Shown piece by piece: positions 1 to 64,000 of a DNA stretch of 64,000 bases. The DNA is from Sulfuritalea sp. GTDB lineage: Bacteria; Pseudomonadota; Gammaproteobacteria; Burkholderiales; Rhodocyclaceae. The position numbers and the translations under genes are program-made. Positions within the stretch are counted from its first letter, which is position 1. Each line of letters begins with the position of its first letter. The notes under the pieces were generated by a model. That model was given only the letters and a program-made list of their open reading frames with translations. It did not search any database and was not told the DNA's origin. The DNA is taken from the NCBI GenBank assembly GCA_022842325.1, contig JALHPU010000019.1, forward strand, positions 1 to 64,000, read 5' to 3'.

Positions 1-2511
1 GGTCAGTTCGGCGCGTCGCGCCAGGTCGGCCAGATCGGCGAAGGCGGCGACCGCGCGCGCCGCGACGATGCGCGCGCCCGCCGCCGAAGCAAAGCCGCGC
101 ACCTGCTGCAGGCCGAGGCGCACGCAGGAAAGTGAGTCGCCTTCCAGCGTGCTGTCCCAGGCGCTGACGGTGACATCCACCGGCCGCACCTCGACGCCAT
201 GGCGGCGCGCGTCCTGCACCAGTTGCGCGGCGGAATAGAAACCCATCGGCTGCGAGTTGAGCAGGCCGAGCAGGAAGGCCGCCGGCTCGTGGCGCTTGAG
301 CCAGGCCGAGTCATAGGCCAGCAGCGCGAAACTCGCCGCATGCGATTCGGGAAAGCCGTACTCGCCGAAGCCCTGGATCTGGTTGTACAGCGCCGCGGCG
401 AACTCGTCGGCATAGCCACGGCTTTTCATGCCGCCGAGCAGCTTGTCGCGGAAAGGTTCGAGGCCGCCCTTCTTTTTCCACGCCGCCATGGCGCGGCGCA
501 GCTGGTCGGCCTCGCCGGCCGTGAAACCGGCGGCGACAATGGCGATCTGCATCGCCTGTTCCTGGAAAATCGGGATGCCCAGGGTGCGTTCGAGCACGCC
601 CCGCACCGCATCCGAGGGATAGCTGACCGGCTCCAGGCCCTGCCGCCGCCGCAGGTAGGGATGCACCATGTTGCCCTGGATCGGACCCGGGCGCACCAGC
701 GCCACTTCGATGACAAGGTCGTAGAAGCAGGCGGGCCTGAGGCGCGGCAGCATGGTCATTTGCGCGCGCGACTCGATCTGGAACACGCCGATGGTATCGG
801 CGCGCGCAATCATCTCGTAGGTAGCAGCATCCCTGTCCGGCACGTCGGCCAGCGCGAAGGGCCGGCCATGGCGCTGCGCCACGGCGGCGAGCATGCGGCG
901 AATGGCCGAGAGCATGCCCAGCGCCAGCACGTCGACCTTCATCAGGCCCAGCGCGTCGATGTCGTCCTTGTCCCACTGGATCACGGTGCGCTCCGGCATC
1001 GCGGCGTTTTCCACCGGCACCAGGCGATCGAGCCGGCCGCGACTGATGACGAAACCGCCGACGTGTTGTGACAAATGGCGCGGAAAACCGATCAGCATCT
1101 GCGCGATGGCCAGCCAGCGCTGCACGCCCGTGCCGGCCGGATCGAGCCCGACTTCGGCAAAGCGCTGCGGCAATTCATCGCGCTTTTCCCACCAGGCCAG
1201 GTTGCCGGCCAGGCGCTCGATCGCGGCCAGCGGAAAGCCCAGCGCGCGCCCGGCATCGCGCAGCGCGCTGCGGGTGCGGTAGCTGATCACGGCGGCGGCC
1301 AGCGCGGCGCGCTCGCGGCCATATTTGGCGTAGATGTACTGGATCACTTCCTCGCGCCGCTGGTGTTCGAAATCGACGTCGATGTCGGGCGGCTCGTTGC
1401 GCTCCTTCGAGACGAAGCGCTCGAACAACATCGAGGCGCGCGCCGGATCGATCTCGGTAATGAACAGTGCATAGCAGACCGCCGAATTCGCCGCCGAGCC
1501 GCGTCCCTGGCACAGGATGCCCTGCCCGCGCGCCCAGGCGACGATGTCATGCACGGTCAGGAAATACGGCGCGTAGGCCATCTCGGCGATCAGTCGCAGT
1601 TCATGTTCGACCTGGGCCTGCACCTTGTCCGCCACGCCGGCCGGATAGCGTCGCCCGAGGCCTTCCCCGGTCAGTCGTCGCAGCCAGGAATCCGGCGTCT
1701 CGCCGGCCGGCACCACTTCCTCGGGATATTCGTAGCGCAGCTCGTCCAGCGAAAAGTTGCAGCGCGCGGCGATCTTCAAAGTCTCTGCCAGCAGCTCGGG
1801 CGGATACAGGCGCGCCAACGCCAGTCGCGAGCGCAGGTGGCGCTCGCCGTTCGGAAACAGCGCATGGCCGGCTTCCGCCACCGTGGTGTTCCCGCGCAGC
1901 GCGGTCAATACGTCCTGCAGCGGCCGCCGCGAGCGCGCATGCATATGCACGTCGCCGGCCGCGACCAGCGGCAATTGTGTCGCCGCCGCCAGCTCGCGCA
2001 GCCGCGCCAGGCGCTCGGGATCGTCGGGGCGCAGGTGGCGCTCGAAGACGATCCAGGCGCGGCCGGCGAAGTGCTCGGCCAGCCAGCGCGCGTCGTCGGC
2101 CCTGGCATCTGCCCCGGGCATCCACAGCGCCAGGCAATCCGGCACGCCGCCGCCATCCCAGCCGGCGAGGTCCGCGCGCGACAAGCGGTAGCTGCCCTTC
2201 TCCGCGCGACGGCGGCCGAGGGTCACCAGCGCCGAGAGATTGCCGTAGCCGGCGCGGTTCTGCGCCAGCAGCACCAGCTTCATGCCGCAGGCCAGCTGCA
2301 GTTCGGTGCCGTGGATCAGTTGCAAGCCTGAATCCCGCGCCGCCAGGTGGGCGCGCACGCTGCCGGCGAAGCTGCATTCGTCGGTGATCGCCAGCGCCGC
2401 GTAGCCCAGCCGCACGGCCCGCGCCACCAGTTCCGCGGCGTGCGAAGCGCCGCGCAGGAAGCTGAAATTGGACAGGCAATGGAGTTCGGCGTAGGCCGGC
2501 AGGGAGGACAT
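1..2511 (-). CDS. dnaE2: Error-prone DNA polymerase DnaE2 (ImuC), 3' part beyond the window
   Basis: C-family replicative-type polymerase used for SOS translesion synthesis with ImuA and ImuB. The reading frame is open from the ATG at 2511 through the left edge, so about 837 codons are seen and the C-terminus is missing (family members are usually a little over 1000 residues). The N-terminus has the PHP-domain signature [17 protein letters not shown]. Further on the frame gives QIESRAQM and [18 protein letters not shown], typical of the C-family palm and fingers. A perfect LexA box lies 15 bases before the start. The usual upstream partners lexA-imuA-imuB lie 16.5 kb away on the same strand, in the expected order. 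Identification is firm. The distinction from housekeeping DnaE rests on the FLRGASH signature, the LexA box and the presence of imuAB. Confidence 0.95.
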
Positions 2512-2525
2512 GGCGCAGACGATAA

Positions 2526-2541
2526 CTGTGTTTATATACAG
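2526..2541 (-). promoter_or_regulatory. LexA box upstream of dnaE2
   Basis: CTGTGTTTATATACAG is a perfect CTGT-N8-ACAG SOS operator. It ends 15 bases from the dnaE2 start and would cover the promoter. It shows that dnaE2 keeps LexA control although it is detached from the lexA-imuA-imuB operon. Confidence 0.9.
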
Positions 2542-2714
2542 CTTATCACTCACCGGCCGGGATGTGGCAATTGTCACGAAAGGCATCCCCGATCGCTCGA
2601 CCCAAGCAATCAATCTTGATAAAACGCAACAAACTGCTTTGAACCGGGAGTAGGATCACCAGGAATTTATTGCAGTTTGGCTATTCCACTGACGGGTATT
2701 GAAAGGGGAAAATA

Positions 2715-4631
2715 ATGAAAAAAACCATAACCGGGAGCCTGCTGGCCTTCGCCTCGGCGTTGCTGATTTTCGGCTGCACGCCAGGCATCAAGAGCTACCC
2801 GAACATGCCGGTCAAGGGTGTGGTCGAGGACGGCAGCAAGGAGACCTTCCTCAAGGTGCCGAATGCCACGGTCTGGCTGATCCCCGCCAATGACGTGGCG
2901 ACCATGGGCAAGACCCCGATCGAGATCAAGGCCGATGCCACCAACGACGAGCCGCTGGAAGACAGCCTGGCCGCCAACCGCGGGCGCTACCAGAACACCA
3001 GGACCAACGAGCAGGGTGAATTCAGTTTTGCCGACGTCCCCGGCGGCAAGTACTTCGTCTATGTCGAGCCGGCCACCAGCAAGTACCTGCCCGGCGGCGA
3101 CAAGTCACGCAAGGCGCTGGGCACCGACGAGCTGGGCGCCGCGCCGCTGCTGATCAAGATCTCGGGCAATGTGCCGCCCGATGCCAAATACATCGGCAGC
3201 TCGGCCTGCATCGAATGCCACGAGGACCAGAAGAACTTCACCGGCACCCTGCACCGGCTCGGCATCCAGGTCATCGGCAAGCCGAGCAAGCTGCAGGACC
3301 TGTCGAAATTCCCTGACTTCAACAATGGCCTGAACAAGCTGATGGCCGGCACCAAGTTCTGGTTCTACGGTTTCGACAAGGGGCGCGGTTTCGACAAATA
3401 CCAGATGGCCACCAAGGCGCCGGCCGATGCCGCGTCGGCAAGCTTCACCGCCACCTTTTTCAAGGATGCCGACGGCAAGCTCAAGTTCCGCACCGAAAAT
3501 CTGCGCGATCCCGCCGACCAGCCGCGCACCTATGCGATCGACATGACATACGGCGGCGGCCTGTACAAGCAGCGCTACCTGGTTCGCGTCGGCGCCAACC
3601 TGTTCCCCTTCGTCCAGTTCAACCAGCACGGCGACGACAGTTTCGCCGACCGCACGCGCAAGCCCTGGCGCGACTACCACGCCGACTGGTTCTACAACGA
3701 GACGACGAAGAAACTGATCGACCCGCCGCAGGGCAAGTCCTTCGACAAGGAATGCGCCTCCTGCCATTACAACGCCTACACGCTGGTCAAGAACGCCAAG
3801 GGTGACTACATCGCCGGAGCCAGCAACGACCGCAACGGCGAAATCGACATCGACGGCGACGGCAAGCCCAACGAGATCAACCTGGGCTGCGAAACCTGCC
3901 ACGGCCCCGGCTCGGTGCACGACAAGGCGAAGGAAATCGACATGCCGGCCACCATCGTCAGCCCCAACAAGCTGGCCGCGGAACGTGTCGACGTGATGTG
4001 CGGGCAGTGCCACAGCCGGCCGCAGGGTCACCTGAACAACGACCAGCCGGTGAACAAGGACAACAAGATGATGTTGCCTGGCACCTCGCGCAACCGCTTC
4101 ATCAAGGAATACACCACCCGTCCGGACGGCGCAGAAAAGGATTTCTGGGCGGATGGCCTGCATTCCAAGAGCCACCACCAGCCCTATTCGGACCTGCTCA
4201 AGGCCAAGAAGTACCGCAATGGCAACCAGTTGGTGGCCTGTTCCGACTGCCACGACACGCATGGCAACGGCAAGTCGCTGCACCAGTTGAAGCATGATCC
4301 GAAGACCACCGAGGTGTGCACTGCCTGCCACAAGGACAGCAAGGACATGAAGGCGCATCTGACCGACAAGGCCAAGTGCACGGTGGATGTCAGCAAGATC
4401 AGCTGTTCCGACTGCCACAATGCCAAGGTGGCGCAGACCGGCGCCGGTTTCGGCAAGGGCATGATCGGCAAGGACGGCAAGAACTACTGGGTCAATGACA
4501 TCAGCTCGCATGTCTACGATGTGCCGCGCAAGGACAACAAGGGTGTCAAGGGCGTGGAGCCGGGCAAGGCGATGCCGATTCCCTACACCAACGCCTGCGG
4601 TGCCGCCTGTCACGACACGAAGAACCTCTGA
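2715..4631 (+). CDS. Heptaheme c-type cytochrome lipoprotein with N-terminal carboxypeptidase-regulatory-like domain
   Basis: 638-residue exported electron-transfer protein. The N-terminus is a lipoprotein signal with lipobox IFGC (Cys21). Residues about 30-120 look like a carboxypeptidase-regulatory/SpaA-like beta sandwich (TRTNEQGEFSFADVPGGKY). Seven CXXCH haem motifs start at Cys165, 347, 392, 429, 509, 535 and 564. An eighth, atypical CX3CH (CGAACH) starts at Cys628, near the C-terminus. A long haem-poor stretch (about 170-345) separates the first haem from the rest. A GGGG-rich ribosome site precedes the ATG and a strong terminator follows, so it is probably a single-gene unit. It is likely anchored in the outer or inner membrane facing the periplasm. 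Substrate unknown; I recognise the fold class, not a named enzyme. Confidence 0.85.
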   Translation: MKKTITGSLLAFASALLIFGCTPGIKSYPNMPVKGVVEDGSKETFLKVPNATVWLIPANDVATMGKTPIEIKADATNDEPLEDSLAANRGRYQNTRTNEQGEFSFADVPGGKYFVYVEPATSKYLPGGDKSRKALGTDELGAAPLLIKISGNVPPDAKYIGSSACIECHEDQKNFTGTLHRLGIQVIGKPSKLQDLSKFPDFNNGLNKLMAGTKFWFYGFDKGRGFDKYQMATKAPADAASASFTATFFKDADGKLKFRTENLRDPADQPRTYAIDMTYGGGLYKQRYLVRVGANLFPFVQFNQHGDDSFADRTRKPWRDYHADWFYNETTKKLIDPPQGKSFDKECASCHYNAYTLVKNAKGDYIAGASNDRNGEIDIDGDGKPNEINLGCETCHGPGSVHDKAKEIDMPATIVSPNKLAAERVDVMCGQCHSRPQGHLNNDQPVNKDNKMMLPGTSRNRFIKEYTTRPDGAEKDFWADGLHSKSHHQPYSDLLKAKKYRNGNQLVACSDCHDTHGNGKSLHQLKHDPKTTEVCTACHKDSKDMKAHLTDKAKCTVDVSKISCSDCHNAKVAQTGAGFGKGMIGKDGKNYWVNDISSHVYDVPRKDNKGVKGVEPGKAMPIPYTNACGAACHDTKNL

Positions 4632-4650
4632 CGAGATTTTGCAGCAAACA

Positions 4651-4679
4651 AAAACCGCCGGCATGTCCGGCGGTTTTTT
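4651..4679 (+). terminator. Rho-independent terminator after the heptaheme lipoprotein gene
   Basis: Stem AAAACCGCCGG / CCGGCGGTTTT with a 5-base loop, followed by a T run. It is symmetric enough to serve the minus-strand ArsR-rhodanese gene too. Confidence 0.85.
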
Positions 4680-4764
4680 ATGTCCGAGCGGGATGCGAGG
4701 ACGGTACCCCCCGGTGGGGTATGTCCGCCCCAGCGGGACGGACGGTATCCCCTGACGGGATGAT

Positions 4765-5418
4765 TCAGCGCACCGGCGCGATGCCCCACTCGGCGACGCC
4801 TTCCGGCAGCCGCAGCGCGTCGTAGCCCTTCTTGCGCAACAGTTCCACGGCGTCGCGCGCCATCAGGCAGTAAGGCCCGCGGCAATAGGCGACGACCGTC
4901 TTGCCCTGGGGCAGTTCGGCAAGCCGCTGCCTGAGTTCGTCGAGCGGGATCGAGCGCGCAAAAGGCAGGTGTGCGGCGAGAAACTCATCCGCGGGCCTCA
5001 CGTCGAGCACCACTACATCGCCCTTGCGAGCCAGTTTGACCAGGCTTTCGCGATCCTGCGGCGCCAGTTCCTTCGGGTGGCTGACCATCTGCTCGATGAC
5101 CAGGCGCAGTTCCACCAGCCTGTCCTCGGCCAGCGAATGGATCGCCACCCAGAAATCGGCGACCTGCCGGTTGGCAATGCGGTAGATCACGTACTTGCCC
5201 TGCTTCTCGGTCTCGACCAGATTCGCCGCGCGCAATTCGCGCAGATGTGCGCTGGCGAGCTTCATGCTGATCGCAGCTTCGCGCGCCAGGGCATCGACGG
5301 TCTTTTCGCCCTGGCACAGCAGTTCGATCAGTTCCAGCCGCTTCGGGCTGGAGGTCGCCTTGCCGATGCGGGCCACCTGCTCGTAGAGCAGGTCCTTGAT
5401 GCGTCGCGGGTTGTTCAT
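4765..5418 (-). CDS. ArsR-family regulator with C-terminal rhodanese domain (copy 1)
   Basis: 217 residues. Residues about 10-85 form an ArsR-type winged helix (RIGKATSSPKRLELIELL, then a recognition helix around SMKLASAHLRELRAANL). Residues about 125-215 form a rhodanese domain whose active-site loop is CRGPYC (Cys179 to Cys184). Such fusions are thought to sense sulfane sulfur or persulfide through the rhodanese cysteine; here Cys35 of the DNA-binding domain is a further candidate. The ATG at 5418 was chosen because the longer frame, to 5454, begins at a TTG. It is divergent from the DsrE/SQR-like cluster at 5558, with palindromic sequence over the shared promoter, so it probably controls that cluster. 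A second gene of the same design lies at 9605-10264. Confidence 0.88.
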   Translation of the reverse strand: MNNPRRIKDLLYEQVARIGKATSSPKRLELIELLCQGEKTVDALAREAAISMKLASAHLRELRAANLVETEKQGKYVIYRIANRQVADFWVAIHSLAEDRLVELRLVIEQMVSHPKELAPQDRESLVKLARKGDVVVLDVRPADEFLAAHLPFARSIPLDELRQRLAELPQGKTVVAYCRGPYCLMARDAVELLRKKGYDALRLPEGVAEWGIAPVR

Positions 5419-5470
5419 GAGCTTCAATCTAAATTTTGCGCGATCATCTGTCAAATATTTTGCAATTCTC

Positions 5471-5521
5471 TTGACAGCATTGGCATGGCCATACTAGATT
5501 AGTCTAATAGATCTTAGATTG
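5471..5521 (+). promoter_or_regulatory. Promoter with overlapping palindromic operator between arsR-rhodanese copy 1 and dsrE
   Basis: TTGACA at 5471-5476 is a good -35 box. TACTAG/TAGATT at 5492-5500 can serve as -10. The near-palindrome CTAGATTAGTCTAATAG (5494-5510) covers the -10, and TTAGATTG (5514-5521) recurs inverted as CAATCTAA at 5425-5432, just before the regulator start. This is the layout expected for autorepression plus repression of the divergent cluster. The operator assignment is an inference. Confidence 0.6.
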
Positions 5522-5557
5522 TTATCTTACATCCACCCCAAAAACCGGAGGCACGAA

Positions 5558-5908
5558 ATGGCCAAGCATCTGTTCATTCTCAACGACCCGCCCTATGGCA
5601 CCGAGCGCAGCTATAACGCCATACGACTCGCGCGTGCGCTGCTGAACGCCCAGGAAGAAGTACGCATCTTCCTGCTGGGCGACGCCGCCGCCTGCGCTGT
5701 CGCCGGCCAGAAAGTGCCTCAGGGCTACTACAACCTTGGCGACATGCTGGGCGGCGTAGTTCGGCGCAAGGGAGAAATCTCCGTATGCGGCACCTGCATG
5801 GATGCCCGCGGCATGGCCGACGAGCGCCTGGTCGAAGGCGCCGGACGCGGCACCATGGACATTCTGGCCGAATGGACGCAATGGGCGGATAAGGTGCTGG
5901 TGTTCTGA
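5558..5908 (+). CDS. DsrE-family sulfur-relay protein
   Basis: 116-residue cytoplasmic protein of the DsrE/DsrF-like fold. It begins MAKHLFILNDPPYGTERSYN and carries the family motif VCGTCMDARGM, with two cysteines that could carry persulfide sulfur. The ATG at 5558 has GGAG eight bases upstream and is preferred to an earlier in-frame start. Its stop overlaps the start of the next gene by one base, so the two are translationally coupled. Being next to an SQR-like flavoprotein and under an ArsR-rhodanese regulator, it is likely to accept or pass on sulfane sulfur. Confidence 0.85.
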   Translation: MAKHLFILNDPPYGTERSYNAIRLARALLNAQEEVRIFLLGDAAACAVAGQKVPQGYYNLGDMLGGVVRRKGEISVCGTCMDARGMADERLVEGAGRGTMDILAEWTQWADKVLVF

Positions 5909-7053
5909 TGGTCAGAACCGCGCTCATTCTTGGCGCCGGCATCGGCGGCATCGTTGCGGCCGAAACCCTGCGCAAACTCCTGCCGGCGGAGGATCGCGTC
6001 GTTGTCGTCGAGCGTCAGCGCGACCACATCTTCGCGCCCTCGCTGCTATGGCACATGACCGGTGACAACGATTCCGCAGCATTCACGCGTCCGCTGGCGG
6101 CACTGTCGGCGAAAGGCATCGGGCTGGTCACCGGCGAGATTACCGGCATCGACCCCGCCGCGCTTTCAGTCGAGGTCGGCGGCAAGACCCTGACCGGCGA
6201 CGCGATGATCGTGGCCCTCGGTGCCGACTATGCGCCGGACGCAATTCCGGGGCTTGCCGAGGCCGGACACAATCTCTACACGCTGGCCGGCGCCCAGGGA
6301 ATCCGTGCCGCACTGGATCGCTTCGCGGGCGGCCGCATCGTGGTGCTGACGGCGGCCCCCGTCTACAAATGCCCAGCCGCGCCTTACGAGGCCGCGATGC
6401 TGGTCGATGCTTACTGCAAGAAGCGGAAATCAAGGAATAGCACGGAAGTCGCCATCCATGCCGCCGAGCCGATGCCGATGCCGGTCACCGGTCCTCTGGT
6501 TGGCGGCCAGATAAAGATGATGCTGGAGAAAAAAGGCATTGCCTACTTTCCCGGCCATCAGGTAACAAAGGCGGAAGCCGGCCAACTGCATTTCGCCGAC
6601 GGCGCCACAATCGCCTTCGACCTGTTGCTCTACGTACCGCCGCACCGGGCACCGGCCGTGGTCAAGCAGGCGGGGCTATGCACCGAGTCGGGCTGGATTG
6701 CTGTCAATCGCGAAACAATGGAAACGAGATTTCCCAATGTCTACGCCCTCGGCGATGTCACCTCGATTCCGCTGAAAATGGGCCGGCCCCTGCCCAAGGC
6801 CGGTGTCTTCGCCAACGGCCAGGCGCAAGTCGTGGCGAAGAACCTTGCCCGCGCCTGGACCGGACACGGCGAGGGGGCGCGTTTCGACGGCCACGGCATG
6901 TGCTTCCTAGAAATCGGTGGCGGCATGGCGGGTGTGGGCAGCGGCAACTTCTACGCCGAACCGACGCCCGACGTGCGCATGCGCGGGCCGAATCCCCTGT
7001 GGCATATGGGCAAGATTCTCTACGAGAAGTATTGGTTGTATTCGCGGTTCTGA
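5908..7053 (+). CDS. FAD-dependent sulfide:quinone oxidoreductase-like protein
   Basis: 381 residues of the SQR/flavocytochrome c sulfide dehydrogenase flavoprotein family. The N-terminal dinucleotide fold GAGIGGIVAAE (9-19) binds FAD, a second FAD-contacting motif ALGDVTSIP lies at about 280-288, and an LPKAGVFA segment follows. Two cysteines sit where redox cysteines are expected: Cys155 in YKCPAAPYE and Cys332 in GMCFLEIGGG. The first cysteine of classical three-cysteine SQRs is not evident. The C-terminal amphipathic segment (KILYEKYWLYSRF) could attach it to the membrane. It overlaps the dsrE-like gene. Probable reaction: oxidation of sulfide or a persulfide with electrons to quinone. 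A related NAD(P)H or rhodanese-coupled role cannot be excluded. Confidence 0.82.
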   Translation: MVRTALILGAGIGGIVAAETLRKLLPAEDRVVVVERQRDHIFAPSLLWHMTGDNDSAAFTRPLAALSAKGIGLVTGEITGIDPAALSVEVGGKTLTGDAMIVALGADYAPDAIPGLAEAGHNLYTLAGAQGIRAALDRFAGGRIVVLTAAPVYKCPAAPYEAAMLVDAYCKKRKSRNSTEVAIHAAEPMPMPVTGPLVGGQIKMMLEKKGIAYFPGHQVTKAEAGQLHFADGATIAFDLLLYVPPHRAPAVVKQAGLCTESGWIAVNRETMETRFPNVYALGDVTSIPLKMGRPLPKAGVFANGQAQVVAKNLARAWTGHGEGARFDGHGMCFLEIGGGMAGVGSGNFYAEPTPDVRMRGPNPLWHMGKILYEKYWLYSRF

Positions 7054-7125
7054 ATTGCCGCGATCGACGCCTTGCCGCCCAAGGGCTATGCTACGGCCCG
7101 CCCGCAACTTTCTTCGCTCGCATCC

Positions 7126-7611
7126 ATGCTTCGATTTGCCATGTCGCTGCTGGCTCTTGCGACCGCCGCCGCCCAGGCGCAGGTCACACTGAGCGTAGCG
7201 TCCCTGACGCAAGAACAGGTCCACGCCTTCTACATCGCACGCGGCTTTTCGACGACGGCGATTGCGCCTTATGCGCAAGCCTGCGTGCTGTCGTTCGAGT
7301 TTCGCAACGCCGGCCGGTCTTCCTTGCGTTTCCGTCTCGCCGATTGGCAAACCGGGGAGGGCATCGGCTTCCAGCCGCTGGCCGATTGGGACGCGGCATG
7401 GGAAGCGCACGGCATATCCGCCGCCGCGCGCACTGCATTCCGCTGGTCGCAGTTTCCACCCGAACAGGAATTCGAAGCGGGCGACTGGATCATGGGCATG
7501 GCGGCGCTGGCCCGGCGCCCGCCGGGCCAGTTCAGCCTGATTGCACGCTACCATGACCACACTGGAGACCATGAAATCCTTGTCGACAAACTTTCTTGCG
7601 CCCGCGACTGA
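7126..7611 (+). CDS. Hypothetical exported protein
   Basis: 161 residues. A signal peptide (MLRFAMSLLALATAAAQA) leads into a mature domain of about 143 residues with no motif I can name. The ATG at 7126 was chosen because it puts the hydrophobic signal at the N-terminus; upstream codons in frame look non-coding. The 3' end overlaps the tlpA-like gene by 41 bases, suggesting co-transcription with it. Function unknown; periplasmic location is inferred from the signal. Confidence 0.65.
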   Translation: MLRFAMSLLALATAAAQAQVTLSVASLTQEQVHAFYIARGFSTTAIAPYAQACVLSFEFRNAGRSSLRFRLADWQTGEGIGFQPLADWDAAWEAHGISAAARTAFRWSQFPPEQEFEAGDWIMGMAALARRPPGQFSLIARYHDHTGDHEILVDKLSCARD

Positions 7612-8149
7612 GTTGGCAACCGAGTTGCCAAACGAGCGCCGCCGCTTTCTCGCCGCGCTGGCCCTGCTGGCGCTCCCGCTTCCGCTCCGCGCCCAGCCAC
7701 GCGGCGGGTTTACGCCCATTCCCGGCGTGCCGCCAGCGCCGACTCTTGCCTTGCCGGACCTGGACGACAAGCCCGTCGACCTCGCCCTCTATCGCGGCAA
7801 GGTGGTATTGGTGAACTTCTGGGCGACCTGGTGCCCGCCGTGCCGCAAGGAGTTCCCCTCGCTCGGACGGGTACGCAAGCTCTTCAAGCCTGGGGATTTC
7901 GAGGTGCTGGCGGTGAATGTCGGCGAAGACCCGGAGACCGCGTTTTCCTTTGCCGGCGCAACCGATTTCCCGATACTCTTCGACCGCGATTCGAAGGCGA
8001 TGGCGCACTGGCAGGTAAAGGGGCTGCCCAGCACATTCGTGGTCGACCGCCGCGGACGACTGGCCTTGCGCGCCGTGGGCGGCCGCGAATTCGACGATCC
8101 GGCCATCGTCGCGCAACTCAGGGAATTACTCGGACCAAGGAGCGCATGA
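7571..8149 (+). CDS. TlpA/ResA-like thioredoxin-fold protein
   Basis: 192 residues. The N-terminus has a twin-arginine-like RRRFLAAL followed by a hydrophobic stretch, so it is exported or anchored. The redoxin domain carries the active site WCPPC (Cys88, Cys91), the LVNFWATW lead-in and the cis-proline loop GLPSTFVV, as in the TlpA/ResA family of periplasmic thiol reductants. The ATG at 7571 has CTGGAG five bases upstream. The linker PPAPTLA (7727-7750) matches the dispersed 26-bp repeat in reverse orientation. It overlaps neighbours on both sides. A role in keeping haem-site or sulfur-carrier thiols reduced would fit the cytochrome-rich context. Confidence 0.87.
   Translation: MKSLSTNFLAPATELATELPNERRRFLAALALLALPLPLRAQPRGGFTPIPGVPPAPTLALPDLDDKPVDLALYRGKVVLVNFWATWCPPCRKEFPSLGRVRKLFKPGDFEVLAVNVGEDPETAFSFAGATDFPILFDRDSKAMAHWQVKGLPSTFVVDRRGRLALRAVGGREFDDPAIVAQLRELLGPRSA
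7727..7750 (-). repeat. Dispersed VGAGDTA repeat, copy inside the tlpA-like gene
   Basis: Reverse-orientation copy; core GGCAAGAGTCGGCGCTGGCG on the minus strand. Read on the plus strand as PPAPTLA in the linker before the redoxin domain. Confidence 0.6.
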
Positions 8150-8778
8150 TGGGCGAAGATCTGTCCACCGCGACGAACCGCAGCATCGCCTTCTTCGAGC
8201 GGCAATTCCGACAGCAGATCGGCGAGTGCGACTTCAAACTGAACCCTTTCGAGCTTGAGGTTCTGCCACATCTGACCGGGCACGTGCTCGATTTCGGTTG
8301 CGGTCTGGGCAACCTGGCGATGGCCGCCGCCGAGCACGGCTGTTCGGTGCAGGCGCTGGATGCCAGCCCGGCGGCGATCGAGTACCTGCGCCAGCGCGCC
8401 GCGGCGGCAAACTTGCCGGTCGAGGCGATCGAAGCCGATTTGCGCGCTTACCGCATCGATGGCGATTTCGACTGCGTCATATCGATCGGTCTGCTGATGT
8501 TTTTCGATTGCGCGACGGCCGGGCGCGTGCTGTCGATGCTGCAGGAACGCGTGCGCCCGGGCGGCATCGTGGCGATCAACACGCTGATCGAAGGCACGAC
8601 TTATTTCGACATTTTCCAGCCCGGTAGTTACTGCCTGTTGCCGCGCGACGAACTCAGTCGCCGCTTCGCCCGGTGGGAGCTCAGGCACCTGGGGTTTCGT
8701 GATTTCGAGGCGCCGGGACAGACGATCAAGTCCTTCGTCACAATCATTGCGCAAAAGCCCGGACATCCACTGCCATAG
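8149..8778 (+). CDS. Class I SAM-dependent methyltransferase, TehB-like
   Basis: 209 residues. Motif I is LDFGCGLGNLAMAAAEHG, followed by the acidic LDASPAAIEYLRQRA and later FDCVISIGLLMFF, the usual order for a class I methyltransferase. The layout resembles TehB/thiopurine-type enzymes, which methylate soft metalloid or thiol substrates; the true substrate is unknown. AAGGAG lies just upstream and two adjacent ATGs (8146, 8149) are possible; the second has better spacing. The start overlaps the tlpA-like stop, so it is the last gene of the DsrE/SQR-like cluster. Confidence 0.83.
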   Translation: MGEDLSTATNRSIAFFERQFRQQIGECDFKLNPFELEVLPHLTGHVLDFGCGLGNLAMAAAEHGCSVQALDASPAAIEYLRQRAAAANLPVEAIEADLRAYRIDGDFDCVISIGLLMFFDCATAGRVLSMLQERVRPGGIVAINTLIEGTTYFDIFQPGSYCLLPRDELSRRFARWELRHLGFRDFEAPGQTIKSFVTIIAQKPGHPLP

Positions 8779-8859
8779 CAGCGGGACAATCCGATTCCGA
8801 TCCCGAAATTACAGAAGCGCCGAGTCATCCAGTGAAACCCTCATTCCAGGGAAGGCGAT

Positions 8860-9582
8860 ATGTGCGAACTGCTCGGCTTTAGCGGCGATCGAGAGCAAAA
8901 CCTGAGCCGCTGGCTGACGCCGTTCCGTTCACGCGGCGGCGGCAGCGCCGACAACCCGGATGGATGGGGCGTGGCCGCGTGGCGCGATGGCGTTGCGACG
9001 CTGGTCAAGTCGGCTGAACCGGGCTTCAGCAGCACGCAGTTCGCAGACCTGGCCAACACCCTGAGGACCCGGCTTGCCATCGCCCATGTGCGCAAGGCGC
9101 GGCATCCTCCGATACCGGGCATGCTCAACACCCACCCCTTCATCCATGCCTGCTGCAAGCGCGAATGGGTCTTTGCGCACAACGGCATGGTGCCCGAGAT
9201 CATCGAATGGCAAAGCACCGGCGCGTTGTGTCATCCGGACGGTGAAACGGATTCGGAATACGCCTTCTGCCATTTGCTGAGCGAGATTGCAGAAGCCTAT
9301 GAGAACCCTCTGCAGCCGGCGTGGATCGACCGCCTGGCTGCCCTATCGGAAAGGATCTCGATCCTGGGCAAGTTCAATTTCCTGCTTTCCGACGGACAGG
9401 AACTGATTGCCTACGGCCATGACCGTCTGCATCAGCTTGATATCGACGACTCGGACGGACGGCGAATCGTCATCGCCACCGAACCGCTCAGCGAAGCTTC
9501 CTGGCGTCCTTTTTCACCGCGCGAATTGCGTGTCTATCGGGACGGGAGAATGATCGCCTGTCAGAACCACAAGCGAACCTGA
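8860..9582 (+). CDS. Class II glutamine amidotransferase, YafJ-like
   Basis: 240 residues beginning MCELLGF, so Cys2 becomes the N-terminal nucleophile after methionine removal. Further N-terminal-nucleophile glutaminase motifs follow: NPDGWGVAAW, IAHVRKAR and FAHNGMV. The protein is a stand-alone glutaminase domain of the YafJ/EgtC type. Biological partner unknown. The gap of about 80 bases from the methyltransferase suggests a separate unit. Confidence 0.88.
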   Translation: MCELLGFSGDREQNLSRWLTPFRSRGGGSADNPDGWGVAAWRDGVATLVKSAEPGFSSTQFADLANTLRTRLAIAHVRKARHPPIPGMLNTHPFIHACCKREWVFAHNGMVPEIIEWQSTGALCHPDGETDSEYAFCHLLSEIAEAYENPLQPAWIDRLAALSERISILGKFNFLLSDGQELIAYGHDRLHQLDIDDSDGRRIVIATEPLSEASWRPFSPRELRVYRDGRMIACQNHKRT

Positions 9583-9604
9583 GGTCAACCGCCGGTATTG
9601 CGGC

Positions 9605-10264
9605 TCATGCCTCCACGGGCAGTCCCAAGGCTTTCCATTCCGGAAAGCCATCCACCAGGCGCCGCGCCTTGTAGCCCTTCTCGCGCAGCAGCGCCACGGC
9701 GTCGACCGAGAGCAGGCAATAGGGCCCGCGGCAGTAGGCGATGACCTCGCGCCCCTTGGGCAGTTTTTTCAGGTGACTGGAAAGGGCATCGGAGGCGATG
9801 TTGATCGCGCCGGGGACGTGGCCGGCGGCGTATTCCTCGGGCGGACGCACGTCGAGCACGGTGACCAGGCCCTGGCGCACGCGTTCGAGCAGTTCCCCGG
9901 CCGGCACCGGCTCGAGATCGTCGCGCGCCGTGATGTAGGTGCGCAGCAGTTGCGAGACTTCCGCGAGGCGCGACTCTGCCACGGTGGACAGCGCGCCGAA
10001 CAGGTCGACCACGTCGGATCCGGCGACTTCGTAGAACACCCGCACGCCTTCCTTGCGCGCCCGCACCAGGCCGGCCTGACGCAGTTCCTGCAAGTGCTTC
10101 GAGGCATTGGCCACCGACAGCCTGGTCATGTTCGCCAATTCGTCCACGCTGCGCGGCCCCTGCGCCACGAATTCCAGCAGCTCCAGCCGGTTGGCGTGGC
10201 CCAGCGCCTTGGCGACGCGCGCCAGCTGCGCATATATGTCCTGCTTGAAGTTTCCCGTTGACAT
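9605..10264 (-). CDS. ArsR-family regulator with C-terminal rhodanese domain (copy 2)
   Basis: 219 residues. An ArsR winged helix (about 10-85; LGHANRLELLEFV, recognition helix SVANASKHLQEL) is followed by a rhodanese domain with loop CRGPYC (Cys178 to Cys183), the same loop as in copy 1. The DNA-binding half has no cysteine, so sulfane sulfur or another thiol signal would have to be read through the rhodanese domain. It is divergent from the sterol-desaturase/cytochrome operon at 10363, with a perfect inverted repeat between them. Paralogue of the gene at 4765-5418, controlling a different neighbour. Confidence 0.88.
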   Translation of the reverse strand: MSTGNFKQDIYAQLARVAKALGHANRLELLEFVAQGPRSVDELANMTRLSVANASKHLQELRQAGLVRARKEGVRVFYEVAGSDVVDLFGALSTVAESRLAEVSQLLRTYITARDDLEPVPAGELLERVRQGLVTVLDVRPPEEYAAGHVPGAINIASDALSSHLKKLPKGREVIAYCRGPYCLLSVDAVALLREKGYKARRLVDGFPEWKALGLPVEA

Positions 10265-10282
10265 CGTCCGAGCTGCTCCTTA

Positions 10283-10306
10283 TTATTCAACCAATCAGTT
10301 GAATAA
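10283..10306 (+). promoter_or_regulatory. Perfect inverted-repeat operator between arsR-rhodanese copy 2 and the cytochrome operon
   Basis: TTATTCAAC-N6-GTTGAATAA, nine-base arms with no mismatch. It lies 18 bases before the regulator start and 56 bases before the divergent operon. The inner ATTCAA/TTGAAT halves resemble known ArsR-family operators. Very likely the binding site of the adjacent regulator. Confidence 0.8.
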
Positions 10307-10362
10307 CTGAATTGTAGGCGAAAGCCCTCATGGGCACAAGCGCCAGTGTAGGAGGAGGAGTG

Positions 10363-11226
10363 ATGACATTCAACGACTTTGCGCTGGCGAACGAGCCGGC
10401 GATCCGCCTTGCGGCCTTCTTCGGCATCCTCGCCCTGATGGCGGCATGGGAGGCGGTGGCGCCACGCCGCGCCCGGCTGCATAGCCGCACCGTGCGCTGG
10501 ACTGCCAACCTGGGCCTGGTGGTATTCAACACGGTGCTGGTGCGCCTGCTCTTCCCTTTTGCCGCGGTGGCTTTCGCCGTGCTGGCAACGCAGCGCGGCT
10601 GGGGCCTGCTCAACAACCTGGCCCTGCCCGACGGGTTGGTGCTGGTGCTCGCCGTCGTGGCGCTGGACTTCGCCATCTACCTGCAGCACGTGATGTTCCA
10701 CGCCGTGCCCGCACTGTGGCGCCTGCACAGGGTGCACCACGCCGATCCGGATTTCGACGTCACCACCGGCGCCCGCTTTCATCCGATCGAGATCGTGCTT
10801 TCGATGCTGATCAAGTTTTCCGTGATCGCCGTGCTCGGCGCGCCGGCCGCCGCCGTGCTGGTGTTCGAAGTGCTGCTCAATGCCACCGCGATGTTCAACC
10901 ACGCCAACCTCAAGCTGCCGGCCGGCGTCGATGGCTTGCTACGCTTGTTGCTGGTGACGCCGGACATGCACCGTGTACACCACTCGATGGACGTTGCCGA
11001 GGCCAACAGCAATTTCGGCTTCAACCTGCCCTGGTGGGATCGATTATTCGGCACCTACCGAGCCACCGCGCAAATGCCGCAGAAAAGCATGGCCATCGGC
11101 GTCCAGGGCCTGACCGGCGATCCGCGCTGCGTCAGCCTGACCGGCATGCTTGCGCTTCCCTTCCTCGACGCCGGCCGCGATTACGCGATCGGCCACGCCG
11201 TGGAGGTGAAGCATGAAGCGCCTTGA
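10363..11226 (+). CDS. Sterol desaturase/fatty acid hydroxylase superfamily protein
   Basis: 287-residue integral membrane di-iron protein. The three histidine boxes are visible: LQHVMFH, LHRVHH and HRVHHS. Several hydrophobic spans precede and separate them. The GGAGGAGGAG just before the ATG at 10363 decides the start over an earlier in-frame ATG. First gene of a unit running to 16688; its end overlaps the TVP38-rhodanese gene by 14 bases. Substrate unknown; bacterial members hydroxylate or desaturate lipids, but its place with redox and rhodanese proteins leaves other oxidations open. Confidence 0.87.
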   Translation: MTFNDFALANEPAIRLAAFFGILALMAAWEAVAPRRARLHSRTVRWTANLGLVVFNTVLVRLLFPFAAVAFAVLATQRGWGLLNNLALPDGLVLVLAVVALDFAIYLQHVMFHAVPALWRLHRVHHADPDFDVTTGARFHPIEIVLSMLIKFSVIAVLGAPAAAVLVFEVLLNATAMFNHANLKLPAGVDGLLRLLLVTPDMHRVHHSMDVAEANSNFGFNLPWWDRLFGTYRATAQMPQKSMAIGVQGLTGDPRCVSLTGMLALPFLDAGRDYAIGHAVEVKHEAP

Positions 11227-12217
11227 TGTGGCACGGGCGGCGCTGATCCTGGCGCTGCTCGCAGGTCTGGCGCTGGCCTTCGCCAACCGCCAGCAGTTCT
11301 CCCAGGAGGCCTTGCAGCTGTGGCTGGCGTCCGCCGGCTGGTGGGCGCCGGTCCTGTTCATCGCCATCTACGCCGCCGGCACGGTACTCTTCCTCCCCGG
11401 TTCGATGCTGACCTTGGCCGCCGGCGCCTTGTTCGGCATCCTGCCCGGCGCGCTCTACAGCCTGGCCGGCGCCACGCTGGGCGCGGTGCTGGCCTTCCTC
11501 GTCGCACGCCACCTGGCCGGCGCATGGGTGGCACAGAAGGCCGGCGGCCGGCTCAAGCAACTGATCGAGGGCGTCGAGGCCGAGGGCTGGCGCTTCGTCG
11601 CCTTCGTCCGCCTGGTGCCGCTGTTTCCCTTCAACGTGGTGAATTACGCGCTGGGTCTGACGCGCATCCCGCTGGCCGCTTACGCGCTGGCCTCGGCCGT
11701 GTGCATGCTGCCGGGCGCGCTGGCCTATGCCTGGCTCGGCCACGCCGGCCGCGCAGCACTGGCGGGTGACGCCAACGCCATCCGCAACGGCATGCTGGCG
11801 CTGGCCGTTGCGGCGGCGCTGATGTTCCTGCCGCGCCTGGTGCGCCAGTTCAAGGCCGGCCTGATGATCACGCCGGAAATGTTGCGCGCATTGCAGGCGG
11901 AAGGCGGCATCGCCGTGATTGACGTGCGCGACGCCAGGGACTTCGACGGCGAAACCGGCCACGTACCCGGCGCGCTCAACCTCCCTCTGGGCGAGTTGCC
12001 GGCGCGCATTGCCGAACTGGAGCCCTGGCGCGCGAACGGCGTGGTGCTGATCTGCCGCACCCAGGTGCGCTCGGGGCAGGCCGCGCGCCTGCTGGCGAAA
12101 CACGGCTTCAGCGGCCTGCGCGTGGTGCGCGGCGGAATACTCGCCTGGCGTGAGCTGGGCTATCCCACCGAAGGCAATACCATCGCGGAGAACGCCCTTG
12201 GCCTCATTAAGGCTTGA
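11213..12217 (+). CDS. TVP38/TMEM64 (DedA-like) membrane protein fused to a rhodanese domain
   Basis: 334 residues. The first 215 form a SNARE-associated/TVP38 membrane domain, with the hallmark FLPGSMLTLAAGALFG and the later FVRLVPLFPFNVVNYALGLT. Residues about 220-320 are a rhodanese domain (AVIDVRDARDFDGETGHVPGA) with Cys281 in ICRTQVRSG. The cytoplasmic rhodanese on a transporter-like domain suggests handling of sulfane sulfur at the membrane. Overlaps both neighbours, so co-transcribed. The transported species is unknown. Confidence 0.85.
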   Translation: MKRLDVARAALILALLAGLALAFANRQQFSQEALQLWLASAGWWAPVLFIAIYAAGTVLFLPGSMLTLAAGALFGILPGALYSLAGATLGAVLAFLVARHLAGAWVAQKAGGRLKQLIEGVEAEGWRFVAFVRLVPLFPFNVVNYALGLTRIPLAAYALASAVCMLPGALAYAWLGHAGRAALAGDANAIRNGMLALAVAAALMFLPRLVRQFKAGLMITPEMLRALQAEGGIAVIDVRDARDFDGETGHVPGALNLPLGELPARIAELEPWRANGVVLICRTQVRSGQAARLLAKHGFSGLRVVRGGILAWRELGYPTEGNTIAENALGLIKA

Positions 12218-14570
12218 GGCCGTCGGCGGCTTTCCGCGCGCGCCGCACTGCGTCACGGCGGGCGAGCAGGACAGCCTGCCCTCGCGCTACGGCTGGCCGG
12301 TCAAGCTGCTGTCCTTGGCGGCCTTCACGCTGGCCTTCGTCGGCTGGCTCAACGAGACCTGGCTGTTCATGTTCGAGAGCCCGATCTGGCTCAACCGCTA
12401 CACCGAATACGCCATCATCCTGGCCTTCGGCATCTGGCGCATCGTCGCCGAGAAGAATGCCTACACGCGGCGCCGCCTGATCATCCTGGTCGGCGTGGTG
12501 ACCGGCCTGTGGTGGCTGGTGCCCTGGCTCAATCCCTTCTTCGAACCCTACCTCGGCTACCTCTGGTCGCAGCCGGTGTTCCCGTCGCTGCACACGCCGG
12601 GGACGCTGACTTTCTTCCTGGTGCTGGCGCTGGTCTTCCTCTTCGGCCGGCGCGTGATCTGCGGCTTCGGCTGCCCCTGCGTCGGCATCCGCGAGACGGT
12701 GGGCTTCGCCTTCCGCGAAAATTCTCCGCGCTCTGAACTGGCGTGGAAGCTGCGCCATATCAAGTGGGTGTTCTTCGTCTATTACGTCGGCGTGCTGGTG
12801 GTGACGCAGTACCCGCCGAACTCCTGGACGATTTCCTTCGTCAGCGGTTTCTACGGCCTGGTCGCCGCCACCTACTTCGGCACCTTCTTCATCGCGCCGC
12901 TGGTCGGCAACCGCGCCTATTGCCGCTTCCTCTGCCCCTTCGGCGCCACCTTCGGCCTGCTCAACCACGCCGGCTTCTATGACGTCAAGATGGACGCAAA
13001 GCGCTGCATCGACTGCGGCCGCTGCGAGCAGGCCTGCGACATGGGCATCCCGGTGTGGAAGCAGGGCAAAGCCAACGGCCGCGTCACCGGCCTCGAAGAC
13101 TGCATGGGCTGCGCCCGCTGCGTGGTGTCCTGCCCCACCGACGCGCTGGAAATCCGCGACGTGCGCAACCTGCTGCGCCCGGCGCTGCGCCAGGATGCGA
13201 CGCATCTCTTGCGCCGCGTCGCCGCGCCCGAGCTGCCGCGCATCGACGCCTGCGCCGAGCGCCTGCCGCTGGCCGAGATCCAGGCCCAAGCGACGCGTTG
13301 CCTCGACTGCGGCGAGCCGACTTGCCGCACGGCCTGCCCGCTGCACAACCGGATTCCGGAATGGCTGATGCAGGCCGCGAAAGGCAGGATTGAGGCCGCC
13401 GCCGAGATCATGGCCTCTACCTCGCCGATGCCGGAACTCTGCGGCGCGCTGTGCCCGCAGGACCGCCTCTGCGAAGGTTCCTGCGCCCGCGTGCGCCAAG
13501 GCGAGGCGGCGGTGGCCATCGGCGCCATCGAACACGCGGTGACCGAGGAAGCGCTGGCGCGCGGCTGGCGTCCGCAGCTGGCACCGGCCAAACGCCTGGA
13601 CAAGGACGCCGCGGTAATCGGCGCCGGCCCGGCCGGACTGGCCTTTGCCGAGGCGATGAACCGCGCCGGCTGGAACGTGACCGTGCATGACCGCGACACG
13701 CAGATCGGCGGCATGCTCTCCAGCGGCCTGCCGCCCTTCCGCTTCGACAAGCGTGCGCTCGACCGGCGCCGCATACTCATGGAGCAGGCCGGCATCCGTT
13801 TCGAGCTCGGCGTCGAGGTCGACGCCGAACGCTTCCTGCAATTGCGCGACGACAACGAGGCGGTCTTCCTCGGCCTCGGCGCGCGCCAGGCTCGGGACGT
13901 GTCGCTGATGGGGCGCGATCTGTTCGGTGTCGATGACGCCTTGTCCTATCTTGGCCGCATCAACCAGGGCAAGGGCGGCGCCATCGCCGGCAGCCTCGCG
14001 GGAAAACGCGTGCTGGTACTGGGTGGCGGCGACACGGCGATGGATTGTGCACGCGCCGCTTTACGCGACGGCGCGGCCAGCGTGGCCATCGCCTATCGCG
14101 GCACGGCCGAAAAGCTGCGCGCTAATCCGCACGAACGCGTCGCGGCGATCGAGGAAGGCGTGCGCTTCCTCTTCGAGCACACGCCGGTCGCCGTCGAGGG
14201 CGAGGCCGCGGTGCGCGCGGTGAGTTTCAAAGTCGGCGCTGGCGACACGGCGATTCCGCAAAGCATCCCCTGCGACGCGGTGATCCTCGCCTTCGGCCAG
14301 CAACCGGCTGCCCCCTACTGGCTCGAAGCCGGCAGCGTCGCCACCGAATACGGCGCGATCAAGGTCGATGCCCACGGCCGCACGTCGCACCCGCGCATCT
14401 TCGCCGGCGGCGATGCCGTGCATGGCGCCGACCTGATCGTCACCGCCGCCGCCGCCGGCCGCCGCGCCGCGCGTACGGTGCTGGCAGAGCGGCGCCTGGC
14501 CGCCTGGAAGGACTGGCGCGCCTGGCGCGCGGCGCCGCAGCCTTTGCTGGCACAGGGGCTGGCGACATGA
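12198..14570 (+). CDS. Fusion of NapH/CcoG-like membrane polyferredoxin and GltD-like NAD(P)H/FAD oxidoreductase
   Basis: About 790 residues. The N-terminal third has about five membrane spans with NapH-type CGFGCPC (about 155) and CRFLCPFGA (about 242). Two 4Fe-4S ferredoxin motifs follow, CIDCGRCEQAC (about 270) and CMGCARCVVSCP (about 302). From about 368 the protein is GltD-like: CLDCGEPTCRTACP cluster ligands, FAD fold VIGAGPAGLAFAEA (about 471) and NAD(P) fold VLGGGDTAMDCA (about 604). It should carry electrons between NAD(P)H and membrane or periplasmic carriers; direction unknown. The TTG at 12198 with GGAG seven bases upstream is my preferred start; a GTG at 12150 is the alternative. 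The segment KVGAGDTAI (14229-14255) matches the dispersed repeat. Confidence 0.85.
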   Translation: MASLRLEAVGGFPRAPHCVTAGEQDSLPSRYGWPVKLLSLAAFTLAFVGWLNETWLFMFESPIWLNRYTEYAIILAFGIWRIVAEKNAYTRRRLIILVGVVTGLWWLVPWLNPFFEPYLGYLWSQPVFPSLHTPGTLTFFLVLALVFLFGRRVICGFGCPCVGIRETVGFAFRENSPRSELAWKLRHIKWVFFVYYVGVLVVTQYPPNSWTISFVSGFYGLVAATYFGTFFIAPLVGNRAYCRFLCPFGATFGLLNHAGFYDVKMDAKRCIDCGRCEQACDMGIPVWKQGKANGRVTGLEDCMGCARCVVSCPTDALEIRDVRNLLRPALRQDATHLLRRVAAPELPRIDACAERLPLAEIQAQATRCLDCGEPTCRTACPLHNRIPEWLMQAAKGRIEAAAEIMASTSPMPELCGALCPQDRLCEGSCARVRQGEAAVAIGAIEHAVTEEALARGWRPQLAPAKRLDKDAAVIGAGPAGLAFAEAMNRAGWNVTVHDRDTQIGGMLSSGLPPFRFDKRALDRRRILMEQAGIRFELGVEVDAERFLQLRDDNEAVFLGLGARQARDVSLMGRDLFGVDDALSYLGRINQGKGGAIAGSLAGKRVLVLGGGDTAMDCARAALRDGAASVAIAYRGTAEKLRANPHERVAAIEEGVRFLFEHTPVAVEGEAAVRAVSFKVGAGDTAIPQSIPCDAVILAFGQQPAAPYWLEAGSVATEYGAIKVDAHGRTSHPRIFAGGDAVHGADLIVTAAAAGRRAARTVLAERRLAAWKDWRAWRAAPQPLLAQGLAT
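14229..14255 (+). repeat. Dispersed VGAGDTA repeat, copy inside the NapH-GltD fusion gene
   Basis: AGTCGGCGCTGGCGACACGG core, translated in frame as KVGAGDTAI between two strands of the NAD(P)-binding half. Confidence 0.7.
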
Positions 14571-14752
14571 AGCGCCTCACCCTTCTGCTCGCCACGCTGG
14601 CAACGCCGGTCTGGGCCCACGTCCATGCGGTCAATTTCGATTTCGTCTGCTCCACGGACGAGACGTTGCCCGGCCTGACGCTGCTGCCCTTGCTGCTGCT
14701 GGCCGGCGTCGGTATCGCACGCGCCGTCGCGCGCCACCGCCGAGATCGCTGA
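14567..14752 (+). CDS. Small membrane protein of the cytochrome operon
   Basis: 61 residues. A signal-like N-terminus (MKRLTLLLATLATPVWA) is followed by HVHAVNFDFVCSTDE and a single hydrophobic span (about 36-52) with an Arg-rich tail. It overlaps the fusion gene by four bases (ATGA) and the octaheme gene by one. The tight overlaps support it as a real gene. Possibly an anchor or assembly factor for the cytochromes; no family recognised. Confidence 0.65.
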   Translation: MKRLTLLLATLATPVWAHVHAVNFDFVCSTDETLPGLTLLPLLLLAGVGIARAVARHRRDR

Positions 14753-16089
14753 TGTCCCGGCGCTGGCTGCTGATCCCGCTGCTGCTGTCGCTGGCGGCCA
14801 TCGCCGCCGGCATGGCCTGGGTCGACTGGAGCAAGGGTGGCGCCGGCAGCGGCCTGTATTCGCGCGAGTGGCAGCCCGACCCGGTGCAGGGCTACTGGGA
14901 CCCGGACCGCTTCTACCAGCCGGCAAAGACCGTCGAAGGCGTGTATCCCGCCGCCGAGTGCATCGCCTGCCACGAGGCGCTGACGCCGGGCATCGTCGCC
15001 GACTGGCGCGACAGCCGCCACAGCAAGCCGGCCAAGCGCGCGCCGGTCGCCTGCCCCGATTGCCACGGCGCCGACCACCAGAAGCTGCGCATGCCGACGC
15101 CGCAGGTCTGCGGCGAATGCCACGCCGTGCAGCACGATGCTTTTCAGTCCGAGAAGCAGTACGGCTTTCCCAGCCACGTGCTGGCCATGGAGCGCGCCAC
15201 CGACAGCAAGCATTTCGTCGACAAGCCCAAGGGCGAAACCACGGCCTGCGTGCAATGCCACTCGGTGGCGACCAAATGCGATTCCTGCCACACCCGCCAC
15301 CGCTTCGACGCCGCCGAGGCGCGCCGGGCGGAGGCCTGCACCACCTGCCACAGCGGCCCGCCGCATCCGGACGACGAGACGTACTATGCCTCGGCCCACG
15401 GCAAGCGCTACCTGGCCGACGCCGCGACGACCGACTGGAGCAAGCCGCTCAAAAAGGGCAACTACCTGACGCCGACCTGCGCCTACTGCCACATGAGGAA
15501 CGGCCAGCACATGGTTGCCGACAAGTCGATCTGGCAATTCGGCCTGCGCCAGGTGAATCCCAACACCGCCGAAAACAAGGTCAAGCGCGAGCGCTGGGTC
15601 GAGGTGTGCAACGACTGCCATGACGAAGAATTCTCGCGCCGGCAATTGACGGAGATGGACCGCGAGCGCGCGCTGGCCTGGCGGGGCCTGAATCGCACGG
15701 AACGCCTGCTGCGCGAGCTGAGGAGCGAGAAGGTTCTCTACCCGGCGGCCGGCGAACGCCCGCCCTACCCGACCGACTGGATGGATAGGATCTTCCCCAA
15801 GGAGCGCATCGGCTTCTTCGAGGGCCAGGCGTCGAGCTTCTACAACGTCTCGCCCGTCGAGCGCGACTATTTCGAGATGTGGTATTTCGCCAACCTCGGC
15901 GCCTACAAGGCCGCGGCGCACGGCGCGCCGGAGCTGGTGAAGCAGGGCCACGCCGCGCTGGCGCAGGCCGAGAAATCCATCGCCGAGCAGGCAGCGCAAC
16001 TGCGCGACAGGGCGCGCGCACCGCGGCCAGATCCGAAGGCGCTGTGGCTGGGCGGCGAGTACACCCCGCACAACAAGGAGCACAACTGA
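14752..16089 (+). CDS. Octaheme c-type cytochrome, hydroxylamine oxidoreductase-like
   Basis: 445 residues with an N-terminal membrane segment (about 5-25) acting as signal or anchor. Eight CXXCH motifs start at Cys70, 101, 120, 166, 176, 196, 243 and 286. The C-terminal region YNVSPVERDYFEMWYF then AYKAAAHG (about 364-391) resembles the helical tail of the HAO/octaheme nitrite reductase superfamily, in which a tyrosine may crosslink the active haem. Known members act on hydroxylamine, hydrazine, nitrite or sulfur oxyanions; which applies here is open. Neighbours are the GltD-like fusion upstream and a triheme partner downstream, under ArsR-rhodanese control, which hints at sulfur or nitrosative chemistry. 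Confidence 0.85.
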   Translation: MSRRWLLIPLLLSLAAIAAGMAWVDWSKGGAGSGLYSREWQPDPVQGYWDPDRFYQPAKTVEGVYPAAECIACHEALTPGIVADWRDSRHSKPAKRAPVACPDCHGADHQKLRMPTPQVCGECHAVQHDAFQSEKQYGFPSHVLAMERATDSKHFVDKPKGETTACVQCHSVATKCDSCHTRHRFDAAEARRAEACTTCHSGPPHPDDETYYASAHGKRYLADAATTDWSKPLKKGNYLTPTCAYCHMRNGQHMVADKSIWQFGLRQVNPNTAENKVKRERWVEVCNDCHDEEFSRRQLTEMDRERALAWRGLNRTERLLRELRSEKVLYPAAGERPPYPTDWMDRIFPKERIGFFEGQASSFYNVSPVERDYFEMWYFANLGAYKAAAHGAPELVKQGHAALAQAEKSIAEQAAQLRDRARAPRPDPKALWLGGEYTPHNKEHN

Positions 16090-16688
16090 TGCGCCACGCG
16101 CTGTGGCTGCTGCTGCTGATCGCGTTGCCGGCCACGGCCGGCAAGAGCTGTGTCGATTGCCATGCCGGTGCAGCGGAACGCAGCTGGGCGCTGTCCAAGC
16201 ACGGTGTCATCGCGCGCATCGAGGCCGGGCGCGAGCGCCGGCGCACGCCGGATTGCGCCGCGTGTCATGCCTTCGAAGCCAAGGCACCGGCGCCGCAGCA
16301 CTACGTGAAGAAAACCTCGCGCACGGAGGCGCGCGAGCAGGCCACGGCCGGTTGCGGCGCCTGCCATTCGCCGCGCTACGTGGCCGAGCAATTGGCCGCC
16401 GCGCAACGCGGGCTGGCCATCGGCGAAATGAAACGGCGCGAAGCCGAGGCGCTGGTCGAACTCGCGCGCAAGGAAATGACTGCGACGGAACTGGCGCAGA
16501 TCGAAAAACTGCTGGCGACCCTGCGCGACGAAAACCTGCGCGACCTGCGATTGGGTCTCGCGCACCAGTCGCCCGACTACCAGTGGTGGCTGGGGCAAGC
16601 CGCGCTCGACGGCAGCCTGCTGCGGATCAAAGGTGCGCTGGGCGAAGCGCGGCGTACCCAGGCCCAGGCCCTATCGGCAGCGAAATAG
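16089..16688 (+). CDS. Triheme c-type cytochrome
   Basis: 199 residues. A cleavable signal (MRHALWLLLLIALPATAG) leads straight into three CXXCH motifs at Cys21, Cys56 and Cys89. The C-terminal half (about 95-199) is charged and helical without haem sites. The ATG overlaps the octaheme stop (TGATG). It is likely the electron carrier or docking partner of the octaheme protein. Last gene of the operon that starts at 10363. Confidence 0.85.
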   Translation: MRHALWLLLLIALPATAGKSCVDCHAGAAERSWALSKHGVIARIEAGRERRRTPDCAACHAFEAKAPAPQHYVKKTSRTEAREQATAGCGACHSPRYVAEQLAAAQRGLAIGEMKRREAEALVELARKEMTATELAQIEKLLATLRDENLRDLRLGLAHQSPDYQWWLGQAALDGSLLRIKGALGEARRTQAQALSAAK

Positions 16689-16750
16689 CGATCTTCGGAA
16701 TTTGCCAGCGTCCGCTGTCTTGCTTCAAACGACATACGCCGAACCGGTAA

Positions 16751-17815
16751 TCAGTGCCGATGGCGATGGTGGCTGTCCGGAAAATGCGCATGCTCGTGGC
16801 GCAGCGGCGCATGCGTGTGCGGATGGGCGTGGGGCTCCGTGCCATCCCAGGCAGGGTCGTGATCGTGCCGATGGTGCTCATCATGGACGTGCAGGTGTTC
16901 GTGACCCAGCGCGGGATGTTCATGCGCGTGCTCATGGCGTTCCGTGAGGTGCAGCCAGACGCCGACCGCCATCAGGGCGCCGGCCAGCAGCAGCGGCAAG
17001 GTCACCGCCTCACCCAGCGCAATCGCTACCCCCGCACCGAAGAAGGGCGCCACCGAAAAATAGGCGCCGGTGCGCGCGGTGCCCAGATGGCGCAGACCGA
17101 CGACGAACAGGGCGAGGCTGACGCCATAGGCCAGAAAACCCACTGCCATGGCCGCGACCAGGGTCGGTGTCGAGGGCAGGCTCGCACCCAGCCAGAAGGC
17201 CAGCGCCAGGTTCACGGTGCCCGCCGTCAGACCCTTGACCGCGGCGATCCAGGTGGCGTCGCGCAGCGCCAGCCTGCGCGTCAGGTTGTTATCGACGCCC
17301 CAGGCCAGGCAGGCGCCCAGTACCGTCAGCGTCGGCACCCATCCGGCGAAGCGGGCCTCCCCGGGCCAGCTCAGGACCAGGGCACCGGCGACGATGGCGA
17401 CCATGCCCAGCGCAATGCGATGATCGACGTTTTCCCGGAAGACGAACCAGGCCAGCAGCGCGGTGAATACCCCCTCGGCATTAAGCAGCAGCGACGCATC
17501 CGCCGCCGGCATACCGGCCAGGCCGAGCATCAGCAATACCGGCGCCAGCACGCCGCCGGCAAGGATGGCGCCGGCCAGCCACGGCGCTTCGTCGCGCGCC
17601 AGGCGCACCCGTGGAGCGCGGCGCAGGAGGCGATAGATCAGCAGACCGAGGCCCGAGCCCAGATACAGCAGGCCCGCCAGCAACCAGGGGCCGACATCGT
17701 GCAGCAGCAGCTTGGCCAGCGGCGTGCCGGCGCCGAACAGCAGTGCCGCACCGAGCGCCGCCGGCACACCGGCCTGCCGCAGTCCCCTGATTGCGTTCAT
17801 CAATCCATGCTCCAT
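16751..17815 (-). CDS. EamA/DMT-family transporter with histidine-rich C-terminal tail
   Basis: 354 residues with about ten membrane spans and the two EamA repeats (for example LLFGAGTPLAKLLL and LNAEGVFTALLAWFVFREN). After the last span, the final 55 residues are packed with His (HEHAHEH, HDEHHRHDHD, HAHPHTHAP), ending HHRHRH. Such tails bind Ni, Zn or Co, so a metal ion or metal-sensing role is plausible. The ATG at 17815 has GGTGGAG nine bases upstream; the longer frame starts at a GTG. Convergent with the triheme gene. Confidence 0.85.
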   Translation of the reverse strand: MEHGLMNAIRGLRQAGVPAALGAALLFGAGTPLAKLLLHDVGPWLLAGLLYLGSGLGLLIYRLLRRAPRVRLARDEAPWLAGAILAGGVLAPVLLMLGLAGMPAADASLLLNAEGVFTALLAWFVFRENVDHRIALGMVAIVAGALVLSWPGEARFAGWVPTLTVLGACLAWGVDNNLTRRLALRDATWIAAVKGLTAGTVNLALAFWLGASLPSTPTLVAAMAVGFLAYGVSLALFVVGLRHLGTARTGAYFSVAPFFGAGVAIALGEAVTLPLLLAGALMAVGVWLHLTERHEHAHEHPALGHEHLHVHDEHHRHDHDPAWDGTEPHAHPHTHAPLRHEHAHFPDSHHRHRH

Positions 17816-17979
17816 GGCGTCATTCTCCACCTTCCTGTGCACATCGACGCAGAAGCCATACGGTCTGGCGCGGTGAAATCAATTGATACAAAGTAGGGGC
17901 CTGTGTGGTCAACAGAATGCCGTCAGCGGCGTTACTCTGTTTGTACGGCTCGATAGCCGATTCGCTGGAGTCACAAATA

Positions 17980-18324
17980 ATGAAAACCACTACATCCATC
18001 CTGTTCGCCGGCTCCCTGTTGCTCGCCCTGGGCGGACTGGCCCCGGTGCAGGCCGCGGTCGATGAAGCCGCGGCCCAGTCGCTGGCCAAGAAGAACGACT
18101 GCTTCAAGTGCCATGCCATCGACAAGACCAAGAAGGGCCCGTCGTACAAGAAGATCGCCGCCAAGTACAAGGAAAAGAAGCTCGACGAGAAGGAAGCCAT
18201 CAAGCAAATGACCGAGGGCAAGAAGGTCAAGCTCGAAGACGGCAGCGAGGAAGATCACAAGATCATCGAGACCAAGGACCCGAAAGCGCTGAGCAACCTG
18301 GCGCAGTGGATTCTGTCGCGCTGA
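17980..18324 (+). CDS. Monoheme class I cytochrome c (copy A)
   Basis: 114 residues. The signal peptide ends near GLAPVQAA, leaving a mature protein of about 90 residues with a single CFKCH. The Met ligand is probably in KQMTEGKK. Very basic and soluble, so a periplasmic electron shuttle of the c5/c551 kind. CTGGAG nine bases before the ATG. It shares long identical stretches with the gene at 18498, so the two arose by recent tandem duplication. A terminator lies between them. Confidence 0.9.
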   Translation: MKTTTSILFAGSLLLALGGLAPVQAAVDEAAAQSLAKKNDCFKCHAIDKTKKGPSYKKIAAKYKEKKLDEKEAIKQMTEGKKVKLEDGSEEDHKIIETKDPKALSNLAQWILSR

Positions 18325-18344
18325 AGATTCGATAGGCCGGACCT

Positions 18345-18393
18345 GGTCGGCAGCTTGCGGCGAAACGTCGCGAGCTGCCGACCATCGTTTTTT
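18345..18393 (+). terminator. Rho-independent terminator between the twin cytochrome genes
   Basis: Long stem GGTCGGCAGCT... / ...AGCTGCCGACC (18 bases per arm, two mismatches), AAA loop, then a T run. It separates copy A from copy B, so the twins are expressed independently. Confidence 0.85.
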
Positions 18394-18497
18394 GGTGTGC
18401 TGGCGCACCGAGTTCATCGCTTCATGCGTCTAGATTGAGTGCATGCCGGCAGGGCCGGTGCGCCGCAGTGGCTGCAACTCAACGCATGGAGAACGAA

Positions 18498-18839
18498 ATG
18501 AACGGTCTGGTTGTCGCCGCCCTGGCGCTCGGAACTATCGTCGCCTCACTCTCGCTGACTGCCAGTGCCGCCGTTGACGGCGCCGCCGCGCAGTCGCTGG
18601 CCAAGAAGAACGACTGCTTCAAATGCCATGCCATCGACAAGACCAAGAAGGGTCCTTCCTACAAGAAGATCGCCGCCAAATACAGGGACAAGCCCGACGG
18701 CGAAGAAAAGGCGATCAAGAACATGACCACCGGCCCCAAGGTCAAGCTCGAAGACGGCAGCGAGGAAGACCACAAGATCATCGACACCAAGGATCCGACG
18801 GAACTGAAGAACCTGGCGCAGTGGATTCTGTCGCGCTGA
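18498..18839 (+). CDS. Monoheme class I cytochrome c (copy B)
   Basis: 113 residues. Its signal peptide (MNGLVVAALALGTIVASLSLTASA) is unrelated to that of copy A. The mature domain is nearly the same: AAQSLAKKNDCFKCHAIDKT and KVKLEDGSEEDHKII are shared. The likely Met ligand is in KNMTTGPK. The divergent signal and linker suggest separate export or expression rather than simple dosage. GGAG six to seven bases before the ATG. Confidence 0.9.
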   Translation: MNGLVVAALALGTIVASLSLTASAAVDGAAAQSLAKKNDCFKCHAIDKTKKGPSYKKIAAKYRDKPDGEEKAIKNMTTGPKVKLEDGSEEDHKIIDTKDPTELKNLAQWILSR

Positions 18840-18878
18840 GGCGGGAAAGGTTCCGGGCAAGACTTGGCACCCGCTGCA

Positions 18879-19030
18879 GGGCGGACCGTAGGGCGGACCG
18901 TAGGGCCGACTTCAGTCCGCCATCCACCCCTGGCCGACTGAAGTCGGCCCTACAACGCCATCCACCCCTGGCCGACTGAAGTCGGCCCTACAACGCCATC
19001 CACCTCTGGCCGGCTGAAGCCGGCCCTACG
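18879..19030. repeat. REP-like palindromes in a 38-bp tandem array
   Basis: Three tandem 38-bp units, each holding GGCCGACTGAAGTCGGCCC (a near-perfect palindrome), preceded by short GGGCGGACCGTA repeats. The same palindrome family recurs at 19292, 23658 and 48347. It lies in the gap between copy B and imuB. Confidence 0.85.
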
Positions 19031-19038
19031 GCAAGCTC

Positions 19039-20421
19039 TCAGGCAAATATTCCGTGCAGGAACCATCCGCCGGGCGCGCGCGGGTCACGGAAAATCCATA
19101 GCCAGCGGCCGGCGCCGTCGATCGCGATGAAGTAGTCGCGGCGCGCATCGCCGCCGTCCCACCAGCCGGACTCGATGCGTTCCGGGCCGACCATTAGTGC
19201 CAACGGGCCGGCCCGTTGCGGACGGCCCTGAACTTCGCGCAAGGCTTCGGGCGGATTCAGCAGCCACAGCGGGCGCGGTGGCAGCGCCGTGCGTAGGGCG
19301 GACTTCAGTCCGCCATCACCGCCATGCCCCGCTAAAGCCGGCCCCGCAGCGATTGCGGCATGCGTACGAACGGCCACGGACTCGCGAACCGGCGCGCCGG
19401 GACCGTCCCGACTCGCCAGCTCCGGTCTATGGTCGGCATGGCAGGCCAAGGCCTGCACCGCCTGCGGCCCCAGGCGCGCGACGAGGCGGTCCATCAGTTC
19501 GGCCAGCGCTTCCTGCCGCTGCCCGCCGCCGTCGAACAGGACATGGCTGCGCGCTTCGCGCGGCACGACCTGTCGTACGCAGAGGCGCAACGCCAGCGCA
19601 GGAGCGGACAGGCTCAGCGCATCCAGCCCTTCCTTGAGTACGCGCGCGATGCGCTCCGCGCTGTGCACCGGCGCGCTGAAAGCGAGCGGCAGCACGGTGA
19701 TCACGCCATGGCCGTGATCGATCCGCCATTCGATCTCGCGCACGGCGCCATTTCGCGCTGCCAGCCAGCCGGCCAGTGCCGCGACCAGGCGGCGCGCGGC
19801 GAACAGCAGCACCGGTGCGACCTCCACCGGCGCCGGCAGTTCCAGGCCCTGCTCGAAACGCTCGGGAAAAACAAAGCCGGTTTGCGGATCGGCGATCTCA
19901 CCCAGGGCACGCGCCAGATCGATCAGGAAGGGTTTGCCGAGGCGGGCACCGAGGCTCGCACGCGGCAGGGCCAGCACGTCGCCGAGGCGGCGCAGGCCGA
20001 AGCCCTCGATACGTCGCGCCAGCGGCGCCGCCAATTGCAGCGCGGTCAGCGGCACGGCGGCGAGTGCCGCGCGCGTCGCCGCCAGGTCCGGACAAATCAC
20101 ATCGTCACCGGCCCGCGCCAGCCACAACGCGGCCAGCGGCGTGGCGGCCACCGCCAGTTGCGCGCGGATGTCCATCGCGGCGAGATCTGCGCGCACCAGG
20201 CGCAACAGCGCCGGCAGGCCGCCGAACAGGCGCAGGCTGCCGCTGATGTCGAGGCGCAGCGCCGCCGGCGCGAGATTGACCTGCGGCGTGAAGCGTCCCG
20301 CCCAGCAGGCCAGCGCCGGGGTGGGAAATGCCGCGGTCGGTGCGACCGCGGCCTCAGGCGGCGACGCGAGTTCGCCGTCGACTGTCGGCCGCGTCGGGCA
20401 GTACAGCGCCAGCCACAGCAT
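19039..20421 (-). CDS. imuB: ImuB, inactive Y-family polymerase-like protein
   Basis: 460 residues. It begins MLWLALYCPT, where active Y-family polymerases carry a catalytic Asp, so it is the non-catalytic ImuB type that bridges DnaE2 to the beta clamp and ImuA. Residues 1-190 are polymerase-like (LRLDISGSLRLFGG, FGLRRLGDVLALPRA) and about 190-330 little-finger-like. The C-terminus (WLWIFRDPRAPGGWFLHGIFA) is the usual ImuB ending. The start overlaps imuA by 68 bases. An in-frame REP doublet encodes GDGGLKSALRT at 19292-19349. The normal next gene, dnaE2, is absent here and lies 16.5 kb further on. Confidence 0.93.
   Translation of the reverse strand: MLWLALYCPTRPTVDGELASPPEAAVAPTAAFPTPALACWAGRFTPQVNLAPAALRLDISGSLRLFGGLPALLRLVRADLAAMDIRAQLAVAATPLAALWLARAGDDVICPDLAATRAALAAVPLTALQLAAPLARRIEGFGLRRLGDVLALPRASLGARLGKPFLIDLARALGEIADPQTGFVFPERFEQGLELPAPVEVAPVLLFAARRLVAALAGWLAARNGAVREIEWRIDHGHGVITVLPLAFSAPVHSAERIARVLKEGLDALSLSAPALALRLCVRQVVPREARSHVLFDGGGQRQEALAELMDRLVARLGPQAVQALACHADHRPELASRDGPGAPVRESVAVRTHAAIAAGPALAGHGGDGGLKSALRTALPPRPLWLLNPPEALREVQGRPQRAGPLALMVGPERIESGWWDGGDARRDYFIAIDGAGRWLWIFRDPRAPGGWFLHGIFA
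19292..19349. repeat. REP-like doublet inside imuB
   Basis: GTAGGGCGGACTTCAGTCC followed by a weaker inverted half ending near GCCGGCCCCGCAG. It keeps the imuB frame and adds a Gly/Ala-rich loop of about 19 residues. Confidence 0.75.
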
Positions 20422-21082
20422 GGTGAAAATCCTGTGACAAACCCGCGGGACGCCGGACGTCGAGCAGGATCGCCTGCCGCGCCGGCGGTCCGCGCCGCTT
20501 GAGCAGCGTCACCCGCAGCTGCCTGCCCGCTGCCTGCAGGTGCAGGCGCAGCGGGGCAGGCGACGCCGCAACGATGGCTGGCGCGGGACGCAAGCAGAAA
20601 GCCGCACCGCCGCCCTCGCCCGCCGCCACCTGCAGGCGGCGCAGGCTGTTGGCCGGCAGGCCGCCGCGAAACAAGCCATCGAGCCACAGCAGCGTGGCCG
20701 CCACGCCGCCGCAGCGCAGGGTTTCGACGCCGGCCCAGAGGGCATCGCGCGGGCGGCGCGGAAACACCAGGCGCAGGCCGCCGAGCCGGATCCCGGCGGC
20801 GGCCCAGGCCGGCGCGTGGGCGCCATGCGGCGGCGCGATCAGCACCACGGTCTGGCCGGCGCCGGTCAGCGCGGCCAGCGTCGGCAGCAGCAGGCCGAGT
20901 TCGCCGATGCCCTCGTGTTCCACCAGCAGTTCGGTCAATGCTCCGCGCGGCCAGCCGCCGCCAGGCAGTTCGGCATCGAGGCGGGGAAAACCGGTGGCAA
21001 GAGTCGGCGCCGGCGCCACGGCGAACGCATCGCCGCGCCGGATGTCGCCGCGCTCCAGCACCTGGGCCAGGGCGGAGTTCAT
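20354..21082 (-). CDS. imuA: ImuA, RecA/SulA-like SOS mutagenesis protein
   Basis: 242 residues of the ImuA family, a RecA-like fold (GFPRLDAELPGGGWPRGALTELLV, then LVFPRRPRDALWAGVETLRCGG) needed with ImuB and DnaE2 for damage-induced mutagenesis. It lies 19 bases after lexA and overlaps imuB, so the three form one LexA-controlled operon. The segment AVAPAPTLATG near the N-terminus matches the dispersed repeat in reverse orientation (20996-21023). Confidence 0.92.
   Translation of the reverse strand: MNSALAQVLERGDIRRGDAFAVAPAPTLATGFPRLDAELPGGGWPRGALTELLVEHEGIGELGLLLPTLAALTGAGQTVVLIAPPHGAHAPAWAAAGIRLGGLRLVFPRRPRDALWAGVETLRCGGVAATLLWLDGLFRGGLPANSLRRLQVAAGEGGGAAFCLRPAPAIVAASPAPLRLHLQAAGRQLRVTLLKRRGPPARQAILLDVRRPAGLSQDFHHAVAGAVLPDAADSRRRTRVAA
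20996..21023 (+). repeat. Dispersed VGAGDTA repeat, copy inside imuA
   Basis: GGCAAGAGTCGGCGCCGGCG core, lying antisense to imuA, which reads it as AVAPAPTLA just before the RecA-like domain. Confidence 0.65.
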
Positions 21083-21101
21083 GCGGGAATAGCCGGTCAG
21101 T

Positions 21102-21707
21102 TCAAAGCGTCCGGCCGTCGCGGATCAAGCCTACGGCGATGCCTTCGATGGTCAGCGCTTCCTTGCGTGTATTGACCAGGATGGGCGCGAAATCGCGGTT
21201 CTCGGCGATCAGTTCGACCATGGTGCCGCGCCGCTTGAAGCGCTTGACGGTGACTTCGTCGCCCAGGCGGGCGATGACGATCTGGCCATTGGACGCTTCG
21301 GAGGTGCGATGCACGGCAAGCAGGTCGCCGTCGAGGATGCCGGCCTCGATCATCGACAGGCCGCGTACGCGCAGCAGGAAATCGGCGCGCGGCGTGAATA
21401 GCGCGGGATCGAGGCGGATGTTGCCGAGGCGGTTTTCCACGGCCAAGAGCGGACTGCCGGCGGCGACGATGCCGATCAGCGGCAGGCCGAGTTGTTCCAC
21501 CAGCCGGATGCCGCGCGCCGAACCCGGCTCGAGCGTGATCGCACCCTTTTTCGCCAGCGCCCTGAGGTGGTCCTCGGCGGCATTGGGCGAGGCGAAGCCG
21601 AAGGCGCTGGCGATCTCGGCGCGCGTCGGCGGCACGCTGAAGACTTCCAGGCTGTTGCGGATGAAATCCAGAATCTCCTGCTGGCGGGGTGTCAGATCAT
21701 CGGCCAT
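21102..21707 (-). CDS. lexA: LexA repressor
   Basis: 201 residues. N-terminal winged helix (about 1-65; [16 protein letters not shown]) and C-terminal S24 peptidase-like domain. The self-cleavage site is Ala83-Gly84 (VAAGSP), the nucleophile Ser118 (GLSMIEAGI) and the general base Lys155 (VTVKRFK). It represses the SOS regulon; a perfect LexA box upstream shows autoregulation together with imuA-imuB. Confidence 0.97.
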
Positions 21708-21723
21708 GAGCGCGCTCCTGTGA

Positions 21724-21739
21724 CTGTTTTTTCGTACAG
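21724..21739 (-). promoter_or_regulatory. LexA box upstream of lexA-imuA-imuB
   Basis: CTGTTTTTTCGTACAG (plus strand) is a perfect CTGT-N8-ACAG operator, 17 bases before the lexA start. Confidence 0.92.
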
Positions 21740-21819
21740 TACAGGAAACCGCGACCGCGGTAAAGACCGCCGGCGCATTTCCTGAACCGCGAGGCGGAGG
21801 TTTATAGGATAATTGGGTT

Positions 21820-21993
21820 TGGTCGTCGGGAGAGAGTAACTCCCACCGTTACCGCCGAAGGCGCAACCCCCAGGAACCGCTCAGGCAAAAGGACCGGCGA
21901 CGCAGCACAAATCTGGAGAGCGGCAACCCATGGCAGCATCGCGGGTTGCCCGCCGACGGAGTAAATCTCTCAGGCGCCAAGGACAGATGGGGA
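21820..21993 (+). ncRNA. Tandem glycine riboswitch upstream of gcvT
   Basis: Two glycine aptamers in series. The first runs from CGTCGGGAGAGAGTAACTCC to CGCTCAGGCAAAAGGACCGG. The second runs from CTGGAGAGCGGCAACCC to TCTCTCAGGCGCCAAGGACAG. The GGAGAG...CAGGCAAAAGGAC elements are diagnostic. It lies about 50 bases before gcvT and should switch on glycine cleavage when glycine is plentiful. Confidence 0.95.
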
Positions 21994-22043
21994 CATGACG
22001 GAACTCCGTCACGCATCTTGCCGCCATCAGTCCGAGGACCGCC

Positions 22044-23219
22044 ATGCCGCTACGTACCCCGCTTTACGAATCCCACCTCGCCGCCGGCGCCAAAATGGTC
22101 GACTTCGCCGACTGGGAGATGCCCATCCATTACGGCTCGCAGGTCGAGGAACACCATGTCGTGCGACGCGATGCCGGCATGTTCGATGTCTCCCACATGT
22201 GCGCGCTGGATCTGGTCGGCCCGGATGCCACGCGCTGGCTGCGCCACCTGCTGGCCAACGACGTGGCGAAACTGACGACGCCGGGCAAGGCGCTGTATTC
22301 CTGCATGCTCGACCAGACCGGCGGCGTGATCGACGACCTGATCGTGTATTTCTTCACGCCCGAGCGCTACCGCATCGTGGTGAACGCCGGCACCGCCCCC
22401 AAGGACATCGCCTGGATGCGCGCCCAATTGACCGGCTTCAAGGCCGAGCTCATGGTCCGCCGCAAGGTCAGCGACGATGCGGTGGCGATGATCGCCCTGC
22501 AGGGCCCCGATGCGCACGAACGCCGCCGCACCGGCGTCAATGCCGTGGCGATGATCGCCGTGCAGGGCCCCCATGCGCGCGAACGCTTCTGGACGGCCTT
22601 TCCCGACAGCCGCGCGGCAACGGAGGCGCTGGAAAATTTCCAGGCCGCCGAATTTGCGTCGGTGCGCGGCGACTGGCTGATCGCCCGTACCGGCTACACC
22701 GGCGAGGACGGCTTCGAGGTCACCGTGCCGGCCGATGCCGCCCCCGGCGTCTGGGCGGCGCTGCTGGCGGCCGGCATCAAGCCCTGCGGCCTCGGTGCAC
22801 GCGACACGTTGCGGCTCGAAGCCGGCATGAATCTCTATGGCCAGGACATGGACGAGAGCATCACGCCCTACGAAGCCGGCCTCAAGTGGACGGTCGACCT
22901 GAAGGACCCTGCGCGCGACTTCATCGGCAAGCCGGCGCTGGTGGGTGCAAATGCGCGCCAGCCGCGCAACCAGTTCGCCGGCCTGTTGCTGCTCGATCGC
23001 GGCGTGTTGCGCGCCCACCAGAAAGTCATCACGCCGCAAGGTACGGGCGAAACCACCAGCGGCAGCTTCTCGCCGACCCTGAACCAGTCCATCGCACTGG
23101 CGCGCCTGCCGTTCGGCGTCGTCCTCGGCAGTGAAGTCGAAGTCGAAATCCGCGACAAGCGCCTCAAGGCGCGCGTCGTCAAACCCACATTTGTCCGTAA
23201 CGGAAATTCCCTGATCTGA
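22044..23219 (+). CDS. gcvT: Glycine cleavage system T protein (aminomethyltransferase)
   Basis: 391 residues. Transfers the aminomethyl carbon from GcvH to tetrahydrofolate. Family motifs are clear: [33 protein letters not shown] and [15 protein letters not shown]. Unusually, residues about 146-187 contain a diverged 21-residue tandem duplication ([15 protein letters not shown]... and [15 protein letters not shown]), encoded by 22479-22541 and 22542-22604. This makes it longer than most GcvT proteins. First gene of gcvT-gcvH-gcvP under the riboswitch. Confidence 0.95.
22479..22604 (+). repeat. In-frame 63-bp tandem duplication inside gcvT
   Basis: Two 63-base units, each starting GCGGTGGCGATGATCGCC or GCCGTGGCGATGATCGCC. 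Similar at the 5' two thirds, diverged at the 3' third. Adds 21 residues without breaking the frame. Confidence 0.8.
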
Positions 23220-23230
23220 GGAGCCTGCAC

Positions 23231-23617
23231 ATGAACACCCCCGCCAACCTGAAATACGCCGCCTCGCACGAATGGGCCCGGCTCGAAGCCGACGGTACGG
23301 TCACCATCGGCATCACCGACCATGCCCAGGAAGCCCTCGGCGACATCGTCTTCCTCGAACTGCCGGCCGTCGGCCGCGTGGTCAAGGCCGGCGAGGAATG
23401 CGCGGTGGTCGAGTCGGTCAAGGCCGCCTCCGACATCTACTCGCCGGTATCTGGCGAAGTGGTGGACATCAACCAGGCAGCCGTCGATGCGCCGGAATCG
23501 GTCAACGCCGATGCCTATGCCACCTGGCTGTTCCGCATCAAGCCGGCCGCCGCCGACCAGTGCGCCACCGAAATGGCCGGCCTGCTGGCTGCCGACGCCT
23601 ACGCCGCGACGCTCTGA
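23231..23617 (+). CDS. gcvH: Glycine cleavage system H protein
   Basis: 128-residue lipoyl carrier. The attachment lysine is Lys64 in VESVKAASD. It shuttles the aminomethyl group from GcvP to GcvT. Starts 11 bases after gcvT with GAGGAG upstream. A REP doublet separates it from gcvP. Confidence 0.97.
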
Positions 23618-23657
23618 TAGTAGTGCTTGCGAAATAACTGTCCCATTGTGGGGCAGA

Positions 23658-23715
23658 CTGTAGGGCGGACTTCAGTCCGCCGGTGAACGATGGCCGACTG
23701 AAGTCCGCCCTACAG
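23658..23715. repeat. REP-like doublet between gcvH and gcvP
   Basis: CTGTAGGGCGGACTTCAGTC... facing ...GACTGAAGTCCGCCCTACAG, giving a long imperfect hairpin of two inverted palindromes with a GGTGAACGATGG spacer. It could attenuate or stabilise the gcvTH/gcvP message. Confidence 0.85.
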
Positions 23716-23759
23716 CCGGTCCTGCAGTGGTCATCGAACATACAAAGCAGACCACTGAC

Positions 23760-26609
23760 ATGCACGCCGAGAACCTGACGATACCGCTTAGCCAACTCGA
23801 ACACCGCGACGAATTCATCGGCCGCCACATCGGCCCCGATGAACATGCCATTGCCGGCATGCTCGCCTCGATCGGCACTGCCTCGCTCTCCACGCTGATT
23901 GCCGAGACGGTACCGGCGACCATCCGCCTGCAGCGCCCGCTCGACCTGCCCGCACCGCTGCCGGAACACGCGGCGCTGGCCGCATTGAAGGCCATCGCGG
24001 CAAAGAACGCGGTCAAGAAATCGCTGATCGGCCAGGGCTACTACGGCACCCACACGCCGCCGGTGATCCTGCGCAACCTGTTCGAGAACCCCGGCTGGTA
24101 CACCGCCTACACGCCCTACCAGGCCGAGATCGCGCAGGGCCGCCTCGAAGCCCTGCTCAACTACCAGCAGATGGTGGTCGACCTCACCGGCATGGAAATC
24201 GCCAACGCCTCGCTGCTCGACGAGGCCACCGCCGCCGCCGAGGCAATGACCATGGCGCGGCGCATTTCCAAAGCCAGGGGCAATGTCTTCTTCGTCGATG
24301 AAGCGGCCTTCCCGCAGACCATCGACGTGATCAGGACACGCGCCGCGTATTTCGGCTTCGAGCTGGCCTTCGGCCGGCCGGAAGACGCCGCGCAGCGCGA
24401 CAACGTGTTCGGCGCCCTGCTGCAATACCCCAATGCGCGCGGCGAAATCGCCGACCTCACCACCGCCATTGCCATGATCAAGGGCAAGGGCGGCGTGGTT
24501 GCCGTCGCCTCCGACCTGATGGCGCTGGTGCTGCTGAAAGCCCCCGGTGAAATGGGCGCCGACATCGCGCTCGGCTCATCGCAGCGCTTCGGCGTGCCGA
24601 TGGGTTTCGGCGGCCCGCACGCGGCCTTCTTCGCCACGCGCGAGGCCCATGTGCGCTCGATGCCCGGACGCATCATCGGCGTCTCGAAGGACGCGCGCGG
24701 CAAGACCGCCTACCGCATGGCGCTGCAGACCCGCGAACAGCACATCCGGCGCGAGAAGGCCAATTCCAACATCTGCACCTCGCAGGTGCTGCTGGCCAAC
24801 ATCGCCGGCATGTATGCGGTGTGGCACGGACCACTCGGCCTGCGCGCGATCGCCGGGCGCATCCATCGCCTGACAGCCCTGCTGGCCGGCGCCCTGGGCG
24901 TCAGCGGGCGCGACTTCTTTGACACGTTCGAAGTAAGAGTCGGCGCTGGCGAGACGGCGAAAATTCTCCAGGCGGCGCGCACAGCCGGATTCAACCTGCG
25001 CCAGGTAGACGCCGATACCATCGGCATCAGCCTCGACGAAACCACCACGCGCGAAGATGTCGCCGCACTGCTCAAGATCTTCGGCAAAAGTACGCCGGTC
25101 GAGGCGCTCGACGCCGCGCGGCCTTGCGCGATTCCGGTCACGCTGCAGCGGCGCGAACCGATCCTGACGCATCCGGTGTTCAACACCCACCACACCGAGC
25201 ACGGCATGCTGCGTTACCTCAAGCGCCTGCAGAACCGCGACCTGGCGCTGGACCACGCGATGATTCCGCTCGGTTCCTGCACCATGAAACTGAATGCCGC
25301 CGCCGAGATGATTCCCGTCTCGTGGCCCGAGTTTTCGCAGATGCATCCCTTCGCCCCGCTCGACCAGGCGCAGGGTTACCTGGAGCTGATTACCGGGCTC
25401 GAAGACCAGCTCAAGGCGATCACCGGCTTTGATGCCGTCTGCATGCAGCCGAACTCCGGCGCGCAGGGCGAATACGCCGGTCTGGTCGCGATCCGCCGCT
25501 ACCAGGCCGCCAACGGTCAAGGCAGTCGCAATGTCTGCCTGATCCCGAAATCGGCGCACGGCACCAACCCGGCGACGGCGCAGATGTGCGGCCTCGAAGT
25601 CGTCGCGGTGGCCTGCGACGACAGCGGCAATGTGGACGTCGCCGACCTCAAGGCCAAGGCCGCGCAGCACGCGGCGCAGCTGTCCTGTTTGATGATCACC
25701 TACCCGTCGACCCACGGCGTGTTCGAGGAATCGGTGCGCGACATCTGCGCCATCGTGCATGCCCACGGCGGCCAGGTGTACATGGACGGCGCCAACCTCA
25801 ACGCCCAGGTCGGCCTCTGCCGCCCGGCGGACATCGGCGCCGACGTCTCGCACATCAACCTGCACAAGACCTTCGCCATTCCGCACGGCGGCGGCGGGCC
25901 GGGCATGGGGCCGATCGGGCTCAAGGCCCATCTCGCGCCCTACATGGCCAACCACGCGGTGCAGACCGTGCCCGGTCCCCACGGCGGGCAGCACGCGGTC
26001 TCGGCCGCGCCCTGGGGCTCGGCCTCGATCCTGCCGATCTCCTGGATGTACATCACCATGATGGGCGGCACGGGGCTCACGCGCGCCACCGAGATCGCGA
26101 TCCTCAACGCCAACTACGTCGCGGCGAAGCTCAAGGACCACTACCCGGTGCTCTACAGCGGCAGCCAGGGCCGCGTCGCCCACGAATGCATCCTCGACGT
26201 GCGCGCGATCAAGGCGGCGACCGGCGTTGCCGAGATCGACATCGCCAAGCGCCTGATGGACTACGGCTTCCACGCCCCGACGGTGAGTTTTCCGGTGGCC
26301 GGCACGCTGATGGTGGAGCCGACCGAATCCGAGGACAAGGCCGAGCTCGACCGCTTCTGCGCGGCGATGGTCAGCATCCGCGACGAGATCCGCAGGATCG
26401 AGAACGGCGAATGGACGCTCGACGCCAGCCCGCTCAAGCAGGCGCCGCACACCGAAGCCGACCTGGTCGGCGAGTGGACGCGGCCCTACTCGCGCCAGGA
26501 GGCCGTGTTCCCGCTGCCCTGGGTGGCCGAGAACAAGTTCTGGCCCTATGTCAATCGCATCGACGACGTGTATGGCGACCGCAACCTGTTCTGCGGCTGT
26601 TCCTCGTAG
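23760..26609 (+). CDS. gcvP: Glycine dehydrogenase (decarboxylating), P protein
   Basis: 949 residues, the full fused P protein. PLP-dependent decarboxylation of glycine onto GcvH lipoyl. Pyridoxal lysine is Lys703 in [17 protein letters not shown]; other family motifs include [15 protein letters not shown]-like [15 protein letters not shown] and [10 protein letters not shown]. The ATG at 23760 was taken because upstream frame codons fall in the [12 protein letters not shown] (24934-24960) matches the dispersed repeat. A terminator follows at 26643. Confidence 0.97.
24934..24960 (+). repeat. Dispersed VGAGDTA repeat, copy inside gcvP
   Basis: AAGAGTCGGCGCTGGCGAGA core, translated RVGAGETAK in the same frame as in the NapH-GltD fusion. 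Confidence 0.7.
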
Positions 26610-26642
26610 CTGACAGAACGCCCGAGGAAGGGCCGACAGACC

Positions 26643-26677
26643 GGGCCGTGCATCTTCGATGTACGGCCCGTTTTTTT
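26643..26677 (+). terminator. Rho-independent terminator after gcvP
   Basis: GGGCCGTGCATC / GATGTACGGCCC stem, TTC loop, then seven T. Confidence 0.92.
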
Positions 26678-26956
26678 ACGGCGCCGAATGCGCCTGCCCG
26701 CACCCATCGAGCATGCTGCGCCAAGCACCGTCGCTCATCGGCGACACGACTTTGGTCGAATAAACAAATGCTTGCCAATTCGGCCCGGGATACTGTCGCC
26801 ACAGCCCGACAGATCACCGCCAGCCGTGCCCGTCAATGCGCCGCCACACGCTGTATTGATTGGATAAATGACTCCCGGCACGGTGCTTGCTGATGATCCT
26901 TGCGTCCCGCTTGCCGCCCGAAGAGCAAGCGATGCCAACCGACCCAAGGAGAATCC
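26678..26956. other. Non-coding gap before bactofilin
   Basis: No convincing reading frame or RNA seen. It should contain the bactofilin promoter; TTGATT and similar boxes are present but not compelling. Confidence 0.4.
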
Positions 26957-27565
26957 ATGCTCACCAAACCGAATCTGTTCAGCAGCAAACGAGAAGACAA
27001 CGTCATCACCCGCGACCCGCGTCTGGCAGCAACCAGCCAGGGCTCCGGCAGCAGCTCAAGCCTGGCCAGCAATTCCGCCAGCAGCTGGAACACAAGCCCT
27101 CCGGCAGCGCCGGCAGCGCCCGCGACCGAAGTGAAACCCGCCAAGAGCAACGAAGCCATTTCCGGAAACCGCCTGATGGTCGGTCCCGACGTCAAGCTCA
27201 AGGGCGCCGAGATCCTCGATTGCGACACGCTGGTGGTCGAAGGCCGCGTCGAAGCGACGATGGACAGCCGGGTCATCAACATTGCCGCAAACGGATCGTT
27301 CTCGGGCAAGGTCGGCATCGACGTGGCGGAAATCCATGGCCGCTTCGACGGCGAGCTCACCGCCCGCAGCCAGCTCATCATCCACGCCACCGGACGTGTC
27401 AGCGGCACCATCCGCTACGGCAAGATCCTGATCGAGGAAGGCGGCGAGATTTCCGGCGATGTGCGCTCGCTGGAATCCGCGGCGTCCACCCCGACCCTGA
27501 CCCAGCGCGCCACCGCTCCCGAGTTCCCCAAGGCTGTTCCGGCAGTCGCCGGCACCGCATCCTGA
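26957..27565 (+). CDS. Bactofilin (polymer-forming cytoskeletal protein)
   Basis: 202 residues. A disordered N-terminal region (about 1-70, Ser/Ala/Pro-rich) precedes a DUF583 beta-helix core of about 110 residues with the repeat pattern LKGAEILDCDTLVVEGRVEA and VSGTIRYGKILIEEGGEISGDV. Bactofilins self-assemble into filaments at the membrane and act in cell shape or polarity. AAGGAGAA just upstream of the ATG. Confidence 0.9.
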   Translation: MLTKPNLFSSKREDNVITRDPRLAATSQGSGSSSSLASNSASSWNTSPPAAPAAPATEVKPAKSNEAISGNRLMVGPDVKLKGAEILDCDTLVVEGRVEATMDSRVINIAANGSFSGKVGIDVAEIHGRFDGELTARSQLIIHATGRVSGTIRYGKILIEEGGEISGDVRSLESAASTPTLTQRATAPEFPKAVPAVAGTAS

Positions 27566-27637
27566 TTTAGTCTCCCCTTCGCTGCAGCAGCCCGTCCCCT
27601 CCCCCCCTCCTTCGCGCCGGGCTCTCCTTCCGGACAG

Positions 27638-27660
27638 GGCGCTGCAGCGCCTTTTCGCTT
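27638..27660 (+). terminator. Possible terminator after bactofilin
   Basis: GGCGCTGCAGCGCC palindrome followed by TTTTCGCTTT. Weak loop, short T run. Confidence 0.35.
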
Positions 27661-27718
27661 TCAGCGCTCCGTCGTGATACTCTTACCACCATTCCATCGA
27701 TTGGATAAAGGTAAGACC

Positions 27719-27931
27719 ATGGCCCCGACTGCCACTTTGTCAAGCAAGTTCCAGATTTCCGTCCCCAAAGCGATTCGCGACGATCTGCACTGGGAAGCCG
27801 GCCAGGAGTTCGTTTTCATTCCCAAGGGCAAGGGCGTGCTGCTCATGCCGGTTCCCGATCTGAAGCAACTCGCCGGCATTGCACGTGGCGCCAACTCTGA
27901 GGGCTATCGAGACCGGCAGGATCGGTATTGA
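27719..27931 (+). CDS. AbrB-family antitoxin (VapB-like)
   Basis: 70 residues with the SpoVT/AbrB swapped-hairpin signature TLSSKFQISVPKAIRDDLHW and QEFVFIPKGKGVLLMPV. It overlaps the PIN toxin gene by one base (TGATG), the usual antitoxin-first order. It should neutralise the toxin and bind its own promoter. Confidence 0.88.
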   Translation: MAPTATLSSKFQISVPKAIRDDLHWEAGQEFVFIPKGKGVLLMPVPDLKQLAGIARGANSEGYRDRQDRY

Positions 27932-28311
27932 TGCGCGTCATTGATACCTCGGTCTGGATCGAGTGGCTGATCGACAGCCCTTTGGGCAAGAAGCTGGCGC
28001 GGGAGATTCCAGACAGGGCAGAATGCATCGTGCCCACCATCGTGCAACTGGAGCTGGCGAAATGGTTGACTCGGGAAGTCGGCGAAGACCAGGCGGACCA
28101 GATGATTGCCTTCACACAGAAATGCGTCGTGGCACCGCTTGACACTCGCATCGCCTTGCTTGCCGCCGACCTGCATCGCCAATACAAGCTGGCGACAGCC
28201 GACGCCGTGGTGTATGCCACGTCGCGGGAGTTCGGCGCCGATTTGCTGACCTGTGACACACACTTCGAAAAGCTGCCCAATGTAATTGTCGTCAGAAAAA
28301 TCCGCAACTGA
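27931..28311 (+). CDS. PIN-domain ribonuclease toxin (VapC-like)
   Basis: 126 residues. Acidic metal ligands of the PIN fold are visible: Asp5 in RVIDTSVWIEWL, the Glu in QLELAKW, Asp in TADAVVYATSRE and Asp in TCDTHF. It cleaves RNA, commonly initiator tRNA or rRNA. Start ATG overlaps the antitoxin stop. Confidence 0.9.
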   Translation: MRVIDTSVWIEWLIDSPLGKKLAREIPDRAECIVPTIVQLELAKWLTREVGEDQADQMIAFTQKCVVAPLDTRIALLAADLHRQYKLATADAVVYATSREFGADLLTCDTHFEKLPNVIVVRKIRN

Positions 28312-28350
28312 AAAACCACTCATTCTCGAACCTATCTTCACAAGACAAAC

Positions 28351-28875
28351 ATGACACACCATCTCGTACTCACCGTCATCGGCGACGACCGTCCCGGCCT
28401 GGTCGGCGAACTCTCGACCGCAATCAGCGCCCATCAGGGCAACTGGCTGGAATCCTCGATGGCGCAGCTGGCCGGCAAATTTGCCGGCATTGTCGAAGTC
28501 AGCGTCGATGCCGCGCAAGCCGATGCGCTGGGCAAGGCATTGGGCCAGCTCAAGGGACTGAAAGTCACTGTCGAATCAGCTACCGTCCAGAAGTCGGCGC
28601 TGAAGGGACGGCGACTGAAACTCGCATTGGTCGGCCACGACCGGATCGGCATCGTGCGCGAGGTGTCGCAGGTGCTGGCGCACCACGCGGTCAATGTCGA
28701 GAGCCTCGACACCCACACGTCGAGTGCGCCGATGTCGGCCGCCGTGCTGTTCCACGCCGTCGCCGAACTGACCGCCGCGCCGGACCTCGACGTCGGCGCA
28801 CTGACCGGGGAACTGGAACGCATCTCCAACGATCTGATGGTCGATATCACTCTCGACGAAACCATCCGGGCCTGA
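28351..28875 (+). CDS. Two-ACT-domain protein, GcvR-like
   Basis: 174 residues with two ACT domains: MTHHLVLTVIGDDRPGLVGELS at about 1-80 and LKLALVGHDRIGIVREVSQVLA at about 90-165. The layout matches the GcvR family of glycine cleavage regulators, and gcvTHP is only 2 kb away. The locus is also governed by a riboswitch, so a regulatory role is plausible but not shown. Confidence 0.8.
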   Translation: MTHHLVLTVIGDDRPGLVGELSTAISAHQGNWLESSMAQLAGKFAGIVEVSVDAAQADALGKALGQLKGLKVTVESATVQKSALKGRRLKLALVGHDRIGIVREVSQVLAHHAVNVESLDTHTSSAPMSAAVLFHAVAELTAAPDLDVGALTGELERISNDLMVDITLDETIRA

Positions 28876-28987
28876 GCGCCGTCCGCAGGGCCGTCCCAAG
28901 GACGGCGCAGTCAACAACATGGAGCGAGCGCAGCTCGCGAACAACCATCACCCCCTTCCTCGGGAAGGGGGCTGGGGGAAAGGTCAA

Positions 28988-29680
28988 ATGAGCTACGCAT
29001 TGCACATCGCCAACAAGAACTACTCCTCGTGGTCGCTGCGCCCCTGGGTGTTGATGCGCGCCCTTGACATCGACTTCGACGAAGTGCTGCACCCCTTCAC
29101 CCCCGGTAACGGGCAGGATTTCCGTGAGATTTCCCCGGCCGGCAAGGTGCCCTGGCTGGTCGATGGCGGCACCGTGGTCTGGGATTCGCTGGCCATCGTC
29201 GAATACCTCGCCGAGCACCATGCCGGCGTCTGGCCGATCGATGCCAGGGCCCGTGCCTGGGCGCGCTGCGCTGCTGCCGAGATGCACTCGGGCTTTGCCA
29301 ACCTGCGCGGCCAGCACGGCATGAACGTCGGCGTTCGCGTTGCAGTCGCGGGGCGCTCACCTGAAGTGCTGGCCGACATCACACGCATCGAGGACGTGTG
29401 GAACGACGGCCTGCTCAGCTTCGGCGGCCCCTTCCTGGCCGGCCTCGACTTCACCGCCGTCGATGCCTTCTTCGCGCCCGTCGTGTATCGCTTCCGTACC
29501 TACGGCGTGGCGGTGAGTGGCGCCGCGTCTGGCTACCTTGAGACCATGCTCACCCATCCGGCAATGCAGGCATGGGAAGCTGCCGCGCTCGCCGAGGACT
29601 TCCGCGACCCGCCGCACGAGGCCGACCTGCTGCGGATCGGCACGGTCACGGCGGATTTCCGCACCGCGGCCCGCGCGTGA
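28988..29680 (+). CDS. Glutathione S-transferase family protein
   Basis: 230 residues. Thioredoxin-fold N-terminus with SSWSLRPWVLMRAL (catalytic Ser region) and GKVPWLVDGGTVVWDSLAIVEYL (glutathione-binding Pro and ESxAI-like turn), then an all-helical C-terminal domain. Substrate unknown. Its stop overlaps the GTG start of the U32 gene (GTGA). Confidence 0.87.
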   Translation: MSYALHIANKNYSSWSLRPWVLMRALDIDFDEVLHPFTPGNGQDFREISPAGKVPWLVDGGTVVWDSLAIVEYLAEHHAGVWPIDARARAWARCAAAEMHSGFANLRGQHGMNVGVRVAVAGRSPEVLADITRIEDVWNDGLLSFGGPFLAGLDFTAVDAFFAPVVYRFRTYGVAVSGAASGYLETMLTHPAMQAWEAAALAEDFRDPPHEADLLRIGTVTADFRTAARA

Positions 29681-31002
29681 AAACTCCCGAACTGCTGGCC
29701 CCGGCAGGCTCGCTGCTGATGGCGCGCACCGCGCTGGATTTCGGCGCCACCGCGATCTACGCCGGCCAGCCGCGCTACAGCCTGCGCGTGCGCAACAACG
29801 ATTTTGGCACGCTGGAAAACCTCGCCGCAGGTATCGCGCTGACACATGCGCGCGGCGGGCATTTCTACCTGGTCAGCAACATCCTGCCGCACAACGCCAA
29901 GCTGAAAACCTACCTCGAGGACATGGCGCCGGTCATGGCGCTCAGGCCCGACGCGCTGATCATGGCCGACCCGGGCCTGATGCTGATGATCCGCGAGCGC
30001 TGGCCCGAGATGCCCATCCACCTCTCGGTGCAGGCCAACACCGTCAATCATGCCGCGGTGAAATTCTGGCGCAGCGTCGGCGTCTCGCGCGTGATCCTGT
30101 CGCGCGAACTCTCGCTCGACGAAGTCGCCGAAATCCGCCAGGAATGCCCGGACACGGAACTCGAAGTCTTCGTCCATGGCGCGCTGTGCATCGCCTACTC
30201 GGGGCGCTGCCTGCTCTCCGGCTACTTCAACCATCGCGACCCGAACCAGGGCAGTTGCACCAATTCCTGCCGCTGGGATTACAAGGTCCATGAGGGCAAG
30301 GAAGACGACAGCGGCGACGTTGCGCCCGCCGTGGCGCCAGCGCCGACTTTGGCAGGCGCCGCCAGGCCGAGCACCCTGCGTCGCCCCGGCGCCACCTGGC
30401 TGCTCGAAGAGAAGGAGCGCCCCGGCGAATACATGCCGATCGAGGAAGACGAGCACGGCAGCTACATCCTGAATTCGAAGGACCTGCGTGCCATCGAATA
30501 CGTTTCGAAGCTGGCCGAAATCGGCGTCGATTCGCTGAAGATCGAGGGCCGCACCAAGTCGCCCTACTACGTCGCGCGCACCTGCCAGAGCTATCGCCGC
30601 GCGATCGATGACGCGGTTGCGGGGCGGCCTTTCGACGCACAACTGATCGGCCAGCTCGACGGCCTCGCCAATCGCGGCTACACCGCCGGCTTCTACGATC
30701 GCCACCCGGACCGCGACTACCAGAACTACCTCTCCGGCAGTTCCGAATCCAGCCGCAGCCTTTATGTCGGCGACGTCATCGGCTACGACGCCGACGGGCT
30801 GGCCGAGATCGCCGTGAAGAACCATTTCGCCGTCGGCGACCGCGTCGAGATCGTCCGCCCCGCCGGCAACCTTGATCTCGTCATCGAGGCGATGCGCAAC
30901 CGCGACGGCGAGCCGGCCACGGTCGCGCCCGGCAGCGGCCACCTGATGCGCATCGCCCTGCCGCCGGACTGCGCCGGCGCCTTCGTCGCGAAGTATCTCT
31001 GA
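29677..31002 (+). CDS. trhP: U32 peptidase-family tRNA hydroxylation protein TrhP (YegQ)
   Basis: 441 residues. U32 signature ELEVFVHGALCIAYSGRC plus the cysteines of an Fe-S cluster (GSCTNSCRW). Known function of the family is prephenate-dependent hydroxylation of U34 in tRNA. GTG start at 29677, overlapping the GST stop. Residues about 208-240 form an Ala/Pro-rich loop containing APAPTLAG, which matches the dispersed repeat in reverse (30328-30357). The second U32 gene, rlhA, is at 49449. Confidence 0.9.
   Translation: MKTPELLAPAGSLLMARTALDFGATAIYAGQPRYSLRVRNNDFGTLENLAAGIALTHARGGHFYLVSNILPHNAKLKTYLEDMAPVMALRPDALIMADPGLMLMIRERWPEMPIHLSVQANTVNHAAVKFWRSVGVSRVILSRELSLDEVAEIRQECPDTELEVFVHGALCIAYSGRCLLSGYFNHRDPNQGSCTNSCRWDYKVHEGKEDDSGDVAPAVAPAPTLAGAARPSTLRRPGATWLLEEKERPGEYMPIEEDEHGSYILNSKDLRAIEYVSKLAEIGVDSLKIEGRTKSPYYVARTCQSYRRAIDDAVAGRPFDAQLIGQLDGLANRGYTAGFYDRHPDRDYQNYLSGSSESSRSLYVGDVIGYDADGLAEIAVKNHFAVGDRVEIVRPAGNLDLVIEAMRNRDGEPATVAPGSGHLMRIALPPDCAGAFVAKYL
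30328..30357 (-). repeat. Dispersed VGAGDTA repeat, copy inside trhP
   Basis: Minus-strand AAAGTCGGCGCTGGCGCCAC; read by trhP as AVAPAPTLAG in a surface loop. Confidence 0.65.
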
Positions 31003-31027
31003 CGCAGACATGTTGAAACCGATGGAC

Positions 31028-31107
31028 GTCATTCCAACCGTCATCCCGGGCTTGACCCGGGATCCAGCAACGGCCGCCGACTGGATTCCCGCGTTCGCCG
31101 GAATGAC
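31028..31107. repeat. Imperfect inverted repeat between trhP and the lipoyl protein
   Basis: Outer arms GTCATTCC / GGAATGAC enclose an inner CCCGGGCTTGACCCGGG hairpin. It resembles the CATTCCCGC-type intergenic repeats common in Proteobacteria. Confidence 0.7.
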
Positions 31108-31149
31108 GGGTCGATCCATCGGATTCTGGATGACTGACTACCGGGCGCA

Positions 31150-31419
31150 ATGAGCAAGATCGTCGAAGTCCGCATCCCGATCTATCCCGAGTGCTGGGAC
31201 ACTTGCGGCAGTTGCGCCCAGGGCGAGGTCTCGGTCGAGGAAGTGCTGGTCCGGCCCGGCGACATGGTCCAGTTCGACGACAACGTGATCGTGCTGGAAA
31301 CCGGCAAGGTCGCACTCGACATCCAGTCCCCCCATGCCGGGCGCGTCGTCGAGGTGTTCGTCGAGGCAGGCGACGAGGTTGCCGAGGGCGCGTTGATCCT
31401 GACGCTGCAAACAGACTGA
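31150..31419 (+). CDS. Stand-alone lipoyl/biotinyl-domain protein with an N-terminal cysteine cluster
   Basis: 89 residues. A complete E2-type lipoyl domain with Lys53 in VLETGKVALDI as the expected attachment site. An unusual insertion near the N-terminus, PECWDTCGSCAQG, has Cys15, Cys19 and Cys22 (CX3CX2C), which could bind a metal or form disulfides. No dehydrogenase genes are adjacent. It may be a free lipoate carrier; partner unknown. Confidence 0.8.
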   Translation: MSKIVEVRIPIYPECWDTCGSCAQGEVSVEEVLVRPGDMVQFDDNVIVLETGKVALDIQSPHAGRVVEVFVEAGDEVAEGALILTLQTD

Positions 31420-31650
31420 TCGCTTCCCGAGCGATCGACGCCGGCACCACTCCATCCGCGCCTTGCCCGGCGCCCGGGTTTCACGGGCTTGCGTCTAGCG
31501 ACTATCGACATCATGGGGCAACCGGTTAGACTGGCACCGCTTGCGCGGGCCGCCCGCTCCCGGAAAGCCGCGGTGCGGCTAGTCGTCGAATCCCGACGCG
31601 CTGTCGAATAAGGCCGGCCAGGCACCAGCTCGCACAGGGAGATTCAAGAG

Positions 31651-32943
31651 ATGCTATTTGAAGGCAGCCACAGGGACATCGGTCCTTCGCTCGAGTCGAT
31701 CGGGGCGGCATTCGCAATTTTCGAAATGAAGTCCGCCGATGGCGCTGCCGTGCTTGCCAGCGCCAACACGCTGTTCGAGGAGGTTTCGGCCCGACCCGTC
31801 GCCGAATGCGTCGGTCGCGCCCTGTCCGAATTCGTTCCGCGCTATGTGGAGAAGCCGATTCGCGAATGCCTGCTGCGCTGCCTCAAGGAGCAGTCCCCGC
31901 AGGAGGATGAACTGGTCGTCGAACGCGAAGGCAGCAGCCGCTGGTGGCGCCTGGTGGCCTCTCCGGTCGTGCCGACACTGGCAGGCCAGGGACCGCGCGT
32001 CATATCGACACTGATCGAGATCACGGAAAAGAAGCTGCTGCAACAGGAGCTCGAAGTCACCCGGCAGCGCTTCGAGGCCGTGGTGCAGACCGCCTATGAC
32101 GGTGTAGTTTCGATCGACGAGAAGCAGACCATCAAGCTCATGAACGAATCGGCCAAGTACATTTTCGGCGTCATTGGCGAGAATGTAGTCGGCAGCAATC
32201 TGTCTCGCTTCATTCCCCAGCGCTTTCGCGTCAAGCACCCCGACTACGTGGCCTCCTTCCGCAATTCTTCCGTCGACGCACGCCCGATGGAATCGCGGGT
32301 TCCGGTCCGCGGCTTGCGCGCGGACGGCAGCGAATTTCCGATCGAGGTGACGATTTCGAAGATCAGGGTCGGCAGCGAGATCGAGATGACCGCGGTGATC
32401 AGGGATATTTCCGAGCGCGTCCGCCTCATCGAAGAACTGTCGCGCGCAGCCTCCAACGACCCATTGACCGGCGCCTTCAACCGGCGCCACGGCCTTGCCG
32501 CGCTGAAATCGGAACTCGCGCGCTGTACGCGCTTCGGTCACAGCATCAGCGTGGTAATGATCGACCTCGATCACTTCAAGCAGATCAACGACAGTTACGG
32601 CCATGCCTGCGGCGACAGTGTGCTGAAAACAGTCGTCGAGACGGTCGGCGGCACGCTGCGCGAGACCGACATACTCTGCCGCTGGGGCGGCGAGGAATTC
32701 CTCATCCTGCTGCCGGAAACCTCCGCTGAAGAAGCGCTCAGCTTCGCCGAGAGGGCGCGCCAAGCCCTGGTCGCGCAGCCGGTCGCCGGCTGCGACGAGC
32801 AGGCGGTCGCCGTCACCGCCAGTTTTGGCGTGGCCGCACTGGTCGACAAGGCAACGACGCCAGAGCAGCTCATCGGGCGTGCCGACAAGGCCCTTTACCG
32901 GGCCAAGGAAGAAGGCCGCAACCGCGTCGTCCTGGATCGCTGA
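31651..32943 (+). CDS. PAS-PAS-GGDEF diguanylate cyclase
   Basis: 430 residues. Two PAS-like sensor domains (about 10-125 and 140-260) precede a GGDEF domain (about 265-430). The active site GGEEF is at 346-350 and an RXXD inhibitory site (Arg337-Asp340) is at the correct spacing, so it should make c-di-GMP under product inhibition. No membrane span, so cytoplasmic. Followed by a convergent MBL-GAF gene. Confidence 0.92.
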   Translation: MLFEGSHRDIGPSLESIGAAFAIFEMKSADGAAVLASANTLFEEVSARPVAECVGRALSEFVPRYVEKPIRECLLRCLKEQSPQEDELVVEREGSSRWWRLVASPVVPTLAGQGPRVISTLIEITEKKLLQQELEVTRQRFEAVVQTAYDGVVSIDEKQTIKLMNESAKYIFGVIGENVVGSNLSRFIPQRFRVKHPDYVASFRNSSVDARPMESRVPVRGLRADGSEFPIEVTISKIRVGSEIEMTAVIRDISERVRLIEELSRAASNDPLTGAFNRRHGLAALKSELARCTRFGHSISVVMIDLDHFKQINDSYGHACGDSVLKTVVETVGGTLRETDILCRWGGEEFLILLPETSAEEALSFAERARQALVAQPVAGCDEQAVAVTASFGVAALVDKATTPEQLIGRADKALYRAKEEGRNRVVLDR

Positions 32944-32998
32944 AACAAGCCTGGCGCCGCCGGATTGCGCAACCGGGCAGCCCGACGGTTCGCCGGCG

Positions 32999-34798
32999 CT
33001 AGGCCTGCCTTGGGTGCCTTATCTCGTCCAGGGCAAGGTCGCGAAGGTCGCGCAGGATGCCCAACTCGGTGTCGCTGAAGTCGCGCGGCCGGGTGTCCAC
33101 CACGCAGAAGGTGCCGATGCAGCTGCCGTCGGCGAGCATCAGCGGCATCCCGGTGTAGGCCCGGATGCGCGGCCCTTCCAGCACCAGCGGGTTATCGGCG
33201 AAACGTTCGTCGAGCAGGGTATCGCGGACGATCAATTCCGCTTTCTGGATCACCACGTGCGCGCAGAAGGCCACCTCGCGCGACGTTTCGCGGACATCCA
33301 GCCCGAAACAGGACTTGAACCACTGCCGCTCGCTGTCTACCAGGCTGACCAGCGCGATCGGCACGTCGAGCGCCGCGGCGGCAATTCTGGTGAGGCGGTC
33401 GAAGCGCTCCTCGGCCGGGGTATCGAGAATCGCCAATTCCTGCAGGGCGGCCAGTCGCCCTGCTTCGTCGGCCGGCAAACCCGCCCTGACCCAGCGGCAG
33501 GCGGCGCGCAGCACCCAGGCGCGAATTCTGCTGCGCGCGTAGCTCTCGCTGAAAGGCATCACCAGCCAATCGGTGGCCACGCCGGTTTCCAGCGCCGGAT
33601 CGGGAGCCGCGCCGACCAGCACCACCGGAATCTGCACCTGGTCGCCGCTCTGCACGCGCCGCACGGTGCGCGCGACTTCGAGCCCGTCGATCAGTGGGGG
33701 ATCGTGCTCGACGAGCAGCAGCGCCGGACGGTCTTCGCCAAACGCGGCTTGCAAGTCTACGGTCCCATCCAGTTCGCGGCACTTAAGGCCTTCGGCGGCG
33801 ACGGCCGCGCGCAGCAATTCGGCGCATTGGCGGTTGGCCAGCCGCAGGAAGACCGGGCGCGCGCTGGAGGACAGGTCGATTGCCGTCTTCGCCGCGAAAT
33901 GCTGCTTGGCTCCCGAAAGCGATTTCCCGTCGCCATCCAGGTCCAGCACCATCCCCTCGGCGGCGCCGAGAACCTCGAGCGGCGACCCGCAATCGCGCAG
34001 GCGCAGGCGCACCTCCTCGAGGATCCGGTCGACGGCGGCATCCTCGCGCAGCGGGTCGTAATGGGTCAGGGCGAGCTGCTTGACACCCGCCTCGCGGCAC
34101 ACCCTCACTGCGTACTCGACGGGGCTATGACCCCAGCCCACCTTCCCGGCGTATTCGCGTGCCGTGTATTGCGAGTCGTGGATGACGAGGTCGGCGTCGG
34201 CGACGAATTCGGCATAGCGCCGGTCCATCCCGGACAGCGCCGTTTCGCCGGAGGCCATGGCCACGGAATGCGGCTCGTGGTCGCAGCAGTACACGACGCT
34301 GGCGCCGTCGACTTCGATCCGGTAGCCCAGGGTCAGCGCCGGGTGGTTCAGGTATCGCGCTATGACGTGTACATCGCCGACGGCAAAAGCCCCTTCAACG
34401 AGGTCGTGATAGTTAAGCTTCGCCGCAAACTGATCCAGCGTTATCGGAAAATAGGTGTGCTCCATCTGTCCGGCGAGTGTGGCGCGAAGGCTTTGCGAAA
34501 GGCCTCCGGGACCGTAGATATCCCAGGTGGCGCCCGCGACAAACAACGGCGCGAAGAAGGGAATGCCCTGGATGTGGTCCCAATGCGTGTGGCTGATCAG
34601 CAGGTGGCCGCTCACCGCGCCGCCCTGCTCCGCGATGAGGCGCTGGCCCAGGGCATGGGCGCCGGTTCCGCAATCGATCACGATCAGCGTACCCGACCGG
34701 GAACGAACCTCGACGCAGGAGGTGTTGCCCCCGTAACGCTCGGTGGCCCGCCCGGGTTTGGCCAGCGAACCGCGCGTGCCCCAGAATCTGACTTGCAT
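32999..34798 (-). CDS. Metallo-beta-lactamase-fold protein with receiver-like and GAF domains
   Basis: 599 residues. The N-terminal MBL fold (about 1-280) has the metal site HTHWDHIQG (His70, His72, Asp74, His75) and resembles the phosphodiesterase-like branch of the family. Residues about 315-430 look like a degenerate response-receiver domain (LLLVEHDPPLIDGLEVARTV). Residues about 445-590 are a GAF domain (LDVPIALVSLVDSERQWFKS, FCAHVVI). It may hydrolyse a nucleotide or other phosphodiester in response to a signal; the facing diguanylate cyclase suggests second-messenger chemistry. The ATG at 34798 gives the canonical MQVRFWGTRGS start. Confidence 0.85.
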   Translation of the reverse strand: MQVRFWGTRGSLAKPGRATERYGGNTSCVEVRSRSGTLIVIDCGTGAHALGQRLIAEQGGAVSGHLLISHTHWDHIQGIPFFAPLFVAGATWDIYGPGGLSQSLRATLAGQMEHTYFPITLDQFAAKLNYHDLVEGAFAVGDVHVIARYLNHPALTLGYRIEVDGASVVYCCDHEPHSVAMASGETALSGMDRRYAEFVADADLVIHDSQYTAREYAGKVGWGHSPVEYAVRVCREAGVKQLALTHYDPLREDAAVDRILEEVRLRLRDCGSPLEVLGAAEGMVLDLDGDGKSLSGAKQHFAAKTAIDLSSSARPVFLRLANRQCAELLRAAVAAEGLKCRELDGTVDLQAAFGEDRPALLLVEHDPPLIDGLEVARTVRRVQSGDQVQIPVVLVGAAPDPALETGVATDWLVMPFSESYARSRIRAWVLRAACRWVRAGLPADEAGRLAALQELAILDTPAEERFDRLTRIAAAALDVPIALVSLVDSERQWFKSCFGLDVRETSREVAFCAHVVIQKAELIVRDTLLDERFADNPLVLEGPRIRAYTGMPLMLADGSCIGTFCVVDTRPRDFSDTELGILRDLRDLALDEIRHPRQA

Positions 34799-35085
34799 GA
34801 GATGTTCCCGATGTAAGGGCCAAGTGCCGCCCGGGTACGAATGCGGCGGCGCCGGCAGGAGACCTTCCCGCCTGATGGCCATGACCAGGCGGATTCTGCC
34901 CTATAGGCCGGCCGCTGTGTTTGCGCGGTGTGGTTGCGACCCGGCCGGCGTGCCGCGAGCCCGTCAGCAGCTGTTGCCGAAGGCAACGCGTCCTTGAACA
35001 GCGAAACATTTCAGCGACGGGTCGGAAATTGACGCGCACGAATGATGCGCGTAATCTGTGCGCATCAATTATGCGGAGCACAGCC

Positions 35086-35328
35086 ATGACCACGCCTGCC
35101 AAGAAAGCCGCCAACCTCACGGTACGCGCCGACCTGCTCGAAGAAGCCCGCGCCCGCAAGATCAACCTCTCGCAAACGCTGGAAACCGCACTCACCGCCG
35201 AACTGAAGCGGCAGCGCGAAGCCGAGTGGCTGGAGCAGAACAAAGAAGGCATCGCGGCCTACGGCCGTTTCGTCGAAAAGCACGGCGTGTTCTCCGACCG
35301 CTTCCGCAACTTCATGCGTGAGAGTTGA
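35086..35328 (+). CDS. ccdA: CcdA-like antitoxin
   Basis: 80 residues. N-terminal ribbon-helix-helix region (KAANLTVRADLLEEARARKINLSQTLE) and a C-terminal toxin-binding tail (EWLEQNKEGIAAYGRFVEKHGVFSD), as in CcdA. The ATG at 35086 has GGAG seven bases upstream. The stop overlaps the ccdB start (TGATG). Confidence 0.9.
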   Translation: MTTPAKKAANLTVRADLLEEARARKINLSQTLETALTAELKRQREAEWLEQNKEGIAAYGRFVEKHGVFSDRFRNFMRES

Positions 35329-35642
35329 TGGCGCACCTCGACGTCTTTCGCAACCCGGACGCCACGACGGCAAGCGTCATCCCCTACGTAGTAGATGTCC
35401 AGAGCGAACTGCTCGCGGACCTGCCGACCCATGTCGTCATACCCTTGGCTTATCCTGAAGCCATCGAAACCCCGATCCTGCGCCTCAACCCGACAGTCGG
35501 CGTCGGCGACACGGCGCTGGTCGCACTGACCCAGGACATGGCCTCGGTGTCGAACCGCCTGCTGCGGAATCCCGTTGCCAACCTAGCCCCCCAGCGCGAC
35601 GAAATCGTCGCCGCGCTGGATTTCCTGTTCACAGGCTTCTGA
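35328..35642 (+). CDS. ccdB: CcdB-like gyrase-poisoning toxin
   Basis: 104 residues, the usual CcdB length. Matches across the family: VVDVQSELL, VVIPLA, LNPTVGVGDTALVALTQDMASV and a hydrophobic ending DFLFTGF, where the last residues contact gyrase. The last residues here (TGF) differ from the WGI of the F-plasmid toxin, so activity is not certain. Confidence 0.9.
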   Translation: MAHLDVFRNPDATTASVIPYVVDVQSELLADLPTHVVIPLAYPEAIETPILRLNPTVGVGDTALVALTQDMASVSNRLLRNPVANLAPQRDEIVAALDFLFTGF

Positions 35643-35671
35643 TCCATCAACCTCAACTACAGAAAAGCACC

Positions 35672-37336
<1,665 letters not shown>

Positions 37337-37426
37337 CCGCGTTACGGCGGTAACGAGGTAGCCGCCGCTTCTCGCATCGGGCGGGTAGACGTATGCTTGC
37401 CGCACTGTCCGCCACGAGGAGATGCC

Positions 37427-38743
37427 ATGCAGCAGTCCGGTACTCGCGAGCTTGCGTCCAAGCTGGAACGACGCGACATCATCGGCGCATGGATATTCGT
37501 TTCGATATGGTGCGTCTTCACGTTCGGGATCTTCTACGTGTTCGCGTTCCGGGCGAAAAGCGTTTTCGGTGGCTCCATAAGCGGAGTCATGGCCCTGCTC
37601 GGGGTCTACATGCTCTGGCAGACGATCCGACTGACGCTGGACCTGAAGAAGTTCGGCGTCGTTTCACTGACGCCGCGGCAGGGTCTTCCGTTGCGGCCCG
37701 GCGGCCGGTATGTCGCCCAGCTGAGGTTTCATGACACGTCCCCGGCGGCGCGGGAAATCGAAGCTGAGCTGCTTTGCCAGCACGTGACATGGAGCAGAGG
37801 CACCAAGGGCGCAACGGATGTGAGCGAGGAAACAGTCTGGACTACCCGCAAGGCCTTTCCGTTGCGGCAGACCGGGCTGGGGGCGAGCGCGGAAATCAGC
37901 TTCGAGATTCCCGCCGACGCACGACCGACGGATCTTCCGGGGGAGCGCAGTGGCGATTCCGGATGGAAGCGATTTCGCCTCGAACAAGGGAAGCCCCTGC
38001 ATTTTCATCGCTGGGAGGTCGCCGTCGTTGTCAAAGTGCCCGGGCTCGACCTGGAGCGCAGTTTTGCGATCGTGATCGAGCCCGCCTTGGCCGATGCCAC
38101 CGCCGACAAGCGGGACGCCGCCATCGCCAGCGCGCCCGAGCCTCGCCGCGCATGGAACCTGAAATGGCTCGGTCCGGCCCTCATGCTGGGAATCGCCGCG
38201 ACAATTTTCGCGGATTTCCTTTCTATCGGAATGCCCGGTCACGGCACATCGACTCCGGCCGCCCCGCAACCGACGGCTCCAATGGCACCACCGCCGGAAC
38301 TCCCGCCACAGACTCCCTGGACCACCGACACCAGCACCTGGTCGATGCCGATGCCAACATTTGCGCCTTACCTCGGGATCGCCGCCAATGGCATACGCAG
38401 CATGAGGGCAGATGGACAGGAACGCTTCGGCTTCGACGAGATCGTCATCGAAAAGAACCCCGCGCGGGCAGAGGTCGAGTATTTCGAACTGCGTTTTCGG
38501 GTCACTTATTACGACGAGAAATCCGGTGACACCGGCTCGGCCGGCGGCTTCGACACCACGCTAGAGAACATCCGCGGCAAACTCACTGCCGAAAGCCCCG
38601 TCCTGGTGCTCCGGAACCGCTCGATTGTGGCCCCGATTCCCAAGGGAAACATCACCAGGATGCGCTATCACCTTGCCGTCAATGCCGTGTCCTCGCGCCC
38701 GAAATACGTCCACGAAAAGAGCCGGGAAATCACAGGCCGCTAG
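37427..38743 (+). CDS. Hypothetical membrane protein inserted behind ettA
   Basis: 438 residues. Two spans near the N-terminus (about 20-65) and one at about 245-270 enclose a beta-rich domain; a Pro-rich linker leads to a second beta domain to the C-terminus. No family I can name with certainty; the N-terminal spans recall DUF3592-type proteins. GAGGAGA before the ATG. It lies between the intact ettA 3' end and a second ettA-tail fragment, so it was probably inserted. Confidence 0.65.
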   Translation: MQQSGTRELASKLERRDIIGAWIFVSIWCVFTFGIFYVFAFRAKSVFGGSISGVMALLGVYMLWQTIRLTLDLKKFGVVSLTPRQGLPLRPGGRYVAQLRFHDTSPAAREIEAELLCQHVTWSRGTKGATDVSEETVWTTRKAFPLRQTGLGASAEISFEIPADARPTDLPGERSGDSGWKRFRLEQGKPLHFHRWEVAVVVKVPGLDLERSFAIVIEPALADATADKRDAAIASAPEPRRAWNLKWLGPALMLGIAATIFADFLSIGMPGHGTSTPAAPQPTAPMAPPPELPPQTPWTTDTSTWSMPMPTFAPYLGIAANGIRSMRADGQERFGFDEIVIEKNPARAEVEYFELRFRVTYYDEKSGDTGSAGGFDTTLENIRGKLTAESPVLVLRNRSIVAPIPKGNITRMRYHLAVNAVSSRPKYVHEKSREITGR

Positions 38744-38796
38744 AGTACGAAGAAAACAAGAAGAAGCGGATCCGCTACAAGCCGATCACGCGCTGA
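38743..38796 (+). pseudogene. Fragment of the ettA 3' end
   Basis: Encodes EYEENKKKRIRYKPITR then TGA, parallel to the ettA end EYEEDKKKR...RIRYKPITR (37253-37336). Ten codons of the intact tail (LGEEGAKPK-type) are missing. Together with ettA it forms direct repeats flanking 37337-38742. Confidence 0.85.
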
Positions 38797-38870
38797 GTTC
38801 GGGGAAAATGCTACTGCGGCGCCACCGGCGCCGGGGTTGTAGTCAACAACGGGACGGAGGAAAGGCATCC

Positions 38871-39722
38871 ATGTCACGCTTGCGCATCGTTGCGCTGATC
38901 GCACTGGCCATGATTGCCTTTGCCGGCAATTCGCTGCTGTGCCGGCTCGCGCTGAAAGATACCGCGATCGATGCCGCCAGTTTCACCACGCTGCGCCTGC
39001 TGTCCGGCGCGGTGATGCTCTGGCTGGTGGTGCGGCTGCGCGGCGGCGCCCGCAGCGGCGCCGGCAACTGGCTGTCGGCGCTGGCGCTGTTCGCCTATGC
39101 CGCCGGCTTTTCCTTCGCCTATATCAGCCTGCCCGCGGCGACCGGCGCGCTGCTGCTGTTCGGCGCGGTGCAGGCGACCATGATCGGCCATGGCCTTTGG
39201 CGCGGCGAGCGCCTGCGCGGGGCCCAGACCGTCGGCCTGGTGCTGGCGCTCGGCGGACTGGTGGGCCTGTTGCTACCCGGCCTGTCGGCGCCGCCGCTGT
39301 TCGGATCGGCCATGATGCTCGGTGCGGGCGCGGCCTGGGGCATCTATTCGCTGCGCGGCCGCGGCGCCGGCGATGCGACCCGGGTCACGGCGGGAAACTT
39401 CCTGCGCGCCGTGCCGATCGCGGCGGCAATGAGCATCCTGATGCTGGGCAAGGCTTCCCTCGACGGTGCCGGCCTGCTCTACGCGGTGGCCTCGGGGGCG
39501 CTGGCCTCGGGCCTGGGCTATGCCATCTGGTACACTGCCCTGCCCGCGATCAAGGCCACCACGGCGGCCACCGTGCAGCTCAGCGTGCCGGTGATCGCGG
39601 CGCTGGGCGGCATCCTGTTCCTCGGTGAAGCGATCACCCTGCGCCTGGCACTGGCGTCGATAGCCATCCTCGGCGGCATCGCGCTGGTGATCCTCGAAAA
39701 ACGGGCCGACGGCGGCCGCTGA
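38871..39722 (+). CDS. EamA/DMT-family transporter
   Basis: 283 residues, about ten membrane spans in two EamA repeats (AGNSLLCRLALKDTAIDAASFTTLRLLSG and AAWGIYSLRGRGAGD). Probable exporter of a small metabolite; substrate unknown. GGAGGAAAG upstream of the ATG. Unlike the transporter at 16751 it has no His-rich tail. Confidence 0.87.
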   Translation: MSRLRIVALIALAMIAFAGNSLLCRLALKDTAIDAASFTTLRLLSGAVMLWLVVRLRGGARSGAGNWLSALALFAYAAGFSFAYISLPAATGALLLFGAVQATMIGHGLWRGERLRGAQTVGLVLALGGLVGLLLPGLSAPPLFGSAMMLGAGAAWGIYSLRGRGAGDATRVTAGNFLRAVPIAAAMSILMLGKASLDGAGLLYAVASGALASGLGYAIWYTALPAIKATTAATVQLSVPVIAALGGILFLGEAITLRLALASIAILGGIALVILEKRADGGR

Positions 39723-39750
39723 ACGCCGCTGCGCCGGCCCGGCACCGACG

Positions 39751-40308
39751 CTACTTCTTGCGGCCGTACTTGCCGGTCAGCGTCGCCTTGCCGATGGAAT
39801 TGGCATTGATCATGAAGCCGGCCAGCGAGGCCGACGCCCCGGCCGGCAGATCCAGCTTGTCCACCTTCAGTGCATGCAGCGTGAAGTGGTAGCGATGCGG
39901 CTTGTCGCCGACCGGCGGGCAGGGACCGCCCCAGCCGGGGCCGCCGAAATCGGTGTTGATCTGCGCCGCGCCCTTCGGCAGCGGTCCACTGGGATTGCCG
40001 GCGCCCTTGGGCAGTTCCGCGGCATCGGCCGGAATGTTGGTCACCACCCAGTGCCACCAGCCGGCGCCGCCGGTCGGCGCATCGGGGTCGTGCACCAGCA
40101 GGGCGAAACTTTTGGTGTCCCTGGGCGCGCCCGACCACGTTAGCGCCGGCGAAACATTCTTGCCGCTGCAGCCGAAGCCGGCGAACACCTGCTCCTCGGC
40201 GATGGTCGCATTGGCCTTGATGTCGGCACTGGAAAGTTTGAAGGCGTCGGCATGCGCACTGCCGGCCAGGGCTAGCCCGGCGGCGAACAACAGACTGGAA
40301 CGGATCAT
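39751..40308 (-). CDS. YbhB/YbcL-family phosphatidylethanolamine-binding-like protein, exported
   Basis: 185 residues. A signal peptide (MIRSSLLFAAGLALAGSAHA) is followed by the PEBP fold with its anion-site motifs LLVHDPDAPTGGAGWWHWVV and PCPPVGDKPHRYHFTLHAL. Bacterial members are periplasmic and of unsettled function. Confidence 0.9.
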   Translation of the reverse strand: MIRSSLLFAAGLALAGSAHADAFKLSSADIKANATIAEEQVFAGFGCSGKNVSPALTWSGAPRDTKSFALLVHDPDAPTGGAGWWHWVVTNIPADAAELPKGAGNPSGPLPKGAAQINTDFGGPGWGGPCPPVGDKPHRYHFTLHALKVDKLDLPAGASASLAGFMINANSIGKATLTGKYGRKK

Positions 40309-40374
40309 GTTGGCTCCTTGTAGGTTGGGGTAAAGGTGAAACCTGCGTCCGCGATTATCCGGGCAATCGCCTTC

Positions 40375-40917
40375 CTATGCCTCGCCGATCACCACGCGGC
40401 TGTCGCCGTCGAAGCGATACTCGGGGATGACCAGATTGGCCGGCGCCGGTCCCATGCGGAACACCCGCCCGGCCAGGTCGAACTTCGAGGTGTGGCAGGG
40501 GCAAAGGAATTCGCTGCGATTGCCGGCGCTGCGCAACGCCGGCGGGCAGCCCTGGTGGGTGCATTGGCCGATGGCGACGAACAGCTCGGGGCGCAGCGAA
40601 CGATGGGCATTGCGGCAGGCCGGCGGCTGCAGCGAATGTTCCGACATGGGGTCGGTCAGTTCGCTCTCGTAGCCGGCCAGGCCAGCAATCTCGTCGGCGC
40701 TGCGGCGCAGGAGCCAGACCGAACGGCCATGCCAATCCACGGTCAGTAGCTTGCCCGGCACCAGGTCGCCGAAATCCACGGGCAGCGGATTGCCGGCCGG
40801 CGGCTGCGGCCGAGTCACGACATAACGCGCCACGCCCAGACCGACGCCCAGCGCACAGAGGCCGCCCGCCAGATAAAGGCGGCGACGGTCGATGCCGGCG
40901 ATGCGATCTCTGCTCAT
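40375..40917 (-). CDS. Rieske 2Fe-2S protein (ubiquinol-cytochrome c reductase type), orphan
   Basis: 180 residues. N-terminal membrane anchor after RRRLYLAGG, then a Rieske domain with cluster ligands Cys119 and His121 (CTHQGC) and Cys139 and His142 (CPCH), and the disulfide pair Cys124/Cys141. No cytochrome b or c1 gene is adjacent, so it is not part of a petABC operon here. A 3'-truncated second copy is at 43109-43549. Its 5' leader is the start of the cassette array. Confidence 0.9.
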   Translation of the reverse strand: MSRDRIAGIDRRRLYLAGGLCALGVGLGVARYVVTRPQPPAGNPLPVDFGDLVPGKLLTVDWHGRSVWLLRRSADEIAGLAGYESELTDPMSEHSLQPPACRNAHRSLRPELFVAIGQCTHQGCPPALRSAGNRSEFLCPCHTSKFDLAGRVFRMGPAPANLVIPEYRFDGDSRVVIGEA

Positions 40918-41381
40918 GGAGCGTCATTCGAAAGCATGGAGTGACGAACAGCATACCGCGTTCGGCGCGGCGCTTCATGCGGCTATGCCGTTTGGCATAT
41001 TGCCCTTAGCACAATTAAGGTCTATCCTCGCGCAATTCGTTCGGAATATCCGCCGTTGCGCAGGAGGTAAGCCGTGCCAGCAAACGCTGCCGTACCTCGT
41101 CATTTCGCATTCCCCGCAGGCGATACCGCTGCCTCAAACGGGCACGCTCTCCTGGACGCCACCCATCGCAGCAGCCACCGTGAAGAAAGGCGAGGCCAAA
41201 CCGTCGCCACGACCGAAGGTGGCAATTCGTGGCTTGAACCTCAATCATCGAACTGCATCGGAAAATGTCTGGATATGGCGGGAGCGACATATCCATATTT
41301 GGACGTGCCTTCCCATATCTGGATAGAAATGAATGGATATGGAAGTTTTGTAATGACGCCTACTTTACGTTGGGGGGCTTG
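40918..41381. other. Leader between the Rieske gene and the first cassette (attI-like region)
   Basis: About 460 bases without a gene. It ends with several copies of a GGATATGG / CATATCC motif and then TACGTTGGGG (41367-41375), a GTTRRRY-like recombination point. The same layout recurs, diverged, at 43550-44057. I read it as a recombination leader or attI-like site. Confidence 0.5.
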
Positions 41382-41906
41382 ATGCATCTACGCGCCATCG
41401 CAGTGAGTGCCTTCCTGGTGTCATGCAGTATGTCGATGTACGGCGAGGAGACGGGACCTGTTAGCCAAGCGCTTAAGGTCGAACTGAGGGACAAGAAGAC
41501 TAAGGTAGTTGATCTGAAGTCACTAACAACGTTTGAGTGGGATGAGGTTGTCCTGTTCGCTCCGTATGAACCAACTGAAGACGTTTGCCGACGTTTGGCC
41601 TTGAGCGAAACAGACTGCCGATCCACAATCACGGTTGCATCAATTGATGACGGGGAGATGGTGATGGTTTTCCGAAAGAGCGGAAGAATCGTGCATGTTG
41701 AACGCCACCACAGATTCCATGGTGACTTCGAGCCTCGTAAGAAAACACAAACGATTTCGGCCACCTCAGCCATATTCGCTGTCTCCCAGAACGGCCAGTC
41801 TTCTCGTGGAGATGCTTGGCTTGTTCTCGTACCGCTAGCTTCCTATCCACCCCCCAACCCTGCGGTGCAGGGGACGCTGCGCGATAAAGCCGCGCAGCGC
41901 CCCTGA
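41382..41906 (+). CDS. Cassette gene 1: hypothetical lipoprotein
   Basis: 174 residues. Signal with lipobox LVSC (MHLRAIAVSAFLVSCSM). The body is mixed alpha/beta with no motif I recognise. The last 18 or so codons (PNPAVQGTLRDKAAQRP) are supplied by the attC-like site itself, so translation reads into the recombination site, a common trait of cassette genes. Confidence 0.65.
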   Translation: MHLRAIAVSAFLVSCSMSMYGEETGPVSQALKVELRDKKTKVVDLKSLTTFEWDEVVLFAPYEPTEDVCRRLALSETDCRSTITVASIDDGEMVMVFRKSGRIVHVERHHRFHGDFEPRKKTQTISATSAIFAVSQNGQSSRGDAWLVLVPLASYPPPNPAVQGTLRDKAAQRP

Positions 41907-41921
41907 CCTTGAACGTTGAGT
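41852..41921 (+). other. attC-like site 1
   Basis: CCCAAC...GACGCTGCGCG-ATAAAG-CCGCGCAGCG...CTTGAACGTTGAGT. GTTGAGT fits GTTRRRY. Arms AGGGG-A-CGCTGCGCG and CGCGCAGCGCCCCT pair with one extrahelical A. Confidence 0.75.
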
Positions 41922-41980
41922 CTACGCCTTGTCCGTTGGATGATTTCATCTATCCGTAGCCAACCATTATCGGAGGACAT

Positions 41981-43039
41981 ATGAGTAAAGAAGATGGGTT
42001 GAGTCTAGAAGAACGTTTCCACCAGTTAGAGATTGAAATTGCTGAACGGCGCCCGGTCGAGAAGCTTATTCAAATCTTCATCTATTTCTTAGCAGGTCTA
42101 TCGGTCGTAATTGGCTTGTTTGGTATCAAACAATTCTCCGACATCGATACAGTGATCTCGTCGGAAGTAAAGATGCAGTTCCCGAGAGACCAACAGAAAT
42201 ACTTAGAGTACAAAAAGCTTATCGAGGATGCCGAAACCCTAAACGCCCGACACAAGGAACTCTTTGGCAAATACGAGTTGGCTCTAAAGACATTCGCACA
42301 TCTTGACAAAGTCACTGACGACTTTGATCTCGAGGGAAAAGTTTCGAGAGTGATGGAGACTGCGGAAGATGGCGATAGCAAACTTCTAAAGGATGAATCA
42401 TGGCGGTTGCAGGCGGTAGCAACATTGCGGCTTCTCGCAGAAGCACAAAAGAAACGCAACTTTCAAAGCGACTTCATTTTAAATGCTGCACAAACGGCAA
42501 GTCGTCTTCAACAAAATGCTCTCGCCTACGATTTGATGCAGGTCGCATACACCAAGCGTCCCAACGATGCACCAATTCAGGCTGGACGTCTTTCAGCTAT
42601 CGTTGAAATTGGCGATGAAAAGGAAGTTAAGGATGCGTTTGGGTCGCTAATGAATATGGTTGTGAATTTAGATGCGAACTCGCCACATATTGTTCTATCT
42701 GAAGCATGGAACGCAGCAGAACACCTACGGCGATACGATGCGCTAGTAGCGGCAATCGATAAACTGTTAAAGAGCGATCAGCGCCAATTAAAGCCATCGT
42801 ATGCCTATTTCATCAAAGCATTTGCTCTCACTCGTGCATCTCGCCCAGGTGACCTGGCCATTGCACGTTCTACAATGGAGGAGGGCCTAGCACTGTTATC
42901 GAAGGAGTCTCCAAACGCTATTTGGTACGATGCTTCCGTTCGCGAATTGCGCAAGTGCCTAAGAGTATTTGGGGAAGTCAAGCAACAGTCTAAGCTCCGG
43001 CAGCTAAGTAGCCTTGTTTCTTCGCTGGAATCCCAATAG
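41981..43039 (+). CDS. Cassette gene 2: membrane-anchored TPR-like protein
   Basis: 352 residues. A cytoplasmic N-terminus, one membrane span (about 30-50: LIQIFIYFLAGLSVVIGLFGI), then a long helical domain with TPR-like helix pairs from about 140 to 350. GGAGG seven bases before the ATG. Its expected attC is missing; instead a repeat and the truncated Rieske copy follow. Function unknown; a scaffold role is plausible. Confidence 0.65.
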   Translation: MSKEDGLSLEERFHQLEIEIAERRPVEKLIQIFIYFLAGLSVVIGLFGIKQFSDIDTVISSEVKMQFPRDQQKYLEYKKLIEDAETLNARHKELFGKYELALKTFAHLDKVTDDFDLEGKVSRVMETAEDGDSKLLKDESWRLQAVATLRLLAEAQKKRNFQSDFILNAAQTASRLQQNALAYDLMQVAYTKRPNDAPIQAGRLSAIVEIGDEKEVKDAFGSLMNMVVNLDANSPHIVLSEAWNAAEHLRRYDALVAAIDKLLKSDQRQLKPSYAYFIKAFALTRASRPGDLAIARSTMEEGLALLSKESPNAIWYDASVRELRKCLRVFGEVKQQSKLRQLSSLVSSLESQ

Positions 43040-43072
43040 TCATATATCACTTTGTGTCGATACCAGAGCGAT

Positions 43073-43152
43073 AAGGGTCAGAGTCATTTGCCCTATTGAG
43101 GAAGAAGTTCAGATATGCACGCAGGAGAAAAGTGAAATGACTCCGACCCCTT
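43073..43152. repeat. GGGTCAGAGTCATTT-type inverted repeat at the Rieske breakpoint
   Basis: AAGGGTCAGAGTCATTT facing AAATGACTCCGACCCCTT. A relative lies at 57023-57070. Such hairpin ends are typical of REP-associated elements. The truncated Rieske gene begins directly at its right arm. Confidence 0.75.
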
Positions 43153-43549
43153 TGAGTTCGCTGCGCAAAGCGGGCGGGCAGCCCTGGTGGGTGCATTGGC
43201 CGATGGCGACGAACAGCTCGGGGCGCAGCGAGCGATGGGCATTGCGGCAGGCCGGAGGCTGCAGCGAATGCTCCGACATCGGGTCGGTCAGTTCGCTCTC
43301 GTAGCCGGCCAGGCCCGCAATCTCGTCAGCGCTGCGACGCAGGAGCCAGACCGAGCGGCCATGCCAATCCACGGTCAGCAGCTTGCCCGGCACCAGGTCG
43401 CCGAAATCCACGGGCAGCGGATTGCCGGCCGGCGGCTGCGGCCGCGTCACGACATAACGCGCCACGCCCAGACCGACGCCCAGCGCACAGAGGCCGCCCG
43501 CCAGATAAAGGCGGCGACGGTCGATGCCGGCGATGCGATCTTTGCTCAT
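43109..43549 (-). pseudogene. 3'-truncated second copy of the Rieske gene
   Basis: The first 130 residues match the intact copy at 40375-40917 with only one amino-acid change (Lys3 for Arg3), despite about ten nucleotide differences. It keeps CTHQGC but the frame then runs into foreign sequence (ELKGVGVISLFSCVHI), losing the second ligand pair CPCH. It cannot form a normal Rieske cluster. Confidence 0.88.
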
Positions 43550-44057
43550 GGAGCGTCATTCGACAACATGAAGTGACGAACAGCATACCGCGTTCGGCGC
43601 GGCACATTGGGCAGCCCATGGAGTCAAGAGTCGGCGCTGGCGACACGGCGATTCATGCTGCCGTGCTGCACCGCACATTGCCATGGGCATTATTCGGGTC
43701 TATCGTGGCGCCATTCGTTCGGAATATCCGCAGCACAGGAGGTAAGCCATGCCGGCCAACGCCGCCTCATGTCGTCATTCCGCTTTGCCCGCAGGCAATG
43801 TAGCCGCCTCAGGCGAGTTCGCTTTCCAGAGCACCACCCATCGCCCCTGCCGCCATCGAGAAAGATGGAGGCCTGCGATGGCCACGACCCGGGAAGGAAA
43901 TCCGCAGCTAGAACTTCGAACATTGGATCAGAGCGAAAAATGGCTGGATATGGCAAGAGCGGCATGTCCATGCCTGGATGTGAGTTTCCATATCTGGACC
44001 GAAGTACCTAGATCTGGAGATCTTGGAGTGAGGTCTACTTCACGTTGGGCCCCATAG
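43550..44057. other. Second, diverged copy of the Rieske leader (attI-like region)
   Basis: About 500 bases resembling 40918-41381, including CATTCGTTCGGAATATCCG, the GGATATGG/CATATCTGGA motifs and the end CACGTTGGGC (44042-44050). It carries a dispersed VGAGDTA repeat (43624-43653) that the first copy lacks. Confidence 0.6.
43624..43653 (+). repeat. Dispersed VGAGDTA repeat in the second Rieske leader
   Basis: AGTCGGCGCTGGCGACACGG, intergenic. The homologous first leader has no such sequence, which gives an empty-versus-filled comparison. Confidence 0.8.
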
Positions 44058-44558
44058 ATGAACTCTCCTACCGCCTACCATCAACTCGGTCGCTTTATCG
44101 TTGCATTCCAGCATCTTGAAAGCGCCGTCAATGATCTTCTTGAGCTATTGGCCAATACAAAAGACTGCGAGGTCGTTCGCATCCTCGCGCACGACCTTGA
44201 GTACCGCAAACGGCTGAACACAGCAGACGTCTTGTTCGCTAGATTCGTCGATCTACGTAACAACACGGACGCGCTTGCCAAAGGCGAATTCCACAAACTC
44301 ATTGTTGAACTTGGAGATCTTGGCGACCGCCGCAACGACCTAGTTCACTCAGGCTACAACGCTTGGTTGAACGTTGACGGAAAAGAGGGGCTCTTACGCC
44401 GAAACTCGAAGCTCCGTGGCAGCAAGGGGGAACGAGAAGAACACGAAGAAGAATTGCAGCCCGACGCTTTCGATCAAGATCTTCAGCGCCTCGCGGCGGC
44501 CGCCAGTCGCCTTGAGGCCTTTCGTCTCCGAGTGATTGACTGGCGGTATCCTGATTGA
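44058..44558 (+). CDS. Cassette gene 3: HEPN-like protein
   Basis: 166 residues, all helical. LGDRRNDLVHSGY supplies an RX4-6H motif of the HEPN ribonuclease superfamily on a late helix, and the N-terminus is a helix pair. HEPN proteins often act in toxin-antitoxin or antiviral RNA cleavage; catalytic activity here is inferred only from the motif. It starts directly after a GTTGGGC recombination point and is followed by attC-like site 2. Confidence 0.65.
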   Translation: MNSPTAYHQLGRFIVAFQHLESAVNDLLELLANTKDCEVVRILAHDLEYRKRLNTADVLFARFVDLRNNTDALAKGEFHKLIVELGDLGDRRNDLVHSGYNAWLNVDGKEGLLRRNSKLRGSKGEREEHEEELQPDAFDQDLQRLAAAASRLEAFRLRVIDWRYPD

Positions 44559-44566
44559 ATACTGTG

Positions 44567-44654
44567 GCCCAACCCTGCGGTCGACCCCGTTCCCTTCGGT
44601 CACTGGACGCTGCGCGATGAAGCCGCGCAGCGCCGGTCACCTTGAACGTTGGGC
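44567..44654 (+). other. attC-like site 2
   Basis: Perfect ends: GCCCAAC (RYYYAAC) at 44567 and GTTGGGC (GTTRRRY) at 44648. Inner arms GACGCTGCGCG / CGCGCAGCGC with an ATGAAG loop. Best example of the family in this window. Confidence 0.85.
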
Positions 44655-44663
44655 CACAAGCAA

Positions 44664-45332
44664 ATGAGCATCCCCGCCGACAAGGTTTCGTTTGATCTGA
44701 TCCAAAACGCGATCGACTCAATCTCTCGCGCGGTTGAACTGATTGCTTGGAACGAAATGCCAAACGATGGAGCACGTTTGAAGCAAGCCATTCTGAGCAT
44801 TGGTCATGGCGTCGAGTTGCTGCTAAAGGAAAGACTTCGCCAAATTCATCCTGTGCTGATATGGGAAGACGTCGACAGATATCCTAGCCTTGACGCAAGA
44901 ACCGTTGGAGTCGATAAAGCAATTCATCGCCTTCGCCAAATTGGTGCTATCCAACTTAGCGACGAAGATGCCGCGCTCGTCAAATCGCTACGCAATACAC
45001 GAAATGCCATCGAACACTTTTCTTGGACCACAACACGACAAGAAGCAAACGCGATTGTTGGTAAGGCCTTGAGCTTCGCCATCGCGTTTGCCCAAACGCA
45101 CTTAGGCGTCGACATTGCTTTTGCATACAAACGCGATGACACATGGCAGCAGCTTTTAACGACTCACTACGATTTCGCGAAGGCACATACCGCGCGTCAT
45201 GAGGCAGCATTGAGAGCCACAAACGAGTATTTCGTGGCTTGCGAGTTTTGTGGGGCGCTTGCGGTGAGCCCGTCCGGTGGCTCCTGCACACTTTGTGGGC
45301 ATTGGAATGACATTCCCGACGAACCGTTCTAG
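44664..45332 (+). CDS. Cassette gene 4: HEPN-like protein with C-terminal zinc ribbon
   Basis: 222 residues. A helical HEPN-like domain (about 1-175) with SLRNTRNAIEHF (RX4H) on a central helix. The last 30 residues form a zinc ribbon, CEFCG...CTLCGHW. No enzyme family named. The second of two neighbouring cassettes with a HEPN motif. Flanked by attC-like sites 2 and 3, so a complete single-gene cassette. Confidence 0.7.
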   Translation: MSIPADKVSFDLIQNAIDSISRAVELIAWNEMPNDGARLKQAILSIGHGVELLLKERLRQIHPVLIWEDVDRYPSLDARTVGVDKAIHRLRQIGAIQLSDEDAALVKSLRNTRNAIEHFSWTTTRQEANAIVGKALSFAIAFAQTHLGVDIAFAYKRDDTWQQLLTTHYDFAKAHTARHEAALRATNEYFVACEFCGALAVSPSGGSCTLCGHWNDIPDEPF

Positions 45333-45354
45333 TTGCGTACGGAGGCAGCATGTG

Positions 45355-45425
45355 GCCCAACCCATCCATCAACGCGGACGCTGCGCGATGAAGCCGCGCA
45401 GCGTCGGTTATGTCAAACGTTAGCC
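45355..45425 (+). other. attC-like site 3
   Basis: GCCCAAC at 45355 and GTTAGCC at 45419, with inner arms GGACGCTGCGCG / CGCGCAGCGTC around ATGAAG. Near-consensus ends. Confidence 0.8.
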
Positions 45426-45461
45426 CTCATTAGAACCTATTCCAGCAAAGGAAGAATCGTC

Positions 45462-45785
45462 ATGCCGATTGTGTTCATGCCCACACTCAAATTCTACTTA
45501 TTGGTTGCAGCACTGGCGACCGCTAGCGCTGCTTTCGCGCAGTCGCAGGTTCCATACAATTTTAAGGATGGGAAGAAGGGATTTGACTCTACGCGCGAGA
45601 AACGAGGCGAGTATTTACTTTCGACTCCAATGGTTATGCAAGGGCCGGGCAAACTAGATACCTCGAAGTGGCCTCCAGATTCAGCTGATACAGAAGCACT
45701 TCTTCGGACAAGAATTGATCTTCTTGAGAGGAAACTAGAGCTTCTTGAAAAGCGATTAATTGAAGTTGAATCGAGGAAGAAATAA
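45462..45785 (+). CDS. Cassette gene 5a: small exported coiled-coil protein
   Basis: 107 residues. Signal peptide (MPIVFMPTLKFYLLVAALATASAAFAQ) and a C-terminal coiled coil rich in Leu/Glu/Lys (LLRTRIDLLERKLELLEKRLIEVE). First of four genes with no complete attC between them. Its stop overlaps the next ATG by one base. Confidence 0.65.
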   Translation: MPIVFMPTLKFYLLVAALATASAAFAQSQVPYNFKDGKKGFDSTREKRGEYLLSTPMVMQGPGKLDTSKWPPDSADTEALLRTRIDLLERKLELLEKRLIEVESRKK

Positions 45786-46207
45786 TGGCCACCTCTACTG
45801 CAATTCAAGAGACAGAGACGGTCAATGCCAAATTACAGGTCGTGCGAGAACAAACTCAGAAGGCTGCCGAAGCTGCATCAACGTCGACAGGCAAGGCTGA
45901 AGTGTCCTATGGCAAACAGTGGTGGCGAGCCGACGAAGCGATGACGATAAGCGCGACGGTTCTGGTCTTCGGTGTACTTGTCATGGTACTTATGACCGTT
46001 GTGCTTCGGAAGTCGAACATACAACCTGACGCCGTCCTCCGCCTGTTTGGCACAACCATAATCATAATTGGCGCGCTATTCCTCATCGTCGCCGGCTATA
46101 CCGAAACGCAAATGGGTCCGGTGATGGGCCTGCTCGGAACTATCGCCGGCTATCTGCTGGGAAAGAATTCGAACACCACCGGGACCGGGGGCAAGAGTGA
46201 CGTTTAA
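45785..46207 (+). CDS. Cassette gene 5b: small integral membrane protein
   Basis: 140 residues. A charged N-terminal helix (about 1-45) precedes three hydrophobic spans (about 55-75, 88-105, 112-126). No recognised family. Translationally coupled to 5a. Confidence 0.65.
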   Translation: MATSTAIQETETVNAKLQVVREQTQKAAEAASTSTGKAEVSYGKQWWRADEAMTISATVLVFGVLVMVLMTVVLRKSNIQPDAVLRLFGTTIIIIGALFLIVAGYTETQMGPVMGLLGTIAGYLLGKNSNTTGTGGKSDV

Positions 46208-46214
46208 GTTGAAC

Positions 46215-46221
46215 GTTGGCC
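46215..46221 (+). other. Degenerate recombination point inside the four-gene cassette
   Basis: TTGAACGTTGGCC has the same right-hand end as attC-like sites 1 and 2 (TTGAACGTTG), but no hairpin precedes it. It may be the scar of a lost attC. Confidence 0.4.
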
Positions 46222-46273
46222 AAGATTTGTTGGCGTGCTCACTTACACAGTGCCTAGAGAAAGGGGATTGGTT

Positions 46274-46867
46274 ATGAAGAACCTATATTTGGTTATCGCG
46301 ATAGTCTTTATGGTTGGGACCGGTGGTTGCGCATCGGTACCTCCAGAATCGGTAACCTTGAGCAGCGAGGTGGGGGCCGGAATAAAGAAGCAGCATCAAG
46401 CCCAAGTTAGCTTTCTAAATTTGTATTTCGAAGCAAAGCGGAAGGATCTTGATACCGCCTTTCAGCGTGCCTTGAATACGTATTTTTCGACGATTGCACC
46501 TTCTGGTTCAGTAACCCTAACAAAGGCACAGCTGGACGAAATTGCCAAAGACGTCCTCGATCTAAGTGAAAAGAACGCCAAGGCGAAGGAGTCACTTGAA
46601 AAGGTGCGAGTCGATCTCCTCGTTAAGCTCGACGAGAATTACCAGACTCTAAATCAGGCTAACTCAACGGTTACTGGGCTACTCCAGTCGGTGGTTTCCG
46701 CTAAGGAAGCCGCTAGTAAGTCGATGCAATTGATCTCCACTGCGACGGATGGACGCATTCAACTTGACAAGGTTTTTGCGGAGATAGATTCGTTTGTGGT
46801 AAAGGGCGGTTCCGAAGCTGGAAAAGCCATCGATCTGATCGAGAAGGTCAGGAACATTGCGAAATAA
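46274..46867 (+). CDS. Cassette gene 5c: helical lipoprotein
   Basis: 197 residues. Lipobox GTGGC (Cys near residue 18). The mature part is long amphipathic helix throughout, suggesting a periplasmic coiled coil. GGGG seven bases before the ATG. No family recognised. Confidence 0.7.
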   Translation: MKNLYLVIAIVFMVGTGGCASVPPESVTLSSEVGAGIKKQHQAQVSFLNLYFEAKRKDLDTAFQRALNTYFSTIAPSGSVTLTKAQLDEIAKDVLDLSEKNAKAKESLEKVRVDLLVKLDENYQTLNQANSTVTGLLQSVVSAKEAASKSMQLISTATDGRIQLDKVFAEIDSFVVKGGSEAGKAIDLIEKVRNIAK

Positions 46868-46886
46868 CGGGGAAAAGGAGATTCGA

Positions 46887-47156
46887 ATGGACAACGCTGA
46901 ATGGGTGGCGCTTCGCGCAAAGGCCAATCAGTTAGCTAATGATCAGTTTGCGACAGAGGCATCGGACATTGCCGCCCTTACAAAGAAGCAGGTGTCGGAA
47001 ATCATTGCCGAATCGGGCGTAAATATAGAAACTCTAGCCAATCTAATGGCTACGGTGAGCGACGCCACGAAGACCAATCAGCAGAAAGCGCAAGCCCTAC
47101 GAAACATCAGTGGGTTTGCGGAGGTCGCTGTCTCTCTGATAGGTAAATTGGCCTAA
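46887..47156 (+). CDS. Cassette gene 5d: small helical protein
   Basis: 89 residues, all helical, no signal. Its TAA stop lies within the left end (GCCTAAC) of attC-like site 4. Probably co-transcribed with 5c (19-base gap, AAAAGGAG upstream of the ATG). Function unknown. Confidence 0.6.
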   Translation: MDNAEWVALRAKANQLANDQFATEASDIAALTKKQVSEIIAESGVNIETLANLMATVSDATKTNQQKAQALRNISGFAEVAVSLIGKLA

Positions 47157-47217
47157 CCCATCATCGCACCGGACCTGCGCGAATAGCCGCGCAGGCCGGT
47201 GAATTCACACGTTGAAT
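47151..47217 (+). other. attC-like site 4
   Basis: GCCTAAC (RYYYAAC) at 47151 and GTTGAAT (GTTRRRY) at 47211. Arms CACCGG-A-CCTGCGCG / CGCGCAGGCCGGTG pair with a single extrahelical A. Marks the right end of the array. Confidence 0.85.
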
Positions 47218-47519
47218 CTGTAGAAAATCCCCTTTTCACGCGGCAATGACCCACTCGAAGGGCGCGATTTTCATCGCGCCATTTGTCATTTCACTGTCGG
47301 GTTTGCCAAGGCATCGTGTCGCCAGCTCGATCTTCTGCGCCTCAGGCAAGAGTCGGCGCTGGCGACACGGCGCCTTTTGATCCGTGCGACGCAAATACCG
47401 GGCGGGTAGACGCTGGATTGCCAAGTACGTATTCTGAACGGCCGGAACGATCCGGTTGCACTGGCCATGGCCGGACGGCCGGCTCCGGAGCCGGACAGCA
47501 ATCCGCAAAGGAGCGAACC
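47218..47519. other. Non-coding gap to the right of the cassette array
   Basis: GC content returns to the core level. Holds one dispersed VGAGDTA repeat (47345-47372) and no convincing gene. Confidence 0.5.
47345..47372 (+). repeat. Dispersed VGAGDTA repeat, intergenic
   Basis: AGTCGGCGCTGGCGACACGG, the full consensus. Confidence 0.8.
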
Positions 47520-47885
47520 ATGAAGTCTTCCGCATTCACGATCAAGGCATTCGGCGCATACGTGATCCTCACCGGAATCACCTTGCTCCTCGCACCCAAT
47601 CTGCTGCTCGGCATGTTCGGCTTTGCCGAGACCGGGGAAATCTGGGTGCGGGTTCTGGGCGCGCTGGCCGGCGTCGTCGGCTATTACTACTGGGCTGCCG
47701 GCGCGGCGGATGCGCGAGCGTTCTTCGAGGCGTCCATCGTCGGCCGCATGCTGTTCTGTGCGGCCTGCGTCGGCATCGTGCTGCTTGCCGGTGCACCCTG
47801 GATGCTGATCCTGTTTGGCGTCATCGATGTCGCCGGCGCGGCGTGGACCTTCTCGGCATTGCGCAATGAAAAGCGCGCGGTCTAG
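47520..47885 (+). CDS. Small four-span membrane protein
   Basis: 121 residues. Four hydrophobic spans with short loops (MKSSAFTIKAFGAYVILTGITLLLAP; WVRVLGALAGVVGYYYWAAG). Unknown function. AAGGAGCGAACC upstream of the ATG. Confidence 0.75.
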   Translation: MKSSAFTIKAFGAYVILTGITLLLAPNLLLGMFGFAETGEIWVRVLGALAGVVGYYYWAAGAADARAFFEASIVGRMLFCAACVGIVLLAGAPWMLILFGVIDVAGAAWTFSALRNEKRAV

Positions 47886-47936
47886 GCATCGGCTTGTATT
47901 TCACGCGTTCCGCCGGCGGGTTTTCCCCGCGTCGCC

Positions 47937-48320
47937 ATGACGCTCAAACACTGGGCGCAGCAGATCAAGCAGCAAACGCTGACCGTCTACTTCGCGGCGC
48001 GCGATCCGCGCACGCCGTTTGCCGTGCGCCTGCTCGCCTTGTTCGTCGCGGCGTACGCGCTGAGTCCGATCGACCTGATTCCCGACTTCATCCCGGTGAT
48101 CGGCTATCTCGACGACCTGCTGATCGTGCCGCTCGGCCTGGCGCTGGTGGTGCGCCTGACGCCGCCGGAGGTGATCGAATCCGCGCGGCAGCAAGCAACG
48201 CATGCGGCAAGCCGGCCGGTGAGCTATGCGGCCGGCGCGGCGATCGTGCTGCTGTGGTTGTTGCTGGCCGCCGTGCTAGCTAATTGGCTGGGCGCAATCT
48301 TCGGCATCCCGGGCGTGTAG
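47937..48320 (+). CDS. YkvA-family (DUF1232) membrane protein
   Basis: 127 residues. The DUF1232 signature is complete: YALSPIDLIPDFIPVIGYLDDLLIVPLGL. One further C-terminal span. Function of the family is unsettled. Confidence 0.9.
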   Translation: MTLKHWAQQIKQQTLTVYFAARDPRTPFAVRLLALFVAAYALSPIDLIPDFIPVIGYLDDLLIVPLGLALVVRLTPPEVIESARQQATHAASRPVSYAAGAAIVLLWLLLAAVLANWLGAIFGIPGV

Positions 48321-48346
48321 TGGCCCGCTTCGTAAATATTGTTTCC

Positions 48347-48396
48347 CTGTGGGGCCGGCTTCAGCCGGCCAAGGCAGACTGAAGTCTGCCCCACAG
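48347..48396. repeat. REP-like doublet after the ykvA-like gene
   Basis: CTGTGGGGCCGGCTTCAGCC facing GACTGAAGTCTGCCCCACAG, a variant of the family at 23658. Confidence 0.8.
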
Positions 48397-48428
48397 AACT
48401 GCCATTTCGCAGGCACTGCACTAGCCGC

Positions 48429-48794
48429 CTAGTTCCCCATCACCGCCACGTGGCCGACGAACATCACGCTGGGAAAGGTGCGCTTGAGCAGCTTGCTGTA
48501 GAAGTTGGTCATCACCGAGCCCTCCTCGTAGCGGATCGTGCTGCCGGGCTTGAGCGCCATTTTTGACGCGGCGATCCATTCGGTGACCCCGGCGCGCTCG
48601 ACTTCGATGTAGGTGAAATCATTGGCATCGATGCTGGAGAGCACCTTGCCCTGGTTCGGGAGTTCCGCGGGCGCCGGCGGCTTGTCCGGCATCAGCAGGT
48701 CGGCGGCCTGGGCCGGCGAGGGATGGCCGGGCGGCGGCCCAGCAAGGGCGGAGGTCGCGAAGCAGAGGGCAAGCAGGGCAAGCAAGCGGATCAT
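48429..48794 (-). CDS. Exported small protein, NrfJ-like
   Basis: 121 residues. Signal peptide (MIRLLALLALCFATSALA). The core FTYIEVERAGVTEWIAASKMALKPGSTIRYEEGSVMTNFYSKLLKRTFPSVMFV resembles the OB-like NrfJ domain, seen near cytochrome c nitrite reductase genes. Function unproven; periplasmic. Confidence 0.7.
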   Translation of the reverse strand: MIRLLALLALCFATSALAGPPPGHPSPAQAADLLMPDKPPAPAELPNQGKVLSSIDANDFTYIEVERAGVTEWIAASKMALKPGSTIRYEEGSVMTNFYSKLLKRTFPSVMFVGHVAVMGN

Positions 48795-48840
48795 GGTCGA
48801 ATCCAGGGGACGTTGAGGAATGCGGGCCGGCGCTGCGGGA

Positions 48841-49344
48841 TCACAGGCAGCGCCAGAACGGCGAGCCAGGGGTCAGCGGGAAACAGTTGAACATCGGATA
48901 AGGCCCGGGCATGTACATCGGCCCGGTCATCTGGTTGCGGCACCAGTTGATTTCCTGGTTGATGCGTTCGCGGCAGGCCTGGTCGCGGTTGTTGGCGTCG
49001 GCGGCCATGTCGTCGAAGATCTGCCGGCGTTCGGCAGCAACCATGTGGTCGAGCACCGCCAGCGGCACGCCCCGCTGTGCCAGTTCGGCGATCTGGCTGG
49101 CCGAGAGGCGGTAGCGTGACCCAGAGGCCGTGATGCGGGCGATCAGGTCCGCGGCGGGGACGCCCTGGCGCGCCAGCAACTCGATCTGCTCCAGCGGCAG
49201 AGTGGCGGCCGGCTGCGGCAGGCGCGCCTCAAGTTGTTCGGCGCTGATGCGCTCGATCTTCGGCGGCTCGACCGGCGTGCCGGCGCAACCCTGCAGGATC
49301 AGGGCTGTGACGGCAAGCAAAAGTGGGGAACGGAGTGGATTCAT
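48841..49344 (-). CDS. Hypothetical lipoprotein
   Basis: 167 residues. Lipobox ILQGC (Cys20). Two helical repeats of the form LEQIELLARQGVPAADLIARI and ASQIAELAQRGVPLAVLDHMV, then a Cys-containing tail. No family recognised. Faces away from rlhA. Confidence 0.7.
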   Translation of the reverse strand: MNPLRSPLLLAVTALILQGCAGTPVEPPKIERISAEQLEARLPQPAATLPLEQIELLARQGVPAADLIARITASGSRYRLSASQIAELAQRGVPLAVLDHMVAAERRQIFDDMAADANNRDQACRERINQEINWCRNQMTGPMYMPGPYPMFNCFPLTPGSPFWRCL

Positions 49345-49448
49345 GGCGGTGGAGTATTAAAAATCCGGAGGGCACTCCAATCATAGGCCACTGCCGGCGA
49401 TTTGCGACCGGCCGGCGCCTGGCGCGCGTTCCGGGTGAAAGGTCTACA

Positions 49449-51413
49449 ATGCGCCGCCTGTCCTCCCCGCGCCCTGCGCCCGCCCCGAAAACCGTGAACC
49501 CGACCGCCGCCGCCCTCGAACTGCTCGCCCCCGCCCGCGATGCCGATATCGGTATCGAGGCGATAAGGCATGGCGCCGATGCGGTGTACATCGGCGGCCC
49601 GTCCTTCGGCGCGCGCTATGGCGCCGGCAATTCGGTGCAGGACATCGAGCGCCTGGCGGCCTACGCGCACCGCTTCCACGCCAAAGTATTCATCACGCTG
49701 AACACCATCCTGCGCGACGACGAGATCGAGGACGCGCGCCGTCTGGCCTGGCAGATGTACGAGGCCGGTGCCGACGCGCTGATCGTGCAGGACCTGGGCC
49801 TGCTGGAAGCCGACCTGCCGCCGATACAGTTGCATGCTTCGACCCAGACCGACATCCGCACGCCGCAGCGGGCGAAGTTCCTCGCCGACGTCGGCTTTTC
49901 GCAAATGGTGCTGGCGCGCGAACTGTCGCTGCCCGAGATCCGCGCGATCCAGGCAGGAGTCGGCGCTGGTGATGCGGCGAACTGCGCGGCGCCCCTCCTC
50001 GAATTCTTCATCCACGGCGCGCTCTGCGTGGCGTTTTCCGGGCAGTGCTACATCAGCCACGCCCACACCGGACGCAGCGCCAATCGCGGCGAATGTTCGC
50101 AGGCCTGCCGCCTGCCCTACAACCTGGAAGACAAGCAGGGCCGCATCGTGGCCTTCGACAAGCACCTGCTGTCGATGAAGGACAACGACCAGAGCGCCAA
50201 CCTGCGCGCGCTGGCCGATGCCGGCATCCGCTCATTCAAGATCGAGGGCCGGCTGAAGGACGTCGCCTACGTCAAGAACACCACCGCGCATTACCGGCAA
50301 CTGCTCGACCGCATCATCGAGGACGCGCCGGGCCAGTATTCGCGCGCTTCGTCCGGGCATTGCAGCTTTACATTCACCCCGCGCCCGGAGAAGACCTTCA
50401 ACCGCGGCGCCACCGACTACTTCGTCAACGGCCGCCACGCCGACATCGCCGCCTTCGATACGCCGAGCTTCGCCGGCGCGGTCAGCGGCGTCGTCACGCG
50501 CCTCGGCCCCGACTGGTTCGAGGTCGACAGCGAGGAAGAGTTCGCCAATGGCGATGGCATTTCCTATCTCTCGCGCGGCAGGAAGCTCGCCGGCCTGCGC
50601 ATCAATGTTGCCCAAGGCAAGCGCCTGTTCCCCAACGAAATGCCCGACGATCCGGAAGGCTTCAAGGTCGGCACCGAAATCCACCGCAACCGCGACCAGG
50701 CTTTCGAGCGCCTGCTGGAAAAGCCCTCCGCCGAGCGCCGCATCGGCGTCACCGTGGAACTCGGCGAAACCGCCGACGGCTTCGTCCTGAAGCTGCAGGA
50801 CGAGGACGGCATCGAAGGCCGTGCCGCCATCGCGCATGCCAAGGAGCCGGCGAAAAATCCAGAGCGCGCGCTGGTCGCCATCGGCGAAAGCCTGGGCAAG
50901 CTCGGCGCCACCGACTTCAAGGCCACCGAGGTCAGGATCGTGCTGGCCGAGCCCTGGTTCCTGCCCGCCGCCGCGATCAATGCGCTGCGCCGCGATGCCG
51001 TCGACCACCTGATCGCCGCGCGCGAAGCGGCGAGGCCGCGCCTGAAGCGCGCCGCGCCGGTCGAGCCGCCGGCCGTGTATCCCGAGCGCGAACTGAGTTA
51101 TCTGGCCAACGTGCTCAACAGCCGGGCCCGCGCCTTCTACCAGCGCCACGGCGTAGAACTGATCGCCGACGCCTACGAGGCCGACACCACGCCCGGCGAA
51201 GTCTCGCTGATGATCACCAAGCACTGCCTGCGCTACAGCCACAGCCTGTGCCCGAAGGAGGCCAAGGGCTGGGTCACGGGCGTGAATGCCGAGCCGATGA
51301 CCCTGGTCAATGGCAAGGAAAGGCTGACCCTGCGCTTCGACTGCAAGAAATGCGAAATGCACGTCGTCGGCAGGATGAAGAAGGGCCGGCAGATTCCCAT
51401 CAAGGCCGCCTGA
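49449..51413 (+). CDS. rlhA: U32 peptidase-family 23S rRNA hydroxylation protein RlhA (YdcP)
   Basis: 654 residues, the length of the large U32 proteins. Motifs EFFIHGALCVAFSGQCY and GECSQACRLPYN (Fe-S cysteines) and a C-terminal DUF3656-type domain ending FDCKKCEMHVVGRMKK. The family makes 5-hydroxycytidine in 23S rRNA. Just before the signature lies QAGVGAGDAANCAA (49952-49980), about ten residues that trhP lacks and that match the dispersed repeat. It is followed by dusC, another RNA-modification gene. Confidence 0.92.
   Translation: MRRLSSPRPAPAPKTVNPTAAALELLAPARDADIGIEAIRHGADAVYIGGPSFGARYGAGNSVQDIERLAAYAHRFHAKVFITLNTILRDDEIEDARRLAWQMYEAGADALIVQDLGLLEADLPPIQLHASTQTDIRTPQRAKFLADVGFSQMVLARELSLPEIRAIQAGVGAGDAANCAAPLLEFFIHGALCVAFSGQCYISHAHTGRSANRGECSQACRLPYNLEDKQGRIVAFDKHLLSMKDNDQSANLRALADAGIRSFKIEGRLKDVAYVKNTTAHYRQLLDRIIEDAPGQYSRASSGHCSFTFTPRPEKTFNRGATDYFVNGRHADIAAFDTPSFAGAVSGVVTRLGPDWFEVDSEEEFANGDGISYLSRGRKLAGLRINVAQGKRLFPNEMPDDPEGFKVGTEIHRNRDQAFERLLEKPSAERRIGVTVELGETADGFVLKLQDEDGIEGRAAIAHAKEPAKNPERALVAIGESLGKLGATDFKATEVRIVLAEPWFLPAAAINALRRDAVDHLIAAREAARPRLKRAAPVEPPAVYPERELSYLANVLNSRARAFYQRHGVELIADAYEADTTPGEVSLMITKHCLRYSHSLCPKEAKGWVTGVNAEPMTLVNGKERLTLRFDCKKCEMHVVGRMKKGRQIPIKAA
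49952..49980 (+). repeat. Dispersed VGAGDTA repeat, copy inside rlhA
   Basis: AGGAGTCGGCGCTGGTGATG core, in frame as GVGAGDAAN. Confidence 0.75.
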
Positions 51414-51439
51414 AAGTCGGCGCTGGCGACACGGTGATC
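51411..51439 (+). repeat. Dispersed VGAGDTA repeat between rlhA and dusC
   Basis: AGTCGGCGCTGGCGACACGG core. It starts at the rlhA stop codon and ends five bases before dusC, filling the whole gap. Confidence 0.8.
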
Positions 51440-51444
51440 CGGCG

Positions 51445-52422
51445 ATGAAACTCGTGCTCGCCCCGATGGAAGGCCTCGCTGACGACGTGCTGCGCGCGGT
51501 GCTGACCTCGGCCGGCGGCTATGACTGGTGCGTCACCGAGTTCGTCCGCGTCACCACCACGCTGCTGCCGCACTCCTGCTTCACGCGCCTCTCGCCCGAA
51601 CTGAAAGCCGGCTCCTGCACCGCCAGCGGCACACCGGTGCGCATCCAGCTGCTCGGCTCCGACCCGGCGCTGCTGGCGGCCAATGCCGCGCACCTGGCGC
51701 TGCTCGGCCCATATGGCATCGACCTGAATTTCGGCTGCCCGACGCCGCTGGTGAATCGCAATCGCGGCGGCGCGGCGCTGCTCGACGAACCGGAGCTGCT
51801 GCAGCGCATCGCCAGTGCGGTGCGCGCGGCCGTGCCGTCGTCGATCCCGGTCACCGCCAAGATGCGACTCGGCATCGAGGACACCGGCCGCGCGCTGGAC
51901 TGCGCGCTGGCGCTGGAAGCCGGCGGCGTGCAGGAACTGGTGGTGCACGCCCGCACCAAGGCCGACGGCTACCGCCCGCAGGTGCGCTGGGAATGGATCG
52001 CGCGCATCCGCGAAGTGGTGAAACTGCCGCTGATTGCCAACGGCGAGGTGTGGAATGTCGCCGACTACCGCAGGATCTGCGCCGCCACCGGCTGCAGCGA
52101 CGTCATGCTGGGTCGCGGCGCGGTGGCCGATCCGCTGCTGGCGCGGCGCATCCGCGACGGGCGTGGCGACGATGCCGGCGCAGCCGACTGGCTGGAACTG
52201 CAGGGCATGATCGCGGAGTTCTGGGCGCGGGTGCAGGAGAAGCTCAGCCCGCAGCAGTCGCCCGGGCGGCTCAAGCAGTGGCTGGGAATGATGCAGCGCA
52301 GTTATCCGCAGGCCGGCGACTTGTTCCGCGCCATCCGCGAGGCGCGCCGTGCGCCCGAGGTCAGCGCCGGGCTGGAAGGCTGCGGCATGCGGCTGCACCG
52401 GTCAAACGCGCTGCCTCGCTGA
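51445..52422 (+). CDS. dusC: tRNA-dihydrouridine(16) synthase DusC
   Basis: 325 residues. TIM-barrel flavoenzyme beginning MKLVLAPMEGLADD, catalytic Cys98 in LNFGCPTPLVNRNRGG, FMN-phosphate motif MLGRGAVADP. The N-terminal EFVRVTTTLLP pattern points to the DusC branch. Reduces U16 of tRNA. Starts 31 bases after rlhA. Confidence 0.92.
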   Translation: MKLVLAPMEGLADDVLRAVLTSAGGYDWCVTEFVRVTTTLLPHSCFTRLSPELKAGSCTASGTPVRIQLLGSDPALLAANAAHLALLGPYGIDLNFGCPTPLVNRNRGGAALLDEPELLQRIASAVRAAVPSSIPVTAKMRLGIEDTGRALDCALALEAGGVQELVVHARTKADGYRPQVRWEWIARIREVVKLPLIANGEVWNVADYRRICAATGCSDVMLGRGAVADPLLARRIRDGRGDDAGAADWLELQGMIAEFWARVQEKLSPQQSPGRLKQWLGMMQRSYPQAGDLFRAIREARRAPEVSAGLEGCGMRLHRSNALPR

Positions 52423-52438
52423 GGCCGGGGCGCGGCAG

Positions 52439-52464
52439 GAAAGTCGGCACCGGCGAGACGGCGG
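52439..52464 (+). repeat. Dispersed VGAGDTA repeat after dusC
   Basis: AAAGTCGGCACCGGCGAGAC, a diverged copy. Confidence 0.6.
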
Positions 52465-52668
52465 CCGACGACTGACTCCGGCGCAGGGATTTTTTCGCCA
52501 GCCTTGTGTGCGCTGGCGCACAGTGTGTTTTCTCAGGGTCAATAGACTCGGCATCCAGGTTCGGGAAGTTCGTTTGCCGCCATCGGCTGACGGGCTTCGC
52601 GTCGAGTAACGGGAAGGATGCCCACGCCTGCGGCATCGCCTGCCTGCGCCACCATTCAGGGGAATTTC

Positions 52669-54789
52669 ATGAAGATCAAAATTTTGTCCGTATCCGTGGC
52701 GGCTGTCATCGCCGCCTGGGCGTCGCCGGGTTTGGCCCGCGAAGTGGTCCCCCTGTCGGGTCTGGTCGGTGCGGAAGGTTCGTTGAATGGCGTCGATACG
52801 ACGGCTGCCGGGCTATTGACCGTCGGCAACAACCAGAACATCAATACCAATAACGACCCCGGTGGCGCTGTGACGAGCAACATCAACAACGTCGCCAGCA
52901 TCTTGTTCGGTGGCGGTTCGACGATAACCGGGTTCACCGGCACGAACCTGATCAGGTTCTTCGACATCAGCGCCGGCGCCGTCGGGACGACGGTGAACTT
53001 CAACGGAGACGTGTTTACAACGACGTTCAACGTTACCGGGACCGGAACCGTGAATTTCAATGGCCACGTCAATCAAGCCATCGTCGCGGCCAACACCATC
53101 TTCAACAATGACGGTTTCATCAGCGTCGGGTCCGGGCGGATATTCAACAGCGCCATCGTCACCCTGACCGCGAATACCGGAACACTGACGCTCAATGGCG
53201 GCAGCAACGTCAGCGGCGCCATCGGCGGCGCCTTCGGAATCAAGCAAATCAACGTGGTCGGCGGCAACGCCTCGGTTACCGGCGCGGTTCAGGCACGCGG
53301 TTTCAGCCTCGGCACGAACACCCTGACGATCGGCGGGGTGCTGACCACCAATGCCGCGGGAACGATCGCGACGACGCTGGCAAGCGACACCGTATTCGGC
53401 AAGATCGTGGCCGGTACCGCGCTGATCAATGGCGGGGGCATTACCGTGGTGCCGACCGTCACCGGCGTGCTGACCAACGGCACCACCTACAAGATCGTCG
53501 ATTCGCCGGCCGGCACCAACGGGGCTCCGGTCAGCGTCATCAACAACAGCCCGCGCTACACCTTCGCCGGCGTGCCGACGACGCTCGGCGCCGTCAATAT
53601 CCTGTTGACCGCCGTGACGCCGCTGGCGGCCCTCGTCACCACGCCGGGCGCGGCAGCGGTCGCGCCGATTCTGGAAGTCAATGCTGCGGCAGGCTCCGAT
53701 TTGCTGACCATCCAGAACGCGATTGCCGTGCTGCCCAATGCGGCGGCGATCGACAACGCGCTGCAGCAACTGGCTCCAGGCGCCGCGAATCTCGCCGCGC
53801 CCTGGGTCGCTGGTCAAACCACGCGACTGTTCGACGATCTCTGGATGGCCCGTGTGGACGAGATCCAGAAGCTCTGCTGCAGCCCCTGTGAGCCCTCCCA
53901 GTCAGGTAATCCGGTCAAGGCCACCGAATGCAAAGGCAACGACAAGCGCAGCAACTGGTGGGGCAAGGGCTTTGCCAGCCAGGGCCGCCAGGACGACGTG
54001 AATGGCCAGAGCGGCTATCGCAGCGAAGCCCTGGGGCTGATGCTGGCGCACGACATACCATTGAACGCGGATACGCGCATCGGTCTGGGTGGCGCGTACG
54101 CGAACACCACCATCGACGGCAACAATTCGACGGGACGCACCAAGATCGATTCCTACCAGCTGACGGCCTATGTCAGCCACGCGCCCGGTCCCTGGTTTGT
54201 CCAGGGCGCCATCACCGCCGGGGCGGATCAGTACAAGGGCTCGCGCAGCATCGCCTTTCCCGGCATCAACCGCACGGCGAGCGCAGACTATTCGGGACAG
54301 CAATACAGCGCCGTGGTCACGGCCGGACGACATTACAACGTGAATCAGACGATCGTCACACCGCTCGCCTCGCTGCAGGCCTCGCGCATCCGCGTCGACA
54401 GCTACACGGAATCCGGCGCCGGCGATGCGAATCTGCGCGTGAGCAGCCAGGATTACGACTTCGTTCAATCCACCGTGGGAGTCAAGGCGGAACGGATCAT
54501 TCATGCCGCCAGCGGCACCTACTCCCCCGAGGTGCACCTCAAGTGGCTGCACGATTTCAGCTCGACGACCATGCAGCAGGACGCTTCCTTCACCGGCGGC
54601 GGCGCAAACTTTCGAACGCAAGGCATAAAGCAGGATCGCGAAATGTTCAATGTCGGCGCCGGCATCTCCTTCCTTTCCTGCAACTGCGGCGAGAAGGCAT
54701 GGACGGTCAAGGGGCTCTACGACTACAAGTGGAACCAGAGCGATTACTCGTCACACAAATTGTCGATCATGGCCAGTCGCAGTTTCTGA
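52669..54789 (+). CDS. Autotransporter-type outer-membrane protein
   Basis: 706 residues. Signal peptide ends near ASPGLA. A passenger of Asn/Gly/Thr-rich beta-helix repeats (about 25-340) leads, through a linker, to a beta-barrel domain (about 440-706) that ends in Phe, as outer-membrane barrels do. The linker holds a cysteine group (LCCSPCEPS...TEC), and the barrel has SCNCGEK. Cysteines are rare in autotransporters. It may display an adhesin-like passenger. Confidence 0.85.
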   Translation: MKIKILSVSVAAVIAAWASPGLAREVVPLSGLVGAEGSLNGVDTTAAGLLTVGNNQNINTNNDPGGAVTSNINNVASILFGGGSTITGFTGTNLIRFFDISAGAVGTTVNFNGDVFTTTFNVTGTGTVNFNGHVNQAIVAANTIFNNDGFISVGSGRIFNSAIVTLTANTGTLTLNGGSNVSGAIGGAFGIKQINVVGGNASVTGAVQARGFSLGTNTLTIGGVLTTNAAGTIATTLASDTVFGKIVAGTALINGGGITVVPTVTGVLTNGTTYKIVDSPAGTNGAPVSVINNSPRYTFAGVPTTLGAVNILLTAVTPLAALVTTPGAAAVAPILEVNAAAGSDLLTIQNAIAVLPNAAAIDNALQQLAPGAANLAAPWVAGQTTRLFDDLWMARVDEIQKLCCSPCEPSQSGNPVKATECKGNDKRSNWWGKGFASQGRQDDVNGQSGYRSEALGLMLAHDIPLNADTRIGLGGAYANTTIDGNNSTGRTKIDSYQLTAYVSHAPGPWFVQGAITAGADQYKGSRSIAFPGINRTASADYSGQQYSAVVTAGRHYNVNQTIVTPLASLQASRIRVDSYTESGAGDANLRVSSQDYDFVQSTVGVKAERIIHAASGTYSPEVHLKWLHDFSSTTMQQDASFTGGGANFRTQGIKQDREMFNVGAGISFLSCNCGEKAWTVKGLYDYKWNQSDYSSHKLSIMASRSF

Positions 54790-54820
54790 TCGCCATCCGG
54801 CGGCATCGCCTGCCGCCCAG

Positions 54821-54846
54821 AGGATGCAGGACAAGTCCTGCATCCT
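54821..54846 (+). terminator. Perfect hairpin after the autotransporter gene
   Basis: AGGATGCAGGA-CAAG-TCCTGCATCCT, 11-bp arms without mismatch, but no T run. Probably ends or protects the transcript. Confidence 0.5.
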
Positions 54847-55341
54847 CGGCGAACCTCGGATCCCTGGCCGCTCAGCCGAGAAAACGGCATTTGGATAGCG
54901 AACATCCGTTCCCGAACTAAAGGCATCCCGGCCAAAGTCCGCTTGCACTTAGTCTGCCGGCAGTCATGGACCGTGCGCTGCCGGTGACCGGCAAGAGCCG
55001 AGTAGTCGACCTGCAGTCGTGAAAAATCATCGATCCTGGTAGATCCTGAACGCCATCCATAACGATTGTTCTGGACTGATTGCGGAGACCTGCAGTTTCT
55101 CAGGCCAGTGGGCGGGATCGTGCCCAGAGACGACATTAGACGTATCCAACAGCGAACAATCGCCACTATGGTTTCGTTGGCTCGCCGATTCGAATAGATG
55201 TGGGAACTGGCAGCTATCAATAATGATTCGTGCCGCGCGATCTACCGACTAAAACTTGAACCAAGTGCGTATCGATTAGCCTTTTTTGCCGTTATTTAAG
55301 TGAAATCCCGCACTGGATTGATGGGCTTGCTGTTCGAGATA
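54847..55341. other. Gene-free stretch between the autotransporter and the AvcD-like gene
   Basis: About 500 bases with falling GC content and no convincing reading frame on either strand. It is downstream of the avcD-like gene. A small RNA cannot be excluded. Confidence 0.4.
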
Positions 55342-56937
55342 TTATGCAATTTTCTTTCGCCGTACCGTCTTCTGCACCTTAGGTTTGCCGGCGGTATTAC
55401 GTGAAACCTTTCTCGCCCGTGAAGTTGCATTTTCCGTCGCGCAAAGTTCATCGGTGTGCCGCGGGACGAGGATTCTTGGAATGGCTTCACATTTCAAGTG
55501 TGCCTCTTTACCGACAATCCTCTCGTTATTGATATATGAGCTATCGAACAACTTCATCCTAGGCCGCGCCTTAAGCCTATCCCAGTCGGCCTTTTCGAAT
55601 GATTGGCTCTTCTTGCGACGTATCTTCTCTCCTGCACTTAAGGTAAGTGAGAAAAGGTTAGAAAAAATTCTTGGGCCAACGCCGACGAACGGCGAGAAAA
55701 GAACCTTCTTGTCCGAGTCGCCGTCGTCAGGAACGCGTATTGCGTCGCCGTGCATGTCCTGAGCCTTACTTTTTGGATAGGGTTCGACGTAAACGACCCG
55801 CTTGATGCCGGATGCGATTATGTGCTTAGCGCAGTTGTGACAGGGATAGGTAGAACAGAAAAGCACCGTTTCCTTGGTGCTAATGCCGCGTCTTGCGCAT
55901 CCAAGGATCGCGTCCATTTCCGCGTGAACAATGCGTCCATATTCAGTGATGTCATTCAATCCGGAAGAATCAATATTGGCGAGCAAAGTTTTCAACGCCT
56001 TCGGAGGCAGCCCCTTTTTCAGGGCGTCAACGATTCCTTGTCTCTCCTTTGCGTTTCGATCTACGCCGTTCATATAATCCCGCCCCCCCGGACTATCTTC
56101 AATGCGGTTGGTTTCGGGGTCGAAGTTTGGCCAGTATGTCCCCCCACCTGGACAAGGACATTCGTTGGCACCGGTGGAAAGAATGTCTGTGTCCTTGGTA
56201 ATTACGGCTCCGACTTGTCTGGATAGATCCGCGCTCTTGATTGAAGCAGCGTAAGCAAGGTACATGGCGTACTCATTGAAAGTCGGCGTTTTAAATGGAT
56301 TCCCGAAAATAATGTCAAAGAAACGTTCGCAGACATTCCAAACCTTCTTGTTATTGCCACTTTCGGTAAGAAAGAAGTCGGCAAGATGAAACGCGTCTCT
56401 TGTATTCTGACCGTGCCCGATCTTCTCGTCTTTGTCTCTGTCGATAAGTCGATCTCGCTTGGCCTGATCGCTAATTAGGCAGTGATCTCGAAGGAAGTGC
56501 TCTCTGCTCTTCTCCGACGAATGCACTGCAAATAGGTAGAAACCCACGCCATAGATATTTCGTAGTTCCTCGACTTCTTCGGGGTGCTTGATTGAATCCA
56601 AAACATAGATCACCCGCTTGTTGCCATTCTCTTTTCTCACTTCCGCAATTTTCGCTGCTGCCAATTTTGCCAATATGGCGTTGTCTTTAGTAGCTCCTCT
56701 AAGTTCAGAGCCGGCGGTCATGAGGGTGTTCACTCGAACATACTGGTCGTCGGAGACATTATCAACATCGCATTGGGCGCGGATAATGTCACTAAGCTTG
56801 ATTTGAACAACTTTGTATTTGTAGTGTTTTGACAGTTTCTCGAACGTGCTGATTACTAATTCCCGATTACATCCAATTGGCCCAATAATGCCAAAGACCA
56901 TCTCGGATGCTTCTGTCGAATTTTGGCGAAAGGTCAT
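55342..56937 (-). CDS. AvcD-like antiphage deoxycytidylate deaminase
   Basis: 531 residues, the length and layout of the AvcD (DcdV) family. An N-terminal P-loop-like domain (VFGIIGPIGCNRELV, about 14-28) precedes a C-terminal dCMP/dCTP deaminase domain (about 215-420). Zinc ligands and catalytic residues are His338 and Glu340 (VHAEMD) and Cys366 and Cys369 (PCHNC). The known system depletes cytosine nucleotides on phage infection and is held off by a small RNA (AvcI) encoded nearby. The basic tail (KVQKTVRRKKIA) is unusual. The gene is AT-rich against its surroundings. The RNA partner is not identified here. Confidence 0.87.
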   Translation of the reverse strand: MTFRQNSTEASEMVFGIIGPIGCNRELVISTFEKLSKHYKYKVVQIKLSDIIRAQCDVDNVSDDQYVRVNTLMTAGSELRGATKDNAILAKLAAAKIAEVRKENGNKRVIYVLDSIKHPEEVEELRNIYGVGFYLFAVHSSEKSREHFLRDHCLISDQAKRDRLIDRDKDEKIGHGQNTRDAFHLADFFLTESGNNKKVWNVCERFFDIIFGNPFKTPTFNEYAMYLAYAASIKSADLSRQVGAVITKDTDILSTGANECPCPGGGTYWPNFDPETNRIEDSPGGRDYMNGVDRNAKERQGIVDALKKGLPPKALKTLLANIDSSGLNDITEYGRIVHAEMDAILGCARRGISTKETVLFCSTYPCHNCAKHIIASGIKRVVYVEPYPKSKAQDMHGDAIRVPDDGDSDKKVLFSPFVGVGPRIFSNLFSLTLSAGEKIRRKKSQSFEKADWDRLKARPRMKLFDSSYINNERIVGKEAHLKCEAIPRILVPRHTDELCATENATSRARKVSRNTAGKPKVQKTVRRKKIA

Positions 56938-57083
56938 TTGGTATGCCTCGTGGGTGGACTGAAGGGAAAGAATATTAGGTCGAGTTGCGGTAGGCGCTGT
57001 TCGGGAATTCGTTAGCAGCCAAAAGGGTCAGAGACATTTGACTTTTCGAAACAATTCCGACCCCCTTGGGTTACATGCCACGC
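56938..57083. other. Gap upstream of the AvcD-like gene
   Basis: About 145 bases holding the AvcD promoter, an inverted repeat (57023-57070) and no gene. It is the most likely place for an AvcI-type RNA if one exists, but I see no defined RNA fold. Confidence 0.35.
57023..57070. repeat. GGGTCAGAGACATTT-type inverted repeat
   Basis: AAAGGGTCAGAGACATTTGA facing CAATTCCGACCCCCTT. Relative of the repeat at 43073-43152. Confidence 0.65.
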
Positions 57084-57701
57084 TCACTTGTGGACAGCCT
57101 CGCCGACATCTTGATTTCCGCTTTGCTGGATTCGAAATGCAATGTACTCTTCAACCGTCTGCGGAAGAATTCCATCATTGAGTTGAAGCACTGCGCGGAG
57201 CAGGTATTCCCGAATGGCAGACCGTGGCATATTGTCGCCTGCGTTATCAATAGCCTGCTGGACGTCGCCGATTGCATTGACAAATGTGCGATGGCGTTTT
57301 GTCGCTCCATGCTTGTGAACAACAATCTCGTCGATTACCCAGTGCTTTGTCGGTTTAGCCGATGAAGAGCAGGGACAAATGGAGTATCGATCCCCCTGAA
57401 ATAGCTGGTCGCCTGTCCAGATGAAGGTTTGATCGCCTATGTTCTTGATACCATGCCGGCCCTTTGAAACGACGTGGCCTTTGTGAGCTGGGTTAGGGCA
57501 AGAGCAGTGCCGAGTGACGACGTAGATTCCAAATTTTTCGCCCAATTGCAGGTGATTCTCTAGCAACCGTTTCAGAGCAATCTGAGTACTCGAGTTCGGG
57601 CGAGTTGCATCCCAACCCATGCCACCGTTGGCATCTTCGACCACACCAACGACTTCAAGGACCTCTCGGCGAAGGTCGACAAGAAGGTTGATGATCTTCA
57701 T
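57084..57701 (-). CDS. Hypothetical protein with Cys/His clusters next to avcD
   Basis: 205 residues. N-terminal helices (MKIINLLVDLRREVLEVVGVV), then CSCPNPAHKGH (about 67-77) and CPCSSS (about 109), likely metal ligands. The C-terminal half is helical. No family recognised. It lies 25 bases after the lipoprotein operon and 146 bases before avcD, all on the minus strand, so it could belong to either. ATG at 57701 was chosen because the longer frame runs into the upstream gene. Confidence 0.6.
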   Translation of the reverse strand: MKIINLLVDLRREVLEVVGVVEDANGGMGWDATRPNSSTQIALKRLLENHLQLGEKFGIYVVTRHCSCPNPAHKGHVVSKGRHGIKNIGDQTFIWTGDQLFQGDRYSICPCSSSAKPTKHWVIDEIVVHKHGATKRHRTFVNAIGDVQQAIDNAGDNMPRSAIREYLLRAVLQLNDGILPQTVEEYIAFRIQQSGNQDVGEAVHK

Positions 57702-57726
57702 GTGTAACGGATACCAGTGGTTCGCG

Positions 57727-58365
57727 TTACTGTTGCTTCTTCGGTCGGTAAGGCCCGTCGGGTAATGCATTCGGGCCAAGAACGAACACCTGTTGATTCG
57801 CTTGCTGGGTGAGCGGAAGGTAGTTCGGTGCAATGCGTGTCACGGCGGCGTTAATGACCGCGCCAATCAAGACGGCTAAGGCGGACCCCGAGTTGTTGTT
57901 GTTCTGGGGAGAATACTGCATGGTCTTATGTTCCTTCCATATCTCTGTTCCATCCTTGCTGACCAAGCGGTAATCAAAATCCACGGTCACAGTGGCCGCG
58001 ATAAATAGGTATTGAGCATCCCATCTATTGATCTGCACGTAAAGGACCGCATCCGCTCCGAATAGCCTAGCTAGACTCTCGGTGGGTTCGTTGTGAATAC
58101 GATCGGCCTCATACATGCCCTCTTGCTCAAGGACATATTTGGTCGTATTGACTGGGAATACGTAGTAACCCTTTTCGGCCAAGGGTACGGGCAACGTTGA
58201 CAGGACGTAGTTGGGCGCGTCGACATCTAGTGATTTGTTAATCGTCGGGACAACCAGGATAGACCGAGGTGCCGCTGCGATAAATGCGCTCATGTCGTAC
58301 TTTACCGGCTGCGCAACGCAACCTGCCAGCACTAACAAGACTGAAAGCAAGAGCAGATTCTTCAC
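57727..58365 (-). CDS. DUF799 (GNA1162-like) lipoprotein
   Basis: 212 residues. Lipobox VLAGC (Cys16). The body matches the DUF799/GNA1162 family (SILVVPTINKSLDV, YYVFPVNTTKYVLEQEGM, LFGADAVLYVQINRW). Fourth gene of a lipoprotein operon; overlaps the DUF4810 gene by four bases. Probably outer-membrane; role linked to CsgG-like secretion. Confidence 0.85.
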   Translation of the reverse strand: MKNLLLLSVLLVLAGCVAQPVKYDMSAFIAAAPRSILVVPTINKSLDVDAPNYVLSTLPVPLAEKGYYVFPVNTTKYVLEQEGMYEADRIHNEPTESLARLFGADAVLYVQINRWDAQYLFIAATVTVDFDYRLVSKDGTEIWKEHKTMQYSPQNNNNSGSALAVLIGAVINAAVTRIAPNYLPLTQQANQQVFVLGPNALPDGPYRPKKQQ

Positions 58366-58724
58366 TTGGCTCCCCCCGTGCGTGCGGACTCTTGACGTTC
58401 AAGGTTTTTGATCAAGGTATCCATAAAGCCTTTGCTTTCTGGCCACGTATCGCGTTCGCGGGAATACATCCCTCTGGCCTTGACCGAGTCACCCGACTGA
58501 AGGTACAACGTTCCCAGTTCGGCATACAGACCCGGCGCCATCTTCTGCCCAGACTGGTCCATCGCTGCAACATGTGCCTCTAAACCAACTTTCAATTCTT
58601 CCATCTTGGTCTGGTCTTTGTACCCTGCGTAAAGCTTGGATTCATAGCCACCCCATTGATAAACCGGATTTGCCACACATCCACTCATGACAAGTGCGGC
58701 TAGGGCTATTGGGATATATCGCAT
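58362..58724 (-). CDS. DUF4810 lipoprotein
   Basis: 120 residues. Lipobox VMSGC (Cys16), then YQWGGYESKLYAGYKD and a TPR-like helical half (GLYAELGTLYLQSGDSVKARGMYSRERDTWPES) typical of DUF4810. Third gene of the operon. Confidence 0.85.
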   Translation of the reverse strand: MRYIPIALAALVMSGCVANPVYQWGGYESKLYAGYKDQTKMEELKVGLEAHVAAMDQSGQKMAPGLYAELGTLYLQSGDSVKARGMYSRERDTWPESKGFMDTLIKNLERQESARTGGAK

Positions 58725-58733
58725 TTTGATTCG

Positions 58734-59069
58734 TCACTTCACAATGAATGAGCGACTAACTCCGTCGCCGAGATACACCTTCTCGTCAAGCAGAATAGTT
58801 GCTCCGGTAGTCACGATAACTTTGTGCATTCCTGGTAGAACGCGCACTGCCGCGATTCCGTCAATAAAATCGCCCACGGAACCCAGGTCAAGTCCATCAA
58901 CTAGTACGCGGGCGGCATGAACAGAATCGCTTTGTGCCTTAAATGAAATCTGTGGACGCATGTCCGACACACTTTGCTTTTCGGTGGGTAACTGCGTACA
59001 GCCCGCCACAAGTAATGCAACAGCGAGAAAAAGCTTCAGGCTCAACGCAGCTAACGTCTTACTCATCAT
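58734..59069 (-). CDS. Small lipoprotein of the CsgG operon
   Basis: 111 residues. Lipobox LVAGC; mature beta-rich domain (ARVLVDGLDLGSVGDFIDG, MHKVIVTTGATILLDEKVYLGDG), recalling PEGA-like folds. ATG overlaps the csgG stop (ATGA). Confidence 0.75.
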   Translation of the reverse strand: MMSKTLAALSLKLFLAVALLVAGCTQLPTEKQSVSDMRPQISFKAQSDSVHAARVLVDGLDLGSVGDFIDGIAAVRVLPGMHKVIVTTGATILLDEKVYLGDGVSRSFIVK

Positions 59070-60073
59070 TTACCCCCGTCAAAAAGGACAATCACCTGCT
59101 CAGGCGTATAGCCACTCAACGAGCCAGAGACAACTGACGTGACAGACCCTTCATTGAGTTCGGTATCACCAAAGTTCGCATCTACACGTAGCCTTGCTAT
59201 CGAGCGACCGGGCAAGGTAATTTCCGCACCCGTCTGGGGCGATTTAATCTTTTCTCCTTGCGTTTGAACCGAGAAGATCATCCCGGGTTTGATTCCCTGA
59301 GCCTTACCACCGCCAATGAATACTTGGCTTCCTTCTGCTTTCAATATGTACGTTTGCCAAGGACGCGCGTTCATTTCGTTATTTAGCCGATTCACTGCCT
59401 CTGAGACTGCTTGGCGTATAGCTGCATCGTTAAGTGTTCCGTCATAAGCTGCTTGAGAACCAAATCCGAATGTTGAGGCAGTTTCCGTTGAAGCCTCACC
59501 GGCGCCGGATGTGGCGAAAAATACGTGACTGGTATTCGTATCCACAACACGCAGATCAACTTTCGCAAAAGCAACCTGCCGCTTACTGGATGAGGCAAAT
59601 CCTGTTTCGCCTAACGTCTTGCGTCCGAACTCTGTCAGCGACCCTATGATCAGCGAATCAACACCGATGAGGTTAAGTTTGGTATCGGTTAGCTTGCTCT
59701 CTGCCTGAATCCGCGTGATGTCAGGGCGCTCGAATACCAAATACGCACCCGACTCAGTAAGTGCCTTGCTCAATAGGTCAGTGACCTGCTTCCCTAATGG
59801 GTCACCATGCTGATCACGCAAAAGCGATCGGCCATAGTTGGTTTCGTTTGTTATCCGACCTAGTGCAACTTTTCGCTTCAACGTGGGAACTATTGGCGCT
59901 TGAGCGATAGCCGCTTGCTGAGCTGACTTCTGAGCCGGGATTGCCGGAGTGGCCTCCTTTTGCGCGACAGGAGGTGCCTGTGTTGCACAGCCTTGGAGCA
60001 AGACAAGCACTGAACACGAGATCGCGCCCAAGAAGAAACGCCACGAACTTCCGATAAAGGTCTTTCTCATCAT
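59066..60073 (-). CDS. CsgG/HfaB-family lipoprotein
   Basis: 335 residues. Lipobox LLQGC, a Pro/Ala-rich linker, then the CsgG core (KVALGRITNETNYGRS, TDLLSKALTESGAYLVFERPDI, IIGSLTEFG, LRVVDTNTSHVFFATSGAGEAS). CsgG forms an outer-membrane channel or assembly platform. First gene of the four-lipoprotein operon. ATG at 60073 puts the signal at the N-terminus. Confidence 0.88.
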   Translation of the reverse strand: MMRKTFIGSSWRFFLGAISCSVLVLLQGCATQAPPVAQKEATPAIPAQKSAQQAAIAQAPIVPTLKRKVALGRITNETNYGRSLLRDQHGDPLGKQVTDLLSKALTESGAYLVFERPDITRIQAESKLTDTKLNLIGVDSLIIGSLTEFGRKTLGETGFASSSKRQVAFAKVDLRVVDTNTSHVFFATSGAGEASTETASTFGFGSQAAYDGTLNDAAIRQAVSEAVNRLNNEMNARPWQTYILKAEGSQVFIGGGKAQGIKPGMIFSVQTQGEKIKSPQTGAEITLPGRSIARLRVDANFGDTELNEGSVTSVVSGSLSGYTPEQVIVLFDGGK

Positions 60074-60494
60074 GCTGAACGCCCTGAAATTGAAAAAATG
60101 AACATATGTCTCATGCCAAAAGAAAATCTCGGCGTGCAAGATTTGTTGGATAGTAACTCTTATCGGATTGTAGGTATTCTCATTTTCCCGCTGGGATTGC
60201 TCGACTTATATCTTTCGCAATAGCAAGGACTGCTGCGGGCTTTGGGATGATTCATCCGACTCTAAATTGCATTTGCGTCACGTCCCCTGTTGAGACGTGC
60301 GAAATTGGCGGCCACGATTCTGTGACAGCTTCTGGGTACGTGGGCCGAATAGTCGTCCGCAATGGAGGAACAACGGCTTTGTCCGCTTCTGGCCGGAATC
60401 AGCCCGCCAGCGCTATGCTGCATTGGCGTGGTCAATGGCTGTTGCCGAACGCGCCGCCACGCTGTCGCAGTTCGCCAACCGAAAGGAATTCTTC
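60074..60494. other. Gap upstream of the CsgG operon and of the MTH1187-like gene
   Basis: About 420 bases. AT-rich near the csgG start, then GC-rich; must hold both divergent promoters. No gene or RNA recognised. Confidence 0.4.
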
Positions 60495-60803
60495 ATGGTC
60501 TTGCTCGAATTTTCCATGGCGCCCTCGACCAAGGGGGACAGCATGAGCGCCTACGTTGCACGCTCGCTCGACATCATCGACAAGAGCGGGTTGCCGTATC
60601 AACTGACGCCGATGGGTACCATTCTCGAAGGCGAGTGGGCCGAGGTCATGGCCGTGGTGACGGCATGCTTCGAGGCGATGCGGACCGACTGCGACAGGAT
60701 CGGAACCCACATCAAGATCGACTATCGGGCGGGACCCGCCGGGCGCATGAGCGCCAAGGTGGATGCCGTCGAACGGAAACTCGGCCGCAAGCTGTCCACC
60801 TGA
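60495..60803 (+). CDS. MTH1187-family thiamine-binding-like protein
   Basis: 102 residues. MVLLEFSMAPSTKGDSMSAYVARSLDII and PYQLTPMGTILEGEWAEVMAVV are hallmarks of the MTH1187/YkoF-like fold. AAAGGA before the ATG; upstream frame codons are not conserved in style. Confidence 0.87.
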   Translation: MVLLEFSMAPSTKGDSMSAYVARSLDIIDKSGLPYQLTPMGTILEGEWAEVMAVVTACFEAMRTDCDRIGTHIKIDYRAGPAGRMSAKVDAVERKLGRKLST

Positions 60804-60814
60804 GACAGGGAACG

Positions 60815-60840
60815 CCGTGCCGCCGGCGCCGACTCCCGGC
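60815..60840 (-). repeat. Dispersed VGAGDTA repeat, diverged copy
   Basis: Minus-strand GGGAGTCGGCGCCGGCGGCA, intergenic. Confidence 0.5.
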
Positions 60841-60894
60841 GTTCGCCAGGGGGGACGCACGCCGCGGCTATAATCCGGGCTTCCGGAGGATTTC

Positions 60895-61125
60895 GTGGCC
60901 ATTCACCATTTTCAACTTCAGGGCGAGTTCATCGAACTGAACGTCCTCCTCAAGCTGCTGGCGCTGGCGCCGTCCGGCGGCGCCGCCAAGGCGCTGATCG
61001 GCGAAGGTGCGGCAAGCGTCGACGGCATGATCGAAACCCGCATCCGCCGCAAGCTGCGCGCCGGCCAGGTGGTGCGCCTGGCGGATGAAGAAATCCGCAT
61101 CGTCGCCTCCGATGTCGCGGGCTGA
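60895..61125 (+). CDS. S4-domain RNA-binding protein (YbcJ-like)
   Basis: 76 residues with an S4 core (EFIELNVLLKLLALAPSGGAAKALIGEGAASVDG). GTG start preceded by GGAGGA. Small cytoplasmic RNA-binding protein. Confidence 0.87.
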   Translation: MAIHHFQLQGEFIELNVLLKLLALAPSGGAAKALIGEGAASVDGMIETRIRRKLRAGQVVRLADEEIRIVASDVAG

Positions 61126-61149
61126 TTCCCTTTTTGAACTGATGCCCTC

Positions 61150-62064
61150 ATGACCATACAGTGGTTTCCCGGCCACATGACCTCGGCCCGGCGCAAGGCG
61201 GCCGAAACCATGGCGCTGACCGACGTGGTGATCGAGGTCTGCGACGCGCGCCTGCCCGAGGCCAGCAGCAACCCGATGATCCGCGAGCTGCGCCTGCACC
61301 GCCAGCGTCCCTGCCTCAAGCTGCTGAACAAGGCCGACCTCGCCGACCCTGCGGTGACGCAAGCCTGGATCGACTATTACAACAGCCAGCCCGGGGTCAA
61401 GGCGGTGGCGATCTCGAGCAAGAACCCGGGCGAGGCGGCGCGCGTACCGGGCCTGTGCAAGCTCCTGGCGCCGCACCGCAACGACGGCATCAAGCCGCTG
61501 CGGATGCTGATCATGGGCATTCCCAACGTCGGCAAATCGACACTGATGAATGCGCTGCTCAAGCGCCGCGTGGCCGCCGTCGGCGACGAGCCGGCGGTGA
61601 CCAAGTCGCAGATGTGCATCGACCTCGGCCCGGCCATGACCATCACCGATACGCCGGGCCTGATGTGGCCCAAGATCAGGCACGACAGCGACGGCTTCAT
61701 GCTCGCTGCGAGCCACGCCATCGGCCGCAATGCGGTGATCGATTCGGAAGTCGGCATATTTCTCGCCGCGCTGCTGCTGCAACGCTATCCGGCGCTGCTG
61801 ACGGAACGCTACGGCATCGCCACGGACGGCATGGACGGCGTCGGCGTGGTCGAGGCGGTGGCGAAGAAGCGCGGCTGCATCGTCAAGGGCCGTCGCGGCG
61901 GCGACCTCGACCTGGAAAAGGCGGCAATGATCCTGCTGACCGATTATCGCAGCGGCAAGCTCGGCCGCATCAGCCTGGAAAGCCCGGAAAGCCGTGCCGC
62001 GATGCTGGCGGCGGCGGACCATCCGGACGCCGCCGGCACCCCGGCGACAGCGGACCCCGACTAA
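61150..62064 (+). CDS. ylqF: Ribosome biogenesis GTPase YlqF (RbgA)
   Basis: 304 residues. Circularly permuted GTPase: LLNKADLAD (G4) precedes GIPNVGKST (G1) and DTPGLMWP (G3). N-terminus MTIQWFPGHMTSARR is diagnostic. Acts in large-subunit assembly. Starts 24 bases after the S4 gene. Confidence 0.93.
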   Translation: MTIQWFPGHMTSARRKAAETMALTDVVIEVCDARLPEASSNPMIRELRLHRQRPCLKLLNKADLADPAVTQAWIDYYNSQPGVKAVAISSKNPGEAARVPGLCKLLAPHRNDGIKPLRMLIMGIPNVGKSTLMNALLKRRVAAVGDEPAVTKSQMCIDLGPAMTITDTPGLMWPKIRHDSDGFMLAASHAIGRNAVIDSEVGIFLAALLLQRYPALLTERYGIATDGMDGVGVVEAVAKKRGCIVKGRRGGDLDLEKAAMILLTDYRSGKLGRISLESPESRAAMLAAADHPDAAGTPATADPD

Positions 62065-62245
62065 AGCCCGACGGGTGCGGGTCACCCGGCCGGCTGACCA
62101 CAGAATAACCTTGATATGGTTATGGTTTAACCGTACAGTTCGATCTCCAATTAACTTGATCTTGGTCAATTTCTTGACGAAATACTGACCGCCGGGGAAT
62201 CGCAACGCATTGGGGGGGATGTTTCATGGCAGGCGTCGGGGGACG

Positions 62246-63400
62246 ATGAATCATTGGGGCACGCTAACTCCTGTGCCTGCGGCGCGGGTGTGTTCGGCCG
62301 GACTTTGGCAATGGACGCTGCTTGCCCTGCTCGTGATCGGGCTCGCTGCCTGTGCGCCGGTAGCCCCGCGATCGCAGAAGGTCGCAAAAATCCCGCAGAC
62401 CCTGCTCTGGCCCATGCCCCCGGACCTGCCGCGCTTCGAGTTCGAAACGGTGCTGCAGTCGGTCGCCGATATCGCGCCAGCTACCGATGACGACCGCTGG
62501 AAACGCATGCTCCAGGGCCAACCGGATACCAGCGATGCGCTGGCGATCAACAAACCCTCCGCCATCGTCAGCCGCGGCGGTCGCGTGTATGTCGCGGAGC
62601 CGGGGGCACGGGCCATCACGGTGTTCGACGCCGCGCGCAAAAGGCTGTTCCGCTTCGGTCTGCGCGAACCCAATGTCCTGAAACGCCCCCAGGCCCTCGC
62701 CCTGGACGACGCCGGGAAGGTCTATGTGCTCGATGCGCAACTGCGCAAGGTGATGATTTTCGACGGCATGGGCCTGTTCCTCGACTCAATCGCCCTGGGT
62801 CGCAGGTTTTCGAACCCTGTCGGAATCGCGGTGCAAGGGGATGGCCAAACCGTGTATGTGGTCGATCGCGGCAACGTCGACCAGGATGACCACAAGGTAG
62901 TGGCGCTGGCGCCCGACGGCACGGAGGGCATCCGGATCGGGCCGCGCGGCAGCGGACCCGGGCAGTTCAACATCCCGCTGGCGGCGGCGGTCGCCGCCGA
63001 CGGCACGCTGTATGTCGTCGATTCCGGAAATTTCCGGGTCCAGGCATTCAACGCCAAAGGCGAGTTCAAGTTCCAGTTCGGCGGCGCAGGGGTAGGCATC
63101 GGACAGTTTTCGCGGCCGCGCGCCATCTCCCTGGATCACGAGGGCAATATCTACGTCTCGGACGGCGGCTTCAACAATGTGCAGATTTTCAATTCTGCCG
63201 GGCAGCTGCTGATGCCATTGGGCCGTTTGAGTCGCGAGCCGGGTCCGGGCAACTACGCCCTGATCGCCGGCATCGCCATCGACGAAACCCGGCGCCTGTA
63301 CGTGGTCGATCATTACTTCAAGAAGATCGAAGTCTTTCGCCGGCTGAGCGACGAAGAAGCCTTGCAAAAAGCCACGGCACACAAGCGGGCAGCGAGCTGA
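62246..63400 (+). CDS. NHL-repeat beta-propeller lipoprotein
   Basis: 384 residues. Lipobox GLAAC (about 35). Six NHL-type blades of the form RPQALALDDAGKVYVLDAQLRKVMIFD and PRAISLDHEGNIYVSDGGFNNVQIFN. Start chosen at 62246 (GGGGGA upstream); 62219 is an in-frame alternative. Next to a multiheme cytochrome, which is a known pairing in extracellular electron transfer loci. Confidence 0.87.
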   Translation: MNHWGTLTPVPAARVCSAGLWQWTLLALLVIGLAACAPVAPRSQKVAKIPQTLLWPMPPDLPRFEFETVLQSVADIAPATDDDRWKRMLQGQPDTSDALAINKPSAIVSRGGRVYVAEPGARAITVFDAARKRLFRFGLREPNVLKRPQALALDDAGKVYVLDAQLRKVMIFDGMGLFLDSIALGRRFSNPVGIAVQGDGQTVYVVDRGNVDQDDHKVVALAPDGTEGIRIGPRGSGPGQFNIPLAAAVAADGTLYVVDSGNFRVQAFNAKGEFKFQFGGAGVGIGQFSRPRAISLDHEGNIYVSDGGFNNVQIFNSAGQLLMPLGRLSREPGPGNYALIAGIAIDETRRLYVVDHYFKKIEVFRRLSDEEALQKATAHKRAAS

Positions 63401-63431
63401 ATCGCTGCATCGAGGAACAAGGAACCATCCC

Positions 63432-64000
63432 ATGCGACACGCAAACCCTGTCTCGAATAGATCCGCGCTGCGGCGTCATTCGCTGCCGATTTCACTGCTC
63501 ACGATGCTCCATCTGGCCAGTCTGGCGGTGCTGGGCCTTGCCGGCAGCGAAAGCCGCGCCGACGTCGACCTGCCGAGCAAATTCTCCAATCAGTCGAGCG
63601 TCAGGAACACCCGCCACAACCTTACCCAGAGGCAGGCTGCGGGCGGACCTTCCGGGGTCAATATGGACCCGTATCGAAACGATTACGCGGAAGTCTGCGT
63701 CTATTGCCATACGCCCCACGGCGCCAACACCAACGTCGGCGCGCCGCTGTGGAACAGGAACATTCCGAGCACCACCTATACCGTGTATAGCTCGAACAGC
63801 CTGACGCAATCGATCTCCCAGCCCGGGGCCGCCTCGCTGGTGTGCCTGTCCTGCCACGACGGGCAGCAGGCGGTGGATGCGATCATGAACATGCCGGGCT
63901 CCGGACGCTACAGTTCGGCGCCGAACACGGGCTTCCTCAATACCTGGAGCAATCCCAGCGGCCTCGGACCGTTTGCACACGCGGGCCTTAAGGATGGCGA
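63432..64000 (+). CDS. Multiheme c-type cytochrome, 5' part
   Basis: First 189 codons of an exported cytochrome, cut by the right edge. After a long signal (MRHANPVSNRSALRRHSLPISLLTMLHLASLAVLGLAGS...) come CVYCHTPHGAN and CLSCHDG; the TPHG and CLSCHDG styles recall large multiheme cytochromes. 31 bases after the NHL gene, so probably one operon. Haem number beyond two is not seen. Confidence 0.85.
   Translation, partial: MRHANPVSNRSALRRHSLPISLLTMLHLASLAVLGLAGSESRADVDLPSKFSNQSSVRNTRHNLTQRQAAGGPSGVNMDPYRNDYAEVCVYCHTPHGANTNVGAPLWNRNIPSTTYTVYSSNSLTQSISQPGAASLVCLSCHDGQQAVDAIMNMPGSGRYSSAPNTGFLNTWSNPSGLGPFAHAGLKDG

Follow-up and report, generated by a model that had tools for sequence, protein, structure and literature searches.

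An integron cassette array in a 64,000-nucleotide stretch of the Sulfuritalea sp. genome (the window, lying on contig C19) has two heads, each consisting of a putative sigma-70-like promoter, what remains of a small gene, a leader of ∼105 bp, and an attI-like core. We consider it probable that these heads are promoter-plus-attI platforms that lack an integrase of their own and are loaded, through recombination that we infer, by IntI encoded elsewhere. The heads have a core in common, similarity between them ends abruptly at its GTT, attC sites lie on one side of them only, and two IntI genes stand elsewhere in the genome.

The four attC sites of the array lie within 5.4 kb on the plus strand, at 41852 to 41921, 44567 to 44654, 45355 to 45425, and 47151 to 47217, the last being the final site of the array. 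All were matched by covariance model R2, which was trained on 15 attC sites from elsewhere in this genome, none of them in the window (E values of 5.6e-23, with the match on the bottom strand, 3e-27, 1.1e-26, and 1.8e-13, respectively). The original prediction had placed four attC sites at these positions and named a covariance search of the window as the check; all four were accepted. Up to an E value of 1, R2 gave four further matches in the window, three of them weaker opposite-strand matches at attC 1 to 3 and one at 19524 to 19590 (E 0.56), and Rfam at gathering scores gave none in the array. Bottom-strand folds of attC 1 to 4 are more stable than those of shuffled sequences (z of −6.3, −3.2, −2.3, and −4.5). 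Those of attC 1 to 3 have the R and L stems with extrahelical bases expected of attC, the unpaired single bases lying within the L arm; the minimum-energy fold of attC 4 lacks the R stem.

Several other elements of the original prediction held up. The cassette stretches are AT-richer, with a G+C content of 0.46 to 0.56 versus 0.63 window-wide, their attC sites belong to one lineage, the host is betaproteobacterial (Rhodocyclales, Sulfuritalea-type), and contig C19 has no IntI match. The searches proposed for the rest of the genome returned 31 attC matches, spread over ten contigs, and, on contigs other than C19, two IntI genes that exceed the curated cut-off. The predicted label, CALIN (cluster of attC sites lacking an integrase), is correct as far as it goes: two or more attC sites lie close together with no intI beside them, and C19, having no intI, does not bring together the intI, attI, and attC of a complete integron. 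The label is incomplete in that it omits the two attI-like heads and the IntI genes elsewhere. Because the array starts with such heads, and the same head opens arrays elsewhere in the family, "attC cluster without integrase" misses the platform part. The prediction also did not mention the second head inside the array, a half attC site at 46206 to 46221, or a right-edge sequence common to other arrays.

Head 1 begins with a promoter-like element, TTGCC-N18-TATNNT (41000 to 41028, plus strand), identified by pattern match and found on the left margin of other heads as well. It is followed on the same strand by the relic of a small DUF5710-like gene (41029 to 41263), in which alignment with the intact gene of genome G010 reveals an internal deletion, by the leader (41264 to 41368; 102.9 bits with model R1), which contains four CCATATCTGG-type repeats starting at 41269, 41292, 41313, and 41333, and by the core GTTGGGG of attI-like site 1 (41369 to 41375). 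The array start that had been predicted, 41369, is exactly the G of this first core GTT. Head 2, also on the plus strand, has the same parts: a pattern-matched promoter-like element (43678 to 43706), a DUF5710-like relic (43707 to 43938), a leader (43939 to 44043; R1, 95.3 bits), and the core GTTGGGC of attI-like site 2 (44044 to 44050). The deletion in the small-gene relic is common to head 1, head 2, and G011. Pairwise dN/dS of the small gene among 10 copies was 0.16 to 0.65, a rough range in that several ORF starts are over-extended and many dS values exceed 1. As expected of attI, each site combines an array head with a core of the form GTTRRRY, from which head 2 does not deviate and head 1 differs in the last base. 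Neither has intI beside it in the window; among the 32 head loci fetched, only the two of G052 and G113 do.

The leader could instead be a regulatory or protein-binding element that precedes arrays by chance, the cassettes having entered at attG-type secondary sites that need the core only. Its repeats recur evenly, about 20 to 23 bp apart, and resemble palindromes, as operators do; the leader gave no conserved single-strand fold (−2.8 kcal/mol; double changes in 2 of 9 pairs); and attG insertions are in print, to judge from parts of two reports (PMC12444791, PMC12901181). We regard this explanation as very improbable. The available part of one report describes attG sites as scattered over many loci (PMC12444791), and an attG-type site should have nothing conserved beyond the core, whereas here, in many genera, the heads have about 118 conserved positions that end at the core and that replace the attI beside intI in one genus.

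The promoter-like pattern, which was picked after the heads had been inspected, matches twice in the 64 kb versus 0.11 expected. It occurs within 800 bases upstream of 14 of 33 heads (L192 excluded), against a frequency of 0.02 per 800 bases across those loci. A general promoter scan found no excess of promoter-like sites (4 versus 4.2 in shuffles), and the head 1 element is absent from its list.

On the left, the array is bordered by a host gene encoding a Rieske [2Fe-2S] protein (40375 to 40917, minus strand; Pfam Rieske, E 5.9e-9). In relatives this gene adjoins the 48.4 kb gene, a conserved arrangement, and in G012 nothing lies between the two. The ORF of cassette 1 (41382 to 41906, plus strand; 174 aa) has no family in Pfam (E 0.1), NCBIfam, or PADLOC (E 0.01), nor has a 352-aa ORF (41981 to 43039, plus strand) that follows attC 1, with no further attC between it and head 2. 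Beyond it lie a 94-bp element (43065 to 43158) whose inverted ends are of GGGTCAGAGTCATTT type, which lies at the left junction of the repeat described below and is found also in G011 (85% match in L136), and a truncated second copy of the Rieske gene (43159 to 43549, minus strand) that is 96.7% identical to the first. Overall, 40527 to 41374 is duplicated at 43159 to 44049 with 81% identity.

Downstream of head 2, a 166-aa cassette ORF (44058 to 44558, plus strand) is again without a Pfam, PADLOC, or NCBIfam family, and the next (44649 to 45332, plus strand) matches the phage-defence candidate PDC-S64 (PADLOC, E 1.5e-26) and DUF3644 (E 5.8e-10). Four plus-strand ORFs occupy 45462 to 47156 between attC 3 and attC 4 (45462 to 45785, 45785 to 46207, 46274 to 46867, and 46887 to 47156). 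The decayed half attC at 46206 to 46221, spotted by eye and not found by R2, suggests that these are fused cassettes. Among the cassette ORFs, Pfam matches were weak and below cut-off, as was the single NCBIfam match with respect to its cut-off. The right edge (47216 to 47290) resembles the ends of an insertion sequence, presumably IS1182, that is found at other array edges of the genome. Insertion of this genome's arrays into the loop of a dispersed hairpin is rejected as an explanation, since GAAGCTGTAGAAAA, found at the edges, belongs to two distinct flanks, apparently the opposite ends of a single insertion sequence.

An assembly artefact, with the heads in reality running into intI on another contig, seems scarcely credible. 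In this genome, whose listed contamination is 5.15%, many of the array-bearing contigs terminate at repeats, but the window heads are internal to a contig of 86 kb, flanked on the left by the Rieske gene, and have the same place in G011. In the single-contig genome G111, two heads are separated from the nearest IntI gene by 369 and 924 kb, which refutes an artefact there unless that assembly is wrong.

Model R1 detected the leader in 21 of 297 family genomes and 11 of 68 genera, mostly far from intI. An order-wide search (E 1e-4) detected it in 3 of 399 genomes, and the matches listed were from the window's own family only. Two heads at different places are carried by 9 of the 21 leader genomes, opposite-strand matches at one place being counted once, and G013, outside the 297-genome draw, has three. 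All 25 heads of alignment A4 have GTT, partly by choice of heads, since weaker or cut ones were removed by hand from a total of 34; outside A4, G011 and others have lost the core. Of 300 head pairs, 40 share 70% identity or more over the 60 bases before GTT, including same-genome pairs in G158 (97%), G013 (95%), G056 (87%), G179 (75%), and the window (70%), and in none of these 40 did blastn (E 1e-3) find similarity within the 400 bases that follow GTT. This stop at GTT in 40 of 40 pairs is an indirect indication that IntI may recombine the head core with attC. Across the 32 head loci fetched, every one of the 59 attC sites is on the core side and on the expected strand, with none in 115 kb of the other side; the count omits three opposite-strand matches at places already counted (L187 406, L141 1366, and L140 6545). 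No attC was found at E 0.01 in 13 of the 32 loci, of which five have at most 763 bases downstream and eight have 2.7 to 8.7 kb. Recent cassette exchange was not seen in the window.

IntI over the cut-off is present in 176 of the 297 family genomes. Among 23 head genomes, 21 have it and 2 do not; within the sample, the comparison is 19 of 21 head genomes versus 157 of 276 others (Fisher p 0.002). In one genus (G052 and G113) the head stands beside intI at the usual position of attI, in the order intI, small gene, leader, GTT. A head adjoins intI in only 2 of 54 intI loci, so that, upstream of the core, the attI normally used by these integrases is a different sequence. The IntI on contig C84 has a primary attI whose final bases, CGTCGACTTCACGTTAGG, are those of the heads. 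Across 18 intI loci, an attI-core comparison placed the best GTT site within the top 0.05 to 4.6% of 1826 GTT sites; it scores each locus by the best of its several sites, and for some loci the result is weak.

Arrays of this kind might also be fossils of degraded integrons, each head being the remnant left after deletion of an intI that once adjoined it. The two loci with intI beside the head would fit such decay, as would the old double head common to G011 and G000, and CALINs are described in these terms in the available part of one report (PMC9024848). The 80.8 kb array of the same genome opens with what by eye is a primary-type attI, and no intI similarity was detected in the 24 kb fetched (L064 and L065). 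We nevertheless judge decay unlikely, since intI similarity (E 1e-3) was found in only those 2 of 32 head loci, the core is kept in heads although the adjoining cassettes differ, and G013 carries a promoter-to-GTT unit at both C56 and C77 (95.5% identity over 576 bp) with different neighbours. Pairwise comparison of the upstream flanks of nine heads gave one pair, G010 and G056, with common flanking sequence, which speaks for a place apparently inherited and against free movement in that pair.

The platform reading would work as follows. Each head would supply a promoter and an attI-like double-stranded site, the repeat leader followed by the core, and cassettes would join at the GTT of that core. 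IntI made elsewhere in the genome would act in trans, recognising the head core and inserting cassettes there via folded attC bottom strands, and the head promoter, presumed functional, would transcribe into the first cassettes. Counted against this reading are the 13 head loci without attC, the commonness of IntI in the family, the 2 head genomes without IntI, the 2 of 54 intI loci with a head, the lack of a general promoter excess, the post hoc promoter pattern, and the lack of recent exchange in the window. More tentatively, the heads could be integron satellites, units of ∼580 bp (promoter, small gene, and attI-like leader) that are copied to new places without an integrase and use the host IntI in trans, so that one integrase would serve several separately promoted arrays. 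It is conceivable, though again doubtful, that the small gene of such a satellite is dispensable and that the promoter and site are the parts kept. Integrase-less arrays are usually put down to decay or stray insertion; a conserved head would add a third route, dedicated promoter-bearing landing sites supplied with integrase from elsewhere. The platform reading would let one integrase maintain several expressed first positions and would explain the persistence of attC clusters far from intI, and the heads would be natural attI-like sites of a new type, open to testing.

The window array resembles other CALINs in that its several attC sites are of a single lineage and IntI is encoded elsewhere in the genome, with no intI close by; it differs in opening with a conserved promoter-plus-attI-like head that is present twice and recurs across a bacterial family. 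With sedentary chromosomal integrons with attI (Xanthomonas, Vibrio, and Shewanella) it has in common a putative promoter, an attI-like core, and cassettes with lineage-specific attC sites, but its place lacks intI, and its leader differs from the attI beside most of the intI genes examined (2 of 54 have it). Secondary attG sites would likewise put cassettes away from intI, but a conserved 100-bp leader is not described for them in the available parts of the reports (PMC12444791, PMC12901181). In class 1 integrons, according to part of one of these, a second attI, whole or partial, inside an array can recombine (PMC12901181); those duplications are in mobile integrons with intI and act as the far end of a cassette, whereas each head here starts an array. 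An attI-headed CALIN is already in print in one case, that of Shewanella prophage M16-3, an intI-less cassette array that opens with its own attI and, in the portion of the report available, adjoins a complete integron in the same record (PMC9892861). The attI of that single case is the same as that of its integron, whereas the heads described here have a separate leader type, found family-wide and in several copies per genome, and, unlike the M16-3 CALIN as that portion presents it, their own promoter-like element and small gene.

The original prediction was a cassette array lacking an adjacent integrase (CALIN) at 41369 to 47217 of contig C19, with attC sites at 41852 to 41921, 44567 to 44654, 45355 to 45425, and 47151 to 47217. 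A covariance model trained on 15 other attC sites of the same genome recovered all four at these coordinates, bearing out the predicted sites. Across the whole genome (4.89 Mb in 121 contigs; listed completeness, 99.94%; contamination, 5.15%), this model returned 31 matches on ten contigs at an E value of 0.01. Of these, the 86-kb C19 carries 14 (4 in the window and 10 at 80.8 to 85.8 kb), C1 and C28 carry four apiece, C2 and C15 two apiece, and C27, C58, C62, C84, and C116 a single match each. Two genes passed the integron-integrase cutoff, one scoring 473 bits (C84) and the other 358 bits (C62), and an attC lies near each. By eye, a stretch of ∼110 bp is tandemly repeated immediately behind the C84 intI (C84:2290-2510, locus L024). 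The start of the second C19 array (C19:80010-80150; locus L065, 6010 to 6150) resembles by eye a primary-type attI without intI, and on the same inspection this array looks like a decayed integron.

The DNA at 40.5 to 41.4 kb, left of the first cassette, recurs inside the window array at 43.2 to 44.0 kb; both copies end in the core ACGTTGGG (41369 and 44044), and a cassette starts at each. A leader occupies the final 105 bases 5′ of the core and contains four CCATATCTGG-type repeats at a spacing of about 20 to 23 bp; it is preceded by a relic of a small DUF5710-like gene whose internal deletion is identical in both window copies and in the relative G011. A promoter-like element was found twice in the 64-kb window, both times at these heads (0.11 expected). 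Leader copy 1 is 83.5% alike to that of G011 and 74.8% to leader copy 2, whereas the two Rieske segments (the host gene left of the array and its truncated copy at 43159 to 43549) are 96.7% alike, versus 84% for G011. Because of these identities, the leader doubling appears to predate the split from G011, with the Rieske part evened out afterwards. At the repeat junction (43065 to 43158) lies an element of 94 bp, its ends inverted and of the GGGTCAGAGTCATTT type. In G011, where the core of the first leader is lost, the end of the second leader is retained 3′ of the same element (locus L136, 6334 to 6427). Relatives of the Rieske protein in named records come from Rhodocyclaceae and Sulfuritalea (best matches, 82 to 89%; 33 loci). 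A dispersed repeat around AGTCGGCGCTGGCGACACGGCG lies at 43622 to 43651, 47344 to 47372, and elsewhere (among the matches listed for the genome, 41 short ones), and a glycine riboswitch lies at 21817 to 21906.

In the relative G013, two contigs carry copies of a unit running from just 5′ of the promoter to GTT; the copies are 95.5% alike across 576 bp, their flanks differ, and the edges of the unit coincide within a few bases with the edges of the G010 match. In 14 of 33 heads the promoter-like element, a predicted promoter whose pattern was picked post hoc, lies at most 800 bases 5′ of the core, versus 0.02 per 800 bases elsewhere. Its distance from the core is 551 to 629 bases with the small gene and 209 to 372 bases in other heads, where the gene is reduced or absent; the predicted promoter and the site therefore outlive the gene. 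Matches to the small gene numbered 11, from 10 of the 297 genomes: 8 directly 5′ of a head, one 5′ of a cut leader, and two at neither.

A leader sequence model detected the leader in 21 of 297 family genomes (11 of 68 genera), and a BLAST search added G013 and G024. An order-wide draw yielded it in 3 of 399 genomes, every one from the window's own family. attC sites were found at 19 of 32 fetched head loci; all 59 lie 3′ of the core on the expected strand, with none in 115 kb on the opposite side. No attC was found at the remaining 13 loci, 8 of which extend 2.7 kb or more downstream. Among all 300 pairs of 25 aligned heads, 40 share at least 70% identity across the 60 bases 5′ of GTT, and these 40 gave no blastn matches in the 400 bases 3′ of it. 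Similarity stopping at GTT is the trace that would be expected from different cassettes inserted at one point.

In G052 and G113 (one genus), the gene order is leftward intI, rightward small gene, leader, and core, so the leader can occupy the attI position. Of the 54 intI loci examined, the remaining 52 lacked the full leader, and there a similar core sequence is preceded by other DNA. IntI exceeded the cutoff in 21 of 23 head-bearing genomes and, within the sampled family, in 19 of 21 head genomes versus 157 of 276 others. In G111, a genome of one contig, the distance to the closest IntI is 369 kb for one head and 924 kb for the second, which has lost its core. We infer that IntI acts in trans on these heads. 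Circular cassettes would be joined to the head core by IntI encoded elsewhere, via the folded attC bottom strand; sequence pattern and established integron knowledge make such joining most likely. The putative head promoter would drive the first cassettes, and the tandem double head would offer two first positions for one array.

One cassette protein (44649 to 45332) is similar to the phage defense candidate PDC-S64 (E value, 1.5e-26) and to DUF3644; the other cassette proteins had no family match over the cutoffs. Seven GAAKCTGTAGAAAA-form edges (47216-47230, C19:85808, C27:164, C28:101, C58:23280, C1:181037, and C14:12068) all abut GTT, and six are located at an attC array or at the edge of the window. 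They look like both ends of one insertion sequence entering attC sites; the peptide at the left ends is putatively of the IS1182 type.

Text searches of open-license papers turned up no family of integrase-less attI heads. CALINs have been attributed to integron degradation, off-target insertion, or rearrangement (PMC9024848, PMC8618304). Other papers report one CALIN headed by attI in a Shewanella prophage (PMC9892861) and CALINs at fixed loci in Xanthomonas (PMC12444791).
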